Below, in pieces: positions 1 through 64,000 of a stretch of 64,000 bases of DNA. The number at the start of each line of letters is the position of its first letter. The first letter of the stretch is position 1. The notes beneath the pieces are model-generated. The model had not been told where the DNA came from and did not search any database. It saw nothing but the letters and a program-made list of their open reading frames with translations. Position numbers and translations under genes: made by a program. The DNA comes from Armatimonadota bacterium (GTDB lineage: Bacteria; Armatimonadota; Fimbriimonadia; Fimbriimonadales; Fimbriimonadaceae), in assembly GCA_027451905.1 (NCBI GenBank), contig DAIDHV010000007.1, positions 62,001 through 126,000 on the forward strand, given 5' to 3'.

Positions 1-658
1 AGCATTCGCTGGGCTTCACGCGGTCATAGACATGGCGTAGCTCTTTCATAAGGTCTTCATCAATAGAAATCCGACCCGCTGTATCAACAATCAAAGCGTC
101 TTTCAGCAGGTGCTTGGTCCTAGCCAGCGCCTTTTCTGCTACTTTGACAGCGGAATCGCCTTGATCTCCAACCTCAACAGGGCAGTCAATGGATTCTCCA
201 AGCACTTCTAGCTGCTTAATCGCGGCTGGGCGCTGGCGATCACAAGCAGCCAAAACAGGATCTTTGCCCTGGGCTTTTAGCCATTTGGCTAGTTTGGCGG
301 CTGTTGTTGTCTTTCCGGAGCCCTGCAGGCCGCAAAGCAAGATGACGGTTGGAGGCTGCGAGCCGTAATTAAATCGGATTGACTCTTCGCCACCTAAGAG
401 TTCGGTGAGCTCGTCGCGTACAATCTTAATAACCATTTGGTCCGCAGTTAAACTTGTGAAGATGTCTTCGCCAACTGCCTTTTCCTTAACCCTTGCAATA
501 AAATCTTTGGCAACCGAGAAGTTGACGTCTGCCTCTAAGAGAGCAACTCGAACTTCTCGCAGCATTTCCGAGACGTCGCTCTCATTAAGTCGTCCCTTTT
601 GGCGAAGAGAACCGAAAACCGACGCAAGCCGCCGCGTTAAATTGTCGAGCATGAACAT
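1..658 (-). CDS. ffh: Signal recognition particle protein Ffh (SRP54), 5' part; 3' end outside window
   Basis: Reading leftward from ATG 658 the frame is open to the window edge and encodes the N domain (starting MFMLDNLTRRLA) followed by the GTPase domain. The P-loop GLQGSGKTTTAAKLA, the KxDR-type segment AACDRQRPAAIKQL and DTAGR are all readable. Ffh binds 4.5S RNA and signal sequences and delivers ribosomes to FtsY at the membrane. The C-terminal M domain lies beyond base 1. A second in-frame ATG at 652 (MLDNL) is equally possible. TATCCT at 663-668 could be a -10 box for a nearly leaderless transcript. The family call is firm; only the exact start is open. Confidence 0.95.
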   Translation of the reverse strand, partial: MFMLDNLTRRLASVFGSLRQKGRLNESDVSEMLREVRVALLEADVNFSVAKDFIARVKEKAVGEDIFTSLTADQMVIKIVRDELTELLGGEESIRFNYGSQPPTVILLCGLQGSGKTTTAAKLAKWLKAQGKDPVLAACDRQRPAAIKQLEVLGESIDCPVEVGDQGDSAVKVAEKALARTKHLLKDALIVDTAGRISIDEDLMKELRHVYDRVKPSEC

Positions 659-804
659 CTAAAGGATACTTGCCCGCAGAAAAAATTGAGTTTATTAAGT
701 CTTACGACCTAATTTGAACAACTTTTAACCCAATTCACAAGTCAATCACCATGAAAATTGGCTAAGAAATAGCCGACAAAAAGCGTATAGAAAGGTAAAA
801 GCAC

Positions 805-1020
805 ATGGACGTGAAGGAAAATCTGAAAGGCAAAGCATCCTACAAGACCGCAAATTTAGTAGCAGGGATCATCGCCGGTGCGGGAGCCGCGTCGTTGGCT
901 TTAATCCTTTTAACTAGGGCGTCACGCGCTCAAGATGCTGAATCGGTGGACCATCTCTTGCATCAGTGCGATAATGCAGCCGATAAGCTGGACAATCGCA
1001 TTAGTTCTCACCAAGCCTAG
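805..1020 (+). CDS. Small single-pass membrane protein, unknown function (YtxH-like)
   Basis: A 71-residue protein with one hydrophobic segment (about residues 19-38, AGIIAGAGAASLALILL) after a basic N-terminus, then a polar, mildly helical tail of about 30 residues. An AGAAAGG-like Shine-Dalgarno (AGAAAGG at about 790-796) precedes the ATG. The layout, a glycine/alanine-rich membrane anchor followed by a charged helix, resembles small YtxH/gas-vesicle-like stress proteins, but the match is only by composition. It is monocistronic and divergent from ffh. A real gene is likely; its role is unknown. Confidence 0.6.
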   Translation: MDVKENLKGKASYKTANLVAGIIAGAGAASLALILLTRASRAQDAESVDHLLHQCDNAADKLDNRISSHQA

Positions 1021-1287
1021 CCGCATCAAATACCATTATCCCTCCAAAAACGCCATCCTTTCTATAAACTTCTGATAATCATTATTATGAATATATTGGG
1101 CTATGAAACGGCTACTCTTCTCTCCAAAGAACAGAGTTCAAGAAAAGTGAGCTGAATGGGTTGAACGATTGAACCATTGTGCCAATCATGATTCGCCCCG
1201 TTGAAGGCCTATCAAAAACCGTGAGAGGCACTTGGAAGCAATTGCCAACTTAAGCGAAGTCTGACCGGAAATGGACTTTTGCCTTCC

Positions 1288-2544
1288 CTATTGCATAGTT
1301 GTAGCTGGAGCGGGGTTTGGCGCCGAAAAAGTGGCGGAAGCCCAGTAAGCCGCGATCAACGAGTACCAAATGATGAAGTAGGGGTCTGAGAACGAAGAAA
1401 ACGTGACGGAGCAAACAATACAAAAGACGTACAAGCCCACCGCATACTTGGTCAATTCTAGGCTCTGACGCCGAATTCCAAGTCCAATCATAGAAAGAAC
1501 AGGTATTTGCAAAGCGATGTAGCCCATGACCCCAAGCTGAAGGCTCCGCATAAACACTTCCGAATCGATAGATGCAGGGGCTTCTGCCAGCGAAAGGCCC
1601 CCAAAGAGGAGTCGATGAGGTTGGCTTAGTGCCCAGCTGATTGTCTGGGCTCGATACGCCACGGAGTAATCTCCACTGAGGGCGTTCAGATTCCCACTTG
1701 CGATAATGGTTAGGTAAGCGTGCATGAATGGTATCACGGCAAACATAACGACAACCGCAGCAGGAATGATGATCAGGCTGGCGAGCAGCCACTGAAACTG
1801 CTTCTTGGAGAGCGAAAGTTTAGAAATGGGTCTGACCGCATAGGCAACACATTCGGCTAGAATGATTGCCGCCATCGCGCTTCTTGAAGCGGTTAGCAAG
1901 ACAAGAATGAGACCGATTATGTAAAAAGTTGGCTTTCCTTGAGCATAAGAAATAAGCCTCCCTAGGATATAAGACAAAAGCCCCAGGATAACCGGGTTCC
2001 CTACAGTCCCGCTTGGACGCAGGCTGATAAACGCAAGTTGGGCGGCAGTTGAAGATGTATTGAGCAGAAACCACTTAATGTAAGGGCTAAGCACAACCAT
2101 AAAAACATTGAGACGCAATAGTTCACATGCCACCGCAAATAGCTGGAGGAGCAAAAAGCTAGCTGCAAATTGAATAAATACGCTGGACAAGCGAGGACGC
2201 ACTCGAAAGATCGAATAGAACAGGGTGAATCCCAGAAAAAACTGAATCGGAATCAGGAAGTAAAGCAGGTCTTTGATCTGCAGCAACGGATTATAGGGTC
2301 GATTGATAAGGGCAACAAATAGCAAGTAACCGGCACTTCCTAAGCTAGCAACAAATAAAAATCGGGGTCCAAAGTAGATTTTCTTTGCCACAACCAGTAG
2401 TGCAGAGGCAGGAATTATTGTTGGGATCGGAAGCCCACCGATTCTGACAATGGGCGCAAAAACGACGAGGACAAGTAGAAAAACAAGGGCGAAACTAGAC
2501 TTTGAGATAGCATGAGAACGTGGCCTCGAGATCGCAATGTTCAT
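1288..2544 (-). CDS. O-antigen ligase/polymerase-like membrane protein (Wzy-like)
   Basis: A 418-residue protein made almost entirely of hydrophobic helices (about 10-12 predicted by eye), with one larger polar loop around residues 270-310 between late helices. This is the usual architecture of Wzy polymerases and WaaL ligases. These proteins act in the inner membrane, joining undecaprenyl-linked repeat units or attaching chains to a carrier. Its start codon overlaps the end of the upstream glycosyltransferase gene by 4 nt, so the two are co-transcribed, and the whole neighbourhood concerns surface polysaccharide. Polymerase versus ligase cannot be told from sequence alone. Confidence 0.75.
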   Translation of the reverse strand: MNIAISRPRSHAISKSSFALVFLLVLVVFAPIVRIGGLPIPTIIPASALLVVAKKIYFGPRFLFVASLGSAGYLLFVALINRPYNPLLQIKDLLYFLIPIQFFLGFTLFYSIFRVRPRLSSVFIQFAASFLLLQLFAVACELLRLNVFMVVLSPYIKWFLLNTSSTAAQLAFISLRPSGTVGNPVILGLLSYILGRLISYAQGKPTFYIIGLILVLLTASRSAMAAIILAECVAYAVRPISKLSLSKKQFQWLLASLIIIPAAVVVMFAVIPFMHAYLTIIASGNLNALSGDYSVAYRAQTISWALSQPHRLLFGGLSLAEAPASIDSEVFMRSLQLGVMGYIALQIPVLSMIGLGIRRQSLELTKYAVGLYVFCIVCSVTFSSFSDPYFIIWYSLIAAYWASATFSAPNPAPATTMQ

Positions 2545-3812
2545 CCCTTGGCAACCTTCTCAACGAGGTCCGCATAGTGGCAGATCTGGTTGTCATTGTC
2601 ATATTCCATTGCCAAATTCCAGCCCTTCTTGCCCATACTTAGCCTTAATTCAGTTTGGCATTCGAGCTTGCAAAGTGCCGAGTACAATGATTCGCCATTC
2701 CCTGCTTCATATTGAAGCCCAACGTGTTCCCGCTCAATGACGCCCTGCACTTCGCCGGTAAGAGAGCTCACAACTGGCAGGCCGGCCGCTATATAGTCGT
2801 AAAACTTATCTGGCATTTCAACATTAGAAAAGCGACTATAAGCACTCAGGCCCACATCACAAGAGGAATAGAGCTCTGGCAGTTGGTTTGGAGGCAGCTT
2901 ACCTAGGTAAAGCAAGTTGTCCATTTGAGCCGCCTTAGCTTCCACAAAATCCCTCATGGGGCCGTCGCCAGCAAGAACAAATCGCACTCTGCCCCCATTG
3001 TTTTGAGAAATCTCCGCAGCCGTGATAATGGCACCAAGATCATACGAAGGGCCCAATGTTCCCGCAAAAACAGCTCTAAATTCGCCCTCTTTGCGCTCAG
3101 GAAGTAATCCTTGTTTCGGATGGTCGAGGCTTTCCCGAAACGCTTTGACATCAATTCCGTTGTAGGCAACGCAAAAAGGCTTGAGCTGACCAGGATCAGC
3201 GGCTTGCTGAACAACATCCATATAGGGCTTAGCCAGTGTTGTGTAGCCAGACGCCGCTTTCCAGTTCCGTAATCGAACTGCAAAAAACGGGGCAAAAATA
3301 ATGTGGCCAAGTTTGCTTAATGGCTTAGGAAGGGCTGCAATCCAAAATTCTGGCCAAAGGTCCACCGTATCTATGATCAACGGCACCTTGAAATGGCGCG
3401 CGAGCCTGTACCCGGCTGCTCCGTTTACCTGCGGTGGATCATGAGCCACAACGATATCGGGGGGGCTGGTTTTGAGCCCCTGCTTCCAAATCCGCCAAGC
3501 CAAAACCGTCTCATAAACCAATCTGCCAAGACCAATATTTTTTCTGTACATTGTCGAAGGCAGAATCCGCACTGTATAGCCAGGCTGGACTTCCCTATCT
3601 TCAGCTCCAGTTGATCGTATGGTTTTGGATCGATGGGAGATGTTGCCGGTCCAAAGAGTTACGTTATGGCCGCGGCGAGAAAGCTCGTAAGCCAAAAGTG
3701 AGGATCGGCCAGCTCTCCAGTCTTCTCCGGGAAGATTGACGTAGGGGTTGATCAGCCATACATTCAGGCGAAGGTTGGATTCTCCTGAGTTGGAGCGCGG
3801 GCTCGCTGGCAT
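2541..3812 (-). CDS. Glycosyltransferase family 4 (WbuB-like)
   Basis: A 423-residue GT-B enzyme. The N-terminal half begins with a nucleotide-sugar-type motif (NPYVNLPGEDWRAGR) typical of WbuB/WbpH-like enzymes. The C-terminal Rossmann half has AVFAGTLG, VLAGDGP and the late acidic segment (NVEMPDKFYDYIAAGLPVV) that holds the donor-binding glutamate. It probably transfers a sugar to a lipid-linked intermediate on the cytoplasmic face. It is the first gene of a two-gene operon with the Wzy-like gene. TAAAAT lies 9 nt before the ATG (3822-3827), a possible -10 for a short-leader transcript. Donor and acceptor are unknown. Confidence 0.85.
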   Translation of the reverse strand: MPASPRSNSGESNLRLNVWLINPYVNLPGEDWRAGRSSLLAYELSRRGHNVTLWTGNISHRSKTIRSTGAEDREVQPGYTVRILPSTMYRKNIGLGRLVYETVLAWRIWKQGLKTSPPDIVVAHDPPQVNGAAGYRLARHFKVPLIIDTVDLWPEFWIAALPKPLSKLGHIIFAPFFAVRLRNWKAASGYTTLAKPYMDVVQQAADPGQLKPFCVAYNGIDVKAFRESLDHPKQGLLPERKEGEFRAVFAGTLGPSYDLGAIITAAEISQNNGGRVRFVLAGDGPMRDFVEAKAAQMDNLLYLGKLPPNQLPELYSSCDVGLSAYSRFSNVEMPDKFYDYIAAGLPVVSSLTGEVQGVIEREHVGLQYEAGNGESLYSALCKLECQTELRLSMGKKGWNLAMEYDNDNQICHYADLVEKVAKG

Positions 3813-3821
3813 GAATCCTAT

Positions 3822-3827
3822 ATTTTA
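3822..3827 (-). promoter_or_regulatory. Candidate -10 box 9 nt before the GT4 start
   Basis: TAAAAT on the minus strand ends 9 nt before the ATG at 3812. No convincing -35 is seen. It is one of a series of TANNNT hexamers placed just before start codons in this window. Confidence 0.35.
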
Positions 3828-3913
3828 CTCGCGAAAGCGGCTTAAATTAAATCCCAAGTTTTCCGATTAAGCAACGAAGGTCCAGGGGATTGCGGCGTGA
3901 GGCTTGGAGTAAA

Positions 3914-4702
3914 ATGACTAAGTTCGTTAATTATTCAATGAAGGTTGTTATTCTCTGCGGAGGGCTTGGAACGCGATTTAAAGAGGAGACTGAGGTTCGC
4001 CCGAAACCGATGATAGAAATCGGCGGTCAGCCCATTCTTTGGCACATCATGAACATCTACGCGTCTCAAGGGTTCAACGAATTTGTACTAGCTCTTGGTT
4101 ATAAGCAAGATTATATTAAAAAGTTTTTCGTGGACTTTTGCAGCCTGAGCGGGGATTTAACGGTGGACCTTGGGAGTGGAAAAACTACTCTGCAAAGGCG
4201 AGAATCCCCTAATTGGAAGGTGCATTTGATTGATACCGGCCTCAACACGAATACAGCGGGCAGAATCCATCACCTTAAAAGTTGGGTTGGATCGGAGACT
4301 TTTATGATGACTTACGGGGATGGTGTGGGAGACATTGATCTACATAGCCTAATAGACCATCACAAAAAGTGCTCGTTAAAAGCCACCGTCACCGCGGTTC
4401 GACCACCGGCTAGGTTTGGTGGAATTGAGTTTGATAATGACCGAGTGGCGGCATTCACAGAGAAGCCCCAGAGTGGGGAAGGTTGGATCAATGGCGGTTT
4501 TTTTGTCCTTGAATCTACCGTGTTTGACTACATTCAAGGTGATGAATCTTGGGAAAAAGGGCCCTTAGAGCGAATAGCCAAGGACGGACAGCTTGCAGCC
4601 TATCAGCACTTTGGCTTCTGGCAGGCTATGGACACCCTTCGTGAGAAGCAGTTGTTAGAGGGACTTTGGGAATCGGGTAACGCCCCTTGGAAAATGAAAT
4701 GA
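3914..4702 (+). CDS. rfbF: Glucose-1-phosphate cytidylyltransferase
   Basis: Makes CDP-glucose from CTP and glucose-1-phosphate, the entry step to CDP-linked 6-deoxyhexoses. The nucleotidyltransferase signature [11 protein letters not shown]...[10 protein letters not shown] sits at the N-terminus; the metal-binding MTYGDGVGD and the AFTEKPQSG loop follow. Length (about 262 aa) matches the family. ATG 3914 has GGAG upstream at 3906-3909; the conserved family start would be ATG 3938 (MKVVILCGG), so either may be used. The stop overlaps the rfbG start (ATGA). This is the first gene of a forward operon that continues into CDP-sugar modification. Confidence 0.92.
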
Positions 4703-5697
4703 ATTTTTGGGATCGACGTCCAGTTTTTGTCACAGGAGCCACTGGCTTGGTCGGCCATGCTCTTACTCGTCGGCTTCTCAATGCAGGAGCGGAAGTCGTT
4801 TGCCTTGTTCGTGACTGGGTACCGCAATCCGAAGTTGTTCGAAGCGAGTTGATTGACAGGTGCCGCGTCGTGCGCGGAGATCTCTCGGATCGAGACTTAA
4901 TCGAGCGGGCTTTGGGTGAATACGAGATTCAAACTGTGATTCATCTTGCTGCCCAAACGATTGTTGGCATCGCAAACCGGAATCCTATCAGCACTTTTGA
5001 ATCCAACATTGCTGGCACTTGGAACCTTTTAGAAGCATGCCGCCGCTCGCCAAAGGTCACCGAAATCGTTCTTGCATCTTCGGATAAGGCTTATGGAGAC
5101 CAAACCGTACTTCCCTACACCGAAGAAACTCCCCTCCAAGGCAGGCATCCCTATGATGTCAGTAAAAGCTGTGCAGACCTCATCGCACAGACGTACTTTG
5201 AAACATACAAACTGCCGATTGCGATTACCCGGTGCGGAAACTTCTACGGTCCTGGCGACCTGAATTGGAATCGGATAGTTCCAGGCACGATCAGGTCTCT
5301 GCACTTCCACGAGGCACCAGTTATTCGATCTGATGGCAAATTTGTCCGGGACTATTTTTATGTTGAGGACGGTGCATTTGCCTACACGACATTGGCTGAA
5401 GCAATCGCCTGTAAACAAAGGGTTGTGGGTGAGGCATTTAATTTTTCAAATGAAATCCAGGTTGACGTCCTCCATTTAGTCAAACAGATTCAAGAAGCGA
5501 TGGGTAGCAAGATTGAGCCAGTGATTCTCAACGAAGCGAGCCACGAAATTCGGCATCAATTTCTTGATGCCTCCAAGGCGCGAAAAGTCTTAAGCTGGGA
5601 GCCTCAATACACCCTAGAACAGGGTCTCAAGGAAACTGTAGAGTGGTACAGCGCATACCTTCTTGAGCACGAAAGGAGCCTGGCGGTACAACGGTGA
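4699..5697 (+). CDS. rfbG: CDP-glucose 4,6-dehydratase
   Basis: An extended short-chain dehydrogenase that converts CDP-glucose to CDP-4-keto-6-deoxyglucose. Visible are the NAD-binding [25 protein letters not shown], the SSDKAYGD segment and the YxxxK pair in [10 protein letters not shown], followed by [10 protein letters not shown], typical of RfbG/DdhB. The ATG at 4699 overlaps the rfbF stop (ATGA) and has GGAAA upstream; a longer TTG start at 4687 lies inside rfbF and is less likely. Length, about 332 aa, is slightly shorter than the usual 355. The pairing with rfbF makes the substrate assignment strong. Confidence 0.92.
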
Positions 5698-6635
5698 AAG
5701 TCTTCCTCACCGGAGCCACTGGATTTATCGGTAGCGCAACTGCGCGGGCCCTCGTTGCCAAGGGCCATCAGGTCATGATCCTCGCTCGGTCAGAGGCTAA
5801 TTTCTTTCGGATCGAGCCTGTGCTTTCAAACTTAGAGCTTTGTACAGGATCCCTGGCTGAACCAGATTCCTATTCTGCTCAGTTGAAAGCTTTTGCTCCA
5901 GATTGCCTTATTCATTGCGCTTGGGCTGGTGTCGGCCAGCGTCATGGTGAGGATCGGCATCAATTTGAGAATGTTTCAGACGCAGTTCGTTTGGTTGAAA
6001 TTGGAATCGATGCAGGCATGTCTAGTTTTGTGGCGCTTGGTTCCCAGGCCGAATACGGCCCCCTAAACGGCGTTGCCAAAGAGACCAGCCCTTTATCACC
6101 AGCCAGCGATTACGGACGAGCGAAGATAGAGGCTCAGAAGTCTATAGCGTCAACACTTGCCCCTCATTCTATTCCGTTTGCTTGGCTGCGCGTATTCTCG
6201 ACCTATGGTCCTGGAGACGATAGTCGGTGGCTTATTCCCTCTCTGATTCAGAACATGTTGAATGGCAAGCCGTTCCCGCTGACAAGGGGCGAACAGCTTT
6301 GGGATTACCTCTATGTTGAAGACGCCGCTGACGCGATCTCAATCGCGGCTGAACTGAAAATCAGCGGAATTTTCAACCTCGGCAGCGGCAAAGCCATTCC
6401 GATGCGGCAGATTTTTCAGTTTCTTAGAGACGCAATCGACCCCGAGTACCAGCTTGGCTTGGGGGAATTACCCTATCGCGTTGACCAAGTCATGCACCTT
6501 GAAGCCGACATTTCGCGTCTGAGTACCGTAGCCGGTTGGCAGCCAAAGGTCGCGATCGAGGAAGGACTCATCAAAACAGTGGAGCAATTCAAATTTCAAT
6601 CCTCCCAACCGTCTTTAGAAAAAGCCCATGCTTAG
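5694..6635 (+). CDS. NAD(P)-dependent epimerase/reductase acting on a CDP-sugar (probable)
   Basis: A 313-residue extended SDR protein: [14 protein letters not shown] for NAD(P), [18 protein letters not shown] and the YxxxK motif in YGRAKIEAQ, then [11 protein letters not shown]. It starts at GTG 5694, overlapping the rfbG stop (GTGA), so it is translationally coupled. In CDP-dideoxyhexose clusters this position is held by the final 4-keto reductase or epimerase (abequose, paratose or tyvelose synthases, or the reductase of yersiniose synthesis). Which one applies here cannot be read from sequence; no ddhC/ddhD (3-deoxygenation) gene is present nearby. Confidence 0.8.
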
Positions 6636-6654
6636 AACTACGAAATTACATGTT

Positions 6655-6660
6655 AGAATT
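6655..6660 (+). promoter_or_regulatory. Candidate -10 box (TAGAAT) upstream of the ThDP enzyme
   Basis: TAGAAT lies about 16 nt after TTAGAA, which overlaps the end of the preceding gene. Together they form a weak sigma-70-like promoter that could start a transcript about 80 nt before the next gene. Confidence 0.3.
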
Positions 6661-6744
6661 CTGAGCGTTAAGGGACGGGAGTAAAGTCAAGGTTTACTGA
6701 GTGGAAAGCAAAGAATTACAAATGACCAAGGATAAACACAGCTG

Positions 6745-8508
6745 ATGGCAACTGAACTCACTACAACGGAAGAAAAGCAAATTAGACGCGGAGCCGATTG
6801 CCTTGCCGATTGGCTCAAGGTTCAAGGAATCACCACCATCTTTCAACTTTCAGGGGGAATGATCATGCAAATCATAGATTCCCTTCATCTGGCAGGGGGA
6901 TTCTCTATCGTGACCGTTCAGCATGAGCAGGCAGCAGCCTTTGCCGCCGAGGCGATCGGCAAGCTTTCTGGAAGGCCAGGGCTCGCGGTAGCGACGAGCG
7001 GCCCGGGGGCCATAAATCTTCTAACTGGAGTGGGGTCTGCTTTTTTTGACAGCAGTCCCGCCATGTTCATTACGGGGCAAGTTAACCGGCATGAACGAAA
7101 GAACGAGCTTCCAATCCGCCAGCTTGGGTTTCAAGAGACAGATGTTCTAACGATGGCGGGGCCGATCACAAAAAAGACCTTCGAAGTATCAACCTTTGAA
7201 GATCTGTTGCCAATCTTGAATACCGCCCTTGAAACTTCAATGGGTGGACGTCCTGGGTCTGTGCTCATAGACCTTCCGATGGATATTTCTCGGGCAACCG
7301 TCAACTCTTATGAGGAACCGACGCGAATAGAAAGGCCCCTTGGTCCTTCGGCTTCAGCCGCGGCTATTGCCCGCATTCTAGAGTTAAGAAAGCAGTCTCA
7401 GAAGCCGCTTATCCTTGCCGGATCAGGGGTTCGAGGGTCACATTCAGCCGAAATCCTAGCAGAGGTTGCCACAAGGCTTGATATTCCAGTTGTTTGGTCT
7501 CTCCTTGCGGTGGATTGCCTTCCTAGCGAGCATCCACACAATGTAGGCATGATTGGCACCTATGGCAATCGGTGGGCGAATATTGCGCTTTCGGAAGCAG
7601 ATTTCCTGTTGGTGCTTGGAAGTCGGTTAGATATCCGTCAGACCGGAGCTGATACAAAGTCGTTCAAAGGGGGACGTCCGATTGTCCATGTGGATATTGA
7701 TTCCGGCGAGATCAATGCCCGAATACACGGCTGCGAGCCGATTTGTGCCGATGTTCGCCAAGTACTGGACGCTCTGAATGAAGCCGAGACATCCGGCATA
7801 CAGCCATGCACAGATTGGAAAAATTCTATCAGGCAACTCCGCTCAGAATGGCCCGACACCAAAGAACTTGAAGGGCGCATTGATGGCATCAATCCAAACC
7901 ATCTGATGCATGTCCTTTCCGCATCTGGTCAGGCGGCTGCCTACTGCGTTGATGTAGGTCAACATCAAATGTGGGCTGCTCAGTCCATCAAAATTCATGA
8001 GGGGCAACGATTTTTGACCTCTGGGGGAATGGGGGCCATGGGCTACGCTCTTCCTGCTGGCATCGGTGCTGCCTGCCATTACAACAGCAAAAAGCCGATT
8101 GTTGTTATCGCAGGGGATGCCGGCTTTCAACTCAACATCCAAGAACTGCAGACGGTCAAGAGGAACAATCTTCCTATAAAAATTGTCATCGTCAACAATC
8201 GAGCTCATGGCATGACAAGACAATTCCAAGATTCTTACTTCGGCAGCCGATACGAGGCCACCGTCTGGGGATATGACACTCCTGACTTTGCGAAAGTTGC
8301 CGAAGCCTTTGGGATTAAAGGACTGTCTGTTTCGGATCCTGATAAGTTGAATGCTGCCATCACCGAACTTTGGAAAGATCCCCTTGCTCCTGCCTTGGTT
8401 GAAGTCATGATTGATACCCATGCCAATGCCTACCCCAAGATGGCATTTGGGCTGCCGATTTCGGAGATGGAACCCTTTGCAAAGCCGATAGCGATGGAAG
8501 GCACCTAA
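6745..8508 (+). CDS. ThDP-dependent acetolactate-synthase-like enzyme, probable branched-chain sugar synthase (YerE-like)
   Basis: A 587-residue enzyme with the full ThDP fold: the N-terminal Pyr domain with catalytic Glu61 in QHEQAAAFAAE, a central domain (about 190-340), and a C-terminal PP domain with GDAGF...NN (about 458-485) that binds ThDP-Mg. It resembles acetolactate synthase, but it lies inside a CDP-sugar operon and has the RQLGFQETD segment in place of the usual AFQE stretch. By family knowledge, YerE of Yersinia is such an enzyme and adds a two-carbon unit from pyruvate to a CDP-4-keto sugar. I infer the same kind of chemistry here. An ordinary biosynthetic acetolactate synthase cannot be excluded; no small subunit (ilvN) is adjacent. 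Confidence 0.75.
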   Translation: MATELTTTEEKQIRRGADCLADWLKVQGITTIFQLSGGMIMQIIDSLHLAGGFSIVTVQHEQAAAFAAEAIGKLSGRPGLAVATSGPGAINLLTGVGSAFFDSSPAMFITGQVNRHERKNELPIRQLGFQETDVLTMAGPITKKTFEVSTFEDLLPILNTALETSMGGRPGSVLIDLPMDISRATVNSYEEPTRIERPLGPSASAAAIARILELRKQSQKPLILAGSGVRGSHSAEILAEVATRLDIPVVWSLLAVDCLPSEHPHNVGMIGTYGNRWANIALSEADFLLVLGSRLDIRQTGADTKSFKGGRPIVHVDIDSGEINARIHGCEPICADVRQVLDALNEAETSGIQPCTDWKNSIRQLRSEWPDTKELEGRIDGINPNHLMHVLSASGQAAAYCVDVGQHQMWAAQSIKIHEGQRFLTSGGMGAMGYALPAGIGAACHYNSKKPIVVIAGDAGFQLNIQELQTVKRNNLPIKIVIVNNRAHGMTRQFQDSYFGSRYEATVWGYDTPDFAKVAEAFGIKGLSVSDPDKLNAAITELWKDPLAPALVEVMIDTHANAYPKMAFGLPISEMEPFAKPIAMEGT

Positions 8509-8532
8509 GCTTTCCGCAACTATGGGTGAAGA

Positions 8533-9918
8533 TTGAAGAATCAGCTGGGACAGCCTGACGGAAAAACGTCTAGTTTGACGGCTGGCATCCTTACCGAACT
8601 ACGGACCAACAGGGCGGTTCTTTATGCCCTTTTAGAGCGTGGTTGGGCCATTCTATCTAATGCATTCACTATTGTCTTAGTTTTTCACTTCCTTTCACCT
8701 GGCCAGCAAGGATTCTTTACGACATTTCGGAATCTCGTTGCTCTTCGGATCATTTTTGAACTGGGGTTTGCCTACGTGGCGGTTCAAATGACAAGCCACG
8801 AAATGGTTGGGGTTAGGATCGAGCAGGGGGTTCTGGTTGGAGAGAAACACCATCTAAGGCGCCTGTCTTCTTTGCTTCGGTTGATGGTTAAGTGGTACGG
8901 AATTGCGGCCTTGGGCTACTTGGCGATTTTATTGCCGCTTGGAATTTCGTTTTTCTCTCAAGATAAAGCCAATACTAATGTAACATGGCAAATTCCATGG
9001 TCTTTAACTGTACTTGCTACCGCAGGCACTGTCTTTTTAAGTCCCCTGTTGGCCATGTTAGAAGGCATGGGACTTGTCGCAGAAGTCGCATTCTTTCGTT
9101 TTATCACCAATTTCTTTGGAGCGTGGCTGGTTTGGCTATGCTTGATTCTTGGGCTAAAGCTCTTTTCAGTCTCTGTGCTTTTGCTTCCAGAACTCTTAGC
9201 CGGTGTTGGGTATGTTCTCATCATCCAGAGGAAGCTGTTTCGAGGGCTGCTAGAAGAATACGACCCATCTGATGTGATTTCTTGGAGAGACGAAATCTTC
9301 CCTTTTCAGTGGCGTATAGCCCTCAGTTGGATGGCAGGCTATTTGCAATATCAGATTTTTGGACCAATCGTTTTTCACTTTCGGGGGTCAGTAGAAGCCG
9401 GCCGCCTTGGTCTAAGCCTTAATGCGATGTCTGCGATTTCGGCAATTGCGATTGCTTGGGTTCAAACGAAGGCTCCGGCAATGGGAAAACTCATTGCAGC
9501 TAAGGATTTCGAAAGCCTCAACAAGCTGTTTTTCCCTGCCTTATATCAAGTGGTTGCCGTCAGCAGTTTTGTGGCTTTCAGCATTGATGCAGTGGTTTGG
9601 GCGCTTTGGCTTACCCACAACCCTTACGCAATCCGGCTGTTAGACCCGCTTTCGTTCACTCTGCTTTCTTTAGGAGTCGTTTCGAATGCAATCATTACAT
9701 GCCAAGCCCTTTACTTACGTGCTCATAAACAGGAACCGTTCTTGGTAATGGGAGTCAGTTTAGCCACGTGTCTGACAATCGGTGCCGTCTTAGCCGCTAA
9801 ACTTGTTGGAGCCAGTGGAGTAGCAATGACCTACTTTATCTTGATGAGCTTGTTCCTAATACCGTCAACCATGATTTTCCAAGCCAAGCGAGCCTTGTGG
9901 CATCGATCCGAATTATGA
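8533..9918 (+). CDS. Polysaccharide flippase of the MOP superfamily (Wzx-like)
   Basis: A 461-residue protein with about 12 hydrophobic helices, opening with NRAVLYALLERGWAILSNAFTI, the typical first helix of Wzx/RfbX flippases. It would move undecaprenyl-linked repeat units across the inner membrane. The start is TTG 8533 with GGTGA just upstream; no ATG occurs before residue 90, so a non-ATG start is needed. The stop overlaps the next gene (ATGA). It lies between the sugar-synthesis genes and a glycosyltransferase, as expected for a Wzx/Wzy-type pathway. Confidence 0.8.
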   Translation: MKNQLGQPDGKTSSLTAGILTELRTNRAVLYALLERGWAILSNAFTIVLVFHFLSPGQQGFFTTFRNLVALRIIFELGFAYVAVQMTSHEMVGVRIEQGVLVGEKHHLRRLSSLLRLMVKWYGIAALGYLAILLPLGISFFSQDKANTNVTWQIPWSLTVLATAGTVFLSPLLAMLEGMGLVAEVAFFRFITNFFGAWLVWLCLILGLKLFSVSVLLLPELLAGVGYVLIIQRKLFRGLLEEYDPSDVISWRDEIFPFQWRIALSWMAGYLQYQIFGPIVFHFRGSVEAGRLGLSLNAMSAISAIAIAWVQTKAPAMGKLIAAKDFESLNKLFFPALYQVVAVSSFVAFSIDAVVWALWLTHNPYAIRLLDPLSFTLLSLGVVSNAIITCQALYLRAHKQEPFLVMGVSLATCLTIGAVLAAKLVGASGVAMTYFILMSLFLIPSTMIFQAKRALWHRSEL

Positions 9919-10937
9919 AACGCCTAACCATCGCCATACCTACGTTTGACCGACCAGAGATCCTTAAAAAGTCAATACCATCACTGCTCGAACGGATCAG
10001 CGGCTACAGTGACCAAGTTCAGATTTTGATCCTAGACAATGCTTCAGCAATCCCAGTTGCCGATGTGATCAAACCGCTCGCTTCTGCCCATCCCGAAGTT
10101 CAGATTGACGTGATTCGTAACAGGGCCAATGTTGGAGCCCATGCCAACATCATGAAGTGTTACGAACATACCACTACCAAATATATGTGGCTTTTGGGAG
10201 ACGACGACACGATCCTGCCTGACGCTCTGGACAACGTGCTGAGTGCTATTGACCGAGATCCCGAAGCAACGTTTTTTAACTTCACTTTTAACGACTTTCA
10301 ACGTGAGCCGTTTCAAACCACGGGACTGGATGAATTTGTATCAAAAACTGATTACTTTCCAACCCTCTTATTTATGTCCGTCTGCGTTTATCGGATCGAG
10401 CCAATCCTTAACGTCCTCAGATATGGCTACCTGTACTCGTACAGTTGGGCTCCCCATCTTGCAGTTGTTTTTGCCGGGTTGGGAGACTCGGGAAGGGTGC
10501 AGTTCTGCTCCTCTCCCTTGATCGAACAGCACCAGCTTGCAGACAGGAAAGGCTATTGGTCAGTTTTAAATGTTTTTATGGGCATCCCCGTTCTTGCCGA
10601 CTTACCAATGAAGTCGGAGACGCGCCAAAAATTGGGCCGACTGCTTGGTTCTCAACTCAATCTAGAGCAGCTTCCCTATCATCTAATTGAAAATCAGAGG
10701 AGAGACAGCGATCAAGCCTATGCCTTGTATACGTTCGACCATGTTGTTTTTAGGAACTTCTACTTTGGCACCAGTTTCGTGCGGCGTATCAAGGCGGTTG
10801 TTTACCGGTTGTTTGTGAAATACCCTCGGTTTGGGCATGCGTTTATCACCAAGGCGTACCCGTTGGTTGCTAACCGATTGGCAAAAGGAAAGACGATAGA
10901 AGAAGTGGAAGTGCCTGATCGCTGGGGCCGAATTTAA
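9915..10937 (+). CDS. Glycosyltransferase family 2
   Basis: A GT-A enzyme of about 340 aa: MKRLTIAIPTFDRPEIL at the N-terminus, RNRANVGAHANIMKCY, and the metal/donor-binding WLLGDDDT (DxD-like) near residue 95. The C-terminal third is variable, as usual for GT2 enzymes of O-antigen clusters, and ends with a basic amphipathic stretch that may associate with the membrane. ATG 9915 overlaps the flippase stop. It is the last gene of the forward sugar operon and converges on the priming transferase gene. Sugar specificity is unknown. Confidence 0.85.
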   Translation: MKRLTIAIPTFDRPEILKKSIPSLLERISGYSDQVQILILDNASAIPVADVIKPLASAHPEVQIDVIRNRANVGAHANIMKCYEHTTTKYMWLLGDDDTILPDALDNVLSAIDRDPEATFFNFTFNDFQREPFQTTGLDEFVSKTDYFPTLLFMSVCVYRIEPILNVLRYGYLYSYSWAPHLAVVFAGLGDSGRVQFCSSPLIEQHQLADRKGYWSVLNVFMGIPVLADLPMKSETRQKLGRLLGSQLNLEQLPYHLIENQRRDSDQAYALYTFDHVVFRNFYFGTSFVRRIKAVVYRLFVKYPRFGHAFITKAYPLVANRLAKGKTIEEVEVPDRWGRI

Positions 10938-11002
10938 GTTTAGCAATGAGATTTTTAGGCAATCGCACTCAAAAAGAGTTTCCTTTTCTTAGCAAGGTTG
11001 CC

Positions 11003-11767
11003 TTAGCGTTTGCCCGATTCAATCGTAACAACTTCCGGCTGATCTGATGAATAGTTTTGGATGATGGCTTTATGACTAACCGACAATTCGATTTTCTTGC
11101 CAATGGGTCTGCCAAGCAACCGGTGTCCCAAGCCGCGGAATAGAACCGTAAAAGTTGAGAAAAACGCAACTAAGTCTGCTTTGAATCCAGCTGACCGAAC
11201 ATAGTCCACATCTAACTGGCACTTAATCGGCAGCAAAACATCCACGTAAAAAGCTTCTCTATCACGTCTCGAATCTAATATGGACTCTTCATGGCGGAAT
11301 TGGAGAGCGGTTGGCCCCGTGATGCCTGGTCGAACCGAAAGAATAATCCGCCGAAACTCGGGGTCAAAAAGGTCAACATATTTTGGCACCTGAGGTCTTG
11401 GACCCACGATGCTCATTTCCCCAACAAGGACATTCCAAAGTTGTGGCAATTCGTCAATTTTGGTAGCGCGGAGGATTTTTCCGCTGCGGGTAATCCTTTG
11501 ATCATCGGATGAAGTGACAAGCGGACCAATGGACTCTGCATTGGTGACCATCGTCCGGAATTTTATGATTTTGAACGGACGACCGTCCTTCCCTACTCGA
11601 TTCTGCTTAAAAAGCGCCCCTCCTCGAGATTCAAGACTGACCCAAATAGCCACAACTGCCATCAGGGGTAGAAAGATGAGAAGAAGCAAGGCGGAAAGAA
11701 CAACGTCAACTCCCCTTTTTAGGACACTATAGGCAGGCCGATGGAGGATTTGCACGCGTGAAATCAT
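11003..11767 (-). CDS. Priming sugar-1-phosphate transferase (polyprenyl-phosphate, PglC/WcaJ type)
   Basis: Starts chain synthesis by moving a sugar-1-phosphate from a nucleotide sugar to undecaprenyl phosphate. The 254-residue protein is the short form: one N-terminal membrane helix (about 20-43) followed by the catalytic domain with FKIIKFRTM, the [23 protein letters not shown] block and RPGITG, all hallmarks of the monotopic phosphoglycosyl transferase family. A C-terminal tail beyond the usual end (about residues 205-254) is extra. It is divergent from the GT4 gene at 12258 and separated from it by the largest gap in the window. Confidence 0.92.
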
Positions 11768-12257
11768 GATGTTCTAGACTACCGTTAAGAAAGAGGCCTC
11801 GTTGCAATCAACCAACTCTATCGAGTGTACATTAATTCTATCAGGAGTTTCAGATATTCAGAACGGAAAGGGTAGATTGAAGTTCACCGCAAATCAACCT
11901 AAATTAGATATAAAAATTCTTTTTTTAAAGAGTTCTTTCCACATATATCTTTTCCAATAGTGGCGAACAACTTTGTGGAGGAGCCAGCACCCCTTGCTAA
12001 ACCCTTTAAACAGCCAACTAATTTCCTACATGAAAATTCTAGCTAGCTTTTCTCTTAGTACATCCTCTTTCAAGAGGGCTGACAGTTTTTTGGACTTGAC
12101 TGATCCATTGGTGCAGTGTCGCTCATTCACTGGGCCCTTCATTCCCAATTCTCAGATTCCTAGGCCTCGATAGGAACGGTAGTGTTTGATGTTTGCCCTC
12201 TGGGTTTAGCAAGTCCGCTCAAAAAGCCAGAGCCAAGTTACGACATACTTAACACTA
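11768..12257. other. 490-bp intergenic region, AT-rich, between divergent genes
   Basis: No convincing gene is seen. It must hold the promoters of the priming transferase (minus) and the GT4 gene (plus). Candidates are TAGTCT 9 nt before the minus ATG and CATACT 9 nt before the plus ATG. A very AT-rich stretch lies at about 11895-11955. A short inverted repeat (CCTCTT-TC-AAGAGG, about 12064-12080) followed by a short T run could be a weak terminator-like element. A 66-codon open frame here has no ribosome site and atypical composition and was not accepted. Confidence 0.5.
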
Positions 12258-13634
12258 ATGCGCGTCATGATGCTTTCTTGGGAATACCCTCCCCGAATTG
12301 TCGGTGGAATTTCTCCTCATGTCAGTGACCTCTCTAAACAGCTAGCTGCCAAGGGCATCGAAGTGCATGTGGTGACAAAAGCCACTCCATTGGCTCCTGA
12401 TGACGAGATTGAAGAGTCTGGTGTTAGCGTACACCGTGTCCATTTGGCAGAAGAGCCCAATGACTTTCTTCATGAAATTCAATTGCTAAATCAGGCCACT
12501 GATGTCAGGGTTCGACAGCTTTTGGAGGCCTGGCGAGACCAAGGCGAGCCAACCATTTTTCATGCCCACGATTGGCTTTCCTTAGATGCAGCCAGAGAGC
12601 TGAAATACGAATACAAATTGCCCATGATTGCCACCGTCCACGCCACGGAAGCGGGCAGGCACGGAGGCATTTTTAATGACACGTCAAAGTACATTCACGA
12701 GCAAGAATATTGGCTCACTTACGAGGCATGGCGCATCATCGTTTGTTCTGAATTCATGCGATCGGAGGTCTGCCGCCTGTTCAACTCGCCTTACGATAAG
12801 GTTGATGTGATCTACAACGGGGTTGACGCCAAAAAGTTTGAATTTGATTGGGCGGAGGCAGAGCGGGCTAAACATCGGGCGATGCTGGCAAGGCCAGATG
12901 AAAAAATTGTCATGTATGTAGGCCGGTTTGTCAGAGAAAAAGGGATTCACGTCCTTTTAAACGCAGCCAGTTCAGTGCTTAGTGAAGAGCCGAACACGAA
13001 GTTTCTGATTGTGGGCGGGGGTCACCGCGATAGATTTGAAAAATTTGTCCATTGGGCAGGCTTGCAAGACAAAGTTCTCTTTACCGGATTCATGGCAAAC
13101 CGCTCCTTACATCAGCTGTACAGAGTTGCGGATGTAGCCGTCTTCCCTTCTCTGTATGAACCATTTGGGATTGTGGCACTTGAAGGAATGGCAGCCGGAG
13201 TTCCGGTTGTAGCAAGCGACGCGGGAGGTCTCAAGGAAGTTGTGCTACACGACGTTACAGGGACTCTTAGCTTTGCCAATGATTCAGGCTCCTTGGCCTG
13301 GGCCATCTTGAGCGTATTGCGCGATCCTACCAAGGCCGCCAAATTGACCGAATCGGCAAGATTAAGGCTGGTAAACGATTTCAACTGGTCTCATTTAGCA
13401 GACCAAACCATCAATGTTTATAATCGTGTTTGGAATGAGTTCTTAAACTCTTACTGGGCTGAGACAACCCTTTGGCCGGTTTCACCGGGTGCTAAAGAGC
13501 GGGCTGCCGCACTGCAGGTCAAAGAAAGAGCGGAAAAAGGCAATCAGCTGACAATAGAAAGGCCAGCCGTCCCCATTGTTGCCAAGCCAGAACACTTTGA
13601 AATCGAAGCCGAAGAATCAGAGGCGGAAACCTAA
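12258..13634 (+). CDS. Glycosyltransferase family 4, glycogen-synthase-like
   Basis: A 458-residue GT-B enzyme beginning MRVMMLSWEYPPRIVGGISPHV. This glycine-rich N-terminal loop is shared by starch/glycogen-synthase-like and archaeal-type GT4 enzymes. The C-terminal domain has MYVGRFVREKGIHVLL, the GFM segment and the donor site EPFGIVALEGMAAGVPVV (E-x7-E). A charged tail of about 50 residues rich in Glu and Ala ends the protein. It could make an intracellular alpha-glucan or glycosylate an envelope lipid. It stands alone between divergent and convergent genes, so context does not decide. Confidence 0.85.
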   Translation: MRVMMLSWEYPPRIVGGISPHVSDLSKQLAAKGIEVHVVTKATPLAPDDEIEESGVSVHRVHLAEEPNDFLHEIQLLNQATDVRVRQLLEAWRDQGEPTIFHAHDWLSLDAARELKYEYKLPMIATVHATEAGRHGGIFNDTSKYIHEQEYWLTYEAWRIIVCSEFMRSEVCRLFNSPYDKVDVIYNGVDAKKFEFDWAEAERAKHRAMLARPDEKIVMYVGRFVREKGIHVLLNAASSVLSEEPNTKFLIVGGGHRDRFEKFVHWAGLQDKVLFTGFMANRSLHQLYRVADVAVFPSLYEPFGIVALEGMAAGVPVVASDAGGLKEVVLHDVTGTLSFANDSGSLAWAILSVLRDPTKAAKLTESARLRLVNDFNWSHLADQTINVYNRVWNEFLNSYWAETTLWPVSPGAKERAAALQVKERAEKGNQLTIERPAVPIVAKPEHFEIEAEESEAET

Positions 13635-13667
13635 CACTTGGATCCTTGCTGGTGACTGCTTCACCGA

Positions 13668-14462
13668 TTATTTTTTGGGAACCGTAAAAAGGGATTCATC
13701 AATCGTTGGCTTATCGTTGGTCGTGCAAATCCACGTATCTAGGGTCTCAACCGATTGATTGTTAGTTGAATCTGGCACTGTATAGAATCTTTGCACCTGA
13801 AACTGAAGCAGATCAAAATTGGGGGAAACCAACATGGAAAACTTCCCTTTTGCCGGAAACTGAGGACTGGTTGTGTAGATTCCTGTGATCAGGTAATCCT
13901 TCGATCCGTCTTTCTGAATTGGGAAACTTATTTGAAGGTCACTCCATCTGGAAATCATCGCCTTTTGGGCTCCGTTCCAGCCAGCCATGATCATCAGAGG
14001 GTCAGAGGTATCGGCTATAGAATCTGCTGAAGCCTGAACAATGCGCTGAACATCTTGATCTTTACCTTCTGCATCTTTGACTGGCTCAATCAGCCTTTTG
14101 GCTTGGTTGCTCCCCAAGACAATTCCAGCGGGAACAGGGTACGAAAAGATTTTTCCATCTGAAACAACCAGCCACGTTTTGGCGTGGGGTGCGCTACGAA
14201 CTTGCTCCAAATAGAGGCTGCTGGGCTTCTCAAATACCAGCCGCGTGGTGATGGATTGGCTTTTTCCAAGCGCAGAAACGGTATGGACAATGGTTGCATC
14301 AAGTTTCTTAAGGTTGTAATAGCGAAGCAACATCTGGCTAATAACGCTGCCAGCGGAAGTTGGGTTAGCTTCCTGAGATGCGGCGGCTGCCGGATTAGAA
14401 GGTGCGATAGCCACCGAAACAAGGGTAGTGATGAGGATTGCCCACCTAGGTTGAATTTTCAT
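13668..14462 (-). CDS. Secreted LolA-like / DUF2092-type protein
   Basis: A 264-residue protein with an N-terminal signal peptide (cleavage likely near residues 27-28, AAAASQ). The body fits the LolA/LppX-like half-barrel: an amphipathic start (VISQMLLRYYNLKKLDATI), then alternating beta strands including RLVFEKPSSLYLEQV and WLVVSDGKIFSYPV. It ends with the ESLFTVPKK signature seen in DUF2092 proteins. Such proteins bind lipids or lipoproteins in the periplasm. It is followed 3 nt on by the start of the adenosyltransferase gene on the same strand, so the order is 15041 to 13668 in one transcript. Confidence 0.65.
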   Translation of the reverse strand: MKIQPRWAILITTLVSVAIAPSNPAAAASQEANPTSAGSVISQMLLRYYNLKKLDATIVHTVSALGKSQSITTRLVFEKPSSLYLEQVRSAPHAKTWLVVSDGKIFSYPVPAGIVLGSNQAKRLIEPVKDAEGKDQDVQRIVQASADSIADTSDPLMIMAGWNGAQKAMISRWSDLQISFPIQKDGSKDYLITGIYTTSPQFPAKGKFSMLVSPNFDLLQFQVQRFYTVPDSTNNQSVETLDTWICTTNDKPTIDESLFTVPKK

Positions 14463-14465
14463 GTT

Positions 14466-15041
14466 TTACTCTTGAATAGGTGCTCCCCAAGTAACTTCTG
14501 GCTCTCCTTCGACAAGATTAGCGTATCTTGCCGCCATAAATAACCAATCTGAAAGACGATTCATATAGGCCTTGATGTTCGCAGAAACAGGAGAAACTTG
14601 ATCTAGCGCGATGATTGATCTTTCTGCTCTTCTCACCACAGTTCTAGCCAAATGCAGTTGGGAGGCAATGTTTGACCCTCCCGGCAAAATAAAATTGGCA
14701 AGCGGCGGCAATACTTCGTTGAGTTGGTCAATCGACGTTTCTAGCTCTTTTTCGGCCCCCGCTGGAAGCAAGTTGTACTTGAGACTGCCAGACGCAGGTG
14801 AAGCTAACTCAGAGCCAATTTCAAACAAATGGTTTTGGGCAAAATTGAGGATCGTGGTAATAGCTCCCATGTCCGACCCATCATCATAGCTCCTCGTGAT
14901 CGAGGCTATGCAAACTCCAAGAACCCCGTTGGCTTCATCAAGATCCCCAATCGCATGAAACGTACAGCTAGACTTAAGTTCCCGCGCGCCCCCAATCAAA
15001 CCAGTTGTGCCGCTGTCTCCAGTCTTCGTGTAGATTTTCAT
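14466..15041 (-). CDS. pduO: Corrinoid adenosyltransferase, PduO type
   Basis: Transfers the adenosyl group of ATP to cob(I)alamin, making coenzyme B12. The N-terminal ATP-binding motif KIYTKTGDSGTTGLIGG, the FILPGG segment and the conserved RTVVRRAER helix are all present in a protein of the usual size (191 aa). It lies 8 nt after the WecB/TagA gene and 3 nt before the LolA-like gene. No cobalamin synthesis genes or B12-dependent enzymes are nearby, so it probably serves salvage of imported corrinoids. Confidence 0.93.
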   Translation of the reverse strand: MKIYTKTGDSGTTGLIGGARELKSSCTFHAIGDLDEANGVLGVCIASITRSYDDGSDMGAITTILNFAQNHLFEIGSELASPASGSLKYNLLPAGAEKELETSIDQLNEVLPPLANFILPGGSNIASQLHLARTVVRRAERSIIALDQVSPVSANIKAYMNRLSDWLFMAARYANLVEGEPEVTWGAPIQE

Positions 15042-15049
15042 AGCTTCGT

Positions 15050-15802
15050 TTACGATTTGGACCTGATCACGGCTAGGGCAAATTTTGGCAGAGCCGCTAC
15101 CTTCGATGCCTTTTTAGGGTTCAAAATAACCCTCCAAAGCCACTCTAGCTTAATCTTCTGGATAAATTTTGGTGCCCTTTTAGTTTTGCCACTGAAAACA
15201 TCAAAAGACCCACCAACTCCGATACTCACCTTTGCCCCAATGATTTCCTTCACTTTCAAAATAAACTTTTCTTGGCGTGGAATTCCCATGGCAACAAACA
15301 ATATGTCGGGTTTCAACGCTGCCACTTCACTTGCGACCAAGACATCATCATCGGCAGGAAAATAGCCATGCCGTGCGCCAACAATGTTGCAGCCGGGGTG
15401 AACCAATCTCATTTTTTCAGCGGCAAGTTCGGCAATTCCTGGCGCTGCCCCCAAAAAGAAAACCCTGTATCCCTTTTTTGCACTCAGTTCGGTGAGTTCA
15501 TTAACCAGTTCAACCCCACTGACTCGGTCTTTAATGTTAATGCCTTGCCGGTTAAGGGCCCAAATCACGCCGATGCTATCGGGAGTCACTAATGAGGCTA
15601 ATTCGTAAGCTTTTGCTAACTCAGCATCGTGCATCTGCAGATACAATCCGCTTGAGTCCGCAGTGACAATGTGATGAGTTTCGGAGCCAGACAAAAACCT
15701 TTCAATAATACTGATGGCTTGTGCCATAGAAACCGGATCAACGGGCGCGCCTAAAACTTTTGCAGAAGGCTGGCGCAAGGTTTTCTCGGAAACCACATTC
15801 AC
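15050..15802 (-). CDS. WecB/TagA/CpsF family glycosyltransferase (GT26)
   Basis: A 250-residue enzyme of the family that transfers N-acetylmannosamine(uronic acid) or related sugars to polyprenyl-linked acceptors. Visible are RVFFLGAAPGIAELAA, the ARHGYF segment, LFVAMGIPRQEKF and GVGGSFDVFSG, in family order. The start is GTG 15802 with no Shine-Dalgarno; TATTCT ends 7 nt before it (15810-15815), which suggests a leaderless transcript. It is the first gene of a three-gene minus-strand unit with pduO and the LolA-like gene. Confidence 0.9.
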   Translation of the reverse strand: MNVVSEKTLRQPSAKVLGAPVDPVSMAQAISIIERFLSGSETHHIVTADSSGLYLQMHDAELAKAYELASLVTPDSIGVIWALNRQGINIKDRVSGVELVNELTELSAKKGYRVFFLGAAPGIAELAAEKMRLVHPGCNIVGARHGYFPADDDVLVASEVAALKPDILFVAMGIPRQEKFILKVKEIIGAKVSIGVGGSFDVFSGKTKRAPKFIQKIKLEWLWRVILNPKKASKVAALPKFALAVIRSKS

Positions 15803-15809
15803 AGTACAT

Positions 15810-15815
15810 AGAATA
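15810..15815 (-). promoter_or_regulatory. Candidate -10 box, leaderless start of the GT26 gene
   Basis: TATTCT on the minus strand is separated by 7 nt from GTG 15802, which places the expected transcription start on or next to the start codon. No Shine-Dalgarno is present. Confidence 0.5.
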
Positions 15816-15874
15816 CCGAACCAAATGTCGGCTTAAGCAAAAACGACCACCTCAAGTTTCGGATCTAAAACGCG

Positions 15875-15880
15875 TAGAAT
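15875..15880 (+). promoter_or_regulatory. Candidate -10 box before sdhB
   Basis: TAGAAT lies 4 nt before ATG 15885 and 7 nt before ATG 15888. No Shine-Dalgarno is seen, so a leaderless mRNA beginning at the second ATG is plausible. Confidence 0.45.
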
Positions 15881-15884
15881 AATA

Positions 15885-16676
15885 ATGATGGCTCAGGCAG
15901 GCATATCGGCAGAAAAAGTTCGATTGAAGATTCACAGGCAAAGGAATGCTCAGTCACCTGCTACTGTTGACGAATTCGAGATTCCTTTTCGAGAAAAGCT
16001 CAACGTGATTTCTGCGTTGATGGAAATCAGAAAGAACCCCATAACTACAGATGGAAGAACGGTTGAACCTCCGGCATGGGAAGCAGCTTGCCTTGAGGAA
16101 GTTTGCGGCTCTTGCACCATGAATATCAATGGGCTTGTTCGGCAAGCCTGCACGGCTCTTATTGAGTCAGTTGGCGAGCTAGACGGCAACACCTACTTTG
16201 TTGAACTAGAACCGATGCGGAAATTTGCCCTTGTGAAGGATCTGATGGTGGATCGCTCCCGAATGTTCGACAACCTGGTCAAGGTCAAAGCTTGGGTGCC
16301 TATTGATGGCTCTTACGACCTCGGCATGGCGTCGGCACAAGATGACCATATCCGCCAGTTCCGTTACGAACTGTCTCGCTGTATGAGTTGTGGATGCTGT
16401 CTGGAAGCCTGCCCTCAGGTCAACGAATCATCTCCCTTTGTTGGTCCAGCTGCCATTGGGCAAGCGATGCTATTCAACCTCCATCCGGTAGGCAGCGCAC
16501 TTTCTGATCAAAGAATGGAGTTTTTAACTGGCGAAGAAGGCATTACGGGATGTGGCAATGCCCAAAATTGTGTGAAAGTGTGCCCGAAGGGCGTTCCCCT
16601 TACCCGTGCGATTGCCCAATTAAACCTTGACACAACGAAGTACAAAATCAAGAAGTGGATAGGTCTCGTCAAATAA
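15885..16676 (+). CDS. sdhB: Succinate dehydrogenase / fumarate reductase iron-sulfur subunit
   Basis: Carries electrons from the flavoprotein subunit to quinone through three iron-sulfur clusters. The 263-residue protein has the [2Fe-2S] set CLEEVCGSC plus a later Cys in RQACTAL, then CMSCGCCLEACP and CGNAQNCVKVCPK for the [4Fe-4S] and [3Fe-4S] clusters. The sequence style is of the Bacillus/epsilon-type B subunit. No sdhA or membrane anchor gene is in the window, so the complex must be assembled from a distant locus. Two adjacent ATGs (15885, 15888) are available. The 3' end overlaps kdsA by 22 nt. Confidence 0.92.
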   Translation: MMAQAGISAEKVRLKIHRQRNAQSPATVDEFEIPFREKLNVISALMEIRKNPITTDGRTVEPPAWEAACLEEVCGSCTMNINGLVRQACTALIESVGELDGNTYFVELEPMRKFALVKDLMVDRSRMFDNLVKVKAWVPIDGSYDLGMASAQDDHIRQFRYELSRCMSCGCCLEACPQVNESSPFVGPAAIGQAMLFNLHPVGSALSDQRMEFLTGEEGITGCGNAQNCVKVCPKGVPLTRAIAQLNLDTTKYKIKKWIGLVK

Positions 16677-17482
16677 AATCCATTCACTTCTCGGATTTTT
16701 CAATCCCTAACAATAGGCTAGTCGTGATCGCTGGCCCTTGTGCCGCCGAATCCTTAGATTTGTGTCGGACCGTAGCAGAGGTTGCATTGCGAGAGTGTGC
16801 AAGCCGCAATCTTCCTTACATCTTCAAAGCCAGCTTTGACAAGGCTAATCGATCGAGTGGTGGAACGTCTAGGGGGCCCGGCATCCACGAAGGACTAGAA
16901 ATCTTAGCGAAAATAAAAGCCGAATTTCAAGTACCCATTACTACCGATATTCATCTGCCTGATCAAGCAGCGATTGTTGCTGAAGTGGCAGATCTTCTTC
17001 AAATTCCAGCATTTCTATGCCGCCAAAGCGATCTTTTAGAAGCATGCGCCAAGACTTCAAAACCAGTCAATGTCAAGAAGGGTCAATTTCTTTCTCCACA
17101 AGATGCCAAGAATATTGTTAGTAAGCTAGAGGAATTTGGCGCGACCGGCGCCATGTTAACCGAGCGGGGCACCACGTTTGGATACAACACTTTGATTGTT
17201 GACATGCCCGGACTGGAGATTATGCGGTCTCATGGTGTTCCGGTTTGTTTCGACGCAACCCATTCTGCGCAAAGACCTGGTGGCATGGGTCAATCCAGCG
17301 GAGGGGTTCGTGAGTCAATTCCAGCTATGGTCCGAGCTGCATGTGCGGTTGGAATAGACGCTTTATTTGTGGAAACCCATCCTGATCCAAAATCAGCACT
17401 GTCAGACAAAGAAACTCAATGGCAGTTGGATCAATTTGGAGTCTTGCTATCTCAAGCTGTGACGTTTAGAAACGAGATCTAA
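16655..17482 (+). CDS. kdsA: 3-deoxy-D-manno-octulosonate 8-phosphate synthase, metal-dependent type
   Basis: Condenses phosphoenolpyruvate with arabinose-5-phosphate to make KDO-8-P for lipopolysaccharide inner core. Seen are AGPCAAES, KASFDKANRSS, the QIPAFLCRQSDLL segment, VNVKKGQF, DATHSAQRPGG and VETHPDP. The Cys in AGPC (in place of the Asn of the E. coli enzyme) together with the later His, Glu and Asp indicates the metal-dependent class. It starts at GTG 16655 inside sdhB, so translation is probably coupled. Its presence argues for an outer membrane with KDO. The other Kdo genes are not in the window. Confidence 0.93.
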   Translation: MDRSRQIKSIHFSDFSIPNNRLVVIAGPCAAESLDLCRTVAEVALRECASRNLPYIFKASFDKANRSSGGTSRGPGIHEGLEILAKIKAEFQVPITTDIHLPDQAAIVAEVADLLQIPAFLCRQSDLLEACAKTSKPVNVKKGQFLSPQDAKNIVSKLEEFGATGAMLTERGTTFGYNTLIVDMPGLEIMRSHGVPVCFDATHSAQRPGGMGQSSGGVRESIPAMVRAACAVGIDALFVETHPDPKSALSDKETQWQLDQFGVLLSQAVTFRNEI

Positions 17483-18543
17483 AGAATTCCTCGATACAAT
17501 TTGGCATAGCTGTGTGCCATTTTTTGAACCGTAAATTTTTCTTCAAATAACCGATACCCGATTTCGGCAGTCCTTTCTTGCAGATCATGATCTTTGAGAA
17601 GGGTTTCTATTGCAATCTTAAGCTCGGTTACGTCTCCAGACCTGAACAAAAACCCGCTCTGGCCATGAACAATCATCTCGGGAATGCCACCCCGACAAGA
17701 GGCAATGACGGGGACCTTGCGGGACAAGGCTTCTAACACAACCGTAGGAAGCGCATCATCGCACTCGCTTGGAACAATCAAGATCGATTCCGGGTTGAAA
17801 ACAGAACCAATATCGAAGGAAAATCCCATCACTTTCACCCTTTCATTGAGGTTCAACGTGGAAATAAGACTTCTTAAAGAAGATTCATAGGGCCCTTCTC
17901 CCCAAATTTGTAGCTCGGTACCGGGGATGTCTTTCACGGCTCGCACCAGCGTCTCAAGCCCTTTTTCTGGAACAAGCCTTCCAAGGTATATCAATTGGCT
18001 TCTTGGGCCAGTAGCATGAGAATCAGAAACCGAATGAGGCGGATCAATCCCTCCATAAATCACTGTTAGTTGAGTCTTGTCTATTCCGGACAAAATGAGC
18101 TGGTCTTTGACTGCCTCGGAAACACAAACTATGGTTGGAAACAACTTGCCATAGATTTTGGATTTGTGAAAAGCCCATGGAATTGCCAAATGTCTCGTTA
18201 AAACTTTCGCTGGCACCCGGCAAACTTGGGCGGCAAGCCCAGCCGCAAAGAAATCGGGGCTAAAGTGAGCGTGAATAACATCCGGCTGAACGGAAGAAAA
18301 CAAGCGGCGGTAACTTTGCAAACGGCCAATGAAAGATCGTGATCGATGGCAGGTCACCAATCCACCTGGACCCGCATTTTGACTAAGGGGCAAAGATGCT
18401 CCCGCGCAGACCGTAACTTTAAACTGATCCCGAGGCAAATGCTTTTGCAAGTTCACAACACACTTCTCAATGCCGCCCCAGCCATCTAAGGAAGCGGCTG
18501 CTTGGACAACGCGGATCAACCCATCAGATGCTGGTTCAGCCAT
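17479..18543 (-). CDS. Glycosyltransferase family 4
   Basis: A 354-residue GT-B enzyme. The N-terminal half has GWGGIEKCVVNLQKHL and IHAHFSPDFFAA. The C-terminal half has IYLGRLVPEKGLETLV, IWGEGPYESSL and the donor-site region PSECDDALPTVVLEALSRKVPVI. It probably adds a hexose during lipopolysaccharide core or exopolysaccharide synthesis. It overlaps the upstream esterase gene by 28 nt and converges with kdsA, sharing 4 nt at the ends. Specificity is unknown. Confidence 0.87.
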   Translation of the reverse strand: MAEPASDGLIRVVQAAASLDGWGGIEKCVVNLQKHLPRDQFKVTVCAGASLPLSQNAGPGGLVTCHRSRSFIGRLQSYRRLFSSVQPDVIHAHFSPDFFAAGLAAQVCRVPAKVLTRHLAIPWAFHKSKIYGKLFPTIVCVSEAVKDQLILSGIDKTQLTVIYGGIDPPHSVSDSHATGPRSQLIYLGRLVPEKGLETLVRAVKDIPGTELQIWGEGPYESSLRSLISTLNLNERVKVMGFSFDIGSVFNPESILIVPSECDDALPTVVLEALSRKVPVIASCRGGIPEMIVHGQSGFLFRSGDVTELKIAIETLLKDHDLQERTAEIGYRLFEEKFTVQKMAHSYAKLYRGIL

Positions 18544-19403
18544 AGCAAGTTAGTTTCAATCATAGAAGGATGCCAATCATGGCCCCAGTCCAGTTCAGTC
18601 AATGACTTTTCACAAACAAGAGCCTCGAAAATGGCTCGGACTTGGGGCGGTCGGCATGATGGGTCTTTAAGACCAAGGGTCACATGGGTCGGCTGCTTAA
18701 TTCGTTTAGCCTGAAAAACCGTATCGTAGTAGCTTAGGGTGTAGTGCACCAGCTCTTTACCAAATTGATGGTTTTCCGCAAAATCAAGAATCTCCTTTAG
18801 CGGATATCGAAAGAAATTTTGAGAGATCGTTTCTGTAATCAGACCAAAGAACGGTAAATCTGCGCACACCGCCTTTGGGATCTCGCTCCATGCGGCGGAG
18901 GCCAAAGCAAATCCTCCTCCTTGGCTTAGTCCCATGACTCCAATCCGATCTTCGTCGACATCCAGTTGTGCCTGCAAGACTCGCAGGGCAACCAAGCAAT
19001 GCTGAATGAGTGTCTTGAATACAAAAGTGTTGGGATCGGCTAGGCCCTCGCTAAAATATCCTCGTTCGGGAACATATTTTTCTTGATGGAAGGCAGGAAG
19101 GCCAAAAAAGTTGAAGCAGAAGCTTAAGTAGCCGGGTCTGGTTCCATACTCGTTGGGCAACAAAGATTCTCGACCATAGGGATTGATCCACAAAAAACCG
19201 GGCGCTTTACGAGTCCCCTTTGGACTGGCAACCCATCCCTCCAGAACCGCATTGTGGACGCTTCGAAATCTTAATATGGAGATGTTATGGCTTGTTAAGC
19301 CTGAAAACTCTTTTGGTTCTCGCCAGTAATCCAGTTTAACCGCGTCGGCTTCTTGCTTTGCGGCAAGCCAAAACTCTTCAAAATCAGCTGGCTCTTCAAT
19401 CAC
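18516..19403 (-). CDS. Acetyl-xylan-esterase-like alpha/beta hydrolase (AXE1 family)
   Basis: A 295-residue alpha/beta hydrolase. The nucleophile elbow is GLSQGGGFALASAAW, the acidic and histidine parts lie in LGLKDPSCRPP and in LDWGHDWHP near the end, and the N-terminal region has the AXE1-type RFRSVHNAVLEGWVASP. Family members remove acetyl groups from xylan or cephalosporin C. No signal peptide is visible, so it probably acts in the cytoplasm on imported or activated acetylated sugars. It overlaps the following GT4 gene by 28 nt and may belong to the same envelope-sugar unit. Confidence 0.85.
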   Translation of the reverse strand: MIEEPADFEEFWLAAKQEADAVKLDYWREPKEFSGLTSHNISILRFRSVHNAVLEGWVASPKGTRKAPGFLWINPYGRESLLPNEYGTRPGYLSFCFNFFGLPAFHQEKYVPERGYFSEGLADPNTFVFKTLIQHCLVALRVLQAQLDVDEDRIGVMGLSQGGGFALASAAWSEIPKAVCADLPFFGLITETISQNFFRYPLKEILDFAENHQFGKELVHYTLSYYDTVFQAKRIKQPTHVTLGLKDPSCRPPQVRAIFEALVCEKSLTELDWGHDWHPSMIETNLLWLNQHLMG

Positions 19404-19418
19404 AATGTAATTTTTTAG

Positions 19419-19658
19419 TTAGGCGCCCAGAGCACGAGCCGACGACTCAACGTGCATGCCGGTTGTCATTAACCAGGCAGTTGCTCTTTGGATGTCATCC
19501 GCTGCTCCTTCTAATGTGATGAGGTAGGTTCCAAAATCCTCGTCAACGTTGGCACGCTTCAAAGTCACTCTGGTTGGAAACTCGCGGCTAAGCTGCCACA
19601 GCCATGGCTTTTGAACCTGCTCATCGCGAGCCGAAATAGAAATGTCAACTGAGTTCAT
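19419..19658 (-). CDS. Free-standing NIL-domain protein
   Basis: A 79-residue protein consisting of little more than a NIL domain (ferredoxin-like, related to ACT). It shows paired strands FPTRVTLKRANVDEDFGTYLITLEG, then a helix (DDIQRATAWLMTTG) and a final strand HVESS. In MetN transporters NIL binds methionine and blocks transport; free-standing copies are rarely characterised. It is divergent from leuA across a 53-nt gap with two facing -10-like boxes, which suggests shared control. Whether it binds an amino acid is inference. Confidence 0.75.
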   Translation of the reverse strand: MNSVDISISARDEQVQKPWLWQLSREFPTRVTLKRANVDEDFGTYLITLEGAADDIQRATAWLMTTGMHVESSARALGA

Positions 19659-19666
19659 TTTTGTAC

Positions 19667-19703
19667 AGAATACCGTTCTCGTTCGGTTTGAGGACCGTAT
19701 ACT
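19667..19703. promoter_or_regulatory. Divergent -10 boxes between the NIL gene and leuA
   Basis: TATTCT (minus, 19667-19672) is 8 nt from the NIL ATG at 19658. TATACT (plus, 19698-19703) is 8 nt from the leuA ATG at 19712. Neither gene has a Shine-Dalgarno, so both look leaderless or nearly so, and the two promoters are only about 25 nt apart. Confidence 0.5.
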
Positions 19704-19711
19704 TAATAATC

Positions 19712-20860
19712 ATGTCCGGACAAGTCTATGTTTTTGATACAACGCTCAGAGATGGCGAGCAAAGCCCTGGTGTCAGGTTGTCTTTGGATCAAAAACTAGA
19801 AATTGCCTTTGTCCTTCAAGAGTTGGGGGTGGACATCATAGAAGCTGGTTTTCCGATCAGCAGCCCTGGTGATTTTGAAAGCGTTCGACGTCTTTCCGAA
19901 GAATTAGAATCCGTTGTGGTGTGTGGCTTGACCAGGGCGAGAAGCAAAGACATTGAAGTAGCGGCCGATGCCCTTGGTCCAGCAAAAAGGAAGAGAATTC
20001 ACACGGGGTTGGGCGTTAGTGAGAATCACCTGCAGTACAAATTGAAAATGAGCGAGGCTAGAGCCTTGGAAATTGGCGTGGAAGCCGTCAAGCTTGCCCG
20101 ACAGTTCACCGATGATGTGGAGTACTTTATGGAAGATTCGGGTCGGGCCGACAAGGAGTATTTGTACCGAGTCACAGAAGCGGTTATTGCGGCTGGAGCC
20201 ACGACAATCAACGTTCCCGATACAACCGGATTTACAAGCCCCGACGAGTACTATAGCCTGATCAAGAACTTGCTCGACAATGTTCCCAACGCAGACAAAG
20301 CCATTTTTTCTTGCCACTGCCACAACGATTTAGGAATGGCAACTGCTAACACACTTGCCGGAGTTATGGCAGGAGCCAGGCAGGTGGAAGTCACCGTCAA
20401 CGGCATCGGCGAGCGGGCCGGAAATACCGCGTTAGAAGAAGTAGCAGTTGCCCTTAGGGTCCGACACGACAAATTTGAAGTGGATACTAAAATAGACACC
20501 ACCAAGTTGCTTTCGGCTTCTAGGCTTGTTTCTAAGCTGACGGGGATGGTTGTTCAGCGCAACAAAGCGGTAGTCGGTGCCAACGCGTACGCCCACAGCA
20601 GCGGTATCCATCAAGATGGGGTCCTTAAAGAGCGTAGCACTTACGAAATCATAGACCCAAGGCTGGTAGGTGCCGAGAAATCTGAGATTATTTTAACTGC
20701 TCGTAGCGGCAGACATGGTCTTAAGCACCGACTGGCCGAAATGGGATTTTCTTTTACCGACGAAAGATTTGAGCAAATCTACGGTGACTTCCTCAAGTTG
20801 GCAGACACAAGAAGCGAGGTTGATGAAGATGACCTGAAAACGCTTGTGACAACCGGCTAA
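19712..20860 (+). CDS. leuA: 2-isopropylmalate synthase, catalytic part only
   Basis: Condenses acetyl-CoA with 2-oxoisovalerate, the first leucine-specific step. The DRE-TIM barrel is complete: [13 protein letters not shown], the HTGLGVS segment, [11 protein letters not shown] (metal ligands) and NGIGERAGN, followed by the SGIHQDG subdomain. At 382 aa it ends where the LeuA allosteric (leucine-binding) domain would begin, and no remnant is found before smpB, 18 nt on. Either this is a feedback-insensitive enzyme or a relative with another substrate (homocitrate, citramalate). The start ATG 19712 is supported by the -10 box; the upstream TTG at 19661 is unlikely. Confidence 0.85.
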
Positions 20861-20878
20861 AAGGCTTAAACCCGTTGC

Positions 20879-21385
20879 TCAAACTTCAAATCTTCCTGAC
20901 TTTCTATGGGAAGCAAGGTCTTTTTGGAGCTGCCGTTGGCTCTCTCGCTCTGCAATCGCGTCTCTTTTGTCGTAGTTTTTCTTGCCTCTGCCAATTCCAA
21001 TTTCCACTTTGGCTTTTCCATGAGAAAAATAGACTTTTAACGGCACCAGCGCTAATCCCCTTTCCTCTGAGTCCTTAAAGAGTCCATCAATTTCCTTTTT
21101 GTGAAGCAGAAGTTTACGGTCTCTACGCCGTTCGTGACCGTTATAGGAGGCGTCTGTGTACGGTTCAACATCAAAGTTAATGAGAAATGCCTCGCCCCCT
21201 ACGATCCTGCAATAAGCGTCGGATAGATTGGCACGACCGTTGGCAAGACTCTTGACTTCAGATCCTTTCAGGACAAGCCCAGCTTCGATCGTTCGCAGGA
21301 TTTCATAGTCATACCGAGCCCTTCGACTTTGAATCGAGTGGTTACCTGAATTCTTCTCTTTTTTGTTGTTTTTGGAACCTGGCAT
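20879..21385 (-). CDS. smpB: SsrA-binding protein SmpB
   Basis: Binds tmRNA and brings it to stalled ribosomes for trans-translation. The 168-residue protein has the OB-fold core with GLVLKGSEVKSLANGRANLSDAY and the basic C-terminal tail GKKNYDKRDAIAERE that inserts into the mRNA channel. A Lys/Asn-rich extension of about 20 residues precedes the domain. It converges on leuA (18 nt between stops). The tmRNA gene itself was not seen in the window. Confidence 0.96.
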   Translation of the reverse strand: MPGSKNNKKEKNSGNHSIQSRRARYDYEILRTIEAGLVLKGSEVKSLANGRANLSDAYCRIVGGEAFLINFDVEPYTDASYNGHERRRDRKLLLHKKEIDGLFKDSEERGLALVPLKVYFSHGKAKVEIGIGRGKKNYDKRDAIAERESQRQLQKDLASHRKSGRFEV

Positions 21386-21449
21386 GAGATTTGATAGTTA
21401 AAAGATTTCCGAACCTAGCGTGAGAGCACAAGGTTCCTAAAGGTACATT

Positions 21450-22286
21450 ATGACTGTGAACAGGGCAAGTCTCTTGGCTATACCGTTAATATTGGGTGTC
21501 TTCGGGTGCCATAAGGCTCCAACGGCAGCGGTAACTCCTTCCGTAACCAAGTTGGAGATCAAAGATTTAACTCCTCCAAAGCATACAGGCAAAGAGGCAA
21601 AGCAGTATACGGTTGAGAAGGGCGATCTTGTTAGCGTAACCTACAAGGGTTGGCTGGACGATGGTACTGTTTTTGATACGAACGACCCTAAAACCGTCAA
21701 AGATCCTCGGCACTCGGTGCCCTTTAATTTCATTGTCGGTCAAGGCGGAGTTATCAAGGGGTGGGACCAAGGAATTATTGGTATGCAGCTTGGCCAGACT
21801 CGAGAGCTCACAATTCCTCCAGACCTTGGTTATGGAATAGCCGGTCAGCCTCCTAAAATTCCACCAATGGCAACTTTGCACTTTGATATCACTTTACAAG
21901 GATTAGTCAAACAAGGTCAAGATGACGTCTTTGATTCTAAAGATATCAAGTCTGGAAGCGGACCTGCCATCAAGCCGGGCGATTTTGCAACGATTTCTTT
22001 TACCGCATCTTTGGTCAACGGTAAGCAAATCATAGATTCTAAAGACACGGGACCCTTAACTTTTCAGGTTGGCTCGGGCTATATCGACGGTAAGAACAAG
22101 TTGGCAGCGATTGGTCTGGCCTACGCGGTGAGTGGCATGAAAGTGGGAGGCGAACGGAAAATCACCTTGCCGCCTGCTATAGGTCTTGGCCCCCAATCTT
22201 CGCAACAAGGAATCCCACCTAACTCGATTGTTATTTTTGACGTCACTTTAACCAAAATGAAGCCAGGAACCCTCAAGAAGAATTGA
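21450..22286 (+). CDS. Lipoprotein with two FKBP-type peptidyl-prolyl isomerase domains
   Basis: A 278-residue protein with a signal sequence ending in a probable lipobox (GVFGC, Cys about residue 20). It then has two FKBP domains: residues about 55-152 (VTYKGWLDDGTVFDT, FIVGQGGVIKGWDQGI, GYGIAG) and about 165-272 (ISFTASLVNGKQIIDS, GMKVGGERKITLPP). The first keeps the typical active-site residues; the second has lost several, such as the Trp of KGWDQ, and may be a binding module. It would fold proteins at the cell envelope. AAAGG precedes the ATG, and its stop overlaps the next start, so it heads a three-gene operon. Confidence 0.88.
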   Translation: MTVNRASLLAIPLILGVFGCHKAPTAAVTPSVTKLEIKDLTPPKHTGKEAKQYTVEKGDLVSVTYKGWLDDGTVFDTNDPKTVKDPRHSVPFNFIVGQGGVIKGWDQGIIGMQLGQTRELTIPPDLGYGIAGQPPKIPPMATLHFDITLQGLVKQGQDDVFDSKDIKSGSGPAIKPGDFATISFTASLVNGKQIIDSKDTGPLTFQVGSGYIDGKNKLAAIGLAYAVSGMKVGGERKITLPPAIGLGPQSSQQGIPPNSIVIFDVTLTKMKPGTLKKN

Positions 22287-22945
22287 AAGTGACAAAGAGA
22301 ATTGCCCTCTTTCTTTTTGGTCTTTGTGCTCTTGTTGTGCCTTCAATAGGTCAAGTCACCAAGGTCTCCACTGGCTATCTCTTTAGAATTCGATTCGTCA
22401 AAGGTGAAAATCTTAAGTTTGCCATTCCAGTAAAGGTTTTGCAAAACGGCAAGAAAGAGTTTGAAGTTGCGATGAGCGCGAATATGAAGGTGGTTGACGT
22501 CAAAAACGGGATCGCCACCATTAAAGGCGGTGTCACCTACCCTGGCTCGAACGGTGCCTATGATAATCGAAGTGAGATGGTTACCAATCGGGGAGCCGTC
22601 CTTGGTGCCGGAAATTTAACTGGCGTGCTAGTCGTTTTTCCAAAGCAGCCGCTTAAAATTGGAGATTCCTTTATCTCCACTGTTCCAGGAAGCGCGGCAG
22701 CTCAAGGTGGAAGTTCTCCATCTGACATCGCAAAGGCAAAATACACATTCAAGGGCTTTACCATGTTCCAAGGAGCATCGGTAGCCAAATTTACGTTTAA
22801 AACTTCAGATGGCCAAACTAAGGGTGGCCTCATCGTTGGGCGGAAAGATGGCATCTTTTTGCGGTACTTCGTAAGCTTTGCGTTACCGGACAAATTGGGC
22901 AAAAAAGGCATGCGTGCCAACGTAACCATGATCCTCCAAAAATGA
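22283..22945 (+). CDS. Secreted protein of unknown function
   Basis: A protein of about 220 residues with a clear signal peptide (KRIALFLFGLCALVVPSIGQ). The mature part is beta-rich and lysine-rich and resembles secreted proteins of about 200 aa with repeated two-strand units (KEFEVAMSANMKVVDVKNGIATIKGG). No catalytic motif is recognised. The start is TTG 22283, overlapping the FKBP stop, or GTG 22289 just after; both give nearly the same protein. It is linked at both ends to its neighbours by 4-nt overlaps, so its role probably concerns the envelope. Confidence 0.6.
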   Translation: MKVTKRIALFLFGLCALVVPSIGQVTKVSTGYLFRIRFVKGENLKFAIPVKVLQNGKKEFEVAMSANMKVVDVKNGIATIKGGVTYPGSNGAYDNRSEMVTNRGAVLGAGNLTGVLVVFPKQPLKIGDSFISTVPGSAAAQGGSSPSDIAKAKYTFKGFTMFQGASVAKFTFKTSDGQTKGGLIVGRKDGIFLRYFVSFALPDKLGKKGMRANVTMILQK

Positions 22946-23580
22946 GTTTGGTTGAGGTTTCCTTCGTTTCCCATCCTGATTTAGCCTCTTTATGCCAAAA
23001 CCACCCCGCCTTACACTTAGTCTTAGGCAAACCAGCGACCTTTTCCCACTCTTATCTAGAGTTTCTTCAGGATGGGCTCGAGCGCTCTATCCTCAAGTCA
23101 AATGCGGCCGAAGAACCTATTCTCTTTGAACTGGACGATAATAATCCGCTCTTGTGTTCGTCTAAAATCTTCACTGCAACAGGCTCCGATTTGGCAAAGA
23201 AAATTCTTTTGCGTCCCCTAATCCATGCCGGCTTGACTCAAGCCAGCGACGTTTTGTCGGTGGATTCACTCGTGTCCTCAGAGGGCTTGGTCAATGTAAC
23301 GGCCGAAATCAAGACAAGTTCTATCCAACGGGAAGACGCAGTTGAGTGCTGGAAGGAAGCCTACGATCGCAAACCATCAATAAGATTGGATGAGGAGGCT
23401 TCGCCCAGTGATTTGCCACTTGCGGTTTGCAGTCTCAGTTTCAAAACAAATGAAAACGGTAATCCTATCCTTAAAGTTATCGGATATGCCAAGGGCCGGC
23501 TTGGATCGGTTGGTCTCATCCAACTTTTGAATATTGCGTGCGGGTTTGATGAGCAACTTGGGCTCGAAATGTTCTTTTAG
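22942..23580 (+). CDS. Unrecognised protein, possible remnant of a semialdehyde-dehydrogenase fold
   Basis: A 212-residue soluble protein whose ATG overlaps the preceding stop. I do not recognise it with confidence. A middle stretch (ATGSDLAKKILLRPLIHAGL) and the C-terminal KGRLGSVGLIQLLNIACGF resemble the corresponding parts of N-acetyl-glutamyl-phosphate reductase (NPGCYPTA...LAPLLKAGL and VKGASGQAVQNMN). The N-terminal NAD-binding half is missing and no catalytic Cys sits in the expected place. If the resemblance is real, it is a non-catalytic relative; it could also be chance. Confidence 0.5.
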   Translation: MSLVEVSFVSHPDLASLCQNHPALHLVLGKPATFSHSYLEFLQDGLERSILKSNAAEEPILFELDDNNPLLCSSKIFTATGSDLAKKILLRPLIHAGLTQASDVLSVDSLVSSEGLVNVTAEIKTSSIQREDAVECWKEAYDRKPSIRLDEEASPSDLPLAVCSLSFKTNENGNPILKVIGYAKGRLGSVGLIQLLNIACGFDEQLGLEMFF

Positions 23581-23888
23581 CCCATAGAATCAGGGTAAAT
23601 GGCTTTATCAACAAGATCTTTAGTTAGCTTTTCTGGCCCTTCTCCTGCAATTCTTTCGTAAATTCCCTTCTCTGCCTTTCGGTAAGTTGTGAATCCTAGG
23701 TCTGAGGCTTTATCGGCTTCGATCACGGTTCGGGTTGAAAATGATGCTTGGCTCACCACCCGCCTCACTCCCAATCCACAAATTGGGCAGTACTGGCATG
23801 GCTTTTCCGATGCAGCCTGCAGCACTTCAACTCTTCCTGGGCAGATGAGGCACTCGCGATCGTCTGGCTCGTACTCGTAAACTGGCAT
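23577..23888 (-). CDS. FmdB-family zinc-ribbon protein
   Basis: A 103-residue protein starting MPVYEYEPDD, as in the FmdB family, with cysteines at 13, 16, 31, 34 and 37 forming the zinc ribbon (CLIC, CQYCPIC). The usual first CxxC spacing is altered by an acidic DDRE insert. Members are putative regulatory or metal-handling proteins without proven function. GAGG lies 7 nt before the ATG, inside the coding start of the divergent UDG gene; only one base separates the two start codons. The 3' end overlaps the preceding plus-strand gene by 4 nt. Confidence 0.85.
   Translation of the reverse strand: MPVYEYEPDDRECLICPGRVEVLQAASEKPCQYCPICGLGVRRVVSQASFSTRTVIEADKASDLGFTTYRKAEKGIYERIAGEGPEKLTKDLVDKAIYPDSMG
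23878..23883 (+). promoter_or_regulatory. Candidate -10 box, leaderless start of the UDG gene
   Basis: TAAACT is followed by 6 nt and then GTG 23890, the expected distance for transcription beginning at the G of the start codon. It lies within the first codons of the divergent fmdB gene. Confidence 0.5.
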
Positions 23889-23889
23889 T

Positions 23890-24582
23890 GTGGATCCTCA
23901 ACCAAAAATTTATGTAAACAATTTATGCGGTCAACTTAATGAACGCATTATAGCTTGTTCTCGGTGCCCGCGTTTGATCAGCTACTGCCAAAACATTGGC
24001 CTAACCAAGCGCAAAGCCTTTTTAACTGATGAATACTGGGCGAAACCTGTCCCAAATTTTGGTGATCCAGAGGCAACCCGATTAATCATTGGACTGGCAC
24101 CCGCTGCCCATGGTGCCAACCGGACAGGAAGAATGTTCACTGGCGACCGCAGTGGAGACTTTTTGTTTGAAGCATTGCACAAGGCGGGACTTTGCAATCA
24201 GCCAACTTCTATTTGCAGCTCGGATGGATTGCAACTAGCAGGAGTCTTGATAACGGCATGCGTCCACTGCGCTCCGCCCGATAACAAGCCTTCAACCAAA
24301 GAGATTTCGAACTGCCGCTCTTACTTTCTTGAACTCTTTCATTCTCGGGACTGGGCATCCATCCTATGCCTTGGCACCTTGGCTTGGACCCAAACCTTGA
24401 CTCTCCTTAAAGACTCGGGCCAGATCAAGGCGATCCAAAAATTTGGTCACGGAACCTGCGTTGTCACCTCATCCAACCTAAAGATTGTGGGGAGCTACCA
24501 CCCTAGCCAGCAAAACACTTTCACCGGCAAGCTCACGATGCCGATGATGTTAGAGGCTATCAGATTGTTTGCTATGGATTGA
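23890..24582 (+). CDS. Uracil-DNA glycosylase, family 5 (UdgB type)
   Basis: Removes uracil and other deaminated bases from DNA. Motif A of family 5 is intact (GLAPAAHGANRTGRMFTGD), motif B reads GSYHPSQQNTFTGKLT, and cysteines in ACSRCPRL, ACVHCAPP and NCRSYF fit the iron-sulfur cluster ligands. Length (230 aa) is usual. Family-5 enzymes lack the polar catalytic residue of motif A found in families 1 and 4. The GTG start has no Shine-Dalgarno and is probably leaderless. It converges on the protease gene (11-nt overlap of the ends). Confidence 0.93.
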   Translation: MDPQPKIYVNNLCGQLNERIIACSRCPRLISYCQNIGLTKRKAFLTDEYWAKPVPNFGDPEATRLIIGLAPAAHGANRTGRMFTGDRSGDFLFEALHKAGLCNQPTSICSSDGLQLAGVLITACVHCAPPDNKPSTKEISNCRSYFLELFHSRDWASILCLGTLAWTQTLTLLKDSGQIKAIQKFGHGTCVVTSSNLKIVGSYHPSQQNTFTGKLTMPMMLEAIRLFAMD

Positions 24583-25732
24583 CCAAAGCTTCCCGGGTGA
24601 TTGTATATCGCTTGAGGAATCCTTGATGAGTGACGGAAAGGGTAACGGTGGTTCCAACTTTTCCTTCAAGCAACTTATATATTTTGAGCGGAATCATCCC
24701 TGAGATATCCAGGTTATTGATGCTCAAGATGCGATCTCCAACTTGAATACCGGCTTTGCCAGCGGGACCGGCTGCAGATACCTTCTCGACCACTAAATCT
24801 CCACCTTGTCGGCTATAAAAAGCAGCAAGTCCTAGTTGACCCTCTGGCTGGTTTTCCACCTTGCCCGTAAAGTTCTGAAACCAAACCAACCGGCGCTGGA
24901 AGTCAAAAGTGATATTAAAGTTCTTTAAAAATTGGTATCCAACCGTGCCATCGCTGCTTGCGTCGGCGGCTGGCAAATCAATGATGTCCCATATGCTTGT
25001 TTTCACCGGCACACCAAAAATAGTAAGATCATTCATCTGTTTTTCCCAAGAATTGACGACTCCAGAAGCGACCATTGAGGCGCTCATAAACTGGGCCTTT
25101 TTACCCATCGGCCATAGACCGACCCGCTGAAGCACATCTTTGTGAGTTGTCGCGTAAAAGGCATTGCCCGTATCAAGGGCCATTACCATTTCTTGCCCCG
25201 TGCTTGTCATAACTGGCAGTTCAATCGCCCTTGCCCCGATTGGCAGCATCTTAACAAGAAATGTTGTCTTGTTGTTTGGAACCCAATGGCTAATGTCCAA
25301 AGATTTTGGATAGAAAATGAATTTGTGATTTTGGAAGTTAATCGTTGTGACATAGTCTTTGATCAACGAAAACCCCATCAGGCCATCAATATGATGGCTT
25401 TGACTAAAGCCGCTCACACCAGGCTGGGCTATCGCTTGCTTGCCTTTTGTATTGATGGAAACCGTTCCTAACTTCAAGGACTTTATGTTGTAGGTATTGG
25501 CTTCAAACTGTCCAACAAAGTCCTGAAGGGCGATCGTGCCAGATCGCTTTCCCATATCCATTGAGGAATCAACAATGAGGTCGCCACCAAAACCGGTGTC
25601 AAACACAAAGCTGCCTTCATGGCCATTGACGCTGGCATTGACAATAATTTGGGACTTTGTCGCCGTAAAATCTGCCGATCCAATCGGAGTTGGATCGGAA
25701 AGAACGAGATTCAATAATAGTGAAGCGATCAT
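24572..25732 (-). CDS. Retropepsin-like aspartic protease with C-terminal PDZ domain
   Basis: A 386-residue protein with a short N-terminal hydrophobic segment, probably exported. Two DTG motifs are visible, FDTGFGGDLIVDS (about residue 45) and ALDTGNAFYATT (about 190). They suggest two retropepsin-like lobes in one chain that form the active site together, like pepsin. A PDZ domain follows (about 300-380, AGIQVGDRILSINNLDI), which could present or select substrates. Related bacterial proteins are annotated as aspartyl protease/PDZ proteins; substrates are unknown. It stands alone, downstream (on its strand) of the TPR gene after a 26-nt gap. Confidence 0.83.
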   Translation of the reverse strand: MIASLLLNLVLSDPTPIGSADFTATKSQIIVNASVNGHEGSFVFDTGFGGDLIVDSSMDMGKRSGTIALQDFVGQFEANTYNIKSLKLGTVSINTKGKQAIAQPGVSGFSQSHHIDGLMGFSLIKDYVTTINFQNHKFIFYPKSLDISHWVPNNKTTFLVKMLPIGARAIELPVMTSTGQEMVMALDTGNAFYATTHKDVLQRVGLWPMGKKAQFMSASMVASGVVNSWEKQMNDLTIFGVPVKTSIWDIIDLPAADASSDGTVGYQFLKNFNITFDFQRRLVWFQNFTGKVENQPEGQLGLAAFYSRQGGDLVVEKVSAAGPAGKAGIQVGDRILSINNLDISGMIPLKIYKLLEGKVGTTVTLSVTHQGFLKRYTITREALVNP

Positions 25733-25758
25733 GACTATGTTATTAACGCACTAAGTGT

Positions 25759-26583
25759 CTATTCAATTATGTTAATTTTTCGGCCAATTAACAAGTAAAA
25801 GGGCAAAACAACCCATCCAAGCCCTAAACAGTTCAAAATGACGCCAGGAACCAGCCATAGGGGGCTTTTTCTTCGATCAATGACATCTAGAATCATAAAG
25901 GCATCACCACCTATAAAGGCGGTGTAGCCAAAAACTCGCAAGAGTCCGTCATAAGACGAGGTGGGAAGTTGCTTTGGCTTTTGGGTTGAAGAAGCAATTG
26001 CCGACAAATATTGCATTCCGTGGATAAGGATCAACATCCCAAATCCAACCGCAGAAACTACAGCAATGGCCCAGCCAAAATAAGTCCACCATGGCTCGGC
26101 GTCTTTGACCCACTTGATCGTATGTTCTGGCTCTGTACCATCGGACTGAAGTTCTCCTTGAGCGGAAGGAATCGGCTTTTTCTTTGCTTCCAGGGATTTT
26201 CTTTCTCCCTCCGGCATTTGTTGAAGGATTTTTGCCTTCAGCTGAGCATTCTCGTTGCGATGAGGGGAAATCGCTAGTGCTTCCTGACATCGCTCGTAGG
26301 CCTCTGTCAAGCGGTTGACTTTCAAAAGATGAATCGCAAAATTATAGTGAGCATGCTCATTAGATGGAGCAATCTGGATTGCAGATCGATACGCTTCTTC
26401 AGCAAGGTCATCTTGGTTGAGGCGTGAGAGGCATACCGCTTTGGCAACAATGGCTTCCTCTGAAGATGGGTCAACATCAACTGCCTGCTGGGCAAATTCA
26501 AGGCCCTTTTGATAATCTTGATTTCCAATTGCTTCGACCGCTTCCCTAAGCAAGGGTATGATTTTGCGCTTTATCGAAGCCAT
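25759..26583 (-). CDS. TPR-repeat membrane protein
   Basis: A 274-residue protein. Residues about 1-115 hold about three tetratricopeptide repeats (GNQDYQKGLEFAQQAVDVDPSSEEAI, QDDLAEEAYRSAIQIAPSNEHAHYN, NRLTEAYERCQEALAISP). A charged linker follows, and then about three hydrophobic helices (about 168-192, 218-235, 243-268). The repeats would face the cytoplasm, as there is no signal peptide. Function is unknown; such proteins are usually assembly scaffolds. It is probably co-transcribed with the downstream protease gene and divergent from livK. Confidence 0.75.
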   Translation of the reverse strand: MASIKRKIIPLLREAVEAIGNQDYQKGLEFAQQAVDVDPSSEEAIVAKAVCLSRLNQDDLAEEAYRSAIQIAPSNEHAHYNFAIHLLKVNRLTEAYERCQEALAISPHRNENAQLKAKILQQMPEGERKSLEAKKKPIPSAQGELQSDGTEPEHTIKWVKDAEPWWTYFGWAIAVVSAVGFGMLILIHGMQYLSAIASSTQKPKQLPTSSYDGLLRVFGYTAFIGGDAFMILDVIDRRKSPLWLVPGVILNCLGLGWVVLPFYLLIGRKINIIE

Positions 26584-26630
26584 TCAGAAACAATTGTTTA
26601 CCTGATTTTCGTATCAATCTCCAAGCAAAA

Positions 26631-26660
26631 TGAACAGAGACGGGCAAGATTTTGTATAAT
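26631..26660 (+). promoter_or_regulatory. Sigma-70 promoter of the liv operon
   Basis: TGAACA (26631-26636), an 18-nt spacer and a perfect TATAAT (26655-26660) lie 34 nt before the livK ATG. It is one of the two best-formed promoters in the window. Confidence 0.7.
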
Positions 26661-26694
26661 CTCCTCATCCGCTACGGTTTCAACAGGTTAAGAA

Positions 26695-28014
26695 ATGATT
26701 AATAAGCAAAGGCATTTACTATTTTCGATAATGGTGGCATCCATTGGTCTCGCCAGTTTTATGGCAACAGGATGCAAGAAAGGAAGTTCAGCAGCAAGTG
26801 GCGGCGCGAATCCCTCGAGTGGGGGAGACACTTCGGGGTCAACCTCAATGAGGAAACCGATGGAGGGAAAAGGCAATTCGGCTAAGAATGGGGTCATCAC
26901 CATCGGCCTCGTTGCCAGCGAAACTGGTGACCAAAAGCCATGGGGTGAAGACAGCATTAAAGGAGCCGAACTGGCCCTTGCCGATTTTAATGCGGCTGGT
27001 GGAATTAAGGGCTATAAGATCAACCTAGACATCCAAGACAGCCAATCGATTCCTGCGGGTGCCGGAAATGCAGCCGCAAAACTGATTTCTGATGGAGCAG
27101 TGGGAATTGTTGGCGAGGTCTCCAGCGGAAACACGGTGGAAATTGCCAACCGTGGATTTAAGGCTGGAGTGCCAGTTGTTGCGATTGGGGCCACCATGAC
27201 CAAACTAACCGAAACCCAAAATAATGTTTTTCGAGTTTGCTATCCCGATAGTTTTCAGGGCGGGGTCATGGCAACGTTTGCCTACCAGGCACTCGGTCTG
27301 AGAAAAGTTGGAGTTTTGACAGACAACAAGCTTCCCTACTCTCAAGGGCTGTCCAGAGATTTCATCCGAACCTTCAAAAAATTGGGTGGAACCATTGTCG
27401 ATCAAGAGAAATACGAGCAAGGAGCCAGCACTTTTTCGACCCAGTTAACCCAGCTCAAAGCTGCCAATCCGGAAGCGATCTTCTGCAGCGGCTATTTTAC
27501 AGAAGTTGGACCGATTGTTGCGGCTGCGCACCAAATGGGACTCACAGTTCCTTTCCTTGGTGGAGATGGTTGGGACAGTCCTAAAATCCTAACCAGCGGT
27601 GGAAAGGCAATTTTGGGTGATTACTTCTGCAACCACTACACCAACATGGACAATAGCCCTGTCGTGCAGCAATTCTTAAAAGAGTGGATGCAGAAATACA
27701 AAAGCGCACCTGGAACAACAATGGGCGCCTTGGGATACGATGCTATGAAGGTGACTTTGACCGCGCTCAAGAACTGTAAAACCATGGATTCGGTTGACTT
27801 GCGCAATGCTCTTGCCAACATCCAAGACCTGCAATGTGTTTCCGGCACAATCACTTTGAAGGGCAACAATGGCACACCAAACAAGCGAGCCCTAGTCGTC
27901 AAAATTGTTCCCATGGGTCCACTTGGTTTCCAACAACCAGTGGTTGCCTACCAACCAGATCCCAAAACCGGGCTGCCAGTCAAAGTTCCTCTAGGGTCGG
28001 CTGCCGGTTCATAA
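26695..28014 (+). CDS. livK: Branched-chain amino-acid ABC transporter, substrate-binding lipoprotein
   Basis: A 439-residue periplasmic-binding protein with a signal sequence and lipobox (MATGC, Cys about residue 27), then a Gly/Ser-rich tether of about 35 residues. The binding domain is of the Leu/Ile/Val type: ITIGLVASETGDQKPWGEDSIKGAELAL, IVGEVSSGNTVEIANR and GVLTDNKLPYSQGLSRDF are typical. It delivers leucine, isoleucine, valine or related ligands to LivHM. It is the first gene of livKHMG behind a good promoter. Exact ligand is not readable from sequence. Confidence 0.92.
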   Translation: MINKQRHLLFSIMVASIGLASFMATGCKKGSSAASGGANPSSGGDTSGSTSMRKPMEGKGNSAKNGVITIGLVASETGDQKPWGEDSIKGAELALADFNAAGGIKGYKINLDIQDSQSIPAGAGNAAAKLISDGAVGIVGEVSSGNTVEIANRGFKAGVPVVAIGATMTKLTETQNNVFRVCYPDSFQGGVMATFAYQALGLRKVGVLTDNKLPYSQGLSRDFIRTFKKLGGTIVDQEKYEQGASTFSTQLTQLKAANPEAIFCSGYFTEVGPIVAAAHQMGLTVPFLGGDGWDSPKILTSGGKAILGDYFCNHYTNMDNSPVVQQFLKEWMQKYKSAPGTTMGALGYDAMKVTLTALKNCKTMDSVDLRNALANIQDLQCVSGTITLKGNNGTPNKRALVVKIVPMGPLGFQQPVVAYQPDPKTGLPVKVPLGSAAGS

Positions 28015-29205
28015 ATGGTGCTTCACGGCTTATTTTTAGGGCTGCCGCTTGCGGCGCTTGACATTAGAACTTTGCCTCAGCAGATCGTCAACGGTCTGCT
28101 GAACGGCTCCATTTACGCCTTGATTGCCCTTGGATACACAATGGTCTACGGCATCCTCAAGCTTATTAACTTTGCCCACGGCGAAGTTTTTATGCTTGGC
28201 GCTTATACATCGTTGTTTGTGTCTTGGGCATTTGGATTTACTCCCAATGCGACAGTAGAACCCCAGACCCAAGTTTGGTACTTGCTGGTCATGATCGTGG
28301 CTTCTATGACCGTTTCTGGGCTTGCTGGAGTTTTGATCGAGCGGTTTGCCTATCGGCCCCTGAGAAATCAGCCAAGAATTGCAAGCCTGATTACCGCGAT
28401 CGGGATGTCTATGCTTCTTCAATATGGGGGACAGCTCTTTTTGCCGAACAGCCCGCCTCCCAACATTGACGCGATGATCAACCCGTACCGGGGCAATGTC
28501 AACATTACACTTGTCAAAAGCAACGAAAATCTTGTGGCAGCAATGAAGTCGGCAGAGCAAACAAAGCTCACCGCAGATTCCGCTTGGGACGCCCAAAAGA
28601 AGCTAGAAGAGAATTCGTTCTATCCAAGCGCCAAAGGCCAGGCACTGCAAGATGCTGCACAAAAAGCAGATAGAGACTACATCGAAGCCCAAGGAAAATA
28701 CAACAATTCCGGCGTTTCCATTTTAATGCCGGTGGGAAGGATTATCACCACCGTGGTGACTTTCATCTTGATGGGGGTGCTTAGCTACCTGATTTTGTTC
28801 ACCAAGCGTGGAAGAGCCATGAGAGCCGTCTCTCATGACTTTGATTCGGCGGCACTTATGGGGATCAATGTTAATTCCATTGTCACTTTTACCTTTATAT
28901 TAGGTTCAACCTTGGCCGGTGCCGCGGCAATGATGGATGCGACCCTTTACCAACCTGGATTGCAGATCAACACGTTCTTCGGGCTTCTTCCCGGAGTCAA
29001 GGCATTTGTGGCTGCCGTCATTGGAGGCATCGGAAACGTCCCTGGTGCAGTGGTTGGCGGGTTGCTCATGGGGGTTATTGAATCGTTGGTCGGCTGGGCC
29101 GGTTACACAAGTTGGCAAGATGCGGCCGCCTTTGTGGTTTTGATTGTCGTATTATTGGTTCGCCCCAACGGATTGTTCGGCAGTACCGCTGCGGAGAAAG
29201 TATAA
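28015..29205 (+). CDS. livH: Branched-chain amino-acid ABC transporter permease with inserted helical segment
   Basis: The first inner-membrane subunit. The family start QQIVNGLLNGSIYALIALGYTMVYGILKLINFAHGE is exact, and the EAA-like TKRGRAMRAVSHD loop and the final KAFVAAVIGGIGN block are present. At 396 aa it is about 100 longer than usual. The excess is an alanine/lysine-rich, probably alpha-helical stretch at about residues 157-236, placed in what should be a periplasmic loop. It might contact the binding protein. The ATG follows the livK stop directly. Confidence 0.92.
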   Translation: MVLHGLFLGLPLAALDIRTLPQQIVNGLLNGSIYALIALGYTMVYGILKLINFAHGEVFMLGAYTSLFVSWAFGFTPNATVEPQTQVWYLLVMIVASMTVSGLAGVLIERFAYRPLRNQPRIASLITAIGMSMLLQYGGQLFLPNSPPPNIDAMINPYRGNVNITLVKSNENLVAAMKSAEQTKLTADSAWDAQKKLEENSFYPSAKGQALQDAAQKADRDYIEAQGKYNNSGVSILMPVGRIITTVVTFILMGVLSYLILFTKRGRAMRAVSHDFDSAALMGINVNSIVTFTFILGSTLAGAAAMMDATLYQPGLQINTFFGLLPGVKAFVAAVIGGIGNVPGAVVGGLLMGVIESLVGWAGYTSWQDAAAFVVLIVVLLVRPNGLFGSTAAEKV

Positions 29206-30465
29206 ATGGTTGCAAGCCCTCCAGTCTCCAAATCAAATCCAGTCGCAAAAAGCCTGGTATCAGGTATTTTGTCGGCTGTTGGCTGTGTTGCCCTCGCATT
29301 TTTGGTCCAATATATCTCTGGTCAATTTCTTAGCTCGTATGCCAATGGGTTGGTTTTCCAAGCCGCCACATTTGTTACCTTAGCGGTTAGCCTTAATATC
29401 GTCAATGGAATCACCGGTCAGTTTTCAATTGGCCACTATGCCTTCTTCCAAATTGGCGCCTACACTACGGGCGCCCTATCACTTCTCTTTTGGAAGAAGT
29501 TTCAAGGCGCTGCCAATGTACCGATGCAAGAAGACATTTGGATTGTTCTAATGATGTTTTTTGGGATTATCACGTCTGCTTTTGCGGGCTGGATCGTGGG
29601 ATTGCCGAGCCTAAGATTAAGGGGCGATTACCTTGCCATTGTGACCCTTGGGTTTGGTGAAATTATCAGGATTTCAGCGGAGAACTTCACTTTTATGGGA
29701 GGGGCAACCGGAACCAAGATTGCACCTGAGAAAACGGTAGTCTGGCTTGCTTGGTTGCTTGCCTTTGCCGCAATAGGACTCAGCCGCAACCTCCTAAAAT
29801 CCGTCCACGGACTTGCCTTTTTGTCGGTCCGAGAGGATGAGATTGCAGCGACCGCAATGGGAGTCAACATCACCCGCACAAAGGTAGCCGCATTTGTGAT
29901 CGGTAGCGCCTTTGCAGGCGCAGCTGGTGTTCTCTACGCTCATCAGCAGACGTTTATATCGCCCGACTTATTCAAAATGGATGGCTCTTTTATCGTGCTG
30001 ACCATGGTGATTTTTGGTGGAACCGGCTCTATTACCGGATCCGCTCTAGCAGGAGCCAGTTTGTTCTACCTACCCGAGGCCCTTCGTGAACTTCCCCCCG
30101 TGCCGTTTGCCAGTCTAGTCGGCATCGTCCTCGGACTCATCGCAACGATAGGTGCTCTGAAGCGATATAGCGACCAAAGCCACGCCAAAACCAGCGTAAA
30201 AGCCGCAACCATGATCGGAATCATTGTTGTCGGAATCGTCTTTATGGCCATTTTGGGTAAGTTGCTTAGCTTTGTGCCCAGCATAAGTGCTCATGCGCCA
30301 ATCCAAGGTTCTCAGTTAAGGTTGGTTGTCTTTGCGGTGACATTGATCGTTCTTATGCTCTTTCGACCTCAAGGCGTATTTGCCCACCATGAATTCAGTT
30401 GGAAGTGGCTAAGAAGCGTGCTAGCAAGAGTGCTTCCAAAGCAAAAGGAAGGGTTATCCTCATGA
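29206..30465 (+). CDS. livM: Branched-chain amino-acid ABC transporter permease
   Basis: The second membrane subunit, 419 aa with about 10 helices. Seen are VTLAVSLNIVNGITGQFSIGHYAFFQIGAY, the LRLRGDYLAIVTLGFGEIIR block and SVREDEIAATAMGVN, the cytoplasmic coupling loop. The C-terminus is longer than in E. coli, with extra hydrophobic segments at about 335-360 and 375-395. The ATG follows the livH stop directly and the stop overlaps livG (ATGA), so the subunits are made together. Confidence 0.92.
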   Translation: MVASPPVSKSNPVAKSLVSGILSAVGCVALAFLVQYISGQFLSSYANGLVFQAATFVTLAVSLNIVNGITGQFSIGHYAFFQIGAYTTGALSLLFWKKFQGAANVPMQEDIWIVLMMFFGIITSAFAGWIVGLPSLRLRGDYLAIVTLGFGEIIRISAENFTFMGGATGTKIAPEKTVVWLAWLLAFAAIGLSRNLLKSVHGLAFLSVREDEIAATAMGVNITRTKVAAFVIGSAFAGAAGVLYAHQQTFISPDLFKMDGSFIVLTMVIFGGTGSITGSALAGASLFYLPEALRELPPVPFASLVGIVLGLIATIGALKRYSDQSHAKTSVKAATMIGIIVVGIVFMAILGKLLSFVPSISAHAPIQGSQLRLVVFAVTLIVLMLFRPQGVFAHHEFSWKWLRSVLARVLPKQKEGLSS

Positions 30466-31220
30466 GCCAATTGGTCTTGGATAAAGCCACCATTAAGTTT
30501 GGAGGGCTTACCGCCGTCAATCAGGTCTGTTTTGAACTTGAGCAAGGAATGATCTTTGGCTTGATCGGTCCCAACGGGGCTGGGAAAACAACTTGCTTTA
30601 ACCTGATAACAGGCCTGTACAAGCCCACTTCGGGCAGTATTACGTTTGATGGGCATGATTTGAGCCAATACCCTACCTATCAAATTGCAGCCCTTGGAAT
30701 CTCAAGAACTTTTCAGAACATTCGGCTTTTCGGAAGCTTAACCGTCTTGGAAAATGTTATGCTTGGTACCTATCTGCGGAAGGAAAGTTCGCTTGCTTCT
30801 GCCCTGCTTCACGGTGGCCGCTCAATTGGAGATACAAGCCGTAAGCGAGAATTTGCTACTAATTTATTAAATGTCCTTGGCTTAGGCGACCTCCTGCATG
30901 TTCGAAGCAGAGACCTACCTTACGGCAAGCAAAGAAGGGTCGAAATTGCAAGGGCTATGGCTACAAACCCAAAGCTGTTACTATTGGATGAACCTGCCGC
31001 GGGCATGAACCCTCAAGAAAAAGTTGCCTTGATGGAAGACGTCAAGCGATTAAGAAATGAATTTGGGAAAACAATTTTGGTGATTGAACACGACATGAAG
31101 TTTGTCATGAACCTGTGTGAGCAAATTGTTGTGCTGGACCACGGCGAAGAAATCGCACGGGGACTTCCAGCAGAGGTTAAAGCCAATCCAAAAGTTATTG
31201 CAGCGTACTTAGGTGAGTAG
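30462..31220 (+). CDS. livG: Branched-chain amino-acid ABC transporter ATP-binding protein
   Basis: A 252-residue ATPase of the LivG type. Walker A is GPNGAGKTT, the Q-loop lies in ISRTFQNIRLF, the signature is degenerate (LPYGKQRRVEIARA in place of LSYGQQR) and Walker B is LLLLDEPAAGMNP. It has the long helical insert (about residues 95-130) characteristic of LivG. ATG 30462 overlaps the livM stop and has AAGGAAGG about 10 nt upstream; the earlier start at 30399 lies inside livM. No livF follows, so a second ATPase must come from elsewhere or LivG works as a homodimer. Confidence 0.93.
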   Translation: MSQLVLDKATIKFGGLTAVNQVCFELEQGMIFGLIGPNGAGKTTCFNLITGLYKPTSGSITFDGHDLSQYPTYQIAALGISRTFQNIRLFGSLTVLENVMLGTYLRKESSLASALLHGGRSIGDTSRKREFATNLLNVLGLGDLLHVRSRDLPYGKQRRVEIARAMATNPKLLLLDEPAAGMNPQEKVALMEDVKRLRNEFGKTILVIEHDMKFVMNLCEQIVVLDHGEEIARGLPAEVKANPKVIAAYLGE

Positions 31221-31223
31221 CTA

Positions 31224-32231
31224 CTAAAACGCAACTAAACGCTTTGCCAGATTCACAATCTTTTCGACAGACGGCAAAACATGCAGTTCTAAAGGCTTTG
31301 CCCAAGGCACCGGCGTGTCTAATCTTGTGATCCTGACTGGAGGGGCATCCAACAAATGAAATGCCTTTTCGCTGACTCTGGCAATGATCTCACCGGCAAA
31401 TCCACACGTCATAGGAGCTTCATTGACAACAATTAACCGATTGGTTTTCTCTAATGAAGCAAAGATCGTATCTTCGTCAAGTGGTACCAGCGTCCGGATA
31501 TCAATGACTTCAGCGTTAATGCCTTCTTTCACTAGCTCGTCTGCGGCTTGGAGGCAGTGATAGACATTCTGCCCATAGCTGACTAAGGTGATGTCAGAAC
31601 CAAATCTTCGAATGGCAGCCTCACCAAGGCGGACAATATGGTGACTCGGTATTTCTTCTTCAATTTCACGCTTGCGGTACAGCTCTTTGATCTCAAAAAA
31701 GAGAACAGGATTTGGATCTCTTAACGAAGCGGTTAATAATCCCTTTGCATCGGCTGGAGTCGAAGGGCAAACAACCTTCAAGCCAGGAGCATTGCAGAAC
31801 CAAGCTTCATTCATCTGGCTATGGTAGAGAGCTCCTCCACCATAAGCACCGGCAGGACCACGAACCACGATCGGCATAGATACTTCGCCTGCTGTCCTGT
31901 AGTGGTAGGTTGCCAGCATATTGACAATTTGATCAAATCCGCAGCTAATAAAGTCAATAAACTGCATTTCTGCCATCACGGTTTTTCCATTAAGGGCAGC
32001 TCCAACCGCGGTACCAATGATAGCTGCCTCTGAAATGGGCATATCAAAGACTCGATCGGTCCCATATTTCGCCTGAAGGCCCTCTGTGACTCCAAATGCT
32101 CCTCCTAAAAGTCCAATATCCTCACCTAAGCAGATCAAATCTGGGTTCAGAGATAGTTCTTCATCAATTGCGTCCCGAAGAGCGTTCAAATACTGCTTTT
32201 TTGGACTTTCCAAGGTTTGAGAAGCGCTCAT
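31224..32231 (-). CDS. 2-oxoacid dehydrogenase E1 component, beta subunit
   Basis: A 335-residue transketolase-like subunit that, with E1 alpha, decarboxylates a 2-oxoacid and loads the lipoyl group of E2. Typical are LGEDIGLLGGAFGVTEGL, DMPISEAAIIGTAVGAAL, RGPAGAYGGGALYHSQ and YGQNVYHCLQAA. Homologues serve pyruvate, branched-chain 2-oxoacid or acetoin dehydrogenases; proximity to the liv operon favours branched-chain substrates, an inference. It overlaps E1 alpha by 4 nt. E2 and E3 genes are not adjacent. It converges on livG with only 3 nt between stops. Confidence 0.93.
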   Translation of the reverse strand: MSASQTLESPKKQYLNALRDAIDEELSLNPDLICLGEDIGLLGGAFGVTEGLQAKYGTDRVFDMPISEAAIIGTAVGAALNGKTVMAEMQFIDFISCGFDQIVNMLATYHYRTAGEVSMPIVVRGPAGAYGGGALYHSQMNEAWFCNAPGLKVVCPSTPADAKGLLTASLRDPNPVLFFEIKELYRKREIEEEIPSHHIVRLGEAAIRRFGSDITLVSYGQNVYHCLQAADELVKEGINAEVIDIRTLVPLDEDTIFASLEKTNRLIVVNEAPMTCGFAGEIIARVSEKAFHLLDAPPVRITRLDTPVPWAKPLELHVLPSVEKIVNLAKRLVAF

Positions 32232-33379
32232 CGGCTCACCTCGCTATCTGCAAAAACCCATTGCTCTCCTTCGTTGCCGTCGGGTACTGCCGAATTCAAT
32301 GCAAATTGAATGCCCCGTTCTAAATATTCCACCACTTCAGGAGGAAAGTCATCATTCGTCGCTTCACTGGCACTCTTCCCTTCCGCCCAATAGGCAGTCT
32401 CGGAAGCACCATCAAGATCACCAAGGGCAGCCAGTTTACGCCGACAAATTGCAATCGGATCACGACTCCTTCCTTCCATCACTTCTTGATTGGGCCGATA
32501 TTTATTGGCGCGGTCATCGTCATGATCTCCGTGCCCATAAGCTCGGAACGTTTTGCACTCGACGATGCTTGGCCCCAGTCCACTTCTTGCATGATCAACT
32601 GCCATCATGACCTTGTCGTAAACATCAAAGACGTCTTGGCCGTCTGCAACGAGCCCCAAAATTCCGTATCCATCTGCCCTCCTAGCCACGTCTTCAGTGG
32701 GACATTCTAGGGAAACCGGGGTTCCGTACGCCCACTGGTTGTTTTCGATAATTGTCACCACTGGCAGTTTCCTTACGGCAGCAAAGTTCACCGCTTCATG
32801 AAAGACTCCTTGAGCTGTGGAGCCTTCACCATTGTAGGTTAGGCACACCGCGTCACCACCATTCAGTCGATCAGCCAACATGACGCCGGCCGCAACCGGA
32901 ATGGTGCCGGCAAGCATAGATGTGCTGTGGATGATGTGCTTTTCTTTTGACCCAATGTGAGACCAGTTGTCTCTAGCCCGTCCAGGTGAATCTACCCTGC
33001 CCCAAACCTGACAGCAAACCTGCTCAATGCTCATTCCCATCCGGTTCGGATTCTCTAAGCCAGAGCGGGCGTCCTTAAGAAAAAAGGCGGGCATGTCTCG
33101 ATGGATCGGAGAAATCCAATCGGTAGGTTTCAACCCAAAAAGAGAACCTACCAGAATGGCTTCTTGATTGTGAGAGGAGTAGAGAGTTCCCCTTAGCCTG
33201 CCCCGCTTCTTTTCTTTGATCAATCGAATGTCAAAGTAGCGTGCCAAATACAGTTGGTTAAAAATCTGCAGACGATCAGCCCTTGATAATTGGCTGCTGG
33301 GTAATGATGAGGAGGGCTGATTTTCTAAAGTTGTTTGACTGCTCGATTTTCTTGCAGTCATGCTGGGTTGGGACGCCAA
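32228..33379 (-). CDS. 2-oxoacid dehydrogenase E1 component, alpha subunit
   Basis: A ThDP-binding subunit of about 380 aa: YLARYFDIRLIKEKKRGRL near the start, YSSHNQEAILVG, then the ThDP motif YNGEGSTAQGVFHEA...ENNQWA (GEG where most have GDG), RADGYGI, and the phosphorylation-loop-like YGHGDHDDDRANKYR. The long Ser/Gln-rich N-terminal stretch is extra. TTG 33379 has GGAG 8 nt upstream (33388-33391), which favours it over ATG 33361. It is co-transcribed with E1 beta. The substrate is probably a branched-chain 2-oxoacid; pyruvate or acetoin remain possible. Confidence 0.9.
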   Translation of the reverse strand: MASQPSMTARKSSSQTTLENQPSSSLPSSQLSRADRLQIFNQLYLARYFDIRLIKEKKRGRLRGTLYSSHNQEAILVGSLFGLKPTDWISPIHRDMPAFFLKDARSGLENPNRMGMSIEQVCCQVWGRVDSPGRARDNWSHIGSKEKHIIHSTSMLAGTIPVAAGVMLADRLNGGDAVCLTYNGEGSTAQGVFHEAVNFAAVRKLPVVTIIENNQWAYGTPVSLECPTEDVARRADGYGILGLVADGQDVFDVYDKVMMAVDHARSGLGPSIVECKTFRAYGHGDHDDDRANKYRPNQEVMEGRSRDPIAICRRKLAALGDLDGASETAYWAEGKSASEATNDDFPPEVVEYLERGIQFALNSAVPDGNEGEQWVFADSEVSR

Positions 33380-33432
33380 AATTTAAACTCCGATGCCTTT
33401 AATTATCTAGTAGGTTACCAGATATTTTTAGG

Positions 33433-33477
33433 TTAAAAATGAAGAAACGACTTGAAGATTACTCTTCAAATCGTTTC
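33433..33477 (-). terminator. Intrinsic terminator of the LolA-thioredoxin fusion gene
   Basis: On the minus strand a 15-bp stem (33463-33477 with 33444-33458, loop GTAA, one G-U pair) is followed by a T-rich run, TTCATTTTTAA. The lone non-Watson-Crick pair is a G-U only on this strand, so the signal serves leftward transcription. It lies 27 nt after the stop of the fusion gene. Confidence 0.8.
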
Positions 33478-33503
33478 CGCACTTTATTGTGGATCAGGTT
33501 CTA

Positions 33504-34508
33504 TTACGGATTAGACTTCTTTTGCCACTTGCTAATAAAGGCATAGAAATCGTCGGGGTTGCTATATCCAACCCTCTGATCTAGCACACTGCCACTTGCA
33601 TCAAGAATGTCTTGGGTTGGCAGGGCTGTGATGTTGTACTGGGCTGAAAGAGTCGGCTGTTGGTCAGTATCAATCCGGCAAAATACAAAATACTTGCTGA
33701 GTTTGTTGAACTGCTTGGTATCCAACACGTCGTGCTGAAGCATTTTGCAGGGTTCGCACCAAGTTGCAAAGAAATCAACAAAAACATACCTGTTGGTCTG
33801 CTTGGCAAGACTCTCCGCTTTGGAAAGGTCGGTGAACCACTTCGGCTTCATTAAACTGGCTTCATCAACCTTCTTGGCACCGCTTGGCGGCGTAAACGTA
33901 AATTGAGAAGCAGGAAGCGCGGCACCGGTCGTTACCGAATTCACCTTCAGGATTTCAGTTGTAGAGGCTTGGTCTCCTTTCTGAAGTTGAGCTTTGGTGG
34001 GCATTGCCGTAGACGGGTCTAGGTACAAGACCGCGTTGGTATGATTACCGCTTGGCAACACAAGTCTGACCTTGTTAAAGCTAGATCCATCAATGCTTGC
34101 TGTACCCAAACTTTGGGATTGCACAGGATTGCCAAAGGCTTGACCATCGTAGAAAGCAAGCCAAATGGAATACTCGCTTCGAGAAAGCGCATCCTTCATG
34201 GATGTTGCCGTTTCAGGAAGTTCGTAGTATTCATTCTTTGCCTTGTCATAGGTTGTCACCGTCGTCCCGTTTGCAACCACTAACTTTGCGCTGTCGTCTA
34301 ACTTGAACAGATTGGGCTTTGAAAGCACTATCGAGTAACTATGAGGGGAACTGCCAAGCGCAACCGACGTTGCCGATACATTTGCTGAACCAGCCTGATT
34401 CAGATTGTGGATAAAGTCCTGAATCGGGTTTGATGCTTGCACGTAGGCTATGGCAAGAACCGGCATTGCTGCCGAGAACACAAGAATGGCTTTATAAGAT
34501 TTTTTCAT
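33504..34508 (-). CDS. Secreted fusion: LolA-like domain plus thioredoxin domain
   Basis: A 334-residue protein with a signal peptide (cleavage near ASNP, about residue 26). Residues about 30-215 form a beta-rich domain like LolA/DUF2092 (SYSIVLSKPNLFKLD, KLVVANGTTVTTYDK, a PASQFTFTPPSGAKKVDE end). Residues about 220-330 form a thioredoxin domain with FVDFFATWCEPCKML (active site WCEPC, about 247-252) and the cis-Pro loop ITALPTQ. It would act in the periplasm, perhaps joining redox repair with lipid or lipoprotein handling; that is inference. A well-formed terminator follows. It is divergent from the gene at 34545. Confidence 0.8.
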   Translation of the reverse strand: MKKSYKAILVFSAAMPVLAIAYVQASNPIQDFIHNLNQAGSANVSATSVALGSSPHSYSIVLSKPNLFKLDDSAKLVVANGTTVTTYDKAKNEYYELPETATSMKDALSRSEYSIWLAFYDGQAFGNPVQSQSLGTASIDGSSFNKVRLVLPSGNHTNAVLYLDPSTAMPTKAQLQKGDQASTTEILKVNSVTTGAALPASQFTFTPPSGAKKVDEASLMKPKWFTDLSKAESLAKQTNRYVFVDFFATWCEPCKMLQHDVLDTKQFNKLSKYFVFCRIDTDQQPTLSAQYNITALPTQDILDASGSVLDQRVGYSNPDDFYAFISKWQKKSNP

Positions 34509-34544
34509 CGCAGGTAACCTTGCTAATTGCCATTATAGACGGAA

Positions 34545-35978
34545 ATGATTGAAGAGAGTCAACCAGATTCAGAAAAAATTTCCAAAACAGTTTGGATTGT
34601 TCTCGCTTTCATCCTTCTTACCCACTTTGCACTTGCCAACTTTTATGCGTCTGTAACCCCTTATAGACAATCAGGAATCGACCTATCCATGAGAGGCGCC
34701 AAAATAGCCGATATCGGTGCTCCTGATGAGCGAGCTCATGCAAACTATGTTCAGTGGATTTTGGATGGCAAAGGTTGGCCAGTTCTTGACCTTGCCAAAA
34801 TGAAGTCTGATCCAGTTTTTAGGGCCGAAGAGTATGAAAGTCACCAACCTCCCCTTTACTATCTGATCGAAGCAGCAACCGCCAAAGTCTCAGGAGTTGA
34901 CCAGGTCAGACAACAAAGGGCAAAGCTGCCTCTACGATTTCCAAATACAATTTTTGGTGCCGCAACCGTGGCCGGGGTTTTCTTTTTGGCAGTTTGGGCG
35001 TTTTCCGACCCCGTCATTGGCCTTCTTGCCGCCCTAGTGCCGGCTTTACTGCCGATGAGCACTGCTCTCAGCGGTGCCATTAGCAATGATCCCCTTTTAA
35101 TCTGCCTATCCACTTGGGCGCTGTCGGTTATGGTTCACTGCCTAAAGAATGGATGGACCAACCGCAAGATTCTTGTGCTTGTCTTGTTGATTTCAGCCGC
35201 GTGTTGGACCAAGACGACAGGTCTACTCCTGATTCCAACAGTTTTGGTTGCTGCTTTTTTACCAACTCAAACCAAAATCAAGCCCTATCAGCTAGGGGCT
35301 GCCTGCCTGGGTTTTCTTGTGTTAACATCAGCTCTTTGGATTCACAACCAAATTCATTACGGTGATCCTTTTGCTGCTTCTGCCTTTAACAATGCCTTTT
35401 CTGACACTCCTCAGCACTCGATGATAAGTCAAGTTATCGCTACCCAAGGCGGCAATCCAACCATTGACTATTGGACAAAATGGGTTGGCTGGTGGACTTT
35501 CCGTTCATTCATCGGTGTGTTTGGGTACATGGACATCTGGCTCAATCGCTCAGGTTCTCCCTACCCAAGCCACAGCGATCCCAATTGGCTCTACTCTATT
35601 TGTCTTCTTGTTGGGCTTATTTTGGCTTTTGGCTGGTCTCAATATGTCAAGTCCGCTAAAGGAAAACAAGAAAATTCTGTCCACATTTCTTTGATCACTT
35701 TCTTTTTTTTAGTGACGGGCTCTTTCTTGGCGTTCAATAACCACTATTTTCAAGCTCAAGGTAGGTACTTGTATCCTGCGATCGGGCCGATATCGGTAGG
35801 TCTTGCCCTTGGGGCGTTTCAATTCTTCAGACACAGAAAATGGACGGCAGTGATTCTGCTTGCCATAGGCTTGACGTACCTGCAGTTTGATGCAGTGACG
35901 ACGGTTCCCCACCAGTTTTCCAAGCGGATTGTAATGACTGCCCCCCCTCAATCCGTCTACACTATGAAAACAACGTGA
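34545..35978 (+). CDS. Membrane glycosyltransferase, GT39/ArnT-like (or DUF2142)
   Basis: A 477-residue protein with about 11 hydrophobic helices. The first extracytoplasmic loop holds DERAHANYVQWILDG and the EYESHQPPLYYLIEA motif, typical of GT-C enzymes that use polyprenyl-phosphate sugars, with the acidic DE as probable catalytic residues. It would transfer a sugar on the periplasmic side. The stop overlaps the sigma-factor start (GTGA), an unusual pairing that may be only coincident. Substrate unknown. Confidence 0.75.
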   Translation: MIEESQPDSEKISKTVWIVLAFILLTHFALANFYASVTPYRQSGIDLSMRGAKIADIGAPDERAHANYVQWILDGKGWPVLDLAKMKSDPVFRAEEYESHQPPLYYLIEAATAKVSGVDQVRQQRAKLPLRFPNTIFGAATVAGVFFLAVWAFSDPVIGLLAALVPALLPMSTALSGAISNDPLLICLSTWALSVMVHCLKNGWTNRKILVLVLLISAACWTKTTGLLLIPTVLVAAFLPTQTKIKPYQLGAACLGFLVLTSALWIHNQIHYGDPFAASAFNNAFSDTPQHSMISQVIATQGGNPTIDYWTKWVGWWTFRSFIGVFGYMDIWLNRSGSPYPSHSDPNWLYSICLLVGLILAFGWSQYVKSAKGKQENSVHISLITFFFLVTGSFLAFNNHYFQAQGRYLYPAIGPISVGLALGAFQFFRHRKWTAVILLAIGLTYLQFDAVTTVPHQFSKRIVMTAPPQSVYTMKTT

Positions 35979-36559
35979 TAACTTTGAAATCAGCCATTGC
36001 TGAGGAATCAATATCGTGTGAACGATTTGATTCAGATTCAATTTTAGTGGACCGCACATTGGCAGGCGATCCTCTGGCTTTTGAATCGTTATTTCAACTC
36101 TATCATGGAAAAGTTTTTGCAATTGCCCATAGCGTGCTTTTAGACAAGGATGAGGCGGAAGACGCAGTTCAAGAGATTTTTGCCCTTGTCTTTAGAAACC
36201 TATCAAAATTTGACCGTCGATCTAAATTCAGCACTTGGCTTTTTCGGCTAGCGGTGAATCGATCCATTCAAGAATCTAGAAAGAGCAAAAGAAGAAGGGT
36301 TTCGCTTGATCTTGACGTGATCTTAGAGCAGCCAGCCCACGTTCCAGAAGTCTCACCAATTTGCGGCCAAGTTGAAGAGGCCCTCGCAAAAATCCCGCCA
36401 GCCGATCGCGCCATCCTTGCCATGTTTTACTGGGAAGAGTTTTCACTCAGTGAAATTGCCCAGAGCCTAGGTTGCCGAGAAAACGCTGCGAAAACAAGAC
36501 TTTACCGGGCAAGGGAAAGATTCCGGTCTTGCTACATTGAGGAGGGTGAAGATGTCTAA
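35975..36559 (+). CDS. ECF-type RNA polymerase sigma factor
   Basis: A 194-residue sigma-70 relative with only regions 2 and 4. Region 2 spans about residues 28-100 (DPLAFESLFQLYHGKVF, DEAEDAVQEIFALVF, FSTWLFRLAVNRSIQE). Region 4 spans about 130-188 (KIPPADRAILAMFYWEEFSLSEIA, ENAAKTRLYRARERF). It directs polymerase to a small regulon, usually in response to an envelope signal. The GTG start overlaps the preceding stop. The next gene starts inside its 3' end and encodes a single-pass membrane protein that is probably its anti-sigma partner. Confidence 0.93.
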   Translation: MITLKSAIAEESISCERFDSDSILVDRTLAGDPLAFESLFQLYHGKVFAIAHSVLLDKDEAEDAVQEIFALVFRNLSKFDRRSKFSTWLFRLAVNRSIQESRKSKRRRVSLDLDVILEQPAHVPEVSPICGQVEEALAKIPPADRAILAMFYWEEFSLSEIAQSLGCRENAAKTRLYRARERFRSCYIEEGEDV

Positions 36560-37451
36560 AATTCCTGCTGATGTAGATGAACTGATGTGGACGATTGCCG
36601 AAAGCAATAATTCTCAGTCCATTCGAGAGTTTGGCAGCCGATTTCCCGAGCTGCGGCCCGAGCTTCTTAAGCGGATCAAAGTCCTTGCCGAGTTCAAGGG
36701 TGCCAAATCAAAAGTGTCTCTTGCAGAACCAAGCCATTTCCACCGTACCAAACTAAAGGCCAATGCCAAAGGAATTTCTTGGAGATTAGCGGCTGCCACC
36801 GGTGCTCTCACCGTGTTGGTCATTGCAGGCTTAGCTATGGCAGCATTGAATTTGAACCACGCTCCTTCCAATAAAGAAGTCGCCTCTGCTATTCAAAATC
36901 CTGGACACCCTTCTCCGGAAACTAACCAGCAGGCAAATGTAAGTCCAAATGTTGTTTATCGGTCAAAGCTGCCTCAAGCCAGCCCTACCCCCAGTCAACC
37001 GCAGCCAAGCAGTGTCCCCAACGATTCTTCACACCTTTCTCAGCCGCTTCTGTTGCCTAGCGGAGCCGTTGGACCCGAAGGCACCGAGTACCAAGTTTCA
37101 GCAAGGCATAAACCAATTACGGTTGATATCCAAAATGCCAAACTTTCCGATGCTCTCGCTTTGCTTGCGGCACAAGCAAAATTGCGCATTCAGGTGGCTC
37201 CCGGATTAAAAGATCAAATGGTTTCGCTTAGCTATCAGCAAGAATCGCCAAGAGACATCTTGAAAGATCTCGGCGCTAAATACGGATTTACTCCCTTTTA
37301 CCAAGGCAAGGGTTTGTATATCATCATCCCTGCCAGAGCAAATCCTAGTCACGGGAGAGCAACCCACACCTCAAATTCAGGCTCAAATTTCCAAAAGGAA
37401 CCAGCTAGCTTGCCAACCATTGGGCAGAATGGAACAAACGGCGGCAATTAA
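36552..37451 (+). CDS. Single-pass membrane protein with secretin/TonB short N-terminal-type domain, putative anti-sigma factor
   Basis: About 299 residues. A cytoplasmic part (1-76) of helical, charged character is followed by one membrane helix (about 77-100, WRLAAATGALTVLVIAGLAMAAL), a Pro/Ser/Gln-rich linker (105-180), and a periplasmic domain (about 185-257). That domain, ITVDIQNAKLSDALALLAAQAKLRI and PRDILKDLGAKYGFTPFYQG, matches the STN fold found at the N-terminus of secretins and TonB-dependent transducers. ATG 36552 has a perfect AGGAGG 6 nt upstream inside the sigma gene, so the pair is coupled. An anti-sigma role is inferred from position; no zinc-binding HxxxCxxC motif is present. 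Confidence 0.7.
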   Translation: MSKIPADVDELMWTIAESNNSQSIREFGSRFPELRPELLKRIKVLAEFKGAKSKVSLAEPSHFHRTKLKANAKGISWRLAAATGALTVLVIAGLAMAALNLNHAPSNKEVASAIQNPGHPSPETNQQANVSPNVVYRSKLPQASPTPSQPQPSSVPNDSSHLSQPLLLPSGAVGPEGTEYQVSARHKPITVDIQNAKLSDALALLAAQAKLRIQVAPGLKDQMVSLSYQQESPRDILKDLGAKYGFTPFYQGKGLYIIIPARANPSHGRATHTSNSGSNFQKEPASLPTIGQNGTNGGN

Positions 37452-37456
37452 GGATT

Positions 37457-37485
37457 TTAACAAGAACGAGGCATTTCGCTATACT
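37457..37485 (+). promoter_or_regulatory. Sigma-70 promoter of the zinc-ribbon membrane protein gene
   Basis: TTAACA (37457-37462), a 17-nt spacer and TATACT (37480-37485) form a near-consensus promoter. The expected start, about 37492, leaves a leader of only about 10 nt before ATG 37502 and no Shine-Dalgarno. Confidence 0.7.
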
Positions 37486-37501
37486 GGTTTAAGTCTTAGC
37501 C

Positions 37502-38230
37502 ATGCCATCTCCTACCCGCAGCACTGACCTGATCGAAATGTTCGCCGAGCGAGCCATTTATTTCCTATTTGGAGGAGTGGTCTGTTTAATTGTGTGGTTT
37601 ATTTTATGGCACTGGCGCGGATCCGGATCGTACGATGCCCTCAGCCATATTTTCTTACTGTTTGGAGTGATTCTTGTCGTTTCGAGTCTATGGGGGATGA
37701 TGCAAATCAGAACAGTCAAGTTTCATCACGTCAAATGCCCTTTCTGCAACACCGTGAACGACCTGACCGACGCCCCAACCGAGGATTTTCACTGCGTTAA
37801 GTGCAGCCGGATGATTCCGATCGAAAACGGTGAGGTCATGAGTGTCTCTCAGGTTCAGTGCGGTTACTGCCAAACCCTCAACTATTACAGTGCAAAAACT
37901 GAGATTTTAATTTGTGAAGAGTGTGACCACGAAATCCCGATTTCCCAAGATGAAGAAGGGCGGCCCACAAAATCAATTCCTAAAGCCTTCAAAATAACCG
38001 ACGACGACGCTCTTTACAGCTTGGTTTTGACCGAACCAGGCAAAAACTCAGAAGAAATGATTGCAACCTTGCAGCAGATGCTTGCACTGAACCGAAATCA
38101 AGTCAAAGACATCCTAGAAGGATTGCCAGCAACCCTCCTTACTGGCATAAATCGAAGGAAGGCAGAGATGCTTCAGGCTCAACTCTCCATCCACGGTGCA
38201 ACCGCAGAAATTTCTGCAATGGAATTCTAG
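37502..38230 (+). CDS. Membrane zinc-ribbon protein with C-terminal ribosomal-L7/L12-like domain
   Basis: A 242-residue protein. Two membrane helices (about 18-37 and 45-66) are followed by two CxxC-x(n)-CxxC ribbons (CPFC/CVKC at about 79-101; CGYC/CEEC at about 120-141). The C-terminal domain (about 169-240) resembles that of L7/L12: a strand YSLVLTEPGKN, then helices with VKDILEGLPATLL and RRKAEMLQAQLSIHGATAEI, in the same order as in L12 (VKDLVE...KEEAEEIKKKLEEAGA). A few bacterial zinc-ribbon proteins carry such a tail; its role is unknown. It is transcribed on its own from a good promoter. Confidence 0.75.
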   Translation: MPSPTRSTDLIEMFAERAIYFLFGGVVCLIVWFILWHWRGSGSYDALSHIFLLFGVILVVSSLWGMMQIRTVKFHHVKCPFCNTVNDLTDAPTEDFHCVKCSRMIPIENGEVMSVSQVQCGYCQTLNYYSAKTEILICEECDHEIPISQDEEGRPTKSIPKAFKITDDDALYSLVLTEPGKNSEEMIATLQQMLALNRNQVKDILEGLPATLLTGINRRKAEMLQAQLSIHGATAEISAMEF

Positions 38231-38351
38231 TTAGAAAATGGACTCCTGAGGTATTGTTAATGGGCAATACTGGGCACGAGTTCTCTTTTGCCAGGCCTCA
38301 CCCTGATCCCAAAACAATGACGTTACAACGAGATTGGTGGCTATAACTAGG

Positions 38352-41300
38352 ATGACAAAACAACTAAAGCTGACACTTCTTTTCTTGCTAGGGCTTCTGA
38401 TGCCCCTTTCCGCTAGAGCCGATGACGGGAATGTTTATATTCCGCTAAGTTCCGGCGACAAAGAGTATTTGTACATTGCCCTTGGCTGCGCGGTGATCTC
38501 AATCATTACCGGCCTGCTCCTCCGAGCTTCTGTTCTGAAACTGCCTGCAGGTTCAGAAGCCATGCAAAGCGTTGGCAAAGCCATCCGAGAGGGCGCACTT
38601 GCCTATCTGAAAACGCAAGTGCGCACGATGGCTCTTTTTGTTCTTGCCATTGCCATCAGTCTGTTCTTCCTCTTTAAAAATACTTATGGCTTAACCGATG
38701 CCGTCAAAGTAGCGGTTTGCTTCATTTTTGGGGTGACTTGTTCTTATGCGGCTGGCTTTACCGGAATGTTGGTTGCGGTTGATGGCAATATGAGAACTGC
38801 CAATGCAGCTCTCACCTCCTACCGTCGGTCTCTAACGACTGCATTTCGATCGGGTGCCGTCACTGGGTTCATGACTGTGGGGCTTGGTCTTTTCGGAGCC
38901 TGCGTTATCTTTTTGTTTGCCGGCCAATCAGCAATGCGGCTACTGGTCGGCTTTGGATTTGGAAGTTCCTTAGCCGCTCTCTTTATGAGGGTGGGAGGTG
39001 GAATCTTTACCAAGGCGGCCGACGTCGGCGCGGACTTGGTTGGCAAGGTCGAAGCCGGAATCCCGGAAGACGATCCTAGGAACCCAGCTGTTATCGCAGA
39101 TAACGTTGGAGATAATGTTGGTGACTGCGCGGGCATGGCTGCCGACGTTTTTGAATCCTATTCGGTCATGCTGGTTGCTTCTATTGTTCTTGGAGCCGCC
39201 ACTGCAACCGCGTTCGATAGCCAAGTTTGGATCAAATTCATCCTCTTCGCTTTTCTTGTTTGTGGCATCGGCATCTTAGCTTCAATCATCGGCGTCTTCA
39301 TGGTTCGGGGTTCGGACAACCTCGATTCTGATCCAATTGTTAGCATCAGAAAAGGGTTCTATGCAGCAGCAGTCGTCGCTATTTTTGGAATTCTCATTGG
39401 TGCATTCTTGCTTTTTGGAGGCAATAAAGGCATCGAAACAAGCCGTTTGGTTTCCATTGACCAGATGCAGCAAACAGAATTCAAAACGATTCTCGCATTC
39501 AGAAGGGCCCTCGCCAAGAAAGAGAAGGTTCCAACCTACGATATTCAGGCCCAAGAATTGGCAAACCTGCCTGGCATCAATAAGCTTGGGTACTCAAAAG
39601 ATGAAATCCAAGCTTCCTTAAATAGTGCCCTTACCTTTGATGACGAATCTGCACCGAAGCCAATCAATCTTAGTAACTACAGACCAGTAGATTTTAACGA
39701 CTCTTCAAACCCAATCCTGCATTACACGGTTTCTATCCAGGCGGTCAACCCCAACTCAAAGCCGACCATAGAGTCTTTTAGGGACGCTTACTCACAAGAT
39801 ACCGGTGGTTTGGGTCGATACAAGCCTTTGCCAATCAATGTTTACAAACTTGCGGTGATCCCCAAGCCAGCTCCTGGTCAAAAACCAGTAGCCAAGGTGT
39901 TCACAGCCGGTCCGGTTCAAGACTCGATCATGAAGGCGTTGATCAGCCAGGCGGAAACAACTGGCCAAGCAACCATCCATATCGAAGAGACTTACCCATG
40001 CACGTTTTACTACAATCCGGCTAACGACAAGATTGCCATTGGAATCGATGGCCCTTTTGAGCCGACCACCCTCGCCAAGCAAGCGATTGGATATTTCAAG
40101 GTCAAGCCAGAAGTTCTCCAAGAGATTTCGCAAGACATGACTGCCCTTGCCAATAAAAAGCAGCCGCCTCAGTTTGCAGTTGACTTTGCCCAAATTCAAC
40201 ACAAGACATTGCCTTTTTGGCTGATTTGCCTGCCGGTGCTCTTTGGCATTTTCCTCGCCTTCGGGATCGAAAAGCTAACTGACTATTACGTGTCGACAAC
40301 CAAGAAGCCAGTTCAAGAAGTTGCCGGTGTCTCAAGCGCAGGGGCGGCGCCAATGATCATCCAAGGCTTTAGCTATGCGATGGAATCCAGCGTGTTCATG
40401 GTCCTCTCTGTGGTTATTGCTCTGTTACTGCCGCTTTGGATATTTAGTCCCGCTGAATTTGGAACCTACGTTCTAAGCTTCTATGGCATTGCTTTAGTTG
40501 GGCTCGGACTGCTCACCACAACCGGATTCATTTTGGCGATGGACACCTTTGGACCGATATCCGATAATGCCCAAGGCGTCTTTGAGATGTCAAAGGCGGG
40601 TGAAGGAAATCCCAATGGCCACAAAGCTGTTCAGCGGCTGGATGCGGCTGGAAACACGACCAAGGCCCTAACCAAGGGGTTTGCCATCTGCACTGCCGTC
40701 ATTGCCGCAGTCGCCCTCTTCCACTCATACTTAGAGGGTGCAAACCTTAGCGCTATCGGTTTGCGGCTAGATTATCCCGAAATCTTTCTTGGGGTTCTCA
40801 TCGGCGGCGCGGCGCCCTATTTGTTCTCTGCATTTTCAATCAACGCAGTTGGCAGATCTGCTTTTCGGCTGATTCAAGAAGTTAGGCGGCAATTCCATAG
40901 CGATCCCGGCATTATGAAGGGAACATCTAAGCCTAACTATGCGGCTTGTGTCAGCATTGTCACTGCCGCCGCCCAGAGAGAGCTGCTTGGCCCCGGCATT
41001 TTAGCGATATTCTTACCAATTGCAGTTGGATTTGGGTTTTCGATCGGAAAGCCAGCCACTGAAATTGCGGGAAATTATTACAATCTGGCTGGTGCAGAGG
41101 CTTTAGGTGGATTTCTAGCTGGTGCGATCCTTAGCGGTCAGCTCATGGCGGTGCTGCTAGCCAATTCAGGCGGAATCTGGGACAATTCCAAAAAGCTTAT
41201 CGAAGATGGAATGTTTGGCGGTAAAGGAACCGAAGCCCATAAGGCAAGCGTGATTTGCGATACCGTTGGTGATCCGTTCAAAGATACGGCGGGGCCTGCC

Positions 41301-41510
41301 CTCAACCCTCTTATCAAGGTTATGAACTTGGTAAGCCTTTTGATGGCGCCCACCATTATCTTGCCCTTAGGAAACATCACTCTATCTATCATCACCTTGG
41401 TTTGTGTTGCGGCCCTGACCTTTGCTCTTGTGTTCTCAAAGAAAGGGTCACTCTCTGATGACTTAAATAAAGAAAGCCATGCTCAGTATGATCCAGCCGT
41501 AACCGAATGA
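38352..41510 (+). CDS. hppA: Membrane-bound proton-pumping pyrophosphatase, K+-insensitive, with large inserted domain
   Basis: Hydrolyses pyrophosphate to pump protons. Substrate motifs are exact: DVGADLVGKVEAG (about residue 224), the ADNVGDNVGDCAGM block, GPISDNAQGVFEMS and DTVGDPFKDTAGPALNP. GNTTKALTK (Lys771) has the Lys of potassium-independent enzymes, where potassium-dependent ones have Ala. At about 1052 aa it is 300 longer than usual: residues about 356-616 are a soluble beta-rich insertion between helices 7 and 8, on the outer side by topology. A signal-peptide-like N-terminus (LPLSARADDG) is also extra. ATG 38352 is preferred; TATAAC lies 4 nt before it. GTG 38334 is the alternative. 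Confidence 0.93.
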   Translation: MTKQLKLTLLFLLGLLMPLSARADDGNVYIPLSSGDKEYLYIALGCAVISIITGLLLRASVLKLPAGSEAMQSVGKAIREGALAYLKTQVRTMALFVLAIAISLFFLFKNTYGLTDAVKVAVCFIFGVTCSYAAGFTGMLVAVDGNMRTANAALTSYRRSLTTAFRSGAVTGFMTVGLGLFGACVIFLFAGQSAMRLLVGFGFGSSLAALFMRVGGGIFTKAADVGADLVGKVEAGIPEDDPRNPAVIADNVGDNVGDCAGMAADVFESYSVMLVASIVLGAATATAFDSQVWIKFILFAFLVCGIGILASIIGVFMVRGSDNLDSDPIVSIRKGFYAAAVVAIFGILIGAFLLFGGNKGIETSRLVSIDQMQQTEFKTILAFRRALAKKEKVPTYDIQAQELANLPGINKLGYSKDEIQASLNSALTFDDESAPKPINLSNYRPVDFNDSSNPILHYTVSIQAVNPNSKPTIESFRDAYSQDTGGLGRYKPLPINVYKLAVIPKPAPGQKPVAKVFTAGPVQDSIMKALISQAETTGQATIHIEETYPCTFYYNPANDKIAIGIDGPFEPTTLAKQAIGYFKVKPEVLQEISQDMTALANKKQPPQFAVDFAQIQHKTLPFWLICLPVLFGIFLAFGIEKLTDYYVSTTKKPVQEVAGVSSAGAAPMIIQGFSYAMESSVFMVLSVVIALLLPLWIFSPAEFGTYVLSFYGIALVGLGLLTTTGFILAMDTFGPISDNAQGVFEMSKAGEGNPNGHKAVQRLDAAGNTTKALTKGFAICTAVIAAVALFHSYLEGANLSAIGLRLDYPEIFLGVLIGGAAPYLFSAFSINAVGRSAFRLIQEVRRQFHSDPGIMKGTSKPNYAACVSIVTAAAQRELLGPGILAIFLPIAVGFGFSIGKPATEIAGNYYNLAGAEALGGFLAGAILSGQLMAVLLANSGGIWDNSKKLIEDGMFGGKGTEAHKASVICDTVGDPFKDTAGPALNPLIKVMNLVSLLMAPTIILPLGNITLSIITLVCVAALTFALVFSKKGSLSDDLNKESHAQYDPAVTE

Positions 41511-41532
41511 CGCTGATTGGAACCAATTAGCG
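41511..41532 (+). terminator. Hairpin directly after hppA
   Basis: CGCTGATTG and CAATTAGCG pair over 9 bp (one G-U) around a 4-nt loop, starting right after the hppA stop. There is no T run after it, so it may be a Rho-dependent or processing signal and not an intrinsic terminator. Confidence 0.4.
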
Positions 41533-41566
41533 GTAAGTTGGATTACAATAGAGAAGGTGTTACTTT

Positions 41567-41815
41567 ATGGGAATGTCAGTTGAAGATTTAAGAGCCTCAA
41601 AATTTGCACGAAGCTTATTTGCAAAGCGGGGTCTTGACGTCACCCGATGTGACATTCGGGTGAACCACGGCGTTTGCTATATTCGAGGTCAAGTTCAACG
41701 AATGAGCGGGATTGTGATCAATGACCTTGAAGCTGAGCTAGAGAATTGTGCCAAGGTCTTAAGAGGCAGGTCCGAGATTAAAGACGTTGTGCTAGACGTG
41801 GCTATTCGGCGTTAA
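41567..41815 (+). CDS. Small BON-like domain protein
   Basis: An 82-residue protein. A short N-terminal helix is followed by a beta-alpha-beta unit with DIRVNHGVCYIRGQVQRM and, at the end, RSEIKDVVLDVAIRR. This strand pattern (a Gly-containing V-x-L-x-G-x-V turn, then a helix and a strand ending in D-V) is that of BON domains, though an extra stretch lies between. No signal peptide is seen, so it is probably cytoplasmic. AGAAGG (41550-41555) precedes the ATG. It converges on folC with a 4-nt overlap. Confidence 0.6.
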   Translation: MGMSVEDLRASKFARSLFAKRGLDVTRCDIRVNHGVCYIRGQVQRMSGIVINDLEAELENCAKVLRGRSEIKDVVLDVAIRR

Positions 41816-43107
41816 TCTTCCCAATCTAGGTGTAGTTCCCTGATTGCTTCTCCAACCAAGTAAAAGCTTCCTGTTACCAAAATAGGAAGTTCTTCTTGGT
41901 CTGCACGATCCATTGCAAGCTTGATTGCATCATCAAGAGAGCCTGCCTGAAGGACGGGAATGGCCAAGCTCTCAGCTATGTCAAAAACTTCTTGCCGGGG
42001 CCGCGAACGATGGTAATGAATCGGTGGCACGATCAGCAGGTCAGTAAGAGGAGCAAGTACTTTGTAGAATTGCTCTGGTAGATGCCCTTGAACCATGTTA
42101 GAAATGACGACTGTCCTCTTACTTGTCAGGTCAGGATCACTAAGGAAGGACGCAGCCAAAGATTCCACGCTGTCTCCATTGTGGGCACCGTCAAAAATCC
42201 ACTGAGTTTTACCAATTCTCTCCTTCTGATACCGGCCTGGTAAGAAAGCTTCTTGTGCGGCAAATTCCACCATTGATTGATTGACTTCCCTGCCGCTTGC
42301 AAGCAAACTGCTGATGGCTAAGGCAAAGTTATGAGGTTGCCAGTTGCTGGTTAACTTCTTGGGTATCGCATTAGAATAGCTGCCCCATCGAGACTGGTAG
42401 TTTCCATTATCATCAATCCTAAAATCAACTTCCTCTTCATAAATTGGCGATGCCAATTCGTTTGCTCTTCCCACAATAACTTCCCTTGCTTCCGCAGGAA
42501 GTTTGCCGATAACAATCGGCCTTTCAGGCTTAATAATTCCTGCTTTCTCAGATGCAATTTCGGCTAGAGAGTTGCCTAAGATGGCTTGGTGATCGAGTCC
42601 AATGCTAGAAATGGTGCTGCAGGTAGAGGTCACTACGTTAGTGGCATCCAATCTTCCACCAAGACCGGTTTCTAGAGCAACAGATTGGCAGCCCTTTTGG
42701 GCCCATGCCACAAACCCCATAGCGGTCTTGAACTCAAACTCAGTGATGCCTCCAAATTCTGTGCTGGACATTGATTCCGCCACCGGCTGGATCTGTTCCA
42801 CTAAGCTGGCAAAGTCCTCTTTTGATAACAGTCGGATTCCAATTTGGATTCTTTCCCGAGGGTCAACCACGTAAGGGCTAAAAAAGGCCCCAATGTTCTT
42901 GTCTTGTGCATAAAGCAGATACTGCAAAAAGGTGGTTGTTGACCCCTTGCCATTTGTTCCCGCGACATGAAAATAATCGCGAACGGGAGCTTTGAGGTCA
43001 TTTTGCAAACCAAGCCGAGCACAAAATTCCTCCATGCGGTCAAGACCAAGCCTCCAGCCACGTGGTTCTAAGGAAGCCACGTAAGCTAGAGCCTGCTGGT
43101 AGGTCAT
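41812..43107 (-). CDS. folC: Dihydrofolate synthase / folylpolyglutamate synthase
   Basis: Adds glutamate to dihydropteroate and then to folates, using ATP. The Mur-ligase fold is clear: the P-loop GTNGKGSTTTFLQ (about residue 50), SPYVVDPRERIQI, ALETGLGGRLDATNVV and SIGLDHQAILG, with DGAHNGDSVESLA in the C-terminal domain. Length, 431 aa, is normal. It lies 15 nt after the aminotransferase gene, on the same strand and likely in the same transcript. Confidence 0.94.
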   Translation of the reverse strand: MTYQQALAYVASLEPRGWRLGLDRMEEFCARLGLQNDLKAPVRDYFHVAGTNGKGSTTTFLQYLLYAQDKNIGAFFSPYVVDPRERIQIGIRLLSKEDFASLVEQIQPVAESMSSTEFGGITEFEFKTAMGFVAWAQKGCQSVALETGLGGRLDATNVVTSTCSTISSIGLDHQAILGNSLAEIASEKAGIIKPERPIVIGKLPAEAREVIVGRANELASPIYEEEVDFRIDDNGNYQSRWGSYSNAIPKKLTSNWQPHNFALAISSLLASGREVNQSMVEFAAQEAFLPGRYQKERIGKTQWIFDGAHNGDSVESLAASFLSDPDLTSKRTVVISNMVQGHLPEQFYKVLAPLTDLLIVPPIHYHRSRPRQEVFDIAESLAIPVLQAGSLDDAIKLAMDRADQEELPILVTGSFYLVGEAIRELHLDWED

Positions 43108-43122
43108 AATCTAGAACTCGAT

Positions 43123-44325
43123 TTAAGAAGAAGAGGAAGCCAGTTGAGGCACAAGACCACTCTTGGCAATTCGGTCTACGGCTTCCTGCATCCGCTCTCC
43201 ATTTTTGTCGCCCACTATGGTGAGACTCAAGCGGACGTAACCTTCTCCTTCGGTCCCATAACCATTTCCAGGGATCGCTACAATATGAGCTCTCTTCAGC
43301 AGTTCGCCACAGAACTCGGCGGATGTCATATTTGGCTGGGGAACCCTAGCCCAAATATAGAAAGATGCTTTGGGAGAAGAAACATTCCAGCCTATTTTTC
43401 TTAACCCGTCAACAAGAATGTTGCGCCTTTGGTGGTAAAGCTTCATCGTTTCTTCATTGTCGAGGTTTTCTAGCGCATAGGCACCTGCCTCCGCAATTGC
43501 TGGAAACTGCTTGGAGTCTATGTTTGATTTCAGCTTTGATAGCGTTGAAATGGCATCTGGATTCCCGGCTGCAAATCCAAGCCTCCAACCCGTCATGTTG
43601 TACATTTTGCTTAGAGAGTGAAATTCAATTGCTAAGTCCATTCCGCTCGGCTGCTGCAGAATCGTAGGGTGGTTGTATCCATCGTAGGTAACAGTGGCAT
43701 AGGCCATGTCATTGACGGCAAGGATGTCATATTCTTTGCAGAATTGAAGCAGTTCTCGATAAAACGATTCGGTAGCTACGGCTCCGGTTGGATTATGGGG
43801 GTAGCAAACATAAAATAACTTAGCCCTCTTTGCAATGGCAGTTGGAATATCTTGTAGCTGAGGTAAGAAGCCATTTTGCTCTTTGAGGGGAGTTTCATAG
43901 ACCTCCGCTCCTGCCATCAAAGAGTTGACTTTGTAAACCGTATAACCAGGATTTGGCACAATCGAAACGTCACCAGCGTCCAGATAAGCCCATGCCAAAT
44001 GAGCAAGTCCTTCTTTGCTGCCAATTAACTGAAGCAGGTTTTTGGAGGGATCAAGATCAACCTGAAAATGCTTCTTATAAAAGGCGGCGGCGGCATCAAG
44101 ATAAACCGGCCAGCCGGCAGAAGATTCGTCATAACGATGAGTTGCAGGGTTTCGAGCTGAAATTTCTAGAGCGTTGATAATTTGGGGAGGAGTTGGCTGA
44201 TCGGGATCTCCAATCCCAAGATCAATAACATCTGCCCCAGAGGCAATGGCTTGTGCCTTGATCTTTGAAATCTCAGAAAATAGGTACGGAGGAATAAGAT
44301 CGAGGCGTTGGGATCGAGTAGGCAC
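43123..44325 (-). CDS. dapL: LL-diaminopimelate aminotransferase
   Basis: A class-I PLP aminotransferase that converts tetrahydrodipicolinate to LL-diaminopimelate in one step, for lysine and peptidoglycan. Typical of DapL are LGIGDPDQPTP, RYDESSAGWPVYLDAAA, PNPGYTVYKV, YPHNPTGAV and the PLP lysine in HSLSKMYNMTGWRLG. The 400-aa length matches. GTG 44325 is the start. The family includes close relatives acting on other amino acids, but the RYDES and NPGYTVYK blocks favour DapL. It is divergent from the tRNA-Pro gene. Confidence 0.87.
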   Translation of the reverse strand: MPTRSQRLDLIPPYLFSEISKIKAQAIASGADVIDLGIGDPDQPTPPQIINALEISARNPATHRYDESSAGWPVYLDAAAAFYKKHFQVDLDPSKNLLQLIGSKEGLAHLAWAYLDAGDVSIVPNPGYTVYKVNSLMAGAEVYETPLKEQNGFLPQLQDIPTAIAKRAKLFYVCYPHNPTGAVATESFYRELLQFCKEYDILAVNDMAYATVTYDGYNHPTILQQPSGMDLAIEFHSLSKMYNMTGWRLGFAAGNPDAISTLSKLKSNIDSKQFPAIAEAGAYALENLDNEETMKLYHQRRNILVDGLRKIGWNVSSPKASFYIWARVPQPNMTSAEFCGELLKRAHIVAIPGNGYGTEGEGYVRLSLTIVGDKNGERMQEAVDRIAKSGLVPQLASSSS

Positions 44326-44407
44326 CTAAAAAATGTACCTAAATTTGGCACGACTCTTGCCGGCGTTTGGTGTAAATCTGCTTCTATACGGTAAATTATA
44401 TTGGACT

Positions 44408-44484
44408 CGGGGTGTGGCGCAGCTTGGTAGCGCACCTGCTTTGGGAGCAGGGGGTCGCAAGTTCGAATCTTGTCGCCCCGACCA
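44408..44484 (+). tRNA. tRNA-Pro (anticodon TGG)
   Basis: A full cloverleaf is readable. The acceptor stem CGGGGTG pairs with CGCCCCG, discriminator A and an encoded CCA follow. The anticodon stem CCTGC/GCAGG encloses loop TTTGGGA with TGG, and the T arm has GTTCGAATC. It decodes CCA and probably other proline codons. Confidence 0.95.
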
Positions 44485-44515
44485 CTATCAATTCCTAGCA
44501 AACTGCTTTAATGGC

Positions 44516-45661
44516 ATGAATATTGCCGATTTTTATCTACAACCGACTTCTGATGAGAAAACCGCTTTACTAAGCGATTTATTGCCATGGGGGCCCGCCA
44601 AGAGCGGCTTCGGAGACGGATGTAGAATGATAGATTCGGAATCCAGCAGCTATATGGCCTTGGAGGCTCTCGTGCAATCTGTTGTGTTGTCTCAACGCGC
44701 AGCGGCGGGCTGGATCTCACTAAAAATGGGTCGGGGGTTTATCGTTGTCGGCTCGGTTGGCTTTCCCTTCCCTTCTTTTCTCGAAATTGGTTCGCCGGAG
44801 TCCAAGGCAATCCTCCATCGGGGGATAACCAAAGAGGTTCGGCCAAAATGGAAAGATAGCCAAGCCAACGAGTATCCAAACTCTAGTTCTTCGGTTCACT
44901 TAGGCTGCTTTTTAGAAACCCAATCCGGAATTAAAGGTGTGCTTTCTCTGTTGTTTGCCGATGAAGTTGACGCCAACTTGGCCAGCGAAAGTGCCATTGT
45001 CAGTGCGGCTGCGTCCGCTAGATTTTGCATTGAAGCAGCAGAGTCGGCAGCTCAAGTCCGGTCCCGTGTTCATGAGGCAGTAGATCAGAACAAGCGGCTA
45101 CTCAGGCGCTTACAAGATTTGGAACTTAGCAATACCGATCTTCAAGTTACAAAAGGTGCCCTAGAAACCAAAAATCTGGAGCTTCGCGATCTTGCTGATT
45201 TGGATGGTGCCACAGGCTTGCTTAATCAGAGAGCGTTTTACCAAGAACTCTCAGCCAAGGTTCAATCCGGCGCTCAGACCGCGGTGGCGATTATAGATGT
45301 TGACAACTTCAAGGCGTATAATGACCAGTTTGGTCATCTCGCCGGTGATGAAGTGCTTCGAAGACTTGGCAACTTGCTCAGAGAAGAATGCGGTCTGGAT
45401 AGCCTTGCCGCAAGGTACGGTGGCGAAGAATTCGCAATCATTTTTGGCCCAAGATCGGCTGAAAATGCCCTTGATGTCACCAATCACATCAGACAGATGG
45501 CAGAAGATATGGAGTGGCCAAACCGCGATATTACATTTACAGCTGGAGTTGCCAAAAACAATCGACTGATTCAAGATGCAAAGGAATTAGTCCATCGAGC
45601 CGACCAAGCCCTCTACGTTGGAAAAAGATCAGGCAAGAACAAAGTTCTTGCCTGGGAATAA
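44516..45661 (+). CDS. GAF-GGDEF diguanylate cyclase
   Basis: A protein of about 381 residues. An N-terminal GAF-like sensor (about 35-190) leads through a coiled coil (about 190-220) to a GGDEF domain (LADLDGATGLLNQRAFY, DVDNFKAYNDQFGHLAGDE, RYGGEEFAIIF at about 300-309). The active GGEEF form suggests cyclic di-GMP synthesis, but the inhibitory site has Cys instead of Arg (CGLD for RxxD), so product feedback should be absent. The open frame extends upstream across the tRNA gene; the first ATG beyond it, 44516, is taken as the start. It may be transcribed together with the tRNA, only 31 nt away. Confidence 0.88.
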   Translation: MNIADFYLQPTSDEKTALLSDLLPWGPAKSGFGDGCRMIDSESSSYMALEALVQSVVLSQRAAAGWISLKMGRGFIVVGSVGFPFPSFLEIGSPESKAILHRGITKEVRPKWKDSQANEYPNSSSSVHLGCFLETQSGIKGVLSLLFADEVDANLASESAIVSAAASARFCIEAAESAAQVRSRVHEAVDQNKRLLRRLQDLELSNTDLQVTKGALETKNLELRDLADLDGATGLLNQRAFYQELSAKVQSGAQTAVAIIDVDNFKAYNDQFGHLAGDEVLRRLGNLLREECGLDSLAARYGGEEFAIIFGPRSAENALDVTNHIRQMAEDMEWPNRDITFTAGVAKNNRLIQDAKELVHRADQALYVGKRSGKNKVLAWE

Positions 45662-45668
45662 ACAAATT

Positions 45669-45681
45669 GGCTTTAAAAGCC
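45669..45681. terminator. Short bidirectional hairpin between converging genes
   Basis: GGCTTTAAAAGCC forms a 5-bp stem; on the minus strand it is followed by a T-rich stretch (AATTTGTTT). It lies between the stops of the GGDEF gene and the YncE-phosphoesterase gene. Confidence 0.35.
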
Positions 45682-45683
45682 GC

Positions 45684-48194
45684 TTAATGAGCTTCTGAGA
45701 ACCCAATAATGGGTGGTGGAGGCACTTTAACCCCCATGATGTCACCCCAGAGGATCTGATTAAGCTCTAAATCAGGGCCGGTATGTTCAGCAAATCGGTC
45801 CATAATTTTTTCACTTTCCTTGGCTCCATAGGCAGAAAGACTGCCAATTTGGTCCGCTATTGACCTTTCCGGTTTGATTGCTTCGTAGGGCTTGGCATTA
45901 AGCGGGGAAACCCAAAACCTTCCAATCGGAGCCGCATTGGCATCAAACGAATTCATAGGTGGTAAACCTAGCATAAGTTCGATGGTTCGCAGCATGCTGT
46001 CAGTGTTGTAAAAGTGGCTGTCAACATAGCTCTTTTCCAAGTACGGAGAGATCAATAATGCAGTGGATCTGTGGCAATCGACGTGGTCATAGCCTGCCTG
46101 GGAGTCATCTTCTAGAATGCAAATGAGGGTGGACTTCCAGAACTTAGAGTGGCTGACCGCCTGAACGATCTCGCCGATGCAATAGTCGTTGTCGGCAACC
46201 ATGGCTTGGGGTGTATATTCACCGGGGACGGTGCCCATTGTATGGTCTCTCATGATCCTTAGCATCTGCAACTGAGGCATCTTTCCGGACTTTTGCCACT
46301 TATGAAAGCTTCGCATCCACTCTTGGAAGCGGCTATTGGCATGATGCTTTCCGTAGTACTTGAGCTGCTTCGGAGCCGAAAAACCATCCTTAACCCACAG
46401 GTCACTATCGGCATAGGCTAGGTCAAACTGTCTGAAACTTGGGTCCGTAAGCTTTAAAAGGCTCCGCTTGTTAGCGACCTCTAAATGCTTCCCATCGTCC
46501 GTGATATGGCCAGATGAATCAACATAGAATCCAAAGTTTCGAAGTGATTTATGATGCCGTAAGGCGTCGTCCCAAATATATCCATTTGCGGGAGCATTCA
46601 CATCCCGTAGCCCATGGGTATCTGGAGCCATGTTCGCATTATCACCCTCGAAGTCATAATAGTTGGTGCGTCCCGAGTAATTTGCGGGAGCATTTCTGGT
46701 CACGTATTCTGAAGCAATGCCCGCTACTGACCAAGACCACCCATCCGCGCTCACGTCAGAGCAAGTATAGAAGTTGTCGTATAGTCCAAACCTTCTGACC
46801 AGCGCATGTTCGTTTGGGGTCACGTCTTCTCCAAACATCGTCAGAGAAGGATCACCGTTGCCACGCTTGATGTCTCCAAAAACTTGATCATAAGTGCGGT
46901 TTTCTTTGATGATGTAAATGACGTGCTTGATGCCAGGATTATAAAATCCTCTGCTATTGCCGGTTCGCAAATTAAGGTTTCCTAAAGATTCGGCTGTTAA
47001 TTTGGGCAAGTTTTGAAGGCAATCTTGGTAGTCAACAACCGTAGCATTGCCCTCTAAAATGTTCAGAACATACCGTCCATGCCCGTTGACCGGTGTTCCA
47101 TTTGGAACCCTAGTATTTGATCCCTTAGCGTTGGCAACGATAAGAGTCTTTCCATCATGAGACAAATTGAGGCAAGATGGATACCAACCAACTGGAATCA
47201 AGCCCACCAAAGTGTTTTTCTTGAGGCTGACAATTCCAACGCTGTTGGCATCGCCCAAGGTCACCAATAGCCGATCATGAGGCGCAATCGCTATTCCTAA
47301 TGGAGTGGATCCGCTTAAGCTTCTTATTGGTGTGGGGCGCACCAATGTAGTCTGGACAACACGATTGGTCAGCGTATTGATTGTTGAAACCGTGTCGCTG
47401 GTTGAATTTGCAGTGAAAAGAAGATGCCGCTTGGGAGCAAAGGTTAAGCCAGTTGGGTTGAGCCCAACCTTGACTTGCTTCATCGCTTGGTTGTGATTGA
47501 CAACCTCAATGACCCCGTTTCTTTCGCAGCCAATGTAAAAAGATCCGTCCGCATATTGAACTCCGAGCGGATAGGCAGGAATTGATAGTTTTGCAATTTG
47601 CTTTCCCGTATTTCCATTATAAAGAAAGGCGATGCCATGATAGTCCGGTCCGTCTTGACCATTGACAACCGCGCAGATTTCATCATTATCAGGGTCAAAT
47701 CCAATTCCTGCCACTGGTCCGACTTTGATCGTGGAATCGACATTTATTGCAGTTGGTGGAGTTTGTAACTGCCCGGTTGCGGAAACTCGATAATTTAAGA
47801 CTTGCTCTTGAGGACCGCGAGACACGAGCAAATGAAGGCCGTCTGCCATCGGAGCCCAGCACAAACCATAGTAGAGCCCATCCGGTCCAGGCTTTGGTCC
47901 CTTCCCGTTAAAACTTAATTTATCAAGAACCTGTCCCGTTTCGGGGTCAAGGATTGAGAGATTCTCCCGAAAGCCAGAATCGGTCACTGCCAAGAAACGG
48001 TGGTCTGGACTTTCCTTCATGTTGCATGGGAAGCTACCAAGATTGACGGTTTTCCCGACGGGAGACAAAAACCGACCCGAAGAGTCAGGGGATGGTTCGC
48101 GCTTCGGCGTTTGATGCCTTGGAATCAGGAAGGCCGTGCCAGTAACAGCGGCGGTCATAAAGAGACAAGTTTGAAAAAGATGCTTTGGGTTCAT
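45684..48194 (-). CDS. YncE-type beta-propeller plus phosphoesterase, secreted
   Basis: A protein of about 836 residues with an N-terminal signal/anchor segment (LFQTCLFMTAAVTGTAFL). Residues about 40-390 form a YVTN/YncE propeller (repeats such as FAPKRHLLFTANSTSDTVSTI and LNLSHDGKTLIVANAKGS). The rest, from about 425, is a phosphoesterase of the alkaline-phosphatase superfamily: KHVIYIIKENRTYDQVFGD, a CSDVSADGWSWSVAG region and DDSQAGYDHVDCHRST. It probably hydrolyses phospho- or sulfo-esters outside the cytoplasm. The start at ATG 48194 is preferred over a TTG eight codons earlier. Substrate unknown. Confidence 0.85.
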   Translation of the reverse strand: MNPKHLFQTCLFMTAAVTGTAFLIPRHQTPKREPSPDSSGRFLSPVGKTVNLGSFPCNMKESPDHRFLAVTDSGFRENLSILDPETGQVLDKLSFNGKGPKPGPDGLYYGLCWAPMADGLHLLVSRGPQEQVLNYRVSATGQLQTPPTAINVDSTIKVGPVAGIGFDPDNDEICAVVNGQDGPDYHGIAFLYNGNTGKQIAKLSIPAYPLGVQYADGSFYIGCERNGVIEVVNHNQAMKQVKVGLNPTGLTFAPKRHLLFTANSTSDTVSTINTLTNRVVQTTLVRPTPIRSLSGSTPLGIAIAPHDRLLVTLGDANSVGIVSLKKNTLVGLIPVGWYPSCLNLSHDGKTLIVANAKGSNTRVPNGTPVNGHGRYVLNILEGNATVVDYQDCLQNLPKLTAESLGNLNLRTGNSRGFYNPGIKHVIYIIKENRTYDQVFGDIKRGNGDPSLTMFGEDVTPNEHALVRRFGLYDNFYTCSDVSADGWSWSVAGIASEYVTRNAPANYSGRTNYYDFEGDNANMAPDTHGLRDVNAPANGYIWDDALRHHKSLRNFGFYVDSSGHITDDGKHLEVANKRSLLKLTDPSFRQFDLAYADSDLWVKDGFSAPKQLKYYGKHHANSRFQEWMRSFHKWQKSGKMPQLQMLRIMRDHTMGTVPGEYTPQAMVADNDYCIGEIVQAVSHSKFWKSTLICILEDDSQAGYDHVDCHRSTALLISPYLEKSYVDSHFYNTDSMLRTIELMLGLPPMNSFDANAAPIGRFWVSPLNAKPYEAIKPERSIADQIGSLSAYGAKESEKIMDRFAEHTGPDLELNQILWGDIMGVKVPPPPIIGFSEAH

Positions 48195-48254
48195 GCCACA
48201 GGTTAATCTTACTAGCAAGTTGTTAAGGTCCGCGCAGGTACCCTACATGTTGGG

Positions 48255-49868
48255 ATGGCTATCCTGGCGTCAACTATTAACCTCAATGATGAGGAACATT
48301 CCTCGAACCGTTCAGCCACATTGCACCTGCTTGAAGAGTTGGCAAAATGGAAGGAGTGGGCAACAAAAGGAGGTGGAGAGTCCGCCCTTGCCAAGCACAA
48401 ACAACGGAATAAATTAACAGCAAGGGAACGGATTCATGCCTTGATTGATGAAGGCTCTCCTTTTTTAGAAACCAGCGCTCTGGCCGCCAATGGGCTTTAC
48501 AAAAATGAAGTCCCTTCTGCAGGGATCGTCACCGGCATCGGCAAAGTATCTGAGCGTCTGTGCATGATCGTTGCCAACGACGCTACCGTCAAAGGAGGAA
48601 CTTATCACCCGCTGACAGTTAAAAAGCACCTACGAGCCCAAGAAATTGCCCAAGAGAACGGGCTGCCTTGCATTTACTTGGTGGATTCAGGAGGAGCATT
48701 TTTACCACTGCAGGCAGAAGTCTTCCCTGATCGAGACCACTTTGGTCGAATTTTTTATAACCAGGCGCTCATGAGCTCAATGGGAATCCCGCAGATTTCC
48801 GCAGTTATGGGGTCGTGCACGGCGGGAGGAGCCTATGTTCCTGCCATGAGCGATGAGTCCATTATCGTAAAAGGGACCGGCACAATCTTTTTAGGGGGCC
48901 CCCCTTTGGTTAAAGCCGCAACCGGTGAAGACGTAACGGCGGAGGAATTGGGTGGGGCCGACGTCCATACAAGGCTCAGCGGCGTTGCGGACCACTATGC
49001 AGAAAGTGATGTGGAAGCCCTTGAAAAAGTACGAACGATCATTTCGCATTTGGGAGCTCTGCCATCCAACCGCTTTCTGACCGACTGGAAGCCCGCCGAA
49101 CCTCCTCTTTACGATGATAAGGATTTGTATGCCCTGATTCCGCAATCCAGCAAAGCAATAATCCCAATGAGGGAAATCCTCGCGAGGCTTTGTGATGGCT
49201 CTCAATTTGACGAATTCAAGGCTAGGTATGGAACAACCTTGATCTGCGGCTTTGCTCGCATCGAAGGTCACTTGGTTGGCATTCTTGCCAATGACGGAAT
49301 CCTATTTAGCGAGTCTAGCCAAAAGGGAGCCCATTTTATCGAACTCTGCTGTCAACGGCAAATTCCTCTCTTGTTTTTGCAAAACATCAGCGGCTTCATG
49401 GTTGGCAAAAAGGCAGAAAACGAGGGCATCGCGCGGCACGGCGCCAAACTCGTGACCGCAGTGAGCACCGCCTCGGTGCCAAAGATCACGGTTATTATCG
49501 GAGGCAGTTATGGCGCAGGAAACTATGGCATGTGCGGAAGAGCCTTTGCTCCTCGATTCCTCTACATGTGGCCCAACGCTAAAATTTCGGTTATGGGCGG
49601 AGAGCAAGCCGCCAACGTTATGGTCACCGTTCAATCCCAAGCTTCCCTTGCCAAAGGGATGACATTATCGGCAGAAGAAATTGCCGGCATCAAAGACCCC
49701 TTACTTGCCAAGTATGCCGAAGAGTCAAGCGCCTATTACTCCACGGCAAGGATCTGGGACGACGGGATCATCGATCCTGTCCATACCCGCACAGTGATTG
49801 CCCTTTCTTTGGAAGCAACCACTTGCGGACCTATTCAGCACCAACGAGTTCCTCTCTTTAGGATGTAA
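48255..49868 (+). CDS. mccB: Acyl-CoA carboxylase, carboxyltransferase beta subunit (methylcrotonyl-CoA type)
   Basis: A 537-residue crotonase-like carboxyltransferase with the [17 protein letters not shown] start, [46 protein letters not shown] and the C-terminal [16 protein letters not shown]. The SGGAFLPLQ...FPDR stretch is typical of the 3-methylcrotonyl-CoA carboxylase branch of leucine breakdown; propionyl- and geranyl-CoA enzymes differ there. The biotin carboxylase/carrier subunit is not nearby. It is divergent from the phosphoesterase gene. The substrate call is moderately secure. Confidence 0.85.
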
Positions 49869-49882
49869 TCTAGCCAAAGGAT

Positions 49883-49905
49883 GGTGATTTGGCATAGAAA
49901 TCACC
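49883..49905 (+). terminator. Hairpin after the carboxylase gene
   Basis: GGTGATTT and AAATCACC pair perfectly over 8 bp around a 7-nt loop, 14 nt after the carboxylase stop. No long T run follows, so termination is uncertain; it could also shape the msrB leader. Confidence 0.4.
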
Positions 49906-49929
49906 CAAAGTTACGTTCTTAATAGGGAA

Positions 49930-50343
49930 ATGGAAAAAGTTACCAAAACTGACCAGGAGTGGAGAAATGTTCTTACCCCGCAGCAGTATCATGTGCTCAG
50001 AGAGAAAGGGACGGAAAGGCCTTTTACTGGCGAATATTGGGACAATCATCAAGAAGGACAGTATCATTGCGCAGGCTGCGGAGAAATCTTGTTCACCTCA
50101 AGCCAAAAGTTTGAATCTGGCTGCGGATGGCCCAGCTTTTATGAGTCTCTTGACCCAGAAAAAGTAGAAGAGCACGTGGACAATAGCTTTGGCATGAAAA
50201 GAATTGAGGTGACTTGCAAAAAATGTGGCGGCCACTTGGGCCACGTTTTTCCTGATGGACCTCAACCTACCGGCCTTAGGTACTGCATAAATTCGGCCAG
50301 CTTGCAGTTTCATCCAGACAAGGACCAAGCACCTCAATCGTAA
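49930..50343 (+). CDS. msrB: Peptide methionine-(R)-S-oxide reductase
   Basis: Repairs oxidised methionine in proteins. The 137-residue protein has both zinc CxxC pairs (CAGC and CKKC), the [12 protein letters not shown] motif and the catalytic Cys in RYCINSASL. Length and order match the family. No signal peptide is visible, so it is cytoplasmic. The stop overlaps the start of the ABC ATPase gene by one base (TAATG), so the three genes may form one transcript. A GGGA lies just before the ATG. Confidence 0.97.
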
Positions 50344-51092
50344 TGGTTCAAGTTGAGGCAGTATCGAAAACCTTTGCTGGCAAGAAAGGGGCAGTTGTAT
50401 CCGCGCTATCAAATGTAAGCTTCCAAGCAAAGGAAGGCGAAATCTTTGGCTTGATTGGAGACAACGGAGCCGGAAAAACAACCGCCCTTCGCATTATCAG
50501 CACTCTCATTGAGCCCACCGAAGGGCGAGCCAAGGTGGGAGGCTACGACTGCAAAACGAATCCAATTGACGTTCGCAAGAACCTAGGCATTCTGTCTGGA
50601 TCGACTGGTCTATATGGAAGGCTGACTCCGGTTGCCTTGTTGACATACTTTGCAAGGCTTTTTGGTGAGTCTGAATCTACGGTGAAGGCAAAAGTACAAA
50701 AGTCGGTAGAGGAGTTTCATATTTCCGAATTTATGGATCGACCTTGTGATCAGCTCAGCACGGGTCAAAAGCAAAGAGTCAGCCTAGCCAGAGCCACCAT
50801 CCATGACCCGCAAGTTATGCTGATGGATGAGCCAACCAATGGGCTGGATGTTCAATCTAGCCAGGGGGTTCTTGAGTTTGTTGAGAATCTAAGAAAGTCT
50901 GGGAAAACCGTGATTTACTGTTCTCACATCATGTCTGAAGTTGAAAGGCTATGTGATAATATAGTGATCCTTCATGAAGGCAAGATTTGTGCTTCAGGAA
51001 CTGTTGCAGAATTAAAGTCTCAGGTCGGCGAAACATCCATGGAAAAGGCGTTTCTAGCCCTTATCGGCTACAAAGCAGGAGCCAATTCATGA
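50343..51092 (+). CDS. natA: ABC transporter ATP-binding protein, NatA type
   Basis: A 249-residue ATPase: Walker A GDNGAGKTT, signature LSTGQKQRVSLARA, Walker B VMLMDEPTNGLD, H-loop in IYCSHIMSEVERL. The sequence is of the NatA/CcmA-like branch that drives ABC-2 exporters. Together with the next gene it forms a complete exporter; in Bacillus NatAB removes sodium ions, but substrates vary. It begins one base from the end of msrB and overlaps natB by 4 nt. Confidence 0.87.
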   Translation: MVQVEAVSKTFAGKKGAVVSALSNVSFQAKEGEIFGLIGDNGAGKTTALRIISTLIEPTEGRAKVGGYDCKTNPIDVRKNLGILSGSTGLYGRLTPVALLTYFARLFGESESTVKAKVQKSVEEFHISEFMDRPCDQLSTGQKQRVSLARATIHDPQVMLMDEPTNGLDVQSSQGVLEFVENLRKSGKTVIYCSHIMSEVERLCDNIVILHEGKICASGTVAELKSQVGETSMEKAFLALIGYKAGANS

Positions 51093-52273
51093 AAGGCTGG
51101 CAAATCGTTTACCTCAAAGAGATCAAGGACTACGTGAGCGATAAGCGTATTCGATTCAGCGCGTTTGTCATGCCCATCGTTCTGGTTATCACGATGTTCT
51201 ACATGTTTGGGACAATTACAAACCTTGTTAGCAAACCTTCGTCACAAGCAATATATGTGTTAGACCAACCCAAATTATCCGGCGAATCAGCCCTTTTTGT
51301 TTCTGCTCTTACCAAAGCGGGAATCTCGGTCAAGAACATAAGCGATCTTGAGAAAGGAAAGTCCCAGATTGCCAAGGGATCAATAAAACTTCTCCTCGCT
51401 TTTGGTCCCTCAAAACCTGGGCAGATCAATGTCGATGAGTATTTTGACCCCGCCAACGAAGCAGCTCAAGTGACAGTTGGAATGCTAGACGAATCCGTGC
51501 GGCAAGCTAACACTAAGGCGGTCCAGGCATTACTGACCGCGAAAGGGATTCCAGATTACTTGGCTCAGCCCTTGAACCTAGTTCAAAAAAAGGTCCACAA
51601 AGGGGCTAAGAGCGCAAGCGGGGTTGTGATGGCACTGCTTCCTTATCTGCTTGTGCTTTGGAGCTTTTATGGCGGAATGGGAGCGGTTGGCGAGATTGTC
51701 GCCGGCGAAAAGGAGAAAAATACTTTGGAAACGTTGTTAACGGTTCCCCTTTCTCGCACAGCAATTGCTCTCGGCAAACTATTTTCGATGACCACTCTCT
51801 GCTTTGTAGGCGCTCTTTCTGCAGTTGTCGGAGTTGTCATTGCCTACCTACTTCCCTTTCAGCAAATGAAGGCTATTACTAAGTCTGGGCTTGGAATCCA
51901 TCCTCAGTCGTTTCTCATCATGATTCTAGTGCTGCTTCCCACCGCGCTAATGTTCTCTGCCCTCATGGTATCCATTAGCACGAGAGCGAGAAACATCCGT
52001 GAGGCAATGACTCAGCTTTCGGTCTTAAGTACAGTCGTCATTTTGCCGGCCGTATTCAGCCAGTTCATTGGCCTGACGGACTTTGCTCGCTCAACTTGGG
52101 TCTCCTTTATTCCCGTACTAAACACTGCCAATACGATTCGGTTGTCTTTGTCGGGAGACATGCCTCTGACCGCGGTGGCAGCAACTATTCTTGTCAACGG
52201 CTCCATTGGTCTTATCTTTTTGTTTGTAACAAAAAGACTTTTTGCTAAAGAGACGGTGCTGGCAAGAATTTAA
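51089..52273 (+). CDS. natB: ABC-2 transporter permease, NatB type
   Basis: About 394 residues: a cytoplasmic start (VYLKEIKDYVSDKRIRF), helix 1 (about 24-45), a large extracytoplasmic domain (about 45-180), and five more helices from about 185 on. The GEIVAGEKEKNTLETLLTVPLSRTAIALGKL block is characteristic of NatB/YhaP permeases. ATG 51089 overlaps the natA stop; the earlier in-frame start at 50987 lies inside natA. The exported substrate is not determined by sequence. Confidence 0.87.
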   Translation: MKGWQIVYLKEIKDYVSDKRIRFSAFVMPIVLVITMFYMFGTITNLVSKPSSQAIYVLDQPKLSGESALFVSALTKAGISVKNISDLEKGKSQIAKGSIKLLLAFGPSKPGQINVDEYFDPANEAAQVTVGMLDESVRQANTKAVQALLTAKGIPDYLAQPLNLVQKKVHKGAKSASGVVMALLPYLLVLWSFYGGMGAVGEIVAGEKEKNTLETLLTVPLSRTAIALGKLFSMTTLCFVGALSAVVGVVIAYLLPFQQMKAITKSGLGIHPQSFLIMILVLLPTALMFSALMVSISTRARNIREAMTQLSVLSTVVILPAVFSQFIGLTDFARSTWVSFIPVLNTANTIRLSLSGDMPLTAVAATILVNGSIGLIFLFVTKRLFAKETVLARI

Positions 52274-52282
52274 GTAGCTTGA

Positions 52283-54604
52283 TTAGCCACCGGTTGAAAG
52301 GCCAGAGGATAAGCTGTTCGAAGTATTTGCGGTTGCGCTTGAACTTGTTGAACTGAGCAAGCTTGTTAAGCCGGCCCCCTGTTGCTGATACTGAGCAATC
52401 ATGTTCTCCATGTTTGCAAATTCGGCAGTCAGTTGCTGTTGCTCTTGATTAAGCTGGTCTTGCAAGTTGGTAATTTGACTGTTGATATCGTTAATCTGAT
52501 TAGTAAAGGACTGCAAATCTTGAGTGATGTAACCAGAAGACGGGTCTGTCATATTGGCAACCATACTTTGGACCTCGGTTGCGATTCCAGATGAATAAGT
52601 TAAGGATCCAACCGCTCCGGTAGCTGAACCGGTGTATTGAATTTGCAATCCATCGGTGGTAGCATTTCCGGAATTGCCAACTAAGTACTGCCCGTTGCCA
52701 GTAGCAGTTTCTCCGTTGATTGTTCCGGCAACATCCACTCCGGCCACTACTGTCGCTTGGCCGGTGGTGCCAATTCCACTGTTATTTGATGCTGCCGCTT
52801 GGTTGGAGACCACCGAGAAGTTGCTTTGGGCGCCATACATCTTGCTGGTAATGACCAATTGGCCGTTAGATACGGATGCCACAACTAAGTTTTGCAAGGT
52901 TGGATCGGAGTTGATCTTGGCAACAGTTTGAGCCTGAGTGCTGTTAATATCCAAGGTAAGCGCATAAGGGCTTGATCCAATCAAAGTGCCGGAGAAAGTC
53001 AAAGTCTCGCTGGCAGGATTTGCAGTTGTTTGGGCTACGCTTGCAGTTGCTGAACTCTGAGTAGCGGCTTGTGAAATATTGATAGCATAGGCACTGCCGG
53101 TAGAATGGGATTTGTCGGTACTGGTCACGTACTGAATCTGCGGATTTGTTGATACCCCAGAAGCGGCAAACACGTTAGCGACTGCCTGAGGGTTGGTGCT
53201 CATGGCGTTGTTAAGGGTTGTTTGATCAACGGTTAGATTCCCATTCTGGTCCAATGAAAAGCCAAGCTGCGCCAAATTTGTGTACTGACCAGTCAACCCG
53301 GGAACATTCGAGAACAATGACGCGGAAAGCTGTGATGTCACTTCCTGGGTTGTAAAATCGCCAAAGAGCGGACCGGTTTGATACGTCGTGGGATTCATCT
53401 GGCTGTTCTGGGCAACAAATCCAACGATCGCATTGTAGGCACTGACAAAGTTTTGGATATTGTTATTGATGCCGGAAGTATCAGTAGAAAGAGATATTGT
53501 AGAACTTGCAGGACTAGAGCTTGTGCCTTTCAGGAGCGTTAGCGATACACCAGGAATAGCACTTGTGACCGTATTGGAACTGCTTGTTAGGTTCACTCCG
53601 TCAAGTGAATACTTGGCATCCGCTCCTGCTACCAACTGGTTTCCCGTAGACGACTGGAGGATGCCAATGGCCCCGAGCAAGTTATTTGGGTCGGCAAATG
53701 TCGGGGTTGAACTTGCTCCCGTTATCTGCAAACTATAGCTGGTTGTGCCGTTGGTTGTTGTTGAAGCCACGGTTGCAGTGGCTCCGGAACCTGAACTGTT
53801 GATTTTGTCGGCGACTGACTGCAACGAATCAGTAGAGTAGTCAACTGAGATGTTCGTTCCATTAACCGTGATGGTTCCCGCCGTATTTGCCGTCATGCCC
53901 AGCAAACTGCCAATTGATGACGAACTGGAAGACAGGCCGTAGCTTTGGGCTCCATTTGTAATGGCTTGCCTCACGCTGGCGCTGCCAGTCACGATCCCAA
54001 GTGAATTGAGAACCCCACCGCTCACGTCCGACATCTGAATGGCATTGGACGCTCCCGTTGCGTTAGAAGTAATCGTCAAATAAGAATTACCAGTTCCCCC
54101 ATTGATGAGGCTTGCGGTGACCGCGGCACCGCTGGAGTTGATAGACTGAGCAATTGTGGTGAGGGAGTCGCTGGCAGAAACATTAACTGAATGGCCATCA
54201 ATAACAAAGGTTCCAGATAGGTTCAAGGCACTGGTTGTATCGTTCTGGGCTGAAGTCGCTACTTTTTGTGCGGTTGCCAATCCCGATACAACCAGGTTAT
54301 AGACGCCTTGCTGAGCACCGGCACCTGCGGTTACGTTGGCAACCGTCGTGTCACTGCTGGTTGCAGCTACGGCTTGGAAGTCTGCCTGAGTTGACAGAGC
54401 CTGACCGGCGCTGGCAAAGGCTTGGACATCAGCTTGAAGCTGCTGCACAGCAGATTGCTGAGTTGTAATGGTTTGCTCTTGATTTTGAAGGTTTGTGATG
54501 GGCTGCTGACCAAGCTGAAGCAACTTAGAAATGATGCTTTGAGTATTGACACCACTGGCTAGGCCAGAAAATGTAATTCCGCTAACTGGTCCGGTTGAGC
54601 TCAT
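52283..54604 (-). CDS. fliD: Flagellar hook-associated protein 2 (filament cap)
   Basis: Forms the cap under which flagellin subunits assemble. The N-terminal FliD domain (GITFSGLASGVNTQSIISKLLQLGQQPI) and C-terminal domain (SGYITQDLQSFTNQINDINSQITNLQDQLNQ, a coiled coil) are clear. The middle is a long Ser/Thr/Asn/Gly-rich region with repeated beta modules of the flagellin-hook type (TFVIDGHSVNVSASDSLTTIAQSINSS and ITVNGTNISVDYSTDSLQSVADKINSS). At 773 aa it is longer than most FliD (about 450-650). It lies 4 nt after the HDOD gene on the same strand; other flagellar genes are not in the window. Confidence 0.92.
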   Translation of the reverse strand: MSSTGPVSGITFSGLASGVNTQSIISKLLQLGQQPITNLQNQEQTITTQQSAVQQLQADVQAFASAGQALSTQADFQAVAATSSDTTVANVTAGAGAQQGVYNLVVSGLATAQKVATSAQNDTTSALNLSGTFVIDGHSVNVSASDSLTTIAQSINSSGAAVTASLINGGTGNSYLTITSNATGASNAIQMSDVSGGVLNSLGIVTGSASVRQAITNGAQSYGLSSSSSSIGSLLGMTANTAGTITVNGTNISVDYSTDSLQSVADKINSSGSGATATVASTTTNGTTSYSLQITGASSTPTFADPNNLLGAIGILQSSTGNQLVAGADAKYSLDGVNLTSSSNTVTSAIPGVSLTLLKGTSSSPASSTISLSTDTSGINNNIQNFVSAYNAIVGFVAQNSQMNPTTYQTGPLFGDFTTQEVTSQLSASLFSNVPGLTGQYTNLAQLGFSLDQNGNLTVDQTTLNNAMSTNPQAVANVFAASGVSTNPQIQYVTSTDKSHSTGSAYAINISQAATQSSATASVAQTTANPASETLTFSGTLIGSSPYALTLDINSTQAQTVAKINSDPTLQNLVVASVSNGQLVITSKMYGAQSNFSVVSNQAAASNNSGIGTTGQATVVAGVDVAGTINGETATGNGQYLVGNSGNATTDGLQIQYTGSATGAVGSLTYSSGIATEVQSMVANMTDPSSGYITQDLQSFTNQINDINSQITNLQDQLNQEQQQLTAEFANMENMIAQYQQQGAGLTSLLSSTSSSATANTSNSLSSGLSTGG

Positions 54605-54608
54605 TGTT

Positions 54609-55481
54609 TTACGCCGCCAATTGACTGACGACCCCTTTCATTGATTCCACTTTATGTTGAACTTCATCGATAAGCTGCTTCATTTGACCAGACTCAAAAT
54701 TGAGCCACTCTGCCGCAACAGGATCGATGAGAGGTGAATACGGATATTCGTCTCTCTCATAAAGATATTTGGTAATTTCGTCTCCGATATGAAGAGGAAA
54801 ACAAAGAACTTCTGATTCTAAGGTAAACGGCCCTTCATGAGATTCAATCAGCCCGCACAGGGCATTCGGCAGGTTCCAAATTCGGCAAATTTCTCCACCA
54901 ATTTGGTCATGGGTGACGCCTAAGATCTCTCGTTCAACAAGGTAAAGAGGTCGACGGTCTTCTGCCCATGAAGTTAGCACTTCGTTGTAAAACTCGGGAA
55001 AGTTGGCGAAAAGAAAGAGCTTGCCAATATCGTGAAGCAGTCCACCGACAAAGAGGACATCAAGGTCAAGGGCTCTGATTTTCTTATTAACGCCAATTAA
55101 ATGAGTTGCGTGGGCAGTTGCAAACGAGTGAAGCCAGAACTTAGAAAGACCACCTTTATCGAACTGGGTCTTGGAAATGGCGGACACTGCACTCATGCCA
55201 AGAACGATGTTTCGAATTTGCATGACCCCAAGAAGAACACAAGCTTGGTTTAAGCTAGAAACATTTCCGGGCAGGCCATAATAAGCCGAGTTAACAACTC
55301 GCAGGGCCTTAGCCGCAATCGCTGGGTCTGCTTGCAATATCGCTTCTAGTTTAGAAGGTGACGCATCTGGTTTTTCGGATTCGGCAAGGACCTTATTAGC
55401 AACAGCTGGAAGTGGGGGCAAATCGCCCAAGGATCGAAGAATGGCTTTGCGTGCAAACGCGGTTGATGGAATTACGCTCAA
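54609..55481 (-). CDS. HDOD-domain signalling protein
   Basis: A 290-residue HDOD protein (SLGDLPPLPAVANKVLAE, SYY-type helix RVVNSAYYGLPGNVSSL, LLGVMQIRNIVLG, and an intact HD pair in GGLLHDIGKLFLF). HDOD proteins act in regulation of motility and chemotaxis without proven catalysis. The start is TTG 55481 with AGGAG 6 nt upstream, the strongest ribosome site in this region. It precedes fliD by 4 nt, so a role in flagellar control is likely. Confidence 0.88.
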   Translation of the reverse strand: MSVIPSTAFARKAILRSLGDLPPLPAVANKVLAESEKPDASPSKLEAILQADPAIAAKALRVVNSAYYGLPGNVSSLNQACVLLGVMQIRNIVLGMSAVSAISKTQFDKGGLSKFWLHSFATAHATHLIGVNKKIRALDLDVLFVGGLLHDIGKLFLFANFPEFYNEVLTSWAEDRRPLYLVEREILGVTHDQIGGEICRIWNLPNALCGLIESHEGPFTLESEVLCFPLHIGDEITKYLYERDEYPYSPLIDPVAAEWLNFESGQMKQLIDEVQHKVESMKGVVSQLAA

Positions 55482-55544
55482 AGAAGTCTCCTGCTTACAT
55501 TATTGGCATCACCCAATCCAAAATTTACATAGCGTTTTAACTAG

Positions 55545-55550
55545 TAAACT
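55545..55550 (+). promoter_or_regulatory. Candidate -10 box, leaderless start of the HAD gene
   Basis: TAAACT, then 6 nt, then GTG 55557: the same hexamer and the same spacing as in front of the UDG gene. No Shine-Dalgarno. Confidence 0.5.
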
Positions 55551-55556
55551 AAGATC

Positions 55557-56369
55557 GTGCCAAGGATCAAACTTGTTGCAGTTGACATAGACGGCACCCT
55601 TGCAGACTCCAGCAGAGCCGTTTCAGTGGCAAATCGAAACGCAATCCAGGATCTAAAAAGCCAGGGAATCATTGTTGTTCTGGCAAGCGGGAGAATTGGC
55701 TGGAGTGTCGAGACGTTTCAAAGAGCGGTGGGGTTAGAAGGCTATCCGTTCATTGGGACCAATGGCTGTGAAGTTGTCTCCTGGAATCAAACTCGTATCC
55801 AAGAAAGCTGGTTGGGCCAAGATCACAAAAAGATTGCCGTTACCATCAGCCAAAAAGAAGATATCCATATGAACGGGTACGCACCCGCCGACCTTTACTT
55901 CACTAAGAATGGCAAATTTGCAGAAATCTACAAGAGCCGAGTTTCTGGCGCCAACCCCGTGATTGTTGAGCCCCAAACGTTTCTGAATGTAGACTTACTA
56001 AAAGTTCTCTTTATTGCCGACCCGAGTCATATTGATTCCGTTCTCGATCAATATCAAGGTGAATTTGAATCTGGAAAAGTTGAGCTCACTCGAAGCGAGC
56101 CTGAATATCTGGAATTCCTCCCCTCGGGAGCTTCAAAAGGAACCGGTCTACAGTATCTGTGCCAAGTACTTGGCATCAACCAAGCAGAAGTTGCCGCGAT
56201 CGGCGATTATTATAATGATCTGGAGATGCTAGAGTGGGCTGGGTTTTCCGGCGCAATGGGAAACGCTCCAACCGACCTTAAGTCCAAGGTTGATGTGGTT
56301 GTTCAAGACAACACCTCTAGCGGGGTTGCCGAGTTCTTGGCAATGGTTTCCGCTCCTGAGCCTGTTTAA
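55557..56369 (+). CDS. Cof-type HAD phosphatase
   Basis: A 270-residue HAD hydrolase of the Cof/YbiV branch: the nucleophile motif AVDIDGTLADSSRAV, ASGR, and the metal site in AIGDYYNDLEML. A C2-type cap of about 110 residues lies between motifs 2 and 3. Such enzymes dephosphorylate sugar phosphates or flavin intermediates in the cytoplasm. The GTG start is probably leaderless. It converges on coaX with a 4-nt overlap. Confidence 0.9.
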   Translation: MPRIKLVAVDIDGTLADSSRAVSVANRNAIQDLKSQGIIVVLASGRIGWSVETFQRAVGLEGYPFIGTNGCEVVSWNQTRIQESWLGQDHKKIAVTISQKEDIHMNGYAPADLYFTKNGKFAEIYKSRVSGANPVIVEPQTFLNVDLLKVLFIADPSHIDSVLDQYQGEFESGKVELTRSEPEYLEFLPSGASKGTGLQYLCQVLGINQAEVAAIGDYYNDLEMLEWAGFSGAMGNAPTDLKSKVDVVVQDNTSSGVAEFLAMVSAPEPV

Positions 56370-57136
56370 TCACTTCGAACGGCGCGATCATGAGCAATCA
56401 GAATTCCATGTAAAGTCAAGTTTGGAAGATAATCTCCAAGGGCCTGGCAAACTTCCTTAAACAGAGATCCTAATCCGCCGGTTACAAGAACTTCCGCCCC
56501 TCCAAGTTCAAAGGATATCTGGGTAGCAAGTCCATCAATTCCATGAGCATAGCCAAGTACTAGGCCGCTCCGAATCGCATCTGGGGTATTTCTGCCAATG
56601 GCTTGCTCCGGTGCAGACAGAGAAATGTGAGGAAGCTTTGAGGTCCTTTCAAACAAGGAGGCGGCGGCCACTCTTGGACCTGGCAATATAGCACCGCCTA
56701 AGTACCTTCCTTCTTTGTCGATTGCGTCAAAAGTTGTTGCCGTGCCAAAATCCACAATGACCAATGGCGGCTTTTTGATTTGGAGAGCGGCCAGAGCGTT
56801 TGCAATTCGGTCGGCACCGACTGCCGATGGAGTCTCGTACAAGATTTCAATCCCCAAATTCTGCTCTGGCTGCAAAAAGTATGGCTTGCATAGCAGCCAG
56901 TTTTGGCTAAAGCTTTCCAGGGCCCGGTCCAAAGACGGGACTACACTGGCGATAGAAACGTCTTCAAATATGGGCCGCGTATGAAACCGGTGGAAGTACA
57001 TCCCAAAGAATTCAGCTCCGATTTGATCTTCAGTTTTGTCTCGATCGGTTTTGGTTCGGAAAACAGCTTCCCATTTGCCAAAATTGTAAATCCCAAAACA
57101 AACGTGGGAATTTCCTGCGTCAATCGCCAAGCGCAT
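56366..57136 (-). CDS. coaX: Type III pantothenate kinase
   Basis: Phosphorylates pantothenate, the first step of coenzyme A synthesis; type III needs a monovalent cation and is not feedback-inhibited. Seen are AIDAGNSHVCFGIY, GADRIANALAAL, IVDFGTATTFDAID and the GGAILPGPRVAAASLFE region, in the usual order, in 256 aa. Its start lies 17 nt inside the end of glmM. Confidence 0.94.
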   Translation of the reverse strand: MRLAIDAGNSHVCFGIYNFGKWEAVFRTKTDRDKTEDQIGAEFFGMYFHRFHTRPIFEDVSIASVVPSLDRALESFSQNWLLCKPYFLQPEQNLGIEILYETPSAVGADRIANALAALQIKKPPLVIVDFGTATTFDAIDKEGRYLGGAILPGPRVAAASLFERTSKLPHISLSAPEQAIGRNTPDAIRSGLVLGYAHGIDGLATQISFELGGAEVLVTGGLGSLFKEVCQALGDYLPNLTLHGILIAHDRAVRSD

Positions 57137-58499
57137 GAGTCAAATCAACCTCACTCTCAATTTCCGCCCCCAGATGGTTCTTCATCACTTTGACCAGCAA
57201 ACTAGAAACTTCGTTGCGCGCTGCGATGCTTTTGGCCTCAATCATCAGTCTAAGAATCGGCTGGGTTCCACTTGCCCTCAAATTGACCCTTCCAAGGCCA
57301 CCCAGCTCGGCTTGAGCATTTTTGACTGCATCCACCACAACTTGATTTTGATCCCATCCCCGCGCATCTTTAACCTTCAAATTATAAAGGGTCTGCGGCC
57401 AAGACTCATAGAAATCATGGACTTCCGATGCCTTGAGTCCAGTTTCACTGAGTATTTTGATGAACTCTATTGCGGTCATTATGCCATCACCAGTTGGACC
57501 GTGATGCGGAATGATGATGTGACCGCTTTGCTCACCACCTGCCGGAGAATGAGATTGTTCAACCAGTTGTTGAACATATTTATCACCAACCTTCGCTTGA
57601 AGAAGCTCGACTCCAATACCGTTCAAGTACTCTTTAAGCCCTCCATTAGACATTACGGTTCCCACCACAGACTTTGCTGAAAGGCCGTGTTTACGCAACC
57701 GAAAGGCGAAAGCCGCCAAGAACCGATCTCCGTTAATGAGCCTGCCTTTTTCATCTGAAAACACGCATCTGTCGGCATCCCCGTCAAAAGCAATGCCAAG
57801 ATCGGCATTGAGTTCTAATGTCTTTTGTTGGACAACTTGAGGCTTGGTTGCACCCCCAGTGTGGTTGATATTAAGGCCATCTGGCTCACATCCAATTTTG
57901 ATAACCTCCATTCCAAGCTCTTTCAAGAGTCTCGGTGCCAGTTCATAAGAGGCGCCATTAGCACAGTCCACTACAACCTTTAGATTCTTGAGTGGCCTAT
58001 CTGCAGCCGCTTTGAGGTGCCAAAAATATCCATCCCTGATTTCAGCCCCCTCTGCTGTCGAACCTAGACCCGTCCCAACTGGACGATTAAACTTATGGCC
58101 TTCAAAGAGAGACTCAGCCTCTGACTCAATCTCTTCCATGAGCTTTTTGCCATCGGGACCAAAAAACTTGATCCCGTTGTCTTGGGCGGGGTTATGGCTT
58201 GCGGAAATAACAACCCCAAGAGAAAAGTCTCCCCGCCGAACTGCATAACTAGCGGCAGGAGTCGGTAGAACGCCTCCGTTGGTCACATTCCAGCCCGCAG
58301 CAAGAAAAGCTGAAGAGATGGAAAGCTGTAGCATTTCACCGCTTTGCCTTGTGTCTCGAATGATAATGGCGCGTTTCTGAAATCCGCGAGCCGTGCAAAC
58401 TTCTGCAATTGCCGATCCCGCTTTGATCGCTAATTCTGGGGTCAGGATCTGATTCGCAATTCCTCGGATGCCATCGGTACCAAAGTACGGCTTGCTCAC
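57120..58499 (-). CDS. glmM: Phosphoglucosamine mutase
   Basis: Converts glucosamine-6-phosphate to glucosamine-1-phosphate for UDP-GlcNAc, needed for peptidoglycan and lipopolysaccharide. It has the four-domain hexomutase fold: FGTDGIRGIAN, the phosphoserine loop VVISASHNPAQDNGIKFF, the metal loop FDGDADRCVF, GGEQSGHII and the phosphate-binding RASGTQPILRLMIEA. The length (459 aa) is typical. It overlaps grpE by 4 nt at its start and coaX by 17 nt at its end. Confidence 0.95.
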   Translation of the reverse strand: MSKPYFGTDGIRGIANQILTPELAIKAGSAIAEVCTARGFQKRAIIIRDTRQSGEMLQLSISSAFLAAGWNVTNGGVLPTPAASYAVRRGDFSLGVVISASHNPAQDNGIKFFGPDGKKLMEEIESEAESLFEGHKFNRPVGTGLGSTAEGAEIRDGYFWHLKAAADRPLKNLKVVVDCANGASYELAPRLLKELGMEVIKIGCEPDGLNINHTGGATKPQVVQQKTLELNADLGIAFDGDADRCVFSDEKGRLINGDRFLAAFAFRLRKHGLSAKSVVGTVMSNGGLKEYLNGIGVELLQAKVGDKYVQQLVEQSHSPAGGEQSGHIIIPHHGPTGDGIMTAIEFIKILSETGLKASEVHDFYESWPQTLYNLKVKDARGWDQNQVVVDAVKNAQAELGGLGRVNLRASGTQPILRLMIEAKSIAARNEVSSLLVKVMKNHLGAEIESEVDLTHALGD

Positions 58500-59074
58500 G
58501 ACTTTTTGGAAACTTTAACCCGTGCGGGGCGAATCACTTTGTCAGCAAGTTTGTAACCCGATGCAAGTTCCGCTGTCACCGTATTTTCATCGTGCTCTTC
58601 AGAAACTTCCACCGAAATAGCTTCATGAAGCTCGGGGTCAAATGGCCTTCCATGAGAATCGATCTTTTTCACACCATGCTGCTCTAGCATTTGCCGAAGC
58701 TGCCTCTCGATGAGTTTGATCCCTTCAATGACGGATTCTAGTGTGGCACCGGAATCTACGGCTGTGATCGTTCGCTCAAAATTATCCAAAACACCGATCA
58801 AATCAAGAACAACAGATTCCTTCGCGGAGGTTCTCAGTGCCTGCTTATCTGCCTCAACTCGCTTTCTATAGTTTTGAAAGTCAGCCAGTGAGCGTAGCAA
58901 CTGATCTTTATAAGAATCTCGTTCCGCTTCAACTTTTAACAAAGTCTCTTGCAAGGCATTCATCTCACCGGAACCTGAGCTGTTTTCATTGCTCGATGCC
59001 TCAGCGGTGGTGCCAGAATCAGGATTTTCAGTCACCTGGTTAGGGGTGCTTTCGTTGCTTTTTTCGTGTTTCAA
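58496..59074 (-). CDS. grpE: GrpE nucleotide-exchange factor for DnaK
   Basis: Releases ADP from DnaK. The C-terminal beta domain is clear (VKKIDSHGRPFDPELHEAISV, ELASGYKLADKVIRPARVKVSK), as is the long dimer helix ending LADFQNYRKRVEADKQ. The open frame reaches back to 59170 inside the EamA gene, but that segment (GCLLPVTEDLLLLPRG) is not GrpE-like. TTG 59074 gives a normal 193 aa and has TAAAAT 7 nt upstream (59082-59087), so it is preferred. DnaK and DnaJ are not in the window. Confidence 0.9.
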   Translation of the reverse strand: MKHEKSNESTPNQVTENPDSGTTAEASSNENSSGSGEMNALQETLLKVEAERDSYKDQLLRSLADFQNYRKRVEADKQALRTSAKESVVLDLIGVLDNFERTITAVDSGATLESVIEGIKLIERQLRQMLEQHGVKKIDSHGRPFDPELHEAISVEVSEEHDENTVTAELASGYKLADKVIRPARVKVSKKS

Positions 59075-59081
59075 TGTTGCT

Positions 59082-59087
59082 ATTTTA
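59082..59087 (-). promoter_or_regulatory. Candidate -10 box deciding the grpE start
   Basis: TAAAAT on the minus strand stands 7 nt before TTG 59074, in line with the other leaderless-type starts of the window. Confidence 0.45.
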
Positions 59088-59114
59088 CCGCTTGAGGACC
59101 CTGATTTGATACCT

Positions 59115-60050
59115 CTAGGCAAGAGAAGTAGGTCTTCTGTCACTGGCAATAAACAACCCGAAAAGGACAAGCGCAGTGCCGATTAAAAACGAAATCCCTA
59201 ATCTCTCTTTTAAAAGTGCCATCGCAAAGAGGCCGGTCCAGATTGGCAGCAGCATTTGATACCGTGTTGTTCGGCTAGGGCCAATTTGGCTAACTCCCTT
59301 ATAAAACAGCGTAAAGCCAACAATTCCAGAAAATATGGCGCTGTAAAGCATTCCTAACCAAGAGGAAACCCAGATATGCCTCCAATCCATTCTGGTAACC
59401 GGAATGATGCCATAAGCAAAAAGAAGGGGGAAAGCACCGGTCATGCTTAGAGTAAAAAGCCTCAATGAGCTATAGTTCTTGTGCAATTTTGGCATCATTA
59501 ACGCCGCGTGGGTCCACAGCAAAACCGATCCTAAGACCAAAAGATTGCCAATCGCATGGCTGCCGGTGCTTGCATTCAATGGAAATTCCACAACTCCGAT
59601 TCCTCCCAGTCCCAAAAGAATTCCGAAGAAGGTTTTGAGTCTCCAGCCTTCTCGCTTCATAAAACACGCGCCGATGGCTGTGAATAAGGGGGCGCTTGAA
59701 AACACGAGGGCACCCTCTGGCGGGATAGTCAGGTTCATTCCATTCATAAACACCACCATATAGACACCCATATTGACAAATCCAAGGTAAAGAACTTGCC
59801 ATGCGTCCTCTTTCTGCAGCGGAGTGAGGTCTTTTTTGACAAGGCAAACAATCCACAATCCAGCCCACATAATGAGAAACCGAAAAAGGAGCGCGGCTGG
59901 GACCGTCCACGAGAGAAAAATGAACTTGAGGGAGACGTAGTTTAGCCCCCAAATCATAATCGCAAAGAATGCAAAAGAATTTAGTCCAACACGGAGGTTC
60001 TGTGGGGATCCCGTTGGAGACTCAGGTTTTGCATCAACTTCCAGTTCCAC
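59115..60050 (-). CDS. EamA/DMT-family transporter
   Basis: A 311-residue drug/metabolite transporter with ten hydrophobic helices in two EamA repeats (first about 22-150, second about 170-300). The helix-1 motif FAIMIWGLNYVSLKF (W-G-x-N-x-x) is typical. It may export amino acids or metabolites. The GTG start at 60050 has TAAACT 8 nt upstream (60059-60064) and a GGG just before. Its end overlaps the open frame of grpE but not the preferred start. Confidence 0.87.
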   Translation of the reverse strand: MELEVDAKPESPTGSPQNLRVGLNSFAFFAIMIWGLNYVSLKFIFLSWTVPAALLFRFLIMWAGLWIVCLVKKDLTPLQKEDAWQVLYLGFVNMGVYMVVFMNGMNLTIPPEGALVFSSAPLFTAIGACFMKREGWRLKTFFGILLGLGGIGVVEFPLNASTGSHAIGNLLVLGSVLLWTHAALMMPKLHKNYSSLRLFTLSMTGAFPLLFAYGIIPVTRMDWRHIWVSSWLGMLYSAIFSGIVGFTLFYKGVSQIGPSRTTRYQMLLPIWTGLFAMALLKERLGISFLIGTALVLFGLFIASDRRPTSLA

Positions 60051-60058
60051 CCCTTTTT

Positions 60059-60064
60059 AGTTTA
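60059..60064 (-). promoter_or_regulatory. Candidate -10 box before the EamA gene
   Basis: TAAACT on the minus strand, 8 nt before GTG 60050; the third occurrence of this hexamer directly before a GTG start in the window. Confidence 0.45.
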
Positions 60065-60108
60065 CGGCAGAAGTTAGATTGTTAACTAAACCGGCCCAGA
60101 CCATACGG

Positions 60109-62247
60109 TCAATTGCCATGGGCTTTCTCAGACAAGAATTCAGGGAGTTTAGCTCTCCATCCCCCGCGACCATGAGTCCCCGCAGTTAGATATCCGGTTA
60201 CCTTGTTGGCTACGATACTATAAACCGGCGCGCCCGGCAGATTGGCACCGTACCGATACCAATGACCGCCGCCGGTCGTGGAGACAAAGACTCCAACATC
60301 GGTAGCCACAAAAACCGTTGAGGGATTCAATGGATCAAGACAAATTTGATGCACTTCAACAGGAGGAATACCCTCCGAAATATCTGTCCAATGAGCCCCT
60401 GCATCGGTAGTTTTCCACAAGGAATGGTACAAGAACGTTGAGATTCCAAGATAGGCTATACGGGCATTGTTGGGGTCAATACAGATTGTTGAAATATAGG
60501 CTTTGGGAATCCCTGTGTCGATTTGGTACCATTGCTTGCCTAGGTTCGGAGTTACCCAAACTTTCCCAACCGACGTGCCAGCGTAGATGACACTCGAATT
60601 GTTGGGGGCAATTGTCACCGCCGAAACAAGTCCGCCACCAAGAGGCGGGCTAATCGGCTTCCAAGACTTCTCGCCGTTGGTGGACCGATAGACTCGTGTT
60701 GTGCCTGTCACCAAGACTTCAGGATTCTGGGGATCAAGGTTAAACGGGGTGTAAAAAAGAGCCCCTTCCTTCCGATTGATCCCTTTGGTCATGCCCCATC
60801 GCCAATTCTTACCCGCATCCATCGTCTTATAAAGCGCAAGGTCTACGTATTCAGCATAGACAATATTGGGGTTTGCGGGATCAACCATCGTATAGCCTCC
60901 GTCACCCGCTTCAACGTTGGGCCAAAAGTAATTTCCTGTAAATTTCAGGGTGCCATTGTCTTGGGTACCACCATACGCAATTCCAGGATCAGTGGGGTGA
61001 ACATCAAGATAAACAAATTGAACGGTAGCCAAATCTTTGTTGCGTGGCTCCCAAGTTTCGCCTAAATTTGGGGACTTGAAGATTCCACCATCGGTGCAAA
61101 GGTAAAGAGTATGAGGAGACTTAGGATCAAAGGCTATCCAGTGGTGATCGGGGTGAACTTTTCCATCGCCATAAGCTCTTGTAATGTCAATGAAACTGTG
61201 CCCTCCATCTTCACTTCGGTAGGTGGTTGTTCCGCAAAGAAAGATGATGTTCGGATTGTCGGGGCAAACCGCTACCACATTGTAATACCAAGCCGAGCCT
61301 CCTGCGTAACTTGGTGCGTTGGGCAGTTCCGTCCAAGTTTCCCCGAAATCTTCTGTCTTCAAAAACCCGAGCAAGCCCTTGTTGGTAGCAAGTCCACTGT
61401 ACATTGCCACATAGAGAACATTGGGATACTTTGCACACTGTCCAAATTGCAGCCGGCCAAGGTCCATACCCGCAATGTCCAAGTTTCCGCCAAGTTTCTT
61501 CCAAGAATTGCCTCCGTCTGTAGACCGGTAAATTCCATTTTCTGGTGAACCATGTGCAAATCCAATTGCTGCCAACAGCTGATTTGGTGATTGTGGATTG
61601 ATGGCAACGTCAGTTGCATCACCTGGCAACAGAGTGACCCAAGTTTGACCATGATCGGTTGAGCGCATAACCCCGCGCGTGGTTGCTGCATAGATCATCC
61701 CGCTCACTTGGGGATTTCCGATAATCCGAGAAAACCTTTGGCCAGAAAAAACCTTCTGAGCAAGCAGTTCCCAATGGATGCCGTTGTCCTCACTGCGCAT
61801 CAATCCAGACCCCGCAAAGCTATCGGCACTGTTGTTTTGCTCGCCCTGGCCCGCGTAAATGATATTGGGGTTATGAGGGTCAATGGCAATCGTTCCGTAG
61901 CTTAAGGACGGGGCAAAGTCAGCCACTGGGCTCCAATTGCTTCCACCGTTGTCGGAGCGCCAAATGCCACCCGAAGCGGCGGTTGCAAAGAGCAAGTTGG
62001 AATCCTGAGGCGACACGACGATTGACGTCATACGCCCTGCGTTTAAGGTGTCATTCCACCCTCTTAAGATCATGCCTGGTCCCATTTCTTGCCAAGATAC
62101 ACTGGGACCGCCATGTACGTGAAACAGCGGCAAGGAACGCGTTTTATACCAAGCCAAAAATTGGGCAGGCTGGGGCCTAGATGACTGCCCGGCTGCCAAC
62201 GCAGCTAGGCAGCCAAGGGCTACGCTAATCGCAATACGAAACCGCAT
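60109..62247 (-). CDS. Secreted Asp-box (BNR/sortilin-like) beta-propeller protein
   Basis: About 712 residues with a signal peptide (RIAISVALGCLAALAAGQ). About twelve Asp-box motifs (S-x-D-x-G-x-x-W) follow, for example SDNGGSNW, SEDNGIHW, STDHGQTW, STDGGNSW, TEDFGETW and TTDAGAHW. They indicate one or two propellers of the VPS10/sialidase-like fold. No sialidase active-site set is evident, so a binding or structural role is likely. ATG 62247 is chosen because the open frame upstream to 62433 lies inside the DUF4139 gene and lacks a signal sequence. It follows that gene by 4 nt. Confidence 0.85.
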   Translation of the reverse strand: MRFRIAISVALGCLAALAAGQSSRPQPAQFLAWYKTRSLPLFHVHGGPSVSWQEMGPGMILRGWNDTLNAGRMTSIVVSPQDSNLLFATAASGGIWRSDNGGSNWSPVADFAPSLSYGTIAIDPHNPNIIYAGQGEQNNSADSFAGSGLMRSEDNGIHWELLAQKVFSGQRFSRIIGNPQVSGMIYAATTRGVMRSTDHGQTWVTLLPGDATDVAINPQSPNQLLAAIGFAHGSPENGIYRSTDGGNSWKKLGGNLDIAGMDLGRLQFGQCAKYPNVLYVAMYSGLATNKGLLGFLKTEDFGETWTELPNAPSYAGGSAWYYNVVAVCPDNPNIIFLCGTTTYRSEDGGHSFIDITRAYGDGKVHPDHHWIAFDPKSPHTLYLCTDGGIFKSPNLGETWEPRNKDLATVQFVYLDVHPTDPGIAYGGTQDNGTLKFTGNYFWPNVEAGDGGYTMVDPANPNIVYAEYVDLALYKTMDAGKNWRWGMTKGINRKEGALFYTPFNLDPQNPEVLVTGTTRVYRSTNGEKSWKPISPPLGGGLVSAVTIAPNNSSVIYAGTSVGKVWVTPNLGKQWYQIDTGIPKAYISTICIDPNNARIAYLGISTFLYHSLWKTTDAGAHWTDISEGIPPVEVHQICLDPLNPSTVFVATDVGVFVSTTGGGHWYRYGANLPGAPVYSIVANKVTGYLTAGTHGRGGWRAKLPEFLSEKAHGN

Positions 62248-62251
62248 GTCC

Positions 62252-63727
62252 TTACGGTTGGTCGTTGGGGTAGATGGGCACTGGTGGTGAACCGGCCGCG
62301 TTCGCGCTAATATAGGTTTGATAGGTGTAATGGATAATCGTTGGCTTTCCACTTGCAACTGAGACTTTCCACTTGACGTCATTGACCGTGTTAGCTTCTC
62401 CACTGAGGACCTGGGTGTTACCAATGACACCACTATGAGACAAGGACATCACCTTGCCTCGGATGGTCTTTGTGATGGTCATTTCAACCGGATGCGAGCG
62501 GTGAGCGTCAATGGTCAAGGTTCCTTCCATGGTTACAGGGATATAGTCATCTTTTCCAATCCGCACAGTTCCGCCTCTTTTCAGTTCAATTTCATGACGG
62601 CGGACATGAACTCCAATGCCTTCTGCAAGGCTAATTTTTGCCATTCCTCCCGATGGAACATAGGTCAAAGTATCTTGCCCTACTGCCTTGCCATTATCAA
62701 TCACTAAAACCGAACCGGTTGTTAGAGGCTCATCAAGGGTGTTCTTAAATTGCAAGAGGTACTTTACCGAATCACCGTCTGCATTCCACATATATTCGGG
62801 ATGCGCGGGTCCTGTTGATTGTGCCAAAGTCATCATTGCCACATCGCCCTTTGCCAAGTGCACATGGGGCTTAACGTAGTAATACAACTCGCCGGCTCGA
62901 TCAACAGTTGTGCTTGCTCCCATCGATGGAGCTGAACTTGCCATCTCGTCGGGCTCTGTGGCTGCTTTTCTGCCGTCTTTCTTGCTTATCGTTATAGAAC
63001 TGGCATGGGCTGCGTCATCCAAAGACACCGATCCCAACAAGTCATTGATGCCTCGTTGAGTGACAAAGGGCGATCCAACCACGAAATTCAGTTTGGTGCC
63101 ATTAAAATCTTGAACCGAGTTGGCAAGAGACGCCCGCAGGTCTAGCTTTCCAATCCCATTCCGAACGTCCATCACATAACTTGGCTGCCACCGAACACCT
63201 TCTTCTAGGTAAGCAACCCGCAGACCAATCACAGCATCTTTGTTGACGCCCGATACGTGGACTTTGAGAGGAAAACCGTCTAGTTTAACTTTCTGAATGT
63301 TCCCATAGGGGATGCCACTGTATCCAGAGCCATTGTCTAGCAGGAGCATGTCATCCAGCAATCGGTTCAAAGCTCCCGTAAAACTTTGACCGTTTTTCAA
63401 TGTGATCGTAAAATTGAGGCCGACTTTGTCGCCAAGAGCTGCCTTGAGGCCCGCCGCATCTTTGAACGAGATATCGTTTGACTTTGTTGCAATGACTTCA
63501 TCCACATTTGCAGCCGGATTGGTGCTGTAAACCCAAACCGTCCCATCTATGGCATCAGGCAGGAAGTTGGCGGTGGCCCATCCGTCTTCTAGCTTAACAC
63601 TGCCTTTCTTAACAAAATAGCCGTATCCATCTCTGAATATCGAAACACTCTCAAGGTGTGGCTTGAAGGTCATGTTCGTCGGAGCGGCTACAAAAAGCGC
63701 CGCGGTTGCTGCAAGTAGGTTGATCAT
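62252..63727 (-). CDS. Secreted DUF4139-type protein
   Basis: A 491-residue protein with a short signal peptide (LLAATAALFVAAP). The sequence is beta-rich and matches DUF4139 in its later part (VAYLEEGVRWQPSYVMDV, YYYVKPHVHLAKGDVAMM, YLLQFKNTLDEPLTTGSVLVIDNG). The N-terminal part (VSIFRDGYGYFVKKGSVKL) corresponds to the domain that precedes DUF4139 in mucoidy-inhibitor-like proteins. Function is unknown. It is probably co-transcribed with the Asp-box protein gene, 4 nt downstream, and divergent from the gene at 63802. Confidence 0.78.
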   Translation of the reverse strand: MINLLAATAALFVAAPTNMTFKPHLESVSIFRDGYGYFVKKGSVKLEDGWATANFLPDAIDGTVWVYSTNPAANVDEVIATKSNDISFKDAAGLKAALGDKVGLNFTITLKNGQSFTGALNRLLDDMLLLDNGSGYSGIPYGNIQKVKLDGFPLKVHVSGVNKDAVIGLRVAYLEEGVRWQPSYVMDVRNGIGKLDLRASLANSVQDFNGTKLNFVVGSPFVTQRGINDLLGSVSLDDAAHASSITISKKDGRKAATEPDEMASSAPSMGASTTVDRAGELYYYVKPHVHLAKGDVAMMTLAQSTGPAHPEYMWNADGDSVKYLLQFKNTLDEPLTTGSVLVIDNGKAVGQDTLTYVPSGGMAKISLAEGIGVHVRRHEIELKRGGTVRIGKDDYIPVTMEGTLTIDAHRSHPVEMTITKTIRGKVMSLSHSGVIGNTQVLSGEANTVNDVKWKVSVASGKPTIIHYTYQTYISANAAGSPPVPIYPNDQP

Positions 63728-63801
63728 GCTTTCATCAAGTCAGTCTGCTTCCAAAGGACAAAGATTGACTACGCTAAACTTTACTCCAATCTTGCCTAGA
63801 A

Positions 63802-64000
63802 ATGGTTCCCTGCCAAACAGAGGTTCTCTACATAAAAAATCTGAATTGGGCAGAACACTGGCGGGTGTTTAAAGAAGTCCTCTTTTACGCCGATGTCTGC
63901 GGCTTATTCCAAGTTGGCCACCGCGAGCCTTGCGCACTCAAGTTGGCGGGGTCCAAGTTTGCTCTTGACTTCATTGAAGAAATCAGCAACCCCGCCTGCT
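63802..64000 (+). CDS. VOC-like (glyoxalase/bleomycin-resistance fold) protein, 5' part; continues beyond window
   Basis: From ATG 63802 the frame is open to the window edge (66 codons). The translation, with VLYIKNLNWAEHWRVFKEVLFYADVCGLFQ followed by CALKLAGSKFALDFIEE, has the spacing of a VOC beta-alpha-beta module (strand with Y-I-K, helix, F-Y-A-D, strand). Metal ligands cannot be judged from this fragment. No clear ribosome site precedes the ATG. It is divergent from the DUF4139 gene. Confidence 0.5.
   Translation, partial: MVPCQTEVLYIKNLNWAEHWRVFKEVLFYADVCGLFQVGHREPCALKLAGSKFALDFIEEISNPAC

Follow-up and report, generated by a model that had tools for sequence, protein, structure and literature searches.

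An ECF sigma factor gene of Fimbriimonadales is coupled to a gene for a predicted membrane-bound anti-sigma factor with a C-terminal STN domain

Results and discussion

Organization of the sigma factor locus

The DNA analyzed in this study is a 64,000-nt stretch (the window) of a genome of the family Fimbriimonadaceae, phylum Armatimonadota. It contains an ECF sigma factor gene followed immediately by a gene for a single-pass membrane protein, hereafter the partner, and both lie between two conserved genes (Table 1).

Table 1. Features of the sigma factor locus (positions in the window)
Feature	Position	Strand	Basis or remark
Upstream neighbour, conserved: DUF2142/PMT-type membrane glycosyltransferase	34545..35978	+	Pfam, neighbour comparison
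Predicted autoregulatory ECF promoter, TGTAATG-N17-CGTCTAC	35930..35960	+	14 nt before sigma start codon
ECF sigma factor gene	35975..36559	+	GTG start, 194 aa; Pfam and ortholog group scores
Shine-Dalgarno AGGAGG of partner gene	36540..36545	+	Within sigma gene
Partner gene: single-pass membrane protein with an STN at its C-terminus, predicted to be an anti-sigma factor	36552..37451	+	ATG start, 299 aa
Residues 6-50, cytoplasmic bundle of three helices, putative anti-sigma domain without zinc	36567..36701	+	AlphaFold
Residues 77-101, transmembrane helix	36780..36854	+	AlphaFold, charge count
Residues 102-186, periplasmic linker, disordered and rich in Pro (16%), replacing the CJM/FecR subdomain	36855..37109	+	
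Residues 187-261, STN/secretin N0-like domain	37110..37334	+	
Downstream neighbour, conserved: membrane protein with zinc ribbons and L7/L12 C-terminal-like domain	37502..38230	+	

In the sigma ORF, Pfam domains Sigma70_r2 (8e-16) and Sigma70_r4_2 (1.2e-14) were matched, both above the cut-off. With sigma-70 regions 2 and 4 only, the product belongs to the ECF (group IV) sigma factors. Its GTG start overlaps the stop codon of the upstream DUF2142 gene (GTGA), and its 3′ end overlaps the partner gene by 8 bp (ATGTCTAA, 36552-36559). The ATG of the partner gene lies 6 nt after a perfect AGGAGG, and the pattern AGGAGG-N4-9-ATG was found just once per strand across the whole 64 kb. This overlap and ribosome-binding site bore out the initial annotation, in which the two genes were described as a co-translated pair of an ECF sigma factor and an anti-sigma-like protein.

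The downstream gene starts 50 nt after the partner gene and is probably in the same operon. Its product unites zinc ribbons with a membrane part at the N-terminus and a domain resembling the C-terminal one of ribosomal protein L7/L12 (PF00542, 2.9e-6), which is an unusual combination. Further downstream (38334-41510) is a gene for an H+-pyrophosphatase of 1058 aa, in which a long insertion divides the match to the 645-position Pfam model into two stretches; the examined relatives have long versions of this enzyme too.

Architecture of the partner protein

An AlphaFold model of the partner, built with 60 relatives, displayed confident cytoplasmic helices at residues 6-18, 21-30, and 32-50, and residues W13, E17, F27, P32, and R41 of this bundle are conserved. 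Five K/R residues precede the transmembrane helix and one follows it. An N-in single-pass topology of this kind, together with gene coupling to an ECF sigma factor, is among the features of membrane-bound anti-sigma factors. The boundaries previously proposed for the cytoplasmic part (1-76) and the STN domain (185-257) were accurate.

For the C-terminal domain, the Pfam STN model (PF07660) gave an E value of 0.0032 and 17.7 bits, below its cut-off of 28.4, and at E ≤ 0.1 it was matched in just 4 of 60 family members. NCBIfam secretin models matched the same region at 9.4e-6, and the top matches in a profile search of the PDB were the type II secretion proteins GspD/XcpQ (0.03). The domain was modelled with a pLDDT of approximately 96. 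Structure comparison returned the N0 domains of PilQ (E 2.7e-4) and GspD (TM 0.79) as well as the signalling domains of FpvA, FoxA, and FecA and the putative anti-sigma factor 4m0h. A periplasmic STN domain on an anti-sigma-like layout had been proposed from the letters of the sequence; the Pfam profile fell short of confirming it, and the NCBIfam secretin models, the modelled layout and the structure comparison did confirm it. The assignment of this predicted domain to the STN/secretin-N0 fold is regarded as secure.

Compared with the secretin N0 domains of PilQ, GspD/XcpQ, and SctC, which have the same fold and were the top sequence matches, the domain of the partner differs in standing alone on an inner-membrane protein that has no secretin pore domain.

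Conservation of the gene pair

Among 113 genomes of Fimbriimonadales, 87 contain the sigma ortholog, which scored 260-297 bits (234 in genome G086) as against 127 or less for other ECF sigma factors. The partner is present in 81 of 85 Fimbriimonadaceae genomes and in 6 genomes of a sister family; of the four family genomes lacking it, two are reduced (1.5 Mb) and two are incomplete. Both genes occur in 86 genomes. In one genome (G022), where the contig ends within the sigma gene, the partner occurs alone, and in another (G086) the sigma gene has a different partner. At every Fimbriimonadales locus with a confident partner match, the sigma gene adjoins the partner gene, and an exact 4-bp ATGA overlap was observed in 51 of 66 relatives.

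The initial annotation had called for a search for the same pair in other genomes and had named two observations that would speak against it, namely conserved separation of the genes in relatives and occurrence of the partner apart from the sigma factor. With overlapping genes in most relatives, the former was not seen, and the latter was seen just once, at the contig end in G022. These comparisons show the pair to be a real, order-wide module of an ECF sigma factor and a predicted anti-sigma factor.

Evidence for an anti-sigma role

The N-terminal bundle was compared with anti-sigma domains, and no Pfam match among the 60 members and no fold match in the PDB were found. No CxxC is present in the N-terminal 70 residues of the 66 relatives, and the zinc-binding pattern HxxxCxxC is thus absent; the partner protein in the window has no Cys at all. 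The anti-sigma activity is therefore argued from context.

Class I anti-sigma domains are as a rule bundles of three helices, some zinc-binding and some not; approximately 44% of them have no zinc motif (PMC7406223). The partner resembles class I anti-sigma factors (RseA, RskA, RsiW, and ChrR) in having a three-helix bundle and a flexible stretch before the transmembrane helix and in adjoining an ECF sigma gene. It differs from them in that no sequence or fold match to them was obtained, in lacking HxxxCxxC, and in that helix 4 is not predicted. The possibility that the bundle is a zinc-finger anti-sigma domain after ligand loss was considered; by eye, the register between the two looks right, but neither hhalign (0.22) nor HMM tests, in which the G086 domain scored below shuffles, supported it.

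G086 belongs to a third family. Its sigma ortholog gene shares 4 bp with the gene for a 440-aa zf-HC2 anti-sigma factor (L306:5866-7188; PF13490, 30 bits vs a cut-off of 22.2). By analogy to this case, an anti-sigma role is the most likely one for the partner as well. The 440-aa protein consists of the zf-HC2 domain, one hydrophobic segment, a C-terminal part that is weakly STN-like (10.9 bits vs 6.2 for the best shuffle), and a terminal zinc ribbon. Ahead of this sigma locus lies a promoter-like pair, GTAAC-CATC.

Related loci were found in other Armatimonadota. In Chthonomonas calidirosea, several related genomes and HR16, consecutive genes encode an ECF sigma factor, a zinc-finger anti-sigma factor, and a secreted secretin-N0-like protein with two STN domains (L104, L179, L180, L181, L182, L184, and L102). 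The PilQ model matched the secreted protein of Chthonomonas at 1.5e-5; alignment of this protein with the partner STN by hhalign covered just 35 columns, with low probability. The same three elements, sigma factor, anti-sigma factor and STN, are thus present in both groups, the STN being on a separate secreted protein in the Chthonomonas-like and HR16 loci and on the anti-sigma factor itself in Fimbriimonadaceae. The G086 protein is possibly a fusion of elements that are separate in HR16.

Comparison with FecR/PupR-type systems

The location of an STN domain on an inner-membrane anti-sigma factor had been considered unusual, and this view has to be corrected. In the anti-sigma factors PupR, for which a crystal structure is available, and FoxR, the C-terminus is formed by an STN subdomain, which binds the STN of a TonB-dependent transducer (PMC7186176, PMC11637429), and the same fold is found in 4m0h. 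As in FecR, PupR, and FoxR (PMC7186176, PMC11637429), the ECF sigma gene in the window lies beside that of a single-pass anti-sigma factor with the STN at the extreme C-terminus. Unlike these proteins, the partner has a disordered Pro-rich linker instead of the FecR/CJM beta-solenoid, and the FecR-type anti-sigma domain, the receptor gene next door and the TonB plug domain are absent here. Searches of the 60 members gave no FecR/CJM family match at E ≤ 0.1 and no FecR-type N-terminal anti-sigma domain among the Pfam matches. No TonB Plug domain was detected in the genome containing the window (approximately 2% of which is missing) or in 6 of the 11 relatives tested, with E. coli, Caulobacter, and Bacteroides all matched as positive controls; no receptor gene was found beside the pair at the loci. 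The partner thus has the C-terminal STN subdomain of the FecR/PupR family, and its own genome shows no cognate TonB-dependent transducer.

One explanation is that the partner is a FecR/PupR-family anti-sigma factor that lost the CJM/FecR subdomain and answers a TonB-dependent transducer. The gene order and the C-terminal placement of the STN, as in PupR and FoxR, and the fold matches to the FpvA, FoxA, and FecA signalling domains agree with such a descent. It is largely refuted, and is considered very improbable, by the lack of FecR-family matches (0 of 60 members), of a detectable Plug domain and of an adjoining receptor gene.

The structure 4m0h (BDI_1681 of Parabacteroides distasonis, a solved putative anti-sigma factor) shares this fold in one of its domains, with an rmsd of 2.0 over approximately 74 columns. 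It differs from the partner in that no such anti-sigma family was found by Pfam in the 60 members (E ≤ 0.1) and that no TonB/SusC partner is present in the genome containing the window. What sets the present pair apart is a predicted STN anti-sigma factor with neither the FecR/CJM subdomain nor a TonB transducer, the STN location itself being already known.

Candidate contacts of the STN domain

As no TonB plug domain was detected in this genome, the STN has to have some other contact. Of the two contacts suggested in the initial annotation, a secretin is possible and a TonB-type outer-membrane receptor is very unlikely in view of the missing Plug domain. The genome containing the window (G000) has three secretin genes, one of them in a pilMNO-like operon, and about nine genes for secreted proteins of approximately 700 aa with an N-terminal STN. 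Secretins are located near C1:338-340 kb, C1:632 kb, and C6:164-166 kb of G000. The contact is plausibly a secretin or one of these nine proteins. Secretins were found also in genomes that lack the pair.

The secreted proteins of approximately 700 aa form a large paralogous, partly tandem family with no meaningful Pfam match (G000:C7:130818-132851, C1:579-587 kb, C2:21 kb, C3:116 kb, C3:298 kb, C6:177 kb, and C7:133 kb), with up to 12 or more matches per genome across Fimbriimonadales.

At least 11 relatives have a gene for such a secreted STN protein, of approximately 750 aa, immediately before the sigma gene, and the N-terminus of this family aligned with the partner STN by hhalign at 1.5e-6. 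In a tree of these proteins, the sigma-linked copies cluster on very long branches and do not form one clade. As a universal partner, this family was rejected: G009 and G020 have the pair and no detectable family member.

The lack of any STN protein universally linked to the pair agrees with the earlier one-component reading, in which the STN would be a self-contained sensor, self-associating or binding a ligand, with no second protein involved; STN domains do form oligomers (PMC11637429). Such a sensor is nevertheless improbable. The known STN anti-sigma factors act via a second STN protein, STN domains pairing with other STN domains, and the secretins and the 700-aa proteins are candidates for that role in this genome. 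Moreover, STN proteins adjoin related sigma/anti-sigma pairs in other Armatimonadota as well as the present pair in the relatives mentioned above.

DotD and BfpG are small proteins with an N0-like fold. The closest structural matches of the partner STN were secretin N0, DotD, and the BfpBG complex, and a prepilin-like gene is located directly downstream in approximately 21 of 65 relatives, which is suggestive of a pilus link. Both observations would fit a partner that is mainly a structural or assembly part of a pilus or secretion machine, like DotD and BfpG, with the adjacency of the sigma gene reflecting mere co-regulation. This possibility is judged unlikely, given the strict one-to-one pairing with a single sigma ortholog group, the 4-bp overlaps, the inner-membrane topology with a conserved cytoplasmic bundle, and the zf-HC2 anti-sigma factor at the same position in G086. 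The prepilin-like neighbour is weak evidence and was downgraded as proof of a pilus link, such genes being abundant (43 in the genome containing the window). These 43 places, at which prepilin-type proteins with a FTLIELLVVIAIIAILAAILFPVF start are encoded, make up one of the larger families of this small genome.

Proposed mechanism

The reading preferred here, to which a probability of roughly 0.7 is assigned, is that the partner is a membrane-bound anti-sigma factor whose STN domain senses an STN-bearing protein of the envelope and controls release of the sigma factor and transcription of its own operon. The cytoplasmic three-helix bundle would hold the co-translated sigma factor, and the periplasmic STN, on its long flexible Pro-rich tether, would dock on the envelope protein. 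The best candidates for the latter are the N0 domain of a type IV pilus or secretion secretin and the secreted STN family of approximately 700-800 aa. A change in this STN contact would lead to release of the sigma factor, probably via regulated proteolysis, and the freed sigma factor would use the GTAAC/CGTC promoter to transcribe its own operon at the least.

A more specific version, proposed tentatively, is a TonB-free form of cell-surface signalling in which the STN inserts into the ring of N0 domains in a type IV pilus or secretion secretin, or into a secreted STN protein, so that the state of the machine sets sigma activity. The secretin-type domain of the regulator suggests that the switch senses an envelope protein of the pilus or secretion-pore type rather than the iron-uptake receptors with which similar regulators are paired in other systems. 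STN anti-sigma factors are known from TonB-transducer signalling; a version conserved across the order and present in a genome with no TonB plug implies that STN-STN contact is maybe a more general means of informing ECF sigma factors, possibly one that reports on secretins. If the reading with a secretin or secreted STN protein is true, the Armatimonadota loci would illustrate how the STN came to move between the anti-sigma factor and a secreted protein encoded by a gene of its own.

Predicted promoter and regulon

Autoregulation is expected for ECF sigma factors, and autoregulated ECF promoters usually look like the GTAAC/CGTC layout. The motif GTAAC-N16-18-CGTC was observed a few nt before the sigma start exactly in 43 of 65 relatives and with at most one mismatch in 59 of 65, the means for shuffled sequences being 0 and 0.5, respectively. 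The copy in the window has one core mismatch (GTAAT) to this family motif, GTAAC-N16..18-CGTC. Judging from the conservation of the motif, the sigma operon is apparently autoregulated. The Fimbriimonadales thereby gain a concrete ECF circuit with a predicted promoter; a literature search for Fimbriimonas and ECF sigma factors found no such work.

In a search for the regulon with GTAACC-N16..17-CGTCNAA, counts besides the sigma promoter were near those of a reversed-pattern control, and the other matches to this strict motif were mostly inside genes or single cases. The looser pattern GTAAY-N17..18-CGTCNA gave 11 matches in the genome containing the window vs 36 for the reversed control. As the strict motif revealed no clear further targets genome-wide, the sigma factor may have few targets, or the pattern may be too stringent. 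In one single case (L234; G098:C72:8787-8815), the strict sigma motif is located 6 nt before an ORF for a secreted protein of 102 aa that resembles a secretin N1 segment.
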